In this document: positions 1 through 21,013 of the stretch, piece by piece
How positions within the stretch are numbered: position 1 is the first letter of the stretch
How the letters are laid out: each line of letters opens with the position of its first letter
Source: a virus
DNA: 21,013 nucleotides
Reading direction: 5' to 3' (one strand)
IMG/VR virus record: IMGVR_UViG_3300032296_001925
Location: 1 to 21,013 of that record
The notes under the pieces: model-generated
The model's database searches: none
Told to the model about the DNA's origin: nothing
What the model saw: the letters and a program-made list of their open reading frames with translations, nothing else
Program-made: the position numbers and the translations under genes

Positions 1-1
1 G

Positions 2-772
2 GCGGTTACCAAGCACGCCAAGGAGGATCGGTTGTCGGTGTACAAGAAGCTGGTAGACAGCGCCCACATGCGGGAGTACGTGACAGTCATGAACGAGCTA
101 CGGGTGCTGGTGGACAAACAGACCACAGCCTACGCACGGGGCGAGCGCATGCTGGTCAACGAGCGCATCATCGATACCATCAACGCAGTGCGTGATTACT
201 TCAACAAGCTGGCCGCAGCGCGCGATGCGTTCTTGCAGGAGTATCCAGCCCAAGTTGCCAAGGCGCAGTTGGACCTCGGGGATGCGTTCGACGAGAACCT
301 GTACCCCTCGGTGTCTGAGTTGTACCAGAGCTTCCACTGGTCCTTCGACGTGTGTCCGTTCCCGGACAATGACGTGCGCGGCTGCATCGAGGACGGACTC
401 CGCAAGGAGCTGGCCGAGTTGTACGAGCAGAGCGCGAACGGACGACTGCGCTCCGCGCTCGACGACTTGTGGCGGCGGCTGGTGACCCCGCTCAATAACA
501 TGTCCAAGCAGTTGACCGACAAGGCGGACGGCAAGCCGACCAAGTTCCATAACACGCTGGTGCACAACGTGCTGGAGGTGCTCGACGTGATGCAGACGTA
601 CAGCATGATGGGCGACACCGACATGGACAACATACGCCAGCAGTTGCGCGCCGTGCTGGACGGGGTGACTTACGAGCAGTTGAAGCTGAACGCCACGCTG
701 CGCGCCGAGACCAAGGCCAAGATCGACGATGTACTCAAGGCCATCGACAGCATCCCCAGCATAGGCTGGTGA
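2..772 (+). CDS. DUF3150-like phage protein, 5'-truncated by the window edge
   Basis: The frame is open to the left edge, so the start lies outside the window. A TTG at position 32 has a good Shine-Dalgarno-like AAGGAGGA ahead of it, but the codons before it read AVTKHAKEDR, which continues a stretch I associate with this family, so I treat them as coding. About 256 residues are visible. The segment from ERMLVNERIIDTINA through FLQEYPAQVAKA to DAFDENLYPS resembles phage DUF3150 proteins, which have a helical region followed by a YP-containing segment. The rest is mostly helical and charged, with no signal peptide or membrane segment. The biochemical role is unknown. DUF3150 genes typically sit beside an AAA ATPase and a VWA protein, and exactly those two follow here. 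Family assignment is from memory of conserved segments and is moderately sure. Confidence 0.6.
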   Translation, partial: AVTKHAKEDRLSVYKKLVDSAHMREYVTVMNELRVLVDKQTTAYARGERMLVNERIIDTINAVRDYFNKLAAARDAFLQEYPAQVAKAQLDLGDAFDENLYPSVSELYQSFHWSFDVCPFPDNDVRGCIEDGLRKELAELYEQSANGRLRSALDDLWRRLVTPLNNMSKQLTDKADGKPTKFHNTLVHNVLEVLDVMQTYSMMGDTDMDNIRQQLRAVLDGVTYEQLKLNATLRAETKAKIDDVLKAIDSIPSIGW

Positions 773-784
773 TGTTCAGTTTGT

Positions 785-813
785 TTGACTTACGTTGTGT
801 TATGTGGTTTAAT
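785..813 (+). promoter_or_regulatory. sigma70-type promoter upstream of the AAA ATPase gene
   Basis: TTGACT (785-790) and TTTAAT (808-813) are separated by exactly 17 bp; each hexamer matches the sigma70 consensus at 5 of 6 positions. It lies in the 126-bp gap after the DUF3150-like gene, so the ATPase and VWA genes can be transcribed separately from upstream genes. The call rests on the hexamers and spacing only. Confidence 0.6.
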
Positions 814-855
814 GTAGTCTGTTGTAGGAAGTACCAAGCAGCACCAACCAAACCC

Positions 856-874
856 GTTATGGAAATTCCATAAC
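856..874. promoter_or_regulatory. 19-bp palindrome, candidate operator in the ATPase leader
   Basis: GTTATGGAA and TTCCATAAC are perfect 9-bp inverted arms around one central A. The element lies 43 bp past the -10 hexamer and 25 bp before the ATPase ATG, where a repressor or a leader hairpin could act. No T-tract follows, so it is not a rho-independent terminator. The binding protein is unknown; the phage's own HTH proteins are possible candidates, but nothing here links them. Confidence 0.5.
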
Positions 875-898
875 AAAACCTGCAAAAGGAGCAGAGCA

Positions 899-2026
899 AT
901 GAGCAACAAGATCATGCAGTTCGCACTTCAGTTCGACGACACCGAAACCTTTATTGCCGAGACCGGGCACAAGCGTACGGTCATCGTGGAAGGCCCGATG
1001 GGCTGGGGCAAGTCCTCGCTGCTGCCAGCACTCGGCAAGCGCCCGGAGTTCGCCAACCACACACGGGTGTACATCGACTGCACGACCAAGACCGACAGCG
1101 GTGACTTCTTCATGATCAAGTACAGCGCGGACGGGGAGACGTTCCGCACCGTGCCGCACGAAGAGTTGGGCCTGCACTTGGATGGGCCGGTGATCCTGAT
1201 GTTCGACGAGATCGGCAAGATGCCGCGCTCGGCGTTCAATTCCGTGCTGCGCGTCCTGTACGAGCGCAAAGGTCCGGGCAACAGCAAGCTGCACGACGAC
1301 TCTATAATATTTTCCACCACTAACCTCGCCGTCGAGGGGCTGGGTGACCTGTTGTTACCCCATGGCCGCAACCGCGTCACAGTGGTGACGATGCGCAACC
1401 CCGACCAGCACCGGTGGCTAGGCTGGTCGATCTCGGCGGGCGTGCACCCGCTGGTGCAGTCATGGGCCAAGGACACGCCGGAGTTGTTCACGTCCTTCAC
1501 CGACTTCGCCAGTGCAGAGGAGTGCGCTACCCGCACGCAGGGCATGATCTACGACCCCCGCGCCGTGAACAAGCCGGTGGCGTTCGTGACTGGCCGCTCG
1601 ATGGAAGGTGCCAGCGACATATTCCACTGCCGCGATGCCGCACTGGCCGCAGGTCGCGCGTTCTCCGACAAGATACTGCACGCTGGGCTGGTAGGTACGG
1701 TTGGTCCGGCGGCTGCGGGTAACCTGATGGCGTACATCAGCATGTTGAACGACTTGCCCAGCAAGGACGAGATCGCCAACGACCCGCTGAACGCACGCAT
1801 CCCGGTTAACGGCACGGCGGTATGCATGCTGGTGTATCGCGTGCTGGCTACCATCGAGCGCGCATGGGCACCGCAGTGGATGACGTACCTGCGCCGGCTG
1901 GACACGGTGGCGCAGGGGCTGTTCGGCAACGGCACCCGGGTGAAAGGTTACCCGCGCCTCAACGCCATCGTGCACTGCAAAGAGTACCAAGAGTGGGCGA
2001 CCATCAACGCGCACCTGTTCAAGTAA
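899..2026 (+). CDS. MoxR-like AAA+ ATPase
   Basis: A 375-aa AAA+ ATPase. Walker A is GPMGWGKS (residues 32-39), Walker B is VILMFDE (98-104), and a sensor-1-like segment IIFSTTNLA covers 136-144. HGRNR (155-159) could supply an arginine finger. The compact N-terminal ATPase core and the association with a VWA protein fit MoxR-type AAA+ proteins, which pair with VWA partners as chaperone-like remodelling machines. The start is supported by AAAGGAG ahead of the ATG. The VWA gene follows after 25 bp with its own Shine-Dalgarno, and the DUF3150-like gene precedes. Expression probably comes from the promoter at 785-813, perhaps controlled at the palindrome 856-874. The substrate in phage infection is not known. 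The ATPase call is firm; the MoxR label is inferred partly from neighbours. Confidence 0.85.
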   Translation: MSNKIMQFALQFDDTETFIAETGHKRTVIVEGPMGWGKSSLLPALGKRPEFANHTRVYIDCTTKTDSGDFFMIKYSADGETFRTVPHEELGLHLDGPVILMFDEIGKMPRSAFNSVLRVLYERKGPGNSKLHDDSIIFSTTNLAVEGLGDLLLPHGRNRVTVVTMRNPDQHRWLGWSISAGVHPLVQSWAKDTPELFTSFTDFASAEECATRTQGMIYDPRAVNKPVAFVTGRSMEGASDIFHCRDAALAAGRAFSDKILHAGLVGTVGPAAAGNLMAYISMLNDLPSKDEIANDPLNARIPVNGTAVCMLVYRVLATIERAWAPQWMTYLRRLDTVAQGLFGNGTRVKGYPRLNAIVHCKEYQEWATINAHLFK

Positions 2027-2051
2027 CCCAACCAGACCGAGGAGCACGAGC

Positions 2052-3278
2052 ATGTTGTTTCAAACGAACCTCACGACCCTGCAACGCATAGACATGTGCT
2101 ACACCCAGATCACGGCGCACGAGCGGTACCGTCCGATTGCCGGGGTGCTGTTGATTGGCACGTACTCTGTGGAAGAGACACTGCCGACTGCAGCCACCAA
2201 TGGCCGCGACGAGTTCTACGGCAAGAAGTTTGTGGACGAGGTGTTGGTGAAAGATTCCTACCTGCGGTTTGTGATCCTGCATGAGGTACGCGGTCACAAG
2301 TTGCTGCGGCATCTGACTCACCTGCAGTGGATGTACGACGAAGACCCCGAAACCGCCAACCGTGCCTGCGACTCTGTGATCAACCTGCTGATAGTAGACG
2401 AGAACGCTGCCGACAAGTTTGCCGAGATGCCGATGAAGGACGGCAAGCCGCTGGGTCTATTCGACGAGCGGTTCCGTGGCATGGACGAGGTGCAGGTGTA
2501 CAACATCCTGCGCAAGGAGAAGGAGCAGCAGTCAGGCCAAGGCGGGCAGGCCCAGCCGCAGCAACAGGACGGCTTCGACTCGCACGACTGGGAAGCAGCC
2601 AAGCAGTTGTCCGAGCCGGAGCAGGCAGCACTGGCGAAGGACTTGGAGCAGGCCATACGGCAGGGACACATGCTCGCGGCGAAGACTGGGTCACTGAGCA
2701 ACGGCATCGATATCAGCAACTTGTTGCAGGTAGAAGTTGACTACCGTTCGGTGCTGAGTGAGTACTTGTCGGTCATGATGAAGGGTGGCGATGACGCAAC
2801 ATGGCGCACACTCAGCCGCAAGTATCTGGCGATCAACGAGCTACGTCCCGCTCGCGTGCATGAGGAAGTGGAAGACTTAGTGATCGCGGTCGATGCGTCT
2901 GGCAGTACGTTCAGTCAGGATCAGTTGACCAAGTTCATGTCCGAGATCGTTGGCATGCTGGAGTGCGTCACCGTGAACCGGGTGCACCTGCTGTACTGGG
3001 ACACAAAGGTAACGCAGCATGAGACGTACGGCAGCGAGCACACGCCGCTCACAGAACTGGCATCAAGCACCAAGCCAACGGGCGGCGGCGGGACGTTAGT
3101 ATCGTGCGTGCCCCGGTACCTGCAGAGCAATCAGATAAAACCTCCAGTGGTCATTGTGCTGACCGATGGTCGCTTAGATGACAATTGGGGGCAGTGGGAT
3201 ACAGATGTTCTGTGGTGCGTGCTGAACAACAAGAAGGCGCGGCCCACAGTGGGCAAGACAATTCATATCAACCTGTAA
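2052..3278 (+). CDS. VWA-domain protein with metallopeptidase-like N-terminus (DUF2201-like)
   Basis: A 408-aa protein. The N-terminal part resembles the metallopeptidase-like domain that precedes VWA domains in DUF2201-type proteins. The expected zinc motif HExxH appears as HEVRGH (77-82), with one extra residue, followed by His87, so zinc binding or catalysis may be altered. Residues 155-185 are a Gln/Gly-rich linker. The C-terminal VWA domain shows the metal-ion-dependent adhesion site: DASGS (281-285), the Thr in TGGGGT (343-348) and TDG (371-373). It probably works with the upstream AAA+ ATPase, as in MoxR-VWA pairs. GAGGAG precedes the start. The VWA call is strong; peptidase activity is doubtful because of the altered motif. 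Confidence 0.8.
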   Translation: MLFQTNLTTLQRIDMCYTQITAHERYRPIAGVLLIGTYSVEETLPTAATNGRDEFYGKKFVDEVLVKDSYLRFVILHEVRGHKLLRHLTHLQWMYDEDPETANRACDSVINLLIVDENAADKFAEMPMKDGKPLGLFDERFRGMDEVQVYNILRKEKEQQSGQGGQAQPQQQDGFDSHDWEAAKQLSEPEQAALAKDLEQAIRQGHMLAAKTGSLSNGIDISNLLQVEVDYRSVLSEYLSVMMKGGDDATWRTLSRKYLAINELRPARVHEEVEDLVIAVDASGSTFSQDQLTKFMSEIVGMLECVTVNRVHLLYWDTKVTQHETYGSEHTPLTELASSTKPTGGGGTLVSCVPRYLQSNQIKPPVVIVLTDGRLDDNWGQWDTDVLWCVLNNKKARPTVGKTIHINL

Positions 3279-3299
3279 CAACAAACTAGGAGCACAGCA

Positions 3300-4412
3300 A
3301 TGAACACGATTAGCAAAAACACGTTTGTAATAAACCCGGGTGTTGACCATCTGCGGCTGCACTTGACGAAATTCCGCCTGTCCATGTGGAGTCGCCAAAC
3401 CGTTACCCAACAAGGTAGCGTAGAGCTTGAAAATTTGTTGGTTGTGGCGCAACAAATGTCTGACAAAGCCCGTGCCAAGAATAAAGTGCCACCGACCCGG
3501 TGGATAGCAGAACGGGCCTGCGCAACTATTCGGTCCCCTATTGTTGATAGTGACCAGCGAATGGCAATTGGTCTGCGCAGGGCGCAGGATCAGTTCTACT
3601 CAGTGTTCATAGTCCCTCCGGTGGACTATCCGTACGGCCCCACCAAATACCACTACGATAAATACTTGGTAGTTACCCCGGTCATGGACCGAATGAATAA
3701 GCGCAAGATCACCGGGGTTTCGGACAGGTATTGCTTTATAACTTCTTACTTTAAATCTGGCGAGCGAGCAGTGAACGCGGCGCTGGTTGCTACGCCCATG
3801 TCTGTGGAGACAGTGTTTGCTTCGTGGCTGAATTCCTATGCCACTGATGGTATTCGTATGTTGCGTAACAAATTCATCGACCAGACAAACAAAGCCGTGC
3901 GCGATGCATTTTCTAAGATAAGGGCGTTCAATGCGTCAACCCAAAATGCGTTCATAAGTTTCCTGTCGTCTATTGGTGGTCAACATCAAAAGCCCATGCC
4001 TGCAGAGGCACAGGCTGCGCTGGCTGAGTACGAGGCTACGTTGCAGAATGCCCGAGAAGGGATGATAGAGGCGGGCAACACCGAGGTGCTGTGGTTTACC
4101 CGCTTGCAGCTACGCCCTGCAGGGTTTGAAGGCACGTACGTAGTGTGCGCTAAGAGTGGGATGGGGAGGTTCATACCAGACACGGACGCGCATACCGTAC
4201 CGTACTCATTGCAAGGGCGAGTAAACACGTTGCTGGTAAACGCGGAATCTGTTGAGCCGGTGTATGGGACGTTCTTTTACACGCGCTGCTTGCCGGGTAT
4301 CGGGGTTAAGTTCTCAGATTTTTCCGATAATTCAGCGATGTTTGAAACCACACTAGTGGTTGTGGCTACCCAAGAAGAGCGCGATCAGCTTTTCGCGGAC
4401 CATACTGTATGA
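3300..4412 (+). CDS. hypothetical protein, 370 aa
   Basis: I do not recognise this protein. It starts after AGGAG 11-14 bases upstream and is intact. It begins with a positively charged region, has a Tyr/Pro-rich stretch near residues 99-123 (VDYPYG, KYHYDKYLVV), a helical middle including an Ala-rich segment near 230-255, and a beta-rich C-terminus. There is no signal peptide, transmembrane segment or nucleotide-binding motif. Its stop overlaps the next start (ATGA at 4409-4412), so the two genes are probably translationally coupled. Its base composition looks more AT-rich than the preceding three genes, which could mean a separate origin. No function is proposed. Confidence 0.7.
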   Translation: MNTISKNTFVINPGVDHLRLHLTKFRLSMWSRQTVTQQGSVELENLLVVAQQMSDKARAKNKVPPTRWIAERACATIRSPIVDSDQRMAIGLRRAQDQFYSVFIVPPVDYPYGPTKYHYDKYLVVTPVMDRMNKRKITGVSDRYCFITSYFKSGERAVNAALVATPMSVETVFASWLNSYATDGIRMLRNKFIDQTNKAVRDAFSKIRAFNASTQNAFISFLSSIGGQHQKPMPAEAQAALAEYEATLQNAREGMIEAGNTEVLWFTRLQLRPAGFEGTYVVCAKSGMGRFIPDTDAHTVPYSLQGRVNTLLVNAESVEPVYGTFFYTRCLPGIGVKFSDFSDNSAMFETTLVVVATQEERDQLFADHTV

Positions 4413-4681
4413 GTCTGGCTGGCTATACCTTACTGCGTATGGAGGTGCTGTCGGAGGACGGCACCTTACGTGTAGACACCATACCCAACTGGCCCACCAT
4501 AGGAGAAACGCGCGCTCAAGTTACGCTCGATGCAAGTGCACTGCCGGAGAAAATACGCAACAAGCTGGCAGTACTCATGATGCGTAGCTACGACCCGCCG
4601 ACTGAAGATATACAGGGCATAGGCAGGCGCATCGATAAGTACACGTTTTGGGTGTACGTGGGAGACGAAGAATGGCAATGA
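4409..4681 (+). CDS. hypothetical protein, 90 aa
   Basis: A small protein of unknown family that starts inside the stop codon of the previous gene (ATGA) and overlaps the VRR-NUC gene at its end. It has an acidic C-terminus (YVGDEEWQ) and a mixed alpha/beta pattern with no cysteine cluster or membrane helix. Its position in a tightly overlapping trio ending in a nuclease suggests co-translation, but nothing in the sequence indicates a role. Confidence 0.6.
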   Translation: MSLAGYTLLRMEVLSEDGTLRVDTIPNWPTIGETRAQVTLDASALPEKIRNKLAVLMMRSYDPPTEDIQGIGRRIDKYTFWVYVGDEEWQ

Positions 4682-4998
4682 CCCCAGAGAAGAAGGTGAA
4701 GAAGAAAGTGGTCGAAGCACTCAAGCGTTTGGGCAGCGACCTGTACTACTTCTTCCCCATGACGGGCGGTTACGGCAAGTCCGGTGTACCTGACATTGTC
4801 GGATGCTACCGGGGTATGTTTTTCGCGATTGAGTGCAAGGCAGGTAAGAACACGACGACCGCGCTGCAGGACAGAGAGATCACGTTGATACGCAGCGCAG
4901 GCGGCGCAGCATGGATAGTGAACGAGCACAATGCCGACGATGTTGTGGCAGTGCTCATGTCACAGTGTACGGATGAGAATCACGCAGGAGAGCTTTGA
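4672..4998 (+). CDS. VRR-NUC domain nuclease
   Basis: A 108-aa single-domain nuclease of the VRR-NUC branch of the PD-(D/E)XK superfamily. The order GGYGKSGVPD (32-41), a strand, AIECKAG (52-58) and a downstream Gln (Q66) gives the catalytic set Asp41, Glu54, Lys56 and Gln66. Phage stand-alone VRR-NUC proteins are usually about 90-130 aa and are thought to cut structured or branched DNA during replication or recombination. I chose ATG 4672 because GGAGA lies just upstream; ATG 4678, which forms ATGA with the previous stop, is an equally plausible coupled start two residues later. A TTG at 4648 would add an unconserved Arg-rich leader and is rejected. Confidence 0.85.
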   Translation: MAMTPEKKVKKKVVEALKRLGSDLYYFFPMTGGYGKSGVPDIVGCYRGMFFAIECKAGKNTTTALQDREITLIRSAGGAAWIVNEHNADDVVAVLMSQCTDENHAGEL

Positions 4999-5100
4999 CT
5001 CTCCGTTCCCCAGCGGGCGGTGGGATGTGCGCAAAACACCCGCAGTACATGATGACGCTCCTCGGCCCCCTCCCGGGCCTATAGTCAGGCATGTACCGGC

Positions 5101-5129
5101 TGACCCACGAGACGGGTCATTTAATTCTT
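5101..5129 (+). terminator. probable rho-independent terminator after the VRR-NUC gene
   Basis: TGACCC (5101-5106) and GGGTCA (5114-5119) form a 6-bp stem with a 7-nt loop, followed by TTTAATTCTT. The T-tract is interrupted, so strength is probably moderate. It lies in the 193-bp gap before the small-gene cluster and would separate the two operons. A promoter for the next gene probably lies in the AT-rich stretch 5120-5180, but I see no convincing pair of hexamers. Confidence 0.45.
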
Positions 5130-5191
5130 GCAGTTAGCAATATCGTGTAGTACCGTAAGTTAAAACAAATAATAAACAAAAGGAGTAGTGC

Positions 5192-5407
5192 ATGAATACG
5201 ACAGTTAAGCGTAGTTTATTTTCGTTTGTTCAATCCGCCAGAGACCGTGGGATGGTGGACAGCTACTACCGGCGATTGCCTCACCCGCACTTCATAGTCA
5301 ACGACCAATCGATTTCCGTTGGTCCTGAAACCCCTGAATACCATGAATACATGGCGGGCTATGCCCGCAACGAAGCTATGAACGACCACAAAGACTGGGA
5401 CATCTGA
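5192..5407 (+). CDS. hypothetical small protein, 71 aa
   Basis: First gene of the small-gene run, with a strong AAAGGAG 7 bases before the ATG. It is His- and Tyr-rich (SYYRRLPHPH, PEYHEYMAGY) and ends with acidic HKDWDI. I recognise no domain. The high expression signal and the early position in the cluster would suit an early host-takeover peptide, which is only an inference from context. Confidence 0.6.
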   Translation: MNTTVKRSLFSFVQSARDRGMVDSYYRRLPHPHFIVNDQSISVGPETPEYHEYMAGYARNEAMNDHKDWDI

Positions 5408-5420
5408 CAGGAGATAGGAC

Positions 5421-5660
5421 ATGAACGACACGGTAGAACACATAGAAGCCGAAGAAGTTGCAGACATAAACGGCGCGGACATCTTGTACAAGGTGTTGCG
5501 CAAAGCGTGTGGGGAGTTTTCCGTACCGGCTATTGGTACTGCGCTCACCGCAGTGCTGGTGGACTTCGCCATGCACGTCAACATGGACAAGCAAGAGCTT
5601 ATGGAGATCGTCAGCGGGACTTGGGATATCACGTTGGAAGAGACAGAGGTGAAACACTAA
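5421..5660 (+). CDS. hypothetical small protein, 79 aa
   Basis: An acidic protein of unknown family, preceded by AGGAGATAGG. A hydrophobic stretch near residues 36-52 (VPAIGTALTAVLVDFAM) could be a buried helix; it is short and bounded by charge, so a membrane helix is not clear. The stop codon overlaps the next ATG as TAATG (5658-5662), indicating translational coupling. Confidence 0.6.
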   Translation: MNDTVEHIEAEEVADINGADILYKVLRKACGEFSVPAIGTALTAVLVDFAMHVNMDKQELMEIVSGTWDITLEETEVKH

Positions 5661-5833
5661 TGGTACTTAAGAAGATTCACGACAAATGGTGGATGCTCCA
5701 GTCCGATGACGGGCTGGTCAAACTGACATGGTTTGGCTATAGCAAAGAAGAAGTGATCGGCAGGTTTAACAGCTACATCCGTAGCGTGGACCTCGACCGC
5801 ATCCGGTACCGTCCTAAAGGAGTATGCGCATGA
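5660..5833 (+). CDS. hypothetical small protein, 57 aa
   Basis: This short gene starts at the ATG overlapping the previous stop (TAATG) and ends overlapping the next start (ATGA at 5830-5833). The product begins MVLKKIHDKWWML and is basic and aromatic-rich, with a predicted strand-rich first half and a helical second half. Upstream in the same frame the sequence is only a shadow of the previous gene, so the overlap ATG is the sensible start. No family is recognised. Confidence 0.6.
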   Translation: MVLKKIHDKWWMLQSDDGLVKLTWFGYSKEEVIGRFNSYIRSVDLDRIRYRPKGVCA

Positions 5834-6027
5834 CGTGCAAGTGCAACCCAGATACATGGGCAAACGAAACTCCACCGCCGGTATGCAGTGTGTACACCGC
5901 AGGCATCGACGGATATTGCGAAGAGTGCTGGCACGACAAAACGTGTCACCTGTTGAGCGAAGAAGAGATCAGAGCAGACGAGCGGGCCAAGGTGCTCGCA
6001 GAGATCAAAGGGAGGCTGGGGTTATGA
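5830..6027 (+). CDS. Cys-rich small protein, possible zinc-binding
   Basis: A 65-aa protein with cysteines at 3, 5, 19, 30, 33 and 39 and His40, including a CEEC pair, in its first 40 residues; this could bind zinc. The C-terminal third is a charged helix (EEEIRADERAKVLAEIKGRL). I chose ATG 5830 rather than 5824 because AGGAG at 5818-5822 is 7 bases away from 5830 but only one base from 5824, and 5830 forms the ATGA overlap. Phages often carry such small ribbon-like proteins; the function is unknown. Confidence 0.6.
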   Translation: MTCKCNPDTWANETPPPVCSVYTAGIDGYCEECWHDKTCHLLSEEEIRADERAKVLAEIKGRLGL

Positions 6028-6239
6028 CACGAGACGACATCATCCGCATGGCGCAAGAAGCAAGTGGCACAAACGATATCGTACTGACTACCTATGATTG
6101 CCTCGCCACATTCGCCGCCCTTGTCGCAGCACAGCGCCAGTGGGTCGGGCTTACAGCCAAGGACTTAGCAGAAATACCGCCAAGCGCGTACGAGGGTGCA
6201 ATTTGGGCAGATGCAAAGCTAAAGGAGAAGAACACATGA
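6024..6239 (+). CDS. hypothetical small protein, first member of a diverged pair
   Basis: A 71-aa protein starting MTRDDIIRM and containing FAALVAA, both phrases repeated in the next gene. It overlaps both neighbours through ATGA junctions. The segment around TFAALVAAQRQW is the kind of short helix common in small phage proteins. The pair looks like a tandem duplication with later divergence of the rest of the protein: 18-bp (6033-6050 and 6245-6262) and 21-bp (6111-6131 and 6383-6403) segments are identical at DNA level. Function unknown. Confidence 0.6.
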   Translation: MTRDDIIRMAQEASGTNDIVLTTYDCLATFAALVAAQRQWVGLTAKDLAEIPPSAYEGAIWADAKLKEKNT

Positions 6240-6508
6240 CCCGCGACGACATCATCCGCATGATGCGGGAGGCTGGGTGGTCTGGCATCTACACGCAATG
6301 GGCAGAACCGACAGATAAGCCAGATTGGTCGCCCTTTAAGGAGAGTCTGACCGTCCCCGTCACGATGGAGCAGATCGAACGCTTCGCCGCCCTTGTCGCA
6401 GCAGCAGAGCGGGAGGCGTGTGCTGGATTGTGTGACGAACGTGAAAGAGCCAATTTATATGGCCTGAAGGAATGCGCCGCAGCAATCAGAGAACGAGGTG
6501 TGAAATGA
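6236..6508 (+). CDS. hypothetical small protein, second member of a diverged pair
   Basis: A 90-aa protein with the same N-terminal MTRDDIIRM as the gene before it, then WSGIYTQWAEP, then RFAALVAAAEREACAGLCDER and AAAIRERG. The last part is a helical module I have seen at the ends of many small phage proteins, without assigned activity. It starts in an ATGA overlap with AAGGAG upstream (6222-6227) and ends in another ATGA overlap. It appears co-translated with its neighbours. Confidence 0.6.
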   Translation: MTRDDIIRMMREAGWSGIYTQWAEPTDKPDWSPFKESLTVPVTMEQIERFAALVAAAEREACAGLCDERERANLYGLKECAAAIRERGVK

Positions 6509-6735
6509 GCATTGAAGCAATGAAACTAGCATTAGAGTCTTTAGACGTTATCAGAGCAAGTTGCTCGGCAGGTCGCATGATTCATGCGGATAACGAAGCG
6601 GCTATCACTGAGCGCATCCTACGCACCGCCATCGCAGAGGCAGAGAGGCGGGAGGCCGAGCGCATTCGTCCTAAAGGCAAATCATGGTTAACAGTTAATA
6701 CAGAAGGCAACATTGAAATGAGGGAAATTAAATGA
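6505..6735 (+). CDS. hypothetical small protein, 76 aa
   Basis: The protein begins MSIEAMKLALESLD and has a charged helix AIAEAERREAERIR, a pattern common in small phage proteins without known function. It joins its neighbours by ATGA overlaps at both ends. The last residues (VNTEGNIEMREIK) look like a separate strand-forming tail. No cysteines suggestive of metal binding and no membrane segment. Confidence 0.55.
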   Translation: MSIEAMKLALESLDVIRASCSAGRMIHADNEAAITERILRTAIAEAERREAERIRPKGKSWLTVNTEGNIEMREIK

Positions 6736-6980
6736 ACGACAAACTAGGCTTGGCACAACGCGAGAAATACTGGAACGAGCGCGACACGGATCAGAAGCTA
6801 GACGCCCTGCGAGATCAGGTGATGCAACTGACGTACCAATTAGGGCACGCGACTTTTTTAATTGACGCGCTTCTCAAACACGAGCATGGCAAACAAGGTC
6901 TTGTTGTACCGCTTGGCGACAGCCGACAGAGATCGGAATCCTATACCCCAAACTCGCTGAGGTTTAACCATGACAAATGA
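6732..6980 (+). CDS. hypothetical small protein, 82 aa, predicted coiled coil
   Basis: A charged, helical N-terminal half (QREKYWNERDTDQKLDALRD) suggests a short coiled coil, followed by a hydrophobic helix ATFLIDALL and a polar tail. It starts in an ATGA overlap and its end overlaps the HTH gene by 11 bases. Function unknown. Confidence 0.5.
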   Translation: MNDKLGLAQREKYWNERDTDQKLDALRDQVMQLTYQLGHATFLIDALLKHEHGKQGLVVPLGDSRQRSESYTPNSLRFNHDK

Positions 6981-7299
6981 TCCGCTATTTATAACTCAGG
7001 TTGAGCTTGCCAGCCGGTGGAGAATCAGCGAAGCAACGCTGGAGCGTGATCGTTCGCTCAAGAAGGGCGTTCGGTACATGAAACTTGGCGGGTCTATCCG
7101 CTATCGCTTGGAAGATGTGCTTGAGTACGAAAACTCACGTATGCACGAGACTGAGATAAGCAAGCGGGTCGGCCTTACGCTTGAAGAGATCGAAGACATC
7201 ATCAAGTCCAACGTCACAATCACCGACCCTAATCTGTACGCCGCTGTCTACGCAGTGGCCGTGGACATCGAGCACGCAGTTCTGGAGAAAAACAAATGA
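6970..7299 (+). CDS. excisionase/MerR-like helix-turn-helix DNA-binding protein
   Basis: The N-terminal 55 residues match the HTH_17/excisionase pattern: ITQVELASRWRISEATLER as helix-turn-helix, then MKLGGSIRYRLEDVLEYE, the wing and dimer-facing helix. Residues 60-109 are a second helical region (LTLEEIEDIIKSN) not typical of minimal excisionases. Such proteins act as transcription regulators or recombination directionality factors. No integrase lies in the window, so a regulatory role is more likely here. The start overlaps the preceding gene by 11 bases; the end overlaps the DUF3310 start by ATGA. Confidence 0.7.
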   Translation: MTNDPLFITQVELASRWRISEATLERDRSLKKGVRYMKLGGSIRYRLEDVLEYENSRMHETEISKRVGLTLEEIEDIIKSNVTITDPNLYAAVYAVAVDIEHAVLEKNK

Positions 7300-7586
7300 A
7301 CGCAACAGACACACAAGTAGGCGGTTAGCACTACAAAGACATGGCGATCCAGCCGGTGGACTACATCCACAAGAACAACCTGTCGTACCTTGAGGGCAAC
7401 GTGATCAAGTACATCACGAGGCACCGGAGCAAGGGTGGTAAGGCGGATGTCGAGAAGGCACTGCACTACTGCCAACTTATACTAGAACTTGTATATAACG
7501 AGGTGAGCGAGCCGGTGGTTATCACTGTGCCAGAGCCGTCGAAACCGAGACGCGGTAGACCGCCCGGCAAGAAGCGGAGCAAGTGA
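7296..7586 (+). CDS. DUF3310 protein interrupted by an in-frame amber codon
   Basis: The frame from ATG 7296 reads MNATDTQVGG, then TAG (7326-7328), then HYKDMAIQPVDYIHK. DUF3310 proteins have the N-terminal signature VGG-x-HYK-x-M-x-IQP, so the amber codon replaces exactly the variable residue between VGG and HYK. The rest is intact: LEGNVIKYITRHRSKGG and KALHYCQLILEL are typical. The C-terminus carries RRGRPPGKK, an AT-hook-like DNA-binding tail. ATG 7296 has GGAG 8 bases upstream and an ATGA overlap; the internal ATG 7341 has no clear ribosome site but could restart translation, giving 81 aa. Possibilities are amber suppression, restart, a recent mutation or a sequencing error. The biochemical role of DUF3310 is unsettled. 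Confidence 0.7.
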
Positions 7587-7587
7587 C

Positions 7588-8046
7588 ATGGACATTCAAC
7601 GAGAACTCGGCAACCTCGGCGTTAACCCAATAAAGTACGACAAGGAAGGGCCGAAGTACTCTATGGCGTCGATTGAAGCGGTAATCGTAAAGAAGATTTT
7701 TATTCAAACCTACTTTAAGGGTATTACGAAGCCTATGAACAACGACATACAAACAGCGATTGACCTCACCCAAGATGCAACCAAACGGTTCTCCATTGCG
7801 TTGGATACTTTTACAAAGACGCATGAGAATTTTGCAGAGAGTGCTAAGAAAGCCAGTTCATCTGTGCGCACCGCAGCAGACACTATGGCCGCCGGATTAG
7901 CTAAGGTTGAGAAGGCCGCAAACTTTGACCGCCTTGAGCGCATGGTTGATTTGCTGGAACGTGCAGCGGCAGCAATGTCTACTCTTGCCGAGATGGAGAG
8001 GTCGGGCCAGCTTACTAAGCTGTCAGAAGCAATCAAAAAAGGGTAA
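7588..8046 (+). CDS. hypothetical protein, 152 aa, extended helical
   Basis: I do not recognise a family. After about 45 N-terminal residues of mixed character, the rest is a long amphipathic helical region rich in Ala, Glu and Lys (ESAKKASSSVRTAADTMA, LERMVDLLERAAAAM), suggesting a coiled coil or helical bundle. The start follows the DUF3310 stop by one base. It is the second gene upstream of the 36-bp repeat array. No cysteine motif, signal peptide or membrane helix. Confidence 0.6.
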   Translation: MDIQRELGNLGVNPIKYDKEGPKYSMASIEAVIVKKIFIQTYFKGITKPMNNDIQTAIDLTQDATKRFSIALDTFTKTHENFAESAKKASSSVRTAADTMAAGLAKVEKAANFDRLERMVDLLERAAAAMSTLAEMERSGQLTKLSEAIKKG

Positions 8047-8051
8047 GCCAA

Positions 8052-8282
8052 ATGAACAGAGACGACACACGATTCATCCTTCCTGATTCTTTCGTTCGGG
8101 AGAAACCGGAGTGGACGAAGGACGTGGACAAGCACGTCAAAGCCTTTCTCAAAAAGGGCGGCAAGATATATCAGGCAGAAATGGGCGAGAGCTTTTACGC
8201 CAAGCACTACCAAGCAGGCAACAAGCACGCCTTCGTCATCAACCCGAATAAAGATAGAGCCGCCGTGCTGAAGAAACCCTGA
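8052..8282 (+). CDS. hypothetical small protein, 76 aa, directly upstream of the repeat array
   Basis: A basic protein (VDKHVKAFLKKGGKIYQ) with unknown function; the N-terminal MNRDDTRFILPDSFV suggests a soluble globular fold. Its last codons are shared with the first in-register repeat B of the array (AGAAACCCT at 8272-8280), so coding and array sequence overlap. The ribosome site is weak (AAAGGG about 10 bases upstream). Whether it takes part in the neighbouring guide-array system is unknown. Confidence 0.55.
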   Translation: MNRDDTRFILPDSFVREKPEWTKDVDKHVKAFLKKGGKIYQAEMGESFYAKHYQAGNKHAFVINPNKDRAAVLKKP

Positions 8283-9054
8283 TATCCGAAGCGAGTCAAA
8301 AGCCCAAAGGAAACCAAGATGGCATAACGAGTCAAAGCCGGTAAGAAATCCAACCATGCGGAACGAGTCAGTGAGGAATAGAAACCCAGATAAAAGAAAC
8401 GAGTCATGTAGTTTGAGAAACCCAGCATTACAAAACGAGTCAACCGAACGGAGAAAACCTTAGTTTCGAAACGAGTCAAGACTGAGTAGAAAACCAACCC
8501 GAAAGAACGAGTCATGGACATTTAGAACTCCATAAGTCAAAAACGAGTCAAAATCACTGAGAAACCCGGGATCGTCAAACGAGTCAGTACTGAGTAGAAA
8601 ACCATCAGAAGGAAACGAGTCAATATAGTGAATGAAACCAACTTAACGGAACGAGTCAAAAGAATGTAGTAACCCTACAGATCGAAACGAGTCATTGATT
8701 GAAAGAAACCCAGCCTCCAGTAACGAGTCAATGCCAGTAAGAAATCCAACCACGCGAAACGAGTCAGGAATGGGTAGAAAACCAACCCCAAAGAACGAGT
8801 CAGATTACCTGAGAAACCCAATGATCCCAAACGAGTCATGGAGCCAGAGAAACCCAACGATTCCAAACGAGTCAAGTCTGCTAAGAAACCCACAAGCAGG
8901 GAACGAGTCAAAATTGTCAAGAAACCCATGAAGATTCAACGAGTCATTGGGACTTAGAAACCCAACACTGACGAACGAGTCATTAATACCTAGAAACCCA
9001 AAATGTGAAAACGAGTCAGACTGAAATAGAAACCCATTGCGAGTAAACGAGTCA
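8272..9054. repeat. TIGR-like dual-repeat guide array, 36-bp period, 22 copies
   Basis: Repeat A, AACGAGTCA, begins at 8290, 8326, 8362 and every 36 bp to 9046; 21 of 22 copies are perfect and the first reads AGCGAGTCA. Repeat B, AGAAACCCA with variants, begins 18 bp after each A, with one more copy at 8272-8280 before the first A. Both variable segments between them are 9 nt, so each unit is 9+9+9+9. Spacers look unrelated except for a few similar pairs. There is no palindrome and no long CRISPR repeat. The reading frame AAC-GAG-TCA is open by design in the repeats, but I count 6 stops in the spacer codons, about what chance predicts, so it is not a protein repeat. From memory, TIGR arrays of TIGR-Tas systems make 36-nt guide RNAs with two 9-nt spacers. 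Transcribed strand is not shown; all neighbours are rightward. Confidence 0.9.
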
Positions 9055-9063
9055 ATCAACCTA

Positions 9064-9072
9064 AACGAGAGC
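9064..9072 (+). promoter_or_regulatory. hybrid terminal repeat overlapping the ribosome site of the tas-like gene
   Basis: Where the next repeat B would fall (18 bp after the last A) the sequence is AACGAGAGC: the first six bases match repeat A instead. Its GAGAG (9067-9071) is the only Shine-Dalgarno-like sequence before ATG 9080, with 8 bases between. A protein that binds array repeats in RNA could therefore also bind here and control its own translation; that is inference. Confidence 0.45.
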
Positions 9073-9079
9073 AATTAAA

Positions 9080-9943
9080 ATGAGCGATATTAAAATAATG
9101 GTACGCGGTGCATACGACATCCAGAAGTTGCGCATCATGATGGGCAACCGAATCGTTGCGAACTTCAAAGCGAAGCTAGGCCAGAAGCCCGGCATGAGCG
9201 AAGAAGAACTGGAGGAAGCCGAGAAGACAATCCTTGCTTCACTACGTGCGTCCTACAGGAAGATCACCGATGGTGTCACCACACTGCCGAGGCAGTCGAG
9301 CTTCAAAGGCGACGAAGTCATCAGCAGCTACACCGAGTTGGTGCTGGTAGACCAATACCTCAGTCTGGAGCAGCAGGAAGACAAGCAGTTCAGCCGCCTC
9401 AAGAACGTTCTGAAAGACTTCCCGATCTACAACGAGTTCCTTGAAGGCATCTACGGTGTCGGTCCTGCCATGGCCGGGGTTATCGTGTCTGAGATCAACA
9501 TCCACGCTGCACAGTACCCGTCGAGCCTGTGGAAGTACGCAGGACTGGACGTAGCAGGAGATGGCAAAGGCCGCTCGCGCAAGAAGGAGCATCTGGAAGA
9601 GTCCGAGTACATCAACAAGGACGGCGAGACCGCTACCAAGATGGGCATCACCTTCAATCCGTTCCTGAAGACCAAGCTGGTCGGTGTGCTGGGGTCGTCG
9701 TTCATCAAGCAAAGTCCTACCAAGTGCCAGTACCGCAAGATATACGACGACTACAAGCACCGGCTGGAGAACATGCCCGCGCACGCTGACAAGACGAAAG
9801 GCCACCGACACAACATGGCCGTGCGTTACGCGGTGAAACGTTTCCTCGCTGACTTATATGTAGCATGGCGCACGCTTGAAGGACTGCCTGTAGCGACTGA
9901 GTACAGCGAAGGCAAACTGGGCATCATTCACCGAGCCGCGTGA
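9080..9943 (+). CDS. TasA-like, Nop/IS110 C-terminal-domain protein without nuclease domain
   Basis: A 287-aa protein. Residues 123-157 contain GIYGVGPAMAGVIVSEI and SLWKYAGLDV, the hallmark of the Transposase_20 domain (helix-hairpin-helix-like GIGP, then YAGL) found in the C-terminal half of IS110/IS116 transposases and structurally linked to Nop domains. Residues 158-196 are a charged insert; GHRHNMAVRYAVKRFLADLYVAWR (241-264) matches the terminal helices of that domain. Residues 38-110 are long charged helices, suggesting the coiled coil next to a Nop domain. The N-terminal DEDD/RuvC catalytic domain of IS110 is absent, and there is no HNH, so it should bind but not cut DNA. The gene follows the 36-bp array by 25 bp and ends 11 bp before a tiny membrane gene. 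Alternative: a degenerate IS110 relic, disfavoured by the intact frame and the array. Confidence 0.8.
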   Translation: MSDIKIMVRGAYDIQKLRIMMGNRIVANFKAKLGQKPGMSEEELEEAEKTILASLRASYRKITDGVTTLPRQSSFKGDEVISSYTELVLVDQYLSLEQQEDKQFSRLKNVLKDFPIYNEFLEGIYGVGPAMAGVIVSEINIHAAQYPSSLWKYAGLDVAGDGKGRSRKKEHLEESEYINKDGETATKMGITFNPFLKTKLVGVLGSSFIKQSPTKCQYRKIYDDYKHRLENMPAHADKTKGHRHNMAVRYAVKRFLADLYVAWRTLEGLPVATEYSEGKLGIIHRAA

Positions 9944-9954
9944 GGAAAACAAAG

Positions 9955-10056
9955 ATGACCACTGAAGAAAAACTCGGCGCGGTAGGGATGCTGCTGGTAG
10001 TCTTGGCGCTCTGCTACTACCTGCCCCGCTACATCAACTCTCTCTATGGCTTCTAA
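9955..10056 (+). CDS. 33-aa single-pass membrane peptide
   Basis: A short frame with AGGAAA 8-13 bases upstream: MTTEEKLG, then a hydrophobic helix AVGMLLVVLALCYYL (residues 9-23), then PRYINSLYGF. It looks like a small inner-membrane peptide with a cytoplasmic acidic N-terminus. It starts 11 bases after the tas-like stop, so it is probably co-transcribed with it. Phages use such peptides in lysis, superinfection exclusion or host takeover; nothing here decides. A link with the guide system is possible only by position. Confidence 0.5.
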   Translation: MTTEEKLGAVGMLLVVLALCYYLPRYINSLYGF

Positions 10057-10057
10057 C

Positions 10058-10243
10058 ATGCGCGAGACAACACTACCCCACAACTGCCACCTGTGTGGCA
10101 AACCCGCCGACGAAGTCCTCGCTCACGAGGACGACCGCACCGTCCGTGCCGGGTGGCTATGTACTGCCTGCTGGCCGAAAGACGGCGCGTGGACCAAGGC
10201 CATTGGCCGCGAGCGTAGCTACAAGGAGACCCGCCATGACTGA
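10058..10243 (+). CDS. zinc-ribbon-like small protein
   Basis: A 61-aa protein with two CxxC pairs, C10/C13 (CHLC) and C35/C38 (CTAC), spaced as in a small zinc ribbon, and a basic C-terminus (AIGRERSYKETRHD). ATG 10058 follows the previous stop by one base and suits re-initiation; ATG 10046, inside the membrane-peptide gene, would add four residues. No separate Shine-Dalgarno is visible for either. Function unknown; nucleic-acid or protein binding is the usual guess for such ribbons. Confidence 0.6.
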   Translation: MRETTLPHNCHLCGKPADEVLAHEDDRTVRAGWLCTACWPKDGAWTKAIGRERSYKETRHD

Positions 10244-10379
10244 AACAGAATGGGCCGCCTTCATGGCCCGCCTGCAAGAACTCCCGCCCATGGGAGCTAG
10301 ACCTCCACAGAGCACGCAAGACTTCTGGAGAGAGATGGATGCGCTTGCGGACAAAAAGGAAACAGACCAATGGACATAA
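10236..10379 (+). CDS. hypothetical small protein, 47 aa
   Basis: It starts at ATG 10236 with AAGGAGA upstream and overlaps the previous gene by 8 bases; its end overlaps the DNA polymerase start by 10 bases. The product, MTETEWAAFMARLQELPP then a polar tail with DFWREMDALADKK, looks like two short helices. Its main effect may be translational coupling into the polymerase gene. No recognised family. Confidence 0.5.
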   Translation: MTETEWAAFMARLQELPPMGARPPQSTQDFWREMDALADKKETDQWT

Positions 10380-12253
10380 TTACGCTCGATTTTGAAACCT
10401 TTTACAGTAAAGACTTCGGCTTCAAGAAGCTAACTACAGAGCAGTACGTACGCAGCCCCGACTTTGAAGAGATACTGATAGGCATCAAACGCAACAGCGA
10501 AGAAACCATCTGGATAAGCGGCGAGCACGGAGACCTCAAGCAGTATTTGCACAAGCATTACGACTGGGCAAATTCGGCGTTGCTTGCGCATAACACCTTG
10601 TTTGATGGGGCCGTCCTTGCGTGGCGCTTTGGCATACATCCTAAGATGTACCTCGATACGCTCTGCATGGCGCGAGCCATCCACGGTGTAGAAGCCGGCG
10701 GCTCACTAGCCGCGCTGGCGGAAGCCTACGGTATAGGCACTAAAGGTGATGAGGTAGTGCGCGCCGAGGGTAAGCGCAGGGCTGACTTTTCCGCTGAGGA
10801 ACTCAGCGTGTATGCCAACTACTGTATGAATGACGTGAATCTCACTTATGCTCTTTTTGATATATTCATTAACAAGCACAAGTTCCCACACAAGGAACTG
10901 AAGGTCATCGACCTTACCTTGCGGATGTTCATCGATCCTATGCTGGTGCTGGATGTGGCTAAGTTGTCAGACCACTTGGACGCCCTGAAGGACCGCAAAG
11001 AGAATCTCCTCAATGAGTGCGGCATAAGCAAAGACGACCTCATGTCCAACCCGAAGCTGGCTGAGGTGTTGCGGGGTATGGACGTTGTCCCGCCCACTAA
11101 GATCAGCGCGCGTACAGGCAAGGAGACGTTCGCGTTCGCCAAGACCGACGAAGGTTTCAAGGCACTGCAGGACCATGAGGATACCCGCGTGCAGATGCTG
11201 GTAACGGCGCGGCTTGGGGTAAAGAGCACGCTGGAGGAGACGCGCACCGAGCGGTTCATCGACATAGCGACTCGCGGCAAGACGATGCCAGTTCCCATCA
11301 AATACTACGCAGCACACACGGGGCGTTGGGGTGGTTATGACAAGATAAACCTCCAGAACCTCCCGTCACGCGGCAAAGACGCGAAGGTGCTCAAGCAGTG
11401 CATAGTGGCACCCGAGGGATACACCATTATCCAAGCGGACTCGGCGCAGATTGAAGCGAGGGTGCTGGCGTGGTTGGCGGAGCAGAACGATCTGTTGGCG
11501 GCGTTTACGCGCGGCGAAGATGTGTACAAGCAGATGGCTGCCAAGATTTACGGTATCCCCATATCCGAAGTAACCGATGCCTACCGGTTCATAGGTAAGT
11601 CAACGATACTCGGGGCAGGGTTCGGCATGGGCGCGGTACGGTTCCGTGAGCAGCTAAAAGGTTTTGGTGTGGCTATATCGGTCGAAGAAAGCCAACACAT
11701 TATCCGAGCCTATCGGGACGCGCACCCTGCTATTACGTTGCTATGGCGTAACGCCCAGACTGCCTTGCAGGGACTTTACTGTGGAGAAGAATACACGCTC
11801 GGCAGAGCCGGCGTGGTCCGCATGGTGCCGGAAGAGAAGGCTATCCGCATGCCGTCCGGGTTGTTGATCCGGTATCCCGAGCTAAAGGCCAAAGTGTCTG
11901 AAGACTCCTTGACCCCGGAATTCAGCTACAAAACGCGCAGAGGTTGGGAGCGTATTTATGGGGGCAAAATTATTGAAAACCTCACCCAAGGAATCGCCCG
12001 GTGTGTCATAGCGGACCAGATGTTGGAGATAGCCAAGCGGTATAGGGTATTGCTAACCGTTCACGATTCTGTAGTATGTTGCGTGCGCGACGAGGAAGTC
12101 GATGCAGCTGCCAACTATATTGATGCTTGTATGCGATACGTACCGGACTGGGCTAAACACCTCCCGGTTCGTGGTGACGTTGAGGTCGGGAAGAGCTACG
12201 GAGCGTGTGTTAAATGGAAACCAAAACCCCAAGCTGGTCATTCAGCAGCATAA
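10370..12253 (+). CDS. family A DNA polymerase with 3'-5' exonuclease (PolA-type)
   Basis: A 627-aa replicative polymerase with no 5' nuclease domain, the usual phage layout. Exonuclease: DFETF (D7, E9), HNTLFDGAVL (74-83, with D79) and YCMNDVNLTY (151-160, D155). Polymerase: motif A IIQADSAQIEAR (353-364, catalytic D357), motif B from R406 through K410 to F418-G419, and motif C VHDSVV (564-569, D566). Aligning the O helix R-xxx-K-xxx-x, the residue equal to E. coli Phe762 is Leu414. In viral PolA surveys the Phe/Tyr/Leu state at 762 correlates with replication style, Leu being linked to slower or temperate types. The gene overlaps its neighbours at both ends (10 and 40 bases) and begins the replication module. 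Confidence 0.93.
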   Translation: MDIITLDFETFYSKDFGFKKLTTEQYVRSPDFEEILIGIKRNSEETIWISGEHGDLKQYLHKHYDWANSALLAHNTLFDGAVLAWRFGIHPKMYLDTLCMARAIHGVEAGGSLAALAEAYGIGTKGDEVVRAEGKRRADFSAEELSVYANYCMNDVNLTYALFDIFINKHKFPHKELKVIDLTLRMFIDPMLVLDVAKLSDHLDALKDRKENLLNECGISKDDLMSNPKLAEVLRGMDVVPPTKISARTGKETFAFAKTDEGFKALQDHEDTRVQMLVTARLGVKSTLEETRTERFIDIATRGKTMPVPIKYYAAHTGRWGGYDKINLQNLPSRGKDAKVLKQCIVAPEGYTIIQADSAQIEARVLAWLAEQNDLLAAFTRGEDVYKQMAAKIYGIPISEVTDAYRFIGKSTILGAGFGMGAVRFREQLKGFGVAISVEESQHIIRAYRDAHPAITLLWRNAQTALQGLYCGEEYTLGRAGVVRMVPEEKAIRMPSGLLIRYPELKAKVSEDSLTPEFSYKTRRGWERIYGGKIIENLTQGIARCVIADQMLEIAKRYRVLLTVHDSVVCCVRDEEVDAAANYIDACMRYVPDWAKHLPVRGDVEVGKSYGACVKWKPKPQAGHSAA

Positions 12254-12897
12254 AGACGTTCATACAGTGCCCTAAGAAGTATTACCACTTAAAGGTAAAG
12301 AAGGACTACGAAGAGAACTTTGCTACTGAAGCCATACTGTACGGTAATGAGTTCCACAAAGCCGCTGAAGACTACGTTAAAGGCACAGTTGAAACGCTCG
12401 ATCCGAGGTTCAAGTACGCAGGTGAAGTGCTCGACAAGCTGAAGGCCATGCCGGGTCAGAAGTTGTGTGAACACAAGATGGGACTTACGTCCAATCTTGA
12501 GCCGTGTGGTTTCTACGCACCGGATGTGTGGTACCGGGGCATAGCAGACTTGATCGTGCTCAACACTGACCAAGGCATCGCGAAGGTTTTTGATTACAAG
12601 ACAGGGAAGTCCGCGAAGTACGCCGACAAAGGCCAGTTGGAGTTGATGGCACTGAGCGTGTTCGCGCACTTTCCTGAGATCAAAGTAGTGAAGGCTGCTT
12701 TGTTGTTTGTGGTGTGCGAAACGCTGGTAAAGGACAGCTACACCATAGAGAACAAGCCTGAGTTGTGGCGTAAGTGGGGTGCGGAGTACGGGACATTGCA
12801 ACGTGCGTACACCACTAACGTCTGGAACCCGCGCCCTACTGGGTTATGTAAGGCACATTGTGTAGTGACTGAATGCCCACATAACGGTAAACGATGA
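12214..12897 (+). CDS. PD-(D/E)XK exonuclease, RecB/Cas4-like with possible Fe-S cluster
   Basis: A 227-aa nuclease of the PDDEXK_1 type. Motifs in order: WSFSSIKTFIQCPKKYY (8-24), GNEFHKAAEDY (44-54) with His48, GIADLI (109-114) with Asp112, VFDYKTGK (125-132) with Asp127 and Lys129, and GQLELMAL with Gln141. Cys19 near the N-terminus together with Cys212, Cys216 and Cys221 near the C-terminus has the one-plus-three layout of the 4Fe-4S clusters in Cas4 and AddB nucleases. It overlaps the polymerase gene by 40 bases in another frame, so the two are co-expressed. Likely role: end resection or recombination during phage replication. Confidence 0.85.
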   Translation: METKTPSWSFSSIKTFIQCPKKYYHLKVKKDYEENFATEAILYGNEFHKAAEDYVKGTVETLDPRFKYAGEVLDKLKAMPGQKLCEHKMGLTSNLEPCGFYAPDVWYRGIADLIVLNTDQGIAKVFDYKTGKSAKYADKGQLELMALSVFAHFPEIKVVKAALLFVVCETLVKDSYTIENKPELWRKWGAEYGTLQRAYTTNVWNPRPTGLCKAHCVVTECPHNGKR

Positions 12898-12906
12898 GGA
12901 ACTTAT

Positions 12907-13179
12907 ATGCCGTACGTGAACAAGCCAAGACCTTACAAGCATGAGTACCAGATGCAGAAAAAACGCGGGGAGCACAGCGACCGCATGGAGCGCCAGCGCG
13001 CCCGTAGAGAAGTGGACAAGACAGGAGCGGACCACAACGGCAACGGCAAGGCCGACCGCAGAGAGGGTAAGGACGTAAGCCACAACCGGGCTTTGAGCAA
13101 GGGCGGTAGCAACAAAGACGGCTACCGTATCGAGGGCGTGCGCGCGAACCGTTCGCGTAACTACAAGAAGAAAGGATGA
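12907..13179 (+). CDS. small basic protein with degenerate HNH-like motif
   Basis: A 90-aa, strongly basic and hydrophilic protein. GKDVSHNRALSKGGSN (residues 54-69) followed by NRSRNYKKK is similar to the core of small HNH proteins (DVDH..PLSKGG.N, then an Asn), but the second histidine is not clear and the His55-region pattern is incomplete, so catalysis is uncertain. Similar short basic proteins sit between nuclease and helicase genes in other phages, as far as I recall. It starts 9 bases after the nuclease stop and ends one base before the helicase start. It may bind DNA. Confidence 0.5.
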   Translation: MPYVNKPRPYKHEYQMQKKRGEHSDRMERQRARREVDKTGADHNGNGKADRREGKDVSHNRALSKGGSNKDGYRIEGVRANRSRNYKKKG

Positions 13180-13180
13180 T

Positions 13181-14722
13181 ATGAAAGTAATAGAAGACCG
13201 AGGGTTGCTGTTCAAAGTACGTGACCCCAACAGGATTACAACCGCGATCCCTGCGAGCAGACAGATAGGCGAGCATGAAGTATTGGTGAAGTGGGGTGTG
13301 GATGAAGCGCGCGTACTGCGCAACCTAAACCTTAAAGACGTGCCTTCACCCATCATGGGCCGGTACAACTGGCCCGGAAAATACCGACCTTTTGATCACC
13401 AGAAGAAGACCGCTGCGTTTCTAACCATGAACCGCAAAGGCTTTTGCTTCAACGAGCAAGGTACTGGCAAGACAGCCTCGGCTATCTGGGCTGCTGACTT
13501 CTTGATGCAGGAGAAACAGATACGCCGGGTGTTAGTGATATGCCCGCTGTCGATTATGGACTCCGCATGGCGCGCGGACCTGTTTACATTCGCCATGCAC
13601 CGGTCAGTTGATATCGCGCATGGTAGCCGTGAGAAGCGTAGGGCCGTTATCAACGGCGGCGCAGAGTTTGTGGTCATCAACTACGACGGTATAGAGATAG
13701 TACAGGACGACATAAAGCGTGCTGGGTTTGACTTGATCATCGTGGACGAAGCGACCCACTACAAGAACCCACAGTCTAAGCGTTGGAAGGCGCTGTATGA
13801 GATCGTGGAGCACGACACATGGCTGTGGATGATGACCGGTACCCCGGCGGCACAGTCCCCACTAGACGCATTCGGTCTGGCCAAGATGGTACGGTCTAAA
13901 GAAATCCCACGGTTCTTCTCTGCGTGGCGTGAGATGGTGATGATGCGGGTTACTAACTTTAAGTGGGTACCCAAACCGTCTGCGATCAAGAGCGTGCATG
14001 ACGCACTGCAACCGGCCATACGCTACACCAAAGCGCAGTGCCTAGACTTGCCCGAGATGACGTATGTAAAACGCAAAATCGAACTTACTGCTCAGCAGAA
14101 AAAATACTACAAGTCGATCCGTGATCTCATGGTGACGACAGCGGCTGGAGAACAAGTCACTGCAGTGAACGCTGCCATCGTGATGAACAAGCTGCTACAG
14201 ATTTCTTCAGGAGCCGTCTACGCCGACAGCGGCGAGACAGTAGAGTTCGACATCAAGAATCGGTACAAGGTGCTGTGTGAAGTCATAGAAGAGTCCAGTC
14301 AGAAAGTGCTGGTGTTTGTACCGTTCAAACACACCATCCAGCAGTTGTCGGAGAAACTGACCAAAGACGGCATAACCAACGGGATCATCGCCGGGGATGT
14401 CAGCGTCACCAAGCGCACGGAGTTGTTCTCGCAGTTCCAGAACACCAGCGACCCACGGGTGCTCATCATACAGCCGCAGGCGGCAGCCCACGGGGTGACG
14501 CTAACAGCCGCTAACACGGTAGTTTGGTGGGGGCCGGTAGCCTCATTGGAGACCTACGCGCAGGCTAACGCCCGCGTGCACCGGCAGGGACAGCGGCATC
14601 CCTGTACGGTAGTGCAGTTGGAAGGCTCCCCAGTGGAGTACCGCATATACCGCATGTTAGACGAAAGGATAGACGTGCACTCAAAAATAGTAGATTTATA
14701 CAATGAAATACTTGAAACGTAG
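13181..14722 (+). CDS. SNF2/DEAD-like superfamily 2 helicase
   Basis: A 513-aa SF2 ATPase of the SNF2 type. Motif I is EQGTGKT (92-98), motif Ia CPLSIMDSAW (121-130), motif II VDEATHYKN (188-196), motif III MTGTP (218-222), and the second RecA domain has GIIAGDVS (401-408), a motif-V-like QPQAAAHGVTLT (431-442) and motif VI QANARVHRQGQ (461-471). These signatures are characteristic of phage SNF2-like helicases near the polymerase. Likely role: DNA unwinding or translocation in replication, transcription switching or repair. AAAGGATG lies upstream. It ends with TAG, the only clear amber stop among the genes here, which argues against a recoded amber code. Confidence 0.9.
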   Translation: MKVIEDRGLLFKVRDPNRITTAIPASRQIGEHEVLVKWGVDEARVLRNLNLKDVPSPIMGRYNWPGKYRPFDHQKKTAAFLTMNRKGFCFNEQGTGKTASAIWAADFLMQEKQIRRVLVICPLSIMDSAWRADLFTFAMHRSVDIAHGSREKRRAVINGGAEFVVINYDGIEIVQDDIKRAGFDLIIVDEATHYKNPQSKRWKALYEIVEHDTWLWMMTGTPAAQSPLDAFGLAKMVRSKEIPRFFSAWREMVMMRVTNFKWVPKPSAIKSVHDALQPAIRYTKAQCLDLPEMTYVKRKIELTAQQKKYYKSIRDLMVTTAAGEQVTAVNAAIVMNKLLQISSGAVYADSGETVEFDIKNRYKVLCEVIEESSQKVLVFVPFKHTIQQLSEKLTKDGITNGIIAGDVSVTKRTELFSQFQNTSDPRVLIIQPQAAAHGVTLTAANTVVWWGPVASLETYAQANARVHRQGQRHPCTVVQLEGSPVEYRIYRMLDERIDVHSKIVDLYNEILET

Positions 14723-14739
14723 TTTAAAATAGCTATATA
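14712..14739 (+). promoter_or_regulatory. possible promoter for the coiled-coil/HTH/SSB genes
   Basis: TTGAAA (14712-14717) and TATATA (14734-14739) are separated by 16 bp, at the end of the helicase gene and in a 52-bp AT-rich gap before ATG 14775. The -35 matches 5 of 6 and the -10 matches 4 of 6 consensus bases. The following genes run to the terminator at 16430. Confidence 0.4.
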
Positions 14740-14774
14740 CTTCCATTACAAACCAAAAAATATAGGACAGTGCA

Positions 14775-15185
14775 ATGACCGACAAAACAGAAGCCGATGT
14801 TCTCGGCTTGGACCGTCTCGTATCCGTTTATATAAAACTCCGCGATCAAAAGCTGGAAATTAAACGGCAACTGGAAGAACAAGAACTCGCCATCGACGCA
14901 AAGCTCGACGCTATCAAAGCGGCGTTGCTTGAGCACTGCAAGACTACCGGTGCCGAATCCGTCCGCACAGCGGCGGGCATGTTCTACCGCAGCGTCAAAA
15001 ACAAATATTGGACTTCCGACTGGGAGTCTATGAACCGCTTCATCGTGGATAACAACGCCGTTGAGCTACTGGAACGGCGAATCCATCAAACAAACATGAA
15101 CGAGTTCCTTAAGGAAAACCCCGACAAGCTGCCCCCGGGGCTAAATGTGGACAGCGAATACACCATCACCGTACGGAGGAAGTAA
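14775..15185 (+). CDS. coiled-coil phage protein, Gp157-like organisation
   Basis: A 136-aa protein with a long coiled coil (YIKLRDQKLEIKRQLEEQELAIDA region, residues 18-55), then KTTGAESVRTAAGMFYRSV, a segment that recurs in many phage proteins in this genomic place, then NRFIVDNNAVELLERR and PPGLNVDSEYTITVRRK. The arrangement of coiled coil, GAESVRT strand and basic C-terminal strand recalls siphovirus Gp157-type proteins, but I am not certain of the family. It is immediately coupled to the HTH gene by TAATG. It probably acts in replication or recombination, judged only from neighbours. Confidence 0.6.
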   Translation: MTDKTEADVLGLDRLVSVYIKLRDQKLEIKRQLEEQELAIDAKLDAIKAALLEHCKTTGAESVRTAAGMFYRSVKNKYWTSDWESMNRFIVDNNAVELLERRIHQTNMNEFLKENPDKLPPGLNVDSEYTITVRRK

Positions 15186-15463
15186 TGCAAGAACCCGAAG
15201 CGTTTGTGCCCATCAACCGACTGGCTGAGCACCTGCACGTAAAAGTATCCACAGTAAGACAGTGGATTAAGCTCGGGCATATCCCGAGGCGCGCGTACCT
15301 CAAGATCGGTAACACCTACCGGTTTCAGGTATCGGAAGTGTTGCAGGCATTGAAGACCCGCGAGGCTATGGAGGATACTCCCGTCCCCGCTGCCGACACC
15401 GATCCGAATATGCCGGTCCAGCTTGAATTTAATTTTGACACAGATGAAACCAAAGACCTCTAA
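15185..15463 (+). CDS. excisionase/MerR-like helix-turn-helix protein
   Basis: A 92-aa protein. FVPINRLAEHLHVKVSTVRQWIKLGHIPRRAYLKIGNTYRFQVSEVLQAL is an HTH_17-type winged helix-turn-helix (the helix-turn-helix is at about residues 10-28). The last 30 residues are acidic and Pro-rich and end NFDTDETKDL. It is translated from a TAATG overlap with the preceding gene and precedes the SSB-like gene by 12 bases. Likely a regulator or a replication accessory DNA binder; with no integrase in view, excision is less likely. It is only distantly similar to the HTH protein at 6970-7299. Confidence 0.7.
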   Translation: MQEPEAFVPINRLAEHLHVKVSTVRQWIKLGHIPRRAYLKIGNTYRFQVSEVLQALKTREAMEDTPVPAADTDPNMPVQLEFNFDTDETKDL

Positions 15464-15475
15464 GGAAAAAACTCT

Positions 15476-16405
15476 ATGAGCAATATCACGCTTATGAACG
15501 ACATGCCCGCCAGCTACCGAGACCTCATCTCGCAACTGGAACCGGAAACCAACCTCGTTGGTGGGGAGTACAACTCTACTTCCCGCATCAGTATTCGCGG
15601 TGGGGTGTTTCGGAAGGTAGTCAACGGCAAAGAGATCGCTGAACTTGAAGAACGTAAGCTGCTCGCTGTCGTAGTAAAAGCCGCTCCTATTTCGCGCATG
15701 TATTTCGCTGGACAGTACGTAGCAGGAGAAGCAAACCCACCGACTTGCTGGTCTACCGATACCTCAAGTGGGCGTCCTGCTACAGACGTTATCGTGTCGG
15801 ATAGGCAGTCGCCTACTTGCTTTGATTGCCCACAGAACATCAAAGGTAGCGGGCAAGGCGAGAGCAGGGCATGCCGGTACCGTCAACGTATCGCTATCAT
15901 GCTTGCCGACGCTGACGGCGCGGTGGTCTCCTCCACTGTGTACCAGCTAGATTTGCCGGCAACTAGTATTTTTGGTGACGACCCAAAACGCATGGCAATG
16001 CAGTCATACGCCCGGTTCCTGAGTCAGCACAAGTCGCCGCTCGCAGCTATCCTGACCGAGATTCGTTTCGACACCAACAGCAGCACGCCTAAGCTCTGCT
16101 TCCGTCCTGTACGTCCGCTCACTGAGGATGAGTTGATGGTGGCTATCCATGCGCAGAAAGACCCTGAGACCGCGCGTTTGGTGAAGTTGACGGTGAAGCC
16201 GAAAGACACCGTTGCCTTGGAAGCCCCCAAGCCTGCTGCACCTAAGCAAGAACCTGCACCGAAGAAGGCCAGCATGTTCGATATGCCTTCTGATGATGAC
16301 GAAGTACCCGAACCGAAGGTACGAGAAAATAAAAAGAAAGCCGCCCCGGCTGCCGCGCCTAGCGTCAACCTCAGCAGTTTATTGGATCAGTTCGACGACC
16401 AGTAA
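15476..16405 (+). CDS. probable phage ssDNA-binding protein
   Basis: A 309-aa protein. An N-terminal beta-rich domain carries PPTCWS, PTCFDCPQNIKGSGQGES and RACRYRQR (cysteines near residues 90, 113, 116 and 131, a likely zinc site), followed by QLDLPATSIFG and LTEIRFDT...KLCFRPVRPL. Residues 235-295 are a Pro/Ala/Lys-rich flexible linker, and the end LLDQFDDQ is an acidic tail of the type SSBs use to contact replication proteins. That architecture (folded core, disordered linker, acidic tip) and the place between helicase and primase support an SSB role; I recall similar phage proteins annotated that way but cannot confirm it. Strong terminator follows. Confidence 0.6.
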   Translation: MSNITLMNDMPASYRDLISQLEPETNLVGGEYNSTSRISIRGGVFRKVVNGKEIAELEERKLLAVVVKAAPISRMYFAGQYVAGEANPPTCWSTDTSSGRPATDVIVSDRQSPTCFDCPQNIKGSGQGESRACRYRQRIAIMLADADGAVVSSTVYQLDLPATSIFGDDPKRMAMQSYARFLSQHKSPLAAILTEIRFDTNSSTPKLCFRPVRPLTEDELMVAIHAQKDPETARLVKLTVKPKDTVALEAPKPAAPKQEPAPKKASMFDMPSDDDEVPEPKVRENKKKAAPAAAPSVNLSSLLDQFDDQ

Positions 16406-16429
16406 GCTGTACCGTACGGGTGTGGTTGT

Positions 16430-16455
16430 GGGGGGATGCACATCCCCCCTTTTTT
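16430..16455 (+). terminator. strong rho-independent terminator after the SSB-like gene
   Basis: GGGGGGAT and ATCCCCCC form a perfect 8-bp stem around GCAC, directly followed by six T and then CTCTC. It ends the transcript from the coiled-coil/HTH/SSB genes 24 bp after the SSB stop. The primase-helicase starts 18 bp later, so it needs read-through, an undetected promoter or antitermination. Confidence 0.9.
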
Positions 16456-16473
16456 CTCTCTAGCGATGCGACT

Positions 16474-19377
16474 ATGGATACTAAAAAATTCCTCAGCAGT
16501 GTGTTGAGTAGCCAAGGTTTCTATTGCGCGGTAGGCATCAAGGACGGCAAGACTATCCAGCGGTTTTACCAAACGATAGACACGTTGGTAGACGCGGTAA
16601 AAAGTTTGGACGATGACGGTTATGACGCGTACTTCGCGTTGGCGACTTACAAAACTAACGCCAGCAGAAAGGCCGACAACGTCGAGTACCTAAAATCGTT
16701 ATACCTTGATTTGGACTGCGGCGAATCAAAACCTTACGCGGATCAGTTTACTGCGATAAAAGCACTACAAGAATTTTGCAGACAGTTTAAGTTTAGCAAG
16801 CCAAGCGCCATCATCAATTCAGGGCGCGGGGTGCATGTGTATTGGATGCTGGACCGGAGCTACTCCCGCGAAGAGTGGTTGCCTATTGCGGAGAAATTCA
16901 AAGCCGCATGTATTACGGGTGGTCTGGAGATAGACAAGGCAGTACCTGCGGACGCGGCGCGTATCTTACGTGTCCCGGGCACCCACAACTACAAGGACAT
17001 TCCCCCGCGCAACGTCGAGGTGTTCTCTGCCTTAGACATTAGCTACGACTTGCGCAGGCTGGGTGACTCTCTACCAGAGACTCTCATACCTGTTGTAAAC
17101 ATCCGCACTTACTCGGAAGAAGACAAGCAGGACATGCAGGCGGTACTTGGTAACTACACCAAGTCTTTCAAGCGGCTCATCGAGAGGACGATAACGGGGA
17201 CTGGGTGCGCGCAGATACAGCGCGCTATAGACCATCCAAACGACCTGTCCTATCCCCAATGGCTGCATGCACTTTCGATTGCCAAGCACTGTGAAGAAGG
17301 CGACAAAGCAGTACACCTCATCTCCAAAGGATACAAAAAGTACAACCCAAACGAGACTGCTAAGGTAGCCGAGTCAATAACCGCGCCGCACTTATGCGCG
17401 ACCTTTGAAAAGGATTTCCCGGCTGCGTGTCAGGGCTGTCCGCACTACAACAAGATCAAGTCCCCCATAAAGCTGTGCATGATGGTGAAAGAAGCACCGC
17501 CGCAGGACGTGTTTGAAGACGAGGAGGACGTTGTTGCAGACAGGCCCGCTGAGACATTTGAGTCCGTAGAGTCCATACCGGACGACACCGGGGATAAGCC
17601 ACAAGCGCGCAACACCGCGCCTGTCAGTAACGCCAAGGTCGCTATACCGTCTTACCCAGCGCCGTACTTTCGTGGCGCAGGCGGTGGCGTCTTTGTACGG
17701 ACAAGAGACAAGGACAACAACCCTGATGAGATAAAGGTGCACGACACAGACCTGTACATCGTCAAGCGGTTGCATGACCCACTGCTCGGACCTTGCTATG
17801 TGTTCAGGCACCATACCCGGCGTGATGGGATACAGGAGTTCACGATCCCCGGTACGAAACTTTCAGGCCGGGAGAGCTTCAAAGTAGAGATGGGACTGAA
17901 CGACGTGTTTCTACTCAAGCCTGATCTTCTGATGGCGTACGTCGAGCGGTGGATACACCATGTGCAAAGCACTATGCCCGTGGTGAAGGTGAAGACCCAG
18001 TTTGGTTGGACCGACGACCAGAAGTCCTTCGTCATAGGAAACAGGGAGGTTTTTGTAGACCGGATAGAGCCGAATCCACCCGGTGCCCGCACGCAGCAAT
18101 TCTTCAGCATATTCCAGCAGTCGGGCACCGTAGAGGAATGGAAGCGCATACCGAAGTTCTTTGACCGACCCAACTTTGAGGAGCACCAGTACATGTTCGC
18201 GCTGTCTTTCGGCGCCCCGCTGATGATCTTCGCACCCAACATACCCGGCAGTATCTTCCACTTGAAGAGCGAGAACTCCGGGCACGGTAAAACCTCCGGG
18301 CAGCTTGGCGGCGCGTCAGTGTGGGGGCACCCCAAGTCCTACCTACTGGCTGGTTCCGGCACAACCAACTCTCTGTGGAACCGTACGGAGTTGTACAAGA
18401 ATCTGGTGGTGTATGTAGATGAGCTATCGAACTACGAAGCCAAAGAGTTGAGCAACTTTGCGTACGCGGTGGTAGAGGGTAGGCAGAAGAACAGGATGTC
18501 TAACGCTGGCCAGAACGCAGAACGAGTGCGAGGTGAACTGTGGGCTACGCTGGTGGGTACTTCAGCCAACCAAGGCTTTCTGGACAAGATAGCGGAGTAT
18601 CGTACTGCCCCGAAGGGTGAGGCCCAGCGCGTGCTGGAAGAACAAGCTCGCCCGCTGCCAACCGATGAACAGGTAGTTGAAGATGGTAAGGAGTTGTATC
18701 GGCTGTTTGACGAGCAGTACGGTGTGGTTGGTGACCTGTACATCCAGTACATCATCCACAACAAAGCCGAGGTGAAGCAGCTAGTAGAGAAGATGTGGCG
18801 TGACATAAACAAGTTGGCAGGTCTCACGGTACAGAATCGGTTTTTCGCATGGCAGGCAGCAGCGGTATTGTCCGGGGCTTTGATCTTCAAGCAGATGGGG
18901 TTGATAACGTGGAACCTCAGTAACTTGCGCAACTGGCTGGTGACAAGACTGAAGTCGGTTAAGGTAGCAATCAAGGACTTGGAGATGGACGTGGCAGATG
19001 TTATCGGGCAGTACTACGCCGACAACGTCCGGGGCATACTCCGAATCAATGGGCAGGACGGTAACTTCTTCGACGAGACCAACAACGCGTTCGTGAACCC
19101 GGACGCGATGCCCATAAACCGGTGGGTGGGGCGGCATGAATTCAACACCCGTAGGCTCTACCTACTACCTAAACCATTCAAGAGCTGGTGCACTAAGCAG
19201 CAGTTGGACTACAGTGCGTTGAAAGACAAACTCCAAGCCCAGTACGGGGCTAAGACCGTCAAGATACGCATGGGCCGGGGGACCAAGATCAACCTGCCGG
19301 TACAGCACGCGATAGAGATAACGTGGGATGACAGTAGCCAGAACGACTTCAGCGCAGTACAAGATATAGCGGGTTGA
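16474..19377 (+). CDS. primase-helicase, AEP-type primase fused to SF3-like/DUF927-like helicase
   Basis: A 967-aa replication protein. The primase domain has YLDLDCG (D79, D81), SGRGVHVYW (116-124, His121), and DKAVPADAARILRVPGT (154-170), the three archaeo-eukaryotic primase motifs. C308, C319, C322 and C335 form a zinc-finger-like group. After an acidic linker (344-375) the C-terminal half is a helicase: Walker A SGHGKTS (602-608) and Walker B LVVYVDE (644-650), with SNAGQNAERVRG as a sensor-like region, resembling DUF927 helicases. I chose ATG 16474; a GTG at 16420 in the same frame lies in the terminator hairpin and would prepend HPPFFLSSDATM, which is not credible. No strong Shine-Dalgarno is seen. 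It is the last rightward gene. Confidence 0.85.
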   Translation: MDTKKFLSSVLSSQGFYCAVGIKDGKTIQRFYQTIDTLVDAVKSLDDDGYDAYFALATYKTNASRKADNVEYLKSLYLDLDCGESKPYADQFTAIKALQEFCRQFKFSKPSAIINSGRGVHVYWMLDRSYSREEWLPIAEKFKAACITGGLEIDKAVPADAARILRVPGTHNYKDIPPRNVEVFSALDISYDLRRLGDSLPETLIPVVNIRTYSEEDKQDMQAVLGNYTKSFKRLIERTITGTGCAQIQRAIDHPNDLSYPQWLHALSIAKHCEEGDKAVHLISKGYKKYNPNETAKVAESITAPHLCATFEKDFPAACQGCPHYNKIKSPIKLCMMVKEAPPQDVFEDEEDVVADRPAETFESVESIPDDTGDKPQARNTAPVSNAKVAIPSYPAPYFRGAGGGVFVRTRDKDNNPDEIKVHDTDLYIVKRLHDPLLGPCYVFRHHTRRDGIQEFTIPGTKLSGRESFKVEMGLNDVFLLKPDLLMAYVERWIHHVQSTMPVVKVKTQFGWTDDQKSFVIGNREVFVDRIEPNPPGARTQQFFSIFQQSGTVEEWKRIPKFFDRPNFEEHQYMFALSFGAPLMIFAPNIPGSIFHLKSENSGHGKTSGQLGGASVWGHPKSYLLAGSGTTNSLWNRTELYKNLVVYVDELSNYEAKELSNFAYAVVEGRQKNRMSNAGQNAERVRGELWATLVGTSANQGFLDKIAEYRTAPKGEAQRVLEEQARPLPTDEQVVEDGKELYRLFDEQYGVVGDLYIQYIIHNKAEVKQLVEKMWRDINKLAGLTVQNRFFAWQAAAVLSGALIFKQMGLITWNLSNLRNWLVTRLKSVKVAIKDLEMDVADVIGQYYADNVRGILRINGQDGNFFDETNNAFVNPDAMPINRWVGRHEFNTRRLYLLPKPFKSWCTKQQLDYSALKDKLQAQYGAKTVKIRMGRGTKINLPVQHAIEITWDDSSQNDFSAVQDIAG

Positions 19378-19436
19378 CTATGTCAAACCTACTACATGTG
19401 GTATATTCCGTCCCGCACTGCTCCTAGAGAGACTTA

Positions 19437-19462
19437 CCCCCCGACCATCGGGGGGTTTTTTT
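19437..19462 (+). terminator. strong rho-independent terminator closing the rightward replication block
   Basis: CCCCCCGA and TCGGGGGG form an 8-bp stem around CCA, followed by seven T. It lies 60 bp after the primase stop. The T-tract overlaps the stop codon of the leftward gene, so it is tuned to rightward transcripts; on the other strand no T-run follows the hairpin. Confidence 0.9.
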
Positions 19463-21013
19463 ATTCAAAGAACTCGCCTTCGTCTAGGTCTTCCAACTGT
19501 CTACGCATCACTGTCGCACGCCGCTGCGGACTTATCGTGATGCCGTTAAACATCCTTGCTACTTCGTCCGTGACTCGGTGCTGACGCACCGACCGCTCTT
19601 TCGTGTCGGCAGTGATGCGCACTTCAGGATGGCGTGTGTTGAACTCGTCGATGTCTTCTTCAATAGCCATGAATTCATCGATATCGTTCTCGCGCATTGC
19701 CTTGTACCGTTTACGCAGCAGCTTGGTACGGTTCTCGGTAATCACACGGTCCACGCGCTTGTCTCGGGCGTTGATCTCTAGCTGCCTTGTGTAGCCAGCC
19801 GGGGCGAAGCCCAAGGTTTGCCCGAGGATAGTAAGGGGGCCGAAGTCTTCGGTAATCGGGTCGCCACGCAGGGTAGTAGCACCTTCTGTCGCGTACCGAG
19901 CAGCTTTCATGGCGTTGGCGGCAACGCTGGGCAGCATCTTCTCCATACCGCGCGCTATCTCCCCTTCTTGCAACAAAGGCAGCCCCTGATCCAGCATGCG
20001 TTGGGCTATCCCTACGATTGGACCGCCGGCCATTTCTATCCCCTGCATAACCAGACTTTCCTGCTCTTGGTTGGGGAGCGAACGGAAAATGAGATTCGAC
20101 ATGCCGATACGCGGCGCGATGTCCAGACCGAAGGAATTTACCAACCCGGAGTACATACCCTCACCGAAATACGACGCGAGGATACTGTCAGCGTCCTCAT
20201 CTTCATCGTCCAGTAGGAACATGTTAGCCAGCTCGGTTATCAGGCCCATCATAGGCACGCCCTGTATACCGGAAAGAATACCGGACATGGCGAACAGCCC
20301 AAGCAGTTGTTTCTTGGCGTACTTTCTTTCTTCTGGTGTAGCGCCCTTGAGCGCTTGCTTGGCCATCTTTAGCTGCAGATAGACCATAGAAATACCGAAA
20401 CGCTTGTACATCAGCAGCACACTACCCAAGCTGTTCTGAGCTATCTTGGGCGCAGTCTCCAACATAGAGCCGCTGTTCGTGTGCTCGGTCTCCAGCACAG
20501 CTTCGTGCGCTGCAGCTACGTAGTCTTCATCGGTAAGGGGCTTCCCGCTCTTGGCCTTCTCGTCGAGTAAAAGATCGTATGTTGCCTTCATCGTAACTTG
20601 ACGGGTGAAGCGTTCGCCTTGATGAAACGCATAGCCCATAACCGAGTTGGCTTTGTCAGTTATTGAGTTGCCTGCGGTGTTCATCTCCAACAAGTCAGAG
20701 ATAGTAGTCGCGTTCGCCATACCTTGCTGGTTCATTACATCCACCAGTATTTTGTTACGGCGCAGTTCTTCGGCACCCAACTTCTTGAATGACTCAGGCA
20801 CCGTGTCAGGTTTGGAGAAATCGATGTTGGTGAACGAGGGACCGTCGAATGCTGTACCGCCTTCAACTCCTTCGAACGTGTCCAACGTACGGCGCGTACC
20901 AGTCGCCATGTACAGCTTGCGCGCCCGGTTCATGGCCGACATGGTTTTCCCATAGCCGTGCTTGCCGGCCAAGTAGGGGTACACTGCCATCGGAAGCGTG
21001 AACAGGTTGACCA
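19461..21013 (-). CDS. PLxRFG-type large virion protein, C-terminal part, 5'-truncated
   Basis: The leftward frame is open from the right edge (VNLFTLP precedes the ATG at 20990), so this is the C-terminal 516 residues or so of a larger protein. MYKRFGISMVYLQLKMAKQAL, KKQLLGLFAMSGILSGIQGVPMMGLI, an acidic DDEDEDAD run and SYFGEGMYSGLVNSFGLDI match the conserved C-terminal region of phage PLxRFG-domain proteins, very large proteins thought to be internal virion or injection components. The IQGVPMMG region is hydrophobic and may enter membranes. The last 90 residues are charged and helical. It converges on the primase gene across the shared terminator, marking the start of the structural module. 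Family assignment is from memory. Confidence 0.7.
   Translation of the reverse strand, partial: VNLFTLPMAVYPYLAGKHGYGKTMSAMNRARKLYMATGTRRTLDTFEGVEGGTAFDGPSFTNIDFSKPDTVPESFKKLGAEELRRNKILVDVMNQQGMANATTISDLLEMNTAGNSITDKANSVMGYAFHQGERFTRQVTMKATYDLLLDEKAKSGKPLTDEDYVAAAHEAVLETEHTNSGSMLETAPKIAQNSLGSVLLMYKRFGISMVYLQLKMAKQALKGATPEERKYAKKQLLGLFAMSGILSGIQGVPMMGLITELANMFLLDDEDEDADSILASYFGEGMYSGLVNSFGLDIAPRIGMSNLIFRSLPNQEQESLVMQGIEMAGGPIVGIAQRMLDQGLPLLQEGEIARGMEKMLPSVAANAMKAARYATEGATTLRGDPITEDFGPLTILGQTLGFAPAGYTRQLEINARDKRVDRVITENRTKLLRKRYKAMRENDIDEFMAIEEDIDEFNTRHPEVRITADTKERSVRQHRVTDEVARMFNGITISPQRRATVMRRQLEDLDEGEFFE

What the first reader, a model, noticed from the sequence alone, without database searches (positions are those of the whole stretch)
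8272..9943. Phage-encoded TIGR-Tas-like system: dual-spacer 36-nt guide array beside a nuclease-less Nop/IS110-like protein
An array with exact 36-bp spacing, two different 9-nt repeats and two 9-nt variable segments per unit sits 25 bp before a protein with the IS110/Nop-like domain but no RuvC/DEDD or HNH. TIGR-Tas systems, as I recall the published description, use such arrays to make 36-nt guide RNAs with two spacers that pair with both target strands, and nuclease-less members are called TasA. With 43 spacers here, a phage could direct a DNA-binding protein to many sites, perhaps silencing rival phages, host genes or its own genes. Seen: array and protein motifs. Known: family description. 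Inferred: function.
Basis: partly seen in the sequence, partly recalled or inferred. Interest (0 to 1): 0.97.

Follow-up and report, generated by a model that had tools for sequence, protein, structure and literature searches.

The report
Phage TIGR-TasA guide RNA system
This phage carries a TIGR-TasA system: an array of 21 short two-part guide RNAs next to a cutter-less RNA-binding protein that probably steers the protein to matching DNA. It belongs to a family described in 2025, and its relatives give new sequence evidence about how the guides are built and what they may aim at.

Summary
Window 8290-9054 holds 22 nine-base edge repeats (21 AACGAGTCA, 1 AGCGAGTCA) at exact 36-base spacing. 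They alternate with loop repeats (AGAAACCCA-like) and two 9-base spacers per unit, giving 21 complete units. The tas gene (9080-9943) follows 25 bases later. The protein passes NCBIfam's TIGR-Tas model (119 bits, cut-off 100), matches solved TasR and TasH by sequence and fold, and has no nuclease domain. It is a phage TIGR-TasA, a new member of a known kind.

Beyond the filing: in 994 units from this window and its relatives, the two half-edges flanking one unit co-vary as base pairs (8 mispairs against 24.5 in shuffles; 7 of 7 compensatory changes). This supports the mid-edge-to-mid-edge 36-base RNA as the functional unit. Arrays change much faster than Tas. Some phages carry a second array about 15-18 kb from their only tas gene.

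Targets remain open. Sibling units in one array differ with codon periodicity at a 2-base gap between half-sites (P=0.001), but a small follow-up set did not repeat it. One window unit family matches a capsid/prohead-protease gene in 28 phage contigs, a candidate only.

The parts
8272..8280 (+). Loop-like element AGAAACCCT overlapping the 3' end of the upstream 76-aa ORF (8052-8282); probable upstream edge of the array
   Evidence: 18 bases before the first edge repeat
8290..9054 (+). TIGR array: 22 edge repeats, 21 complete 36-base units (edge 9 + spacer A 9 + loop 9 + spacer B 9)
8290..8298 (+). First edge repeat, variant AGCGAGTCA
8326..8361 (+). Example unit AACGAGTCA-AAGCCGGTA-AGAAATCCA-ACCATGCGG; sibling of unit 8722-8757 (ATGCCAGTA/ACCACGCGA)
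   Evidence: sibling pair used for the target scan
8470..8505 (+). Unit AGACTGAGT/ACCCGAAAG; sibling of unit 8758-8793 (GGAATGGGT/ACCCCAAAG); four differences, all at one codon phase if the gap is 2
9046..9054 (+). Last full edge repeat AACGAGTCA
9064..9071 (+). AACGAGAG: first six bases of an edge repeat, 18 bases after the last edge; its GAGAG may serve as ribosome-binding site of tasA
   Evidence: sequence; role inferred
9080..9943 (+). tasA: 287-aa Nop-domain TIGR-associated protein without nuclease

Best explanation
The window carries a phage TIGR-TasA system. The array is transcribed rightward, probably with tasA, and cut in the middle of each edge repeat into 21 tigRNAs of 36 bases. Each tigRNA closes its ends by two base pairs (edge positions 6-3 and 7-2 of the two flanking half-edges) and closes its loop repeat by a G-C pair. 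A TasA dimer binds these box C/D-like anchors and uses spacer A on one DNA strand and spacer B on the other. Having no nuclease, it most likely acts by holding open and bending the target, which would block transcription or replication. The likeliest targets are coding sequences of competing mobile elements. Shown here: the array, the protein family and fold, the lack of a nuclease, and the unit-wise covariation. Inferred: transcription, processing, DNA binding and blocking. Suggestive only: coding targets with a 2-base gap between half-sites.
For: Array anatomy. NCBIfam TIGR_Tas_endo 119 bits over cut-off 100. Profile hits to TasR and TasH structures. Model pLDDT 81 with top fold matches to TasH 9w04 (E 6e-9) and TasR 9mty (E 1e-6), then IS621. 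Arrays beside tas in most relatives checked. Half-edges of one unit co-vary: 8 mispairs against 24.5 (sd 2.3) in within-array shuffles, 0 of 2000 as low, and 7 of 7 units with A at previous-edge position 6 have T at next-edge position 3, in 6 loci. Purifying selection on tasA: 39 synonymous against 2 nonsynonymous codon changes between window and L002. Published mechanism for the family: PMC12045711.
Against: No RNA or binding data. No sigma-70-like promoter was found, and no terminator on the coding strand, around the array, although the scan has little power. No convincing self-target or target in related phages above permuted controls. The coding-target signal is modest and failed in a small follow-up set.
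Confidence: 0.72

Rival explanations
1. Same TIGR-TasA machine, but used on the phage's own or its host's DNA: a programmable repressor or an architectural or integration aid, not a weapon against other elements.
For: The locus sits in the replication region: the polA relative lies within 3 kb of tas in 54 of 70 related loci that hold both, and the Hjc-like nuclease in 39 of 42. The published paper lists such roles as possible.
Against: No own-contig match above permuted controls. Spacer content changes quickly between close relatives, which is odd for fixed own sites.
Confidence: 0.2
2. The protein is an IS110-type transposase relic and the array is an unrelated satellite or bridge-RNA remnant.
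For: Weak Transposase_20 (E=0.012) and IS110 (17.7 bits) hits; IS621 is the next fold neighbour.
Against: IS110 score far below its cut-off of 140 bits, no DEDD domain, much better Tas matches. The array co-occurs with the gene across the family and the gene is under purifying selection.
Confidence: 0.02
3. The repeats encode a protein with a 12-residue repeat.
For: 36 is a multiple of three, and short mechanical ORFs run through part of the array (78 aa plus strand, 104 and 89 aa minus strand).
Against: No listed ORF spans the array. Some relatives have 35- and 37-base units that would shift the frame. The conserved features are RNA pairs between neighbouring half-edges.
Confidence: 0.01

Closest known systems
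TIGR-TasA (FpTasA type), Faure et al. 2025, PMC12045711
   Same: Nuclease-less Nop-domain protein beside a dual-repeat array, 36-base units, two 9-base spacers, box C/D-like anchors
   Different: Array is upstream of tasA (FpTIGR's tested array was downstream); 21 units where 5-15 are usual; box D is A-G/A-A instead of U-G, changed together in edge and loop; edge closes with A-U while loop closes with G-C
TasR (PDB 9mty) and TasH (PDB 21kl, 9w04)
   Same: Nop-domain core and a conserved GHxHN-like motif; spacer layout
   Different: This protein has no RuvC or HNH domain; about 22% identity in the fold alignment
IS110/IS621 bridge-RNA recombinase
   Same: Related C-terminal RNA-binding domain
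   Different: No DEDD catalytic domain; guide array instead of one bridge RNA
Box C/D snoRNP Nop5
   Same: Nop fold; two guide segments between C- and D-like boxes
   Different: No K-turn, L7 partner or methylase seen; weak fold match only (3pla E 0.89)

Membership tests
TIGR-Tas | Tas protein with Nop domain | tested here: met
   NCBIfam NF052498 119 bits over cut-off 100; profile hits to TasR and TasH; fold matches
TIGR-Tas | Array of two alternating 8-12-base repeats with about 9-base spacers next to the gene | tested here: met
   9+9+9+9 bases, 21 complete units, 25 bases upstream of tasA
[quoted passage not shown]
   First base A/A or T/T in 887 of 892 units; edge 2-7 AT, GT or GC with AC rare; half-edge pairs
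TIGR-Tas | Array ends in truncated edge repeats and a terminator | tested here: inconclusive
   AACGAG remnant at 9064-9069 but at 18-base spacing; no plus-strand terminator-like site
TIGR-Tas | Processing into 36-base tigRNAs bound by Tas | not testable with these tools
   Needs small-RNA sequencing; supported indirectly by unit-wise covariation
TIGR-Tas | Guided binding of both DNA strands by the two spacers | not testable with these tools
   Needs binding assays; sibling-unit statistics are suggestive only
TIGR-TasA subtype | No nuclease domain | tested here: met
   No RuvC, DEDD or HNH in Pfam; the N-terminus is helical in the model
IS110 transposase | DEDD catalytic domain and family score | tested here: not met
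   17.7 bits against cut-off 140; no DEDD hit
CRISPR-Cas | One repeat of 25 bases or more per unit and cas genes | tested here: not met
   Two 9-base repeats per unit; no Cas family among the window genes scanned

The most novel reading that the evidence does not exclude
The arrays of this phage family hold several guides against variants of the same coding site in other mobile elements. Sibling units in one array differ at synonymous codon positions when the half-sites are read as spacer A, 2 bases, reverse complement of spacer B. This would make TasA a multivalent, escape-tolerant gene silencer whose spacers come from protein-coding targets.
Probability: 0.35. Interest if true: 0.85.

Novelty: new member of a known kind. 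Interest (0 to 1): 0.58.

Why it matters
TIGR-Tas was described in 2025; its natural targets, the origin of its spacers and the role of the nuclease-less TasA are open (PMC12045711). This locus belongs to a phage clade with many sequenced relatives, so array turnover and guide structure can be read from sequence. The unit-wise covariation indicates natural selection keeping each 36-base guide's ends paired. The sibling-unit approach offers a way to infer target frame and half-site gap without knowing the host. If coding targets are confirmed, the spacer-origin question becomes directly testable.

Tried and rejected
1) Self-targets and targets in related phages, gaps 0-5, 2 or fewer mismatches: no convincing excess over re-paired controls. 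At gap 0 with 1 mismatch there were 5 against 1.0 expected, but the hits lie in unrelated places. 2) IMG/VR scan for window units 8470/8758: 17 hits, mostly at gap 0 and in unrelated genes. A looser scan gave an in-frame cluster of 8 at 3-4 mismatches, not convincing. 3) Scan for a relative's predicted KSNFGIA site, guessed to be a DNA polymerase motif: only unrelated clusters, the largest of 9 contigs. The guess was wrong, and it shows that chance clusters of this size occur. 4) The capsid/protease hit for units 8326/8722 looked decisive at first. It was downgraded because its 28 contigs are homologous and not independent, the other window units do not hit those phages, and the nearest named relatives of the gene are mostly actinobacteriophages while the window's polymerase resembles Rhizobium and Pseudomonas phage ones. 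5) A P63C-protein idea for units 8470/8758 (a PKATHS peptide in L125; the P63C name is from memory) was not supported by the scan. 6) Rfam, tRNA and PADLOC searches gave nothing for the locus.

Full report
WHAT IS THERE. The window is a 21,013-base virus record from IMG/VR. From 8290 to 9054 there are 22 edge repeats at exactly 36-base spacing, 21 of them AACGAGTCA and the first AGCGAGTCA. Midway between edges lies a loop repeat, mostly AGAAACCCA (10 of 21) with variants such as AGAAAACCA. Each unit is edge, spacer A, loop, spacer B, nine bases each. A loop-like copy at 8272-8280 overlaps the stop of the upstream 76-aa ORF. After the last edge come nine bases and then AACGAG, the first six bases of an edge, at 9064-9069. 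GAGAG there could be the ribosome-binding site of the next gene (inference). The gene 9080-9943 encodes 287 residues.

THE PROTEIN. Pfam gives only a sub-threshold Transposase_20 hit and no RuvC, DEDD or HNH. NCBIfam's TIGR_Tas_endo model scores 119 bits against a cut-off of 100; IS110 scores 17.7 against 140. A 24-sequence profile finds exactly two solved proteins, TasR 9mty (3.5e-20) and TasH 21kl (1.8e-14). The AlphaFold2 model (mean pLDDT 81) starts with long helices and no nuclease fold. Its best fold matches are TasH (9w04, E 6e-9) and TasR (9mty, E 1e-6), then IS621, with Nop5 far weaker. It is therefore a TasA. Against L002, tasA differs in 39 synonymous and 2 nonsynonymous codons, so the protein is kept by purifying selection.

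COMPARISON WITH THE PUBLISHED FAMILY. Faure et al. (PMC12045711) define TIGR arrays by two alternating 8-12-base repeats and 9-base spacers, processed to 36-base tigRNAs from mid-edge to mid-edge. Spacers A and B pair with opposite strands, and gaps of 0-2 bases are tolerated by TasR. From their stated 8-base 3' overhangs and cut positions I derived that the target reads spacer A, gap, reverse complement of spacer B. Their boxes are UG and CCA. Distant relatives here (L035-L038) use TG and CCA in both repeats. The window's clade uses A-G or A-A, and the first base changes together in edge and loop (870 A/A, 17 T/T, 5 others). Only this paper and papers that mention or review it were found in the paper library. 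I could not read its supplementary tables, so I cannot say whether this very locus is listed there.

COVARIATION. Three IMG/VR scans with the protein family, a DNA-polymerase scan and one genome scan gave 994 distinct units. Edge positions 2 and 7 form A-T, G-T or G-C, with A-C rare. The decisive point is which edges pair. Taking positions 7 and 6 of the edge before a unit with positions 2 and 3 of the edge after it gives 8 mispairs. Shuffling following edges within each array gives 24.5 (sd 2.3; none of 2000 as low). All 7 units whose preceding edge has A at position 6 have T at position 3 of the following edge, in six loci. Each mid-edge-to-mid-edge unit is thus conserved as one RNA with paired ends, matching the two pairs seen in the TasR structure. 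This is sequence evidence that the published processing register holds in this family.

ARRAY TURNOVER. The window and L002 have TasA proteins 99% identical and DNA about 90% identical around tas, but share only part of their 21 and 8 units. Spacers and spacer halves are reshuffled in other arrays, for example TATCGTTCG with two different B spacers in L026. Tas lies within 3 kb of the polA relative in 54 of 70 loci holding both, and of the Hjc-like nuclease in 39 of 42.

TARGETS. No significant self-target or target in related phages was found. Some units look like siblings: too alike to match by chance, yet different in both spacers. Differences between siblings show three-base periodicity. 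In the first set (78 tree edges), the A-to-B phase agreed with opposite strands and a gap of 2 bases (71 against 56.4, P=0.003). With more data, same-array pairs give 53 against 39.8 (P=0.001), all 97 pairs give P=0.03, and the 22 pairs containing a newly extracted unit do not show it, favouring gap 0 instead (P=0.012). A same-strand phase also reached P=0.02-0.04. The phase test alone cannot tell a gap of 2 from one of 5. Two pairs are striking: in L196 seven base differences leave the peptide K-S-N-x-G-I-A unchanged, including serine TCA and AGT, and in L209 five differences are all synonymous or in the undetermined gap codon. In the window, units 8470 and 8758 differ at four positions, three synonymous and one Gln/His. 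I rate this as suggestive.

A DIRECT CANDIDATE. A pattern from sibling units 8326 and 8722 gave 42 IMG/VR hits, 34 of them at gap 2 against 7 at gap 0 and 1 at gap 1. Twenty-eight are one codon site (K-P-V-G-R-M) in a prohead-protease/capsid fusion gene (PF04586 and PF05065), mostly with 1-2 mismatches to the nearer unit. These contigs are homologous, so they count as one event. Other scans produced clusters of 8 and 9 contigs that look like chance, and the other window units do not hit these phages. It is a candidate, not a finding.

VERDICT. The locus is an ordinary but well-preserved member of TIGR-TasA. The covariation result is solid. The coding-target idea is the most interesting lead and is directly testable.

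Noticed in passing
L125:13580-14911 (G004 53.6-54.9 kb) and L126:8185-8653 (G005): Second TIGR arrays (36 and 13 units) about 15-18 kb from the only detected tas gene of each phage contig, suggesting arrays that act in trans.
   Followed up: partly
L033:8001-9053, L034:8001-9047: Tas reading stretches with an insertion of about 60 residues after the conserved GLDV motif, absent from the window's protein; could be a domain insertion or an inserted element.
   Followed up: no
window 8052-8282: 76-aa protein ending in the array start, with a weak SutA RNA-polymerase-binding-domain hit (E 7.5e-4, below cut-off); among held loci found only in L002.
   Followed up: partly
window 899-3278: AAA+ ATPase next to a VWA/metallopeptidase-like protein (DUF2201), a MoxR/VWA-type pair, in a phage.
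   Followed up: no
window 19461-20990, minus strand: C-terminal part of a large polyvalent (DarB-like antirestriction family) protein cut by the contig end.
   Followed up: no
window 16420-19377 and 10370-12253: DUF927/primase-type protein and family A polymerase whose closest named relatives are about 60-kb Rhizobium and Pseudomonas phages.
   Followed up: partly

What the first reader, a model, noticed from the sequence alone, without database searches (positions are those of the whole stretch)
8290..9054. Each unit is exactly four 9-nt blocks, and the base before repeat B is never C
Repeat A starts every 36 bp without one insertion or deletion over 21 steps, and repeat B always starts 18 bp later. 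Between A and B, spacers are unrelated, yet the ninth spacer base is A, T or G in all 21 units (about 0.2% by chance if bases were equal) and the first base of repeat B is always A. Such length control means the RNA, not just the sequence, is under selection, probably because the protein measures both spacers. The never-C base may be a processing or stacking position.
Basis: seen in the sequence. Interest (0 to 1): 0.72.

Follow-up and report, generated by a model that had tools for sequence, protein, structure and literature searches.

The report
Phage TIGR array with paired ninth bases

Summary
The array has 22 AACGAGTCA-type repeats at exact 36-nt steps, with AGAAACCCA-type repeats 18 nt downstream, 9-nt spacers, and no C before repeat B (0 of 21). 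It starts earlier than stated: an in-register repeat lies at 8272. It is a TIGR array (edge repeat = A, loop repeat = B) upstream of a nuclease-less Tas protein, TasA, at 9080-9943 (NCBIfam NF052498, 119 bits, cut-off 100; Foldseek top hits TasH and TasR).
"Never C" alone is weak: P about 0.04, and 33% that some one of 18 columns lacks C. Relatives show depletion, not absence (C at position 9: 114 and 82 of 1791 units, against about 19% at positions 1-8).
The real signal is a pair. The ninth bases of spacers A and B in the same unit covary: Watson-Crick in excess, pyrimidine-pyrimidine rare. It is the only one of 81 position pairs to do so (z 13.9, next 2.9). It holds in two hold-outs (z 10.1, 5.7), not across the edge repeat. 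The founding paper reported no obvious A-B covariation. I read it as a scaffold pair at the dyad; a shared central target base pair is the main rival. A natural target is tentative.

The parts
8254..8262 (+). probable degenerate (5'-truncated) edge repeat ATAGAGCCG inside the end of the upstream gene
   Evidence: in register 36 nt before 8290; 6 of 9 to AGCGAGCCA, by eye; inference
   Evidence: same in L001
8290..9054 (+). TIGR array: 22 edge repeats (AACGAGTCA; starts 8290 + 36k to 9046), 21 loop repeats (AGAAACCCA type; starts 8308 + 36k to 9028), 9-nt spacers between
8307..8307 (+). spacer A position 9, the never-C base of the first listed unit (recurs at 8307 + 36k to 9027)
   Evidence: A7 T9 G5 C0 of 21
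8325..8325 (+). spacer B position 9, its covarying partner (recurs at 8325 + 36k to 9045; also 8289)
   Evidence: A13 G6 T2 C1 of 22; pairing shown over all arrays, not significant in the window alone (8 of 21 Watson-Crick, P 0.18)
8326..8361 (+). unit with spacers AAGCCGGTA / ACCATGCGG; candidate target in related phage contig L402:12179-12196
8722..8757 (+). drifted copy of unit 8326 (ATGCCAGTA / ACCACGCGA, same loop variant AGAAATCCA)
9064..9072 (+). 3'-truncated edge repeat AACGAG followed by AGC; lies where the ribosome-binding site of tas should be
   Evidence: position and GAGAG-type purine run kept in L001, L003, L005, L007; inference
9080..9943 (+). tasA: 287-aa Nop-domain protein without a recognised nuclease domain
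   Evidence: NF052498 119 bits over cut-off 100; no Pfam hit; TasR 9mty E 2.2e-26 and TasH 21kl E 1.4e-16 by profile; AlphaFold2 pLDDT 82; Foldseek TasH/TasR top
15476..16405 (+). window's own ortholog of the gene holding the candidate target in L402; its motif differs (SIRGGVFRKVV against SIRGSRFRMVV)

Best explanation
This is a TIGR-TasA locus of a tailed phage. The array is transcribed and cut in each edge repeat (AACG|AGTCA) into 36-nt tigRNAs: half edge, spacer A, loop repeat, spacer B, half edge. Each repeat carries box C (..CA) and box D (A-G/A..); the second and seventh bases of a repeat pair. A TasA dimer holds the two repeats symmetrically, so each guide is fixed between two anchors and its length is set at nine. 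By analogy with TasR, spacers A and B read opposite strands of about 18 bp. The ninth base of each spacer, next to box D, is not a free guide base: the two ninth bases of one tigRNA are constrained as a pair (Watson-Crick or purine-purine, rarely pyrimidine-pyrimidine), most likely because they meet at the pseudo-twofold axis of the RNP. Shown here: the array, the Tas protein, the repeat pairing, the ninth-base covariation and its anchoring next to box D. Inferred: processing, targeting, and the physical contact. TasA probably binds and blocks DNA of rival phages of the same lineage.
For: TasA identity. Near-duplicate units keep spacer-loop-spacer together, which with the variable A-rich repeat B makes A the edge and B the loop. 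Edge bases 2 and 7 in modal repeats of 164 arrays: G-C 102, A-U 36, G-U 24, A-C 2, although the fetch pattern allowed all four. Covariation: 371 units, Watson-Crick 142 against 87 expected; hold-out 1, stated before looking, 1039 non-redundant units in 104 arrays, 243 against 159, 0 of 2000 within-array permutations reach it, pyrimidine-pyrimidine 32 against 63; hold-out 2, prokaryote genomes, 302 units in 29 arrays, 95 against 65, 0 of 2000, pyrimidine-pyrimidine 11 against 26; all 5 repeat classes; 72 arrays above and 14 below expectation; across-edge control 101 against 115. Anchoring: in 10-nt spacers the C-poor base is the last (6%), not the ninth (18%), and the last bases covary (26 against 17.2, z 2.6; base 9, z 1.1). 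For RNA-level rather than target-level: A9 pyrimidine / B9 purine Watson-Crick pairs exceed the reverse (TA 249, CG 60 against AT 166, GC 30), although the target is symmetric to swapping spacers.
Against: Plain RNA-RNA pairing should tolerate G-U, as the box C/D pair does (24 of 164 arrays), but G-U is depleted at the ninth bases (37 against 58). Among 140 near-duplicate unit pairs (at most 4 differences) 37 differ at one ninth base and none at both, so no compensatory double change was caught. Arrays with a near-fixed ninth base (47 arrays, 434 units) show no extra covariation (17 against 15.6). In the window alone the effect is not significant (P 0.18). Log-linear pair models and a shared-base-pair model fit about equally (AIC 1459.9 and 1462.7 against 1464.4; 3896.0 and 3894.7 against 3896.2). 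In the TasR structure all nine spacer bases pair with target. Units with 8-nt spacers show nothing (30 units).
Confidence: 0.55

Rival explanations
1. Shared central base pair: the two spacers overlap by one base pair of a 17-bp target, so A9 and B9 read the two strands of one pair and are complementary; when the base is not read it defaults to a purine.
For: Predicts Watson-Crick excess without G-U and near absence of pyrimidine-pyrimidine, both seen; an 8-parameter version fits the first set (G2 11.4, df 7, P 0.12). IS110 bridge RNAs, relatives of Tas, have guides that overlap at the core dinucleotide (PMC11208160, passages).
Against: Fit is marginal on the hold-out (P 0.044) and needs a pyrimidine bias on the spacer-A strand that positions 1-8 do not show in L251. 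The one plausible target (L402) has two bases, not one, between the 8-nt cores. TasR uses abutting 9+9 sites.
Confidence: 0.27
2. Target-step selection: the guides abut and the central step of the target is chosen to avoid pyrimidine-purine steps, for instance because of DNA bending.
For: Pyrimidine-pyrimidine A9/B9 pairs are the same thing as YR central steps and are rare.
Against: The excess is of AA, TT, CC and GG only; GA/TC are depleted while AG/CT are neutral, which simple flexibility does not predict. TasR had no target-motif requirement.
Confidence: 0.1
3. Ordinary composition bias or a chance column, or repeat drift (the repeat is 10 nt in some arrays and the ninth base is its decaying edge).
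For: The window column alone is P about 0.04; 47 of the 94 hold-out arrays with at least 4 units have a near-fixed ninth base, as in Salicola phage CGphi29 (A in 6 of 7 at both positions).
Against: Decay explains purine richness but not within-array covariation, which survives within-array permutation in two hold-outs.
Confidence: 0.05

Closest known systems
TIGR-Tas (Faure et al. 2025, PMC12045711), TasA type
   Different: array upstream of tas and apparently in one transcript with it (downstream in the L012-L022 group); repeats AACGAGTCA/AGAAACCCA instead of UG..CCA; ninth-base covariation, where the paper states no obvious A-B covariation
TIGR-TasH of Salicola phage CGphi29
   Same: homologous Nop domain (27.8% over 78% of the query); array of the same repeat type found in L222
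   Different: HNH nuclease and 8-nt spacers there according to the paper; here no nuclease domain and 9-nt spacers with a variable ninth base
IS110/IS621 bridge RNA system
   Same: two guides on opposite strands, Nop-like domain, weak fold match (TM about 0.39)
   Different: transposase domains absent here; arrays instead of one bridge RNA
CRISPR arrays
   Same: regular repeats with variable spacers
   Different: two alternating 9-nt repeats, 9-nt spacers; no cas gene recognised among the products I searched

Membership tests
TIGR-Tas | two distinct alternating 8-12-nt repeats with about 9-nt spacers | tested here: met
TIGR-Tas | adjacent Nop-domain Tas protein | tested here: met
   NF052498 above cut-off; profile hit to TasR and TasH chains; Foldseek
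TIGR-Tas | box C / box D motifs shared by edge and loop repeats, with an internal pair | tested here: met
   first base the same in edge and loop in 162 of 164 arrays; edge bases 2-7 pair G-C, A-U or G-U in 162 of 164
TIGR-Tas | array ends with a truncated edge repeat and a terminator | tested here: inconclusive
   truncated edge AACGAG present at 9064; no + strand terminator-like site in 7500-10500; here the array runs into tas
TIGR-Tas | processing into 36-nt tigRNAs bound by Tas | not testable with these tools
   needs small-RNA sequencing
TIGR-Tas | RNA-guided DNA binding through both spacers | not testable with these tools
   only a candidate target (L402) by sequence
TasA (subtype without nuclease) | no HNH or RuvC domain | tested here: met
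   no Pfam family at E 0.001; 287 aa, N-terminal 93 residues helical in the model; catalytic residues not examined one by one
CRISPR-Cas | cas genes and single 25-36-nt repeats | tested here: not met
   two 9-nt repeats; no cas family in the products scanned
IS110 transposon | DEDD and Tnp catalytic domains | tested here: not met
   no Pfam transposase hit; fold match only partial. PHROGs calls it 'transposase'

The most novel reading that the evidence does not exclude
The two guides of a tigRNA are not independent: the bases next to the two box D motifs form an obligate pair at the centre of the RNP (Watson-Crick or purine-purine), a general rule in TIGR arrays of phages, bacteria and archaea. 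In variable arrays the usable guide is then 8+8 nt with a two-base centre that cannot be chosen freely. The window's array aims at orthologous sites in rival phages of its own lineage, here a conserved motif of the gene at 15476-16405.
Probability: 0.3. Interest if true: 0.8.

Novelty: new member of a known kind. Interest (0 to 1): 0.55.

Why it matters
The locus itself is a further member of a system described in 2025. The covariation is a sequence rule for tigRNAs that I did not find in print (searches 'TIGR-Tas', 'tigRNA', 'Tandem Interspaced Guide RNA' with others, and 'TasH/TasR/TIGR array/tigRNA'); the founding paper says the opposite in passing. If right, it limits how guides should be designed at the ninth base, separates scaffold from guide, and gives a test for how the two halves of the RNP meet. 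If the L402 target is real, it would be a first lead on what TasA is for: competition between related phages.

Tried and rejected
Targets among related phages: exact and near matches of unit targets in 0.33, 1.06 and 2.04 Mb of held DNA, arrays masked, gave no clear excess over shuffled spacer pairings at any gap; a later test with up to 2 mismatches in 1.08 Mb likewise (window and near-clade units at gap 2 with at most 1 mismatch: 5 of 121, shuffled mean 2.5 per gap; mid 4 of 118 against 2.2; far 2 of 115 against 2.8). That set includes L402, found by its own exact match.

Unit 8722: an IMG/VR scan gave 31 contigs; 9 homologous ones share its 16-nt core at gap 2. I first took this for a target. 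Within that family (87 loci, 0.84 Mb) 3 of 21 window units hit at gap 2 with at most 1 mismatch, one of them the seed itself, against 0.17 per gap for shuffled pairs, but 3 hits also fell on other gaps. The sister-unit scan then produced an equally large homologous cluster at the wrong gap (L400 and others, gap 3) and did not hit this family, so I dropped it as unproven. Unit 8830 (33 contigs) gave no convincing cluster.

Codon periodicity of differences between near-duplicate units, to infer the target gap: none. Overlap between units' targets within arrays: slight excess at one gap (35 against 22), swollen by low-complexity duplicates, not used. Never-C as a rule of its own: rejected. A pooled hold-out table was confounded by arrays with a fixed ninth base (its across-edge control was also 'significant'), so I went over to within-array permutation.

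Rows dropped: units with letters other than ACGT, units with a spacer other than 9 nt (looked at apart), and units within 4 differences of one already kept (not, which count distinct units); arrays under 4 or 6 units where stated.

Full report
What was checked. The same arrangement is in L001. After the last full repeat A comes AACGAG in register at 9064-9069, just before the start codon at 9080.

Chance. The spacers are 14% C; shuffling letters within spacers leaves that column without C in 3.7% of trials, and some one of the 18 columns without C in 33%. On its own the column proves nothing.

What it is. The gene at 9080-9943 reaches NCBIfam NF052498 'TIGR-Tas system RNA-guided endonuclease' (119 bits, cut-off 100). 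A profile of 18 sequences, the window's and 17 relatives (alignment A1), finds TasR 9mty (E 2.2e-26) and TasH 21kl (E 1.4e-16) in the PDB. An AlphaFold2 model (pLDDT 82.3) has TasH and TasR complexes as its best Foldseek matches. Pfam finds nothing and the protein has only 93 residues before the region that matches TasR, so it is the nuclease-less TasA type; the NCBIfam word 'endonuclease' should not be taken literally. The founding paper (PMC12045711; sections 4, 7, 8 and 10 read and passages) describes alternating 8-12-nt edge and loop repeats, 9-nt spacers, 36-nt tigRNAs, a C2 dimer that holds edge and loop alike, box C and box D, and guides on opposite strands.

Which repeat is which. Drifted copies of a unit keep spacer-B repeat-spacer together (8326 and 8722; 8470 and 8758), repeat B is A-rich and variable, and repeat A nearly invariant: so A is the edge and B the loop. 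The array of relative L014 stops at AACG directly before a hairpin, which suggests the cut AACG|AGTCA and a mature RNA of 5+9+9+9+4 = 36 nt. In 164 arrays the modal edge has bases 2 and 7 as G-C (102), A-U (36), G-U (24) or A-C (2); first bases of edge and loop are the same in 162. That is the box C/D pair.

Relatives. A Tas search gave 37 loci, of which 31, and the window, hold arrays. Neighbouring phage genes gave further loci, bringing arrays with usable units to 37. Among arrays found through the gene, 935 of 976 adjacent intervals are 9-nt spacers (redundant contigs not removed).

The ninth base. C is depleted at position 9 of both spacers: 114 and 82 of 1791 units (6% and 5%) against about 19% and 18% at positions 1-8. 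Some arrays break the rule: L250 has C at A9 in 11 of 16 units, mostly with G at B9 (8 of the 11). In 10-nt spacers the C-poor base is the last one (6% of 124), not the ninth (18%): the constraint goes with box D.

The pair. In 371 units, A9 and B9 were complementary 142 times against 87 expected, the strongest of all position pairs tested; pyrimidine-pyrimidine pairs numbered 2 against about 22 expected. I wrote predictions down and tested new arrays. Pooled testing was confounded by arrays with a fixed ninth base. With permutation inside arrays, 1039 non-redundant units in 104 arrays gave Watson-Crick 243 against 159 (z 10.1; 0 of 2000), pyrimidine-pyrimidine 32 against 63, G-U 37 against 58. 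In the 47 variable arrays: 225 against 143; pairing B9 with the A9 of the next unit across the edge: 101 against 115. The 47 near-fixed arrays show nothing (17 against 15.6). Genomes: 302 units in 29 arrays, 95 against 65, 0 of 2000. Every repeat class tested shows it (5 of 5). Over all 1791 distinct units A9-B9 has z 13.9 and the next of 81 pairs 2.9. By array, 72 exceed and 14 fall short of expectation. The window's own 21 units are too few (8 against 6.1, P 0.18). The paper states that spacers A and B show no obvious covariation.

How it may work. Three readings remain. (a) The two bases touch each other, or one protein site, at the dyad of the RNP: supported by anchoring to box D, by the excess of A9-pyrimidine/B9-purine over the reverse (309 against 196 Watson-Crick units), which a target symmetric to swapping spacers should not give, and by arrays in which such a pair is modal. 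Against: G-U is avoided, unlike in the box C/D pair, and no double change is seen among 140 near-duplicate pairs. (b) Both bases read one shared central base pair, as the overlapping guides of IS110 do at their core (PMC11208160, passages); anchoring to box D fits this as well, since both spacers' 3' ends lie at the target's centre. (c) The central step of the target is chosen. Statistical fits do not separate (a) from (b). I favour (a) at about even odds.

Targets. No clear excess of matches was found in held phage DNA. Of 138 contigs hit by three IMG/VR scans, one, L402, is homologous to the window. It holds the exact 16-nt core of unit 8326 with two bases between (AAGCCGGT-TC-CGCATGGT, 12179-12196) in its ortholog of window gene 15476-16405, at a motif SIRGSRFRMVV that reads SIRGGVFRKVV in the window. 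Read in the same frame, the drifted unit 8722 would give CQFRVV there, differing only at residues that vary among the nine motif copies seen. From recall of the collection's size I judge a chance hit in a related phage at roughly 1% or a little more, but this is one case, picked out after seeing it. At its centre A9 mismatches and B9 matches.

Setting. The nearest named phages by DNA polymerase are Rhizobium RHph_TM and Pseudomonas KPP25-like phages at 30-32% identity. Other papers cited (PMC11208158, PMC12385481) were seen in passages only; the rest as search listings.

Noticed in passing
L012-L022 against window, L001-L011: The array sits upstream of tas in the window's near clade and downstream of it in the next clade, with otherwise alike repeats: the array or gene order has switched.
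   Followed up: no
window 9080-9943: PHROGs phrog_4285 calls TasA proteins 'transposase, integration and excision', likely a misleading label inherited from IS110 likeness.
   Followed up: partly
window 899-3278: An AAA ATPase (PF07728) followed by a VWA/metallopeptidase-like protein (DUF2201): a MoxR-VWA-like pair in a phage; PHROGs labels the second 'HNH endonuclease'.
   Followed up: no
window 6000-6508: Two neighbouring reading frames with the same start, MTRDDIIRM..., look like tandem paralogs.
   Followed up: no
window 19461-20990, minus strand: End of a very large DarB-like protein gene, convergent with the replication module.
   Followed up: no
47 hold-out arrays, e.g. L124, L111: Arrays whose ninth base is near-fixed, often as G/G or A/A, so in effect 10-nt repeats and 8-nt spacers (also L233 and L241).
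   Followed up: partly
all spacers, positions 1-8: Both spacers are purine-rich, C being the rarest base overall: possibly a preference for stable RNA-purine/DNA-pyrimidine hybrids.
   Followed up: no
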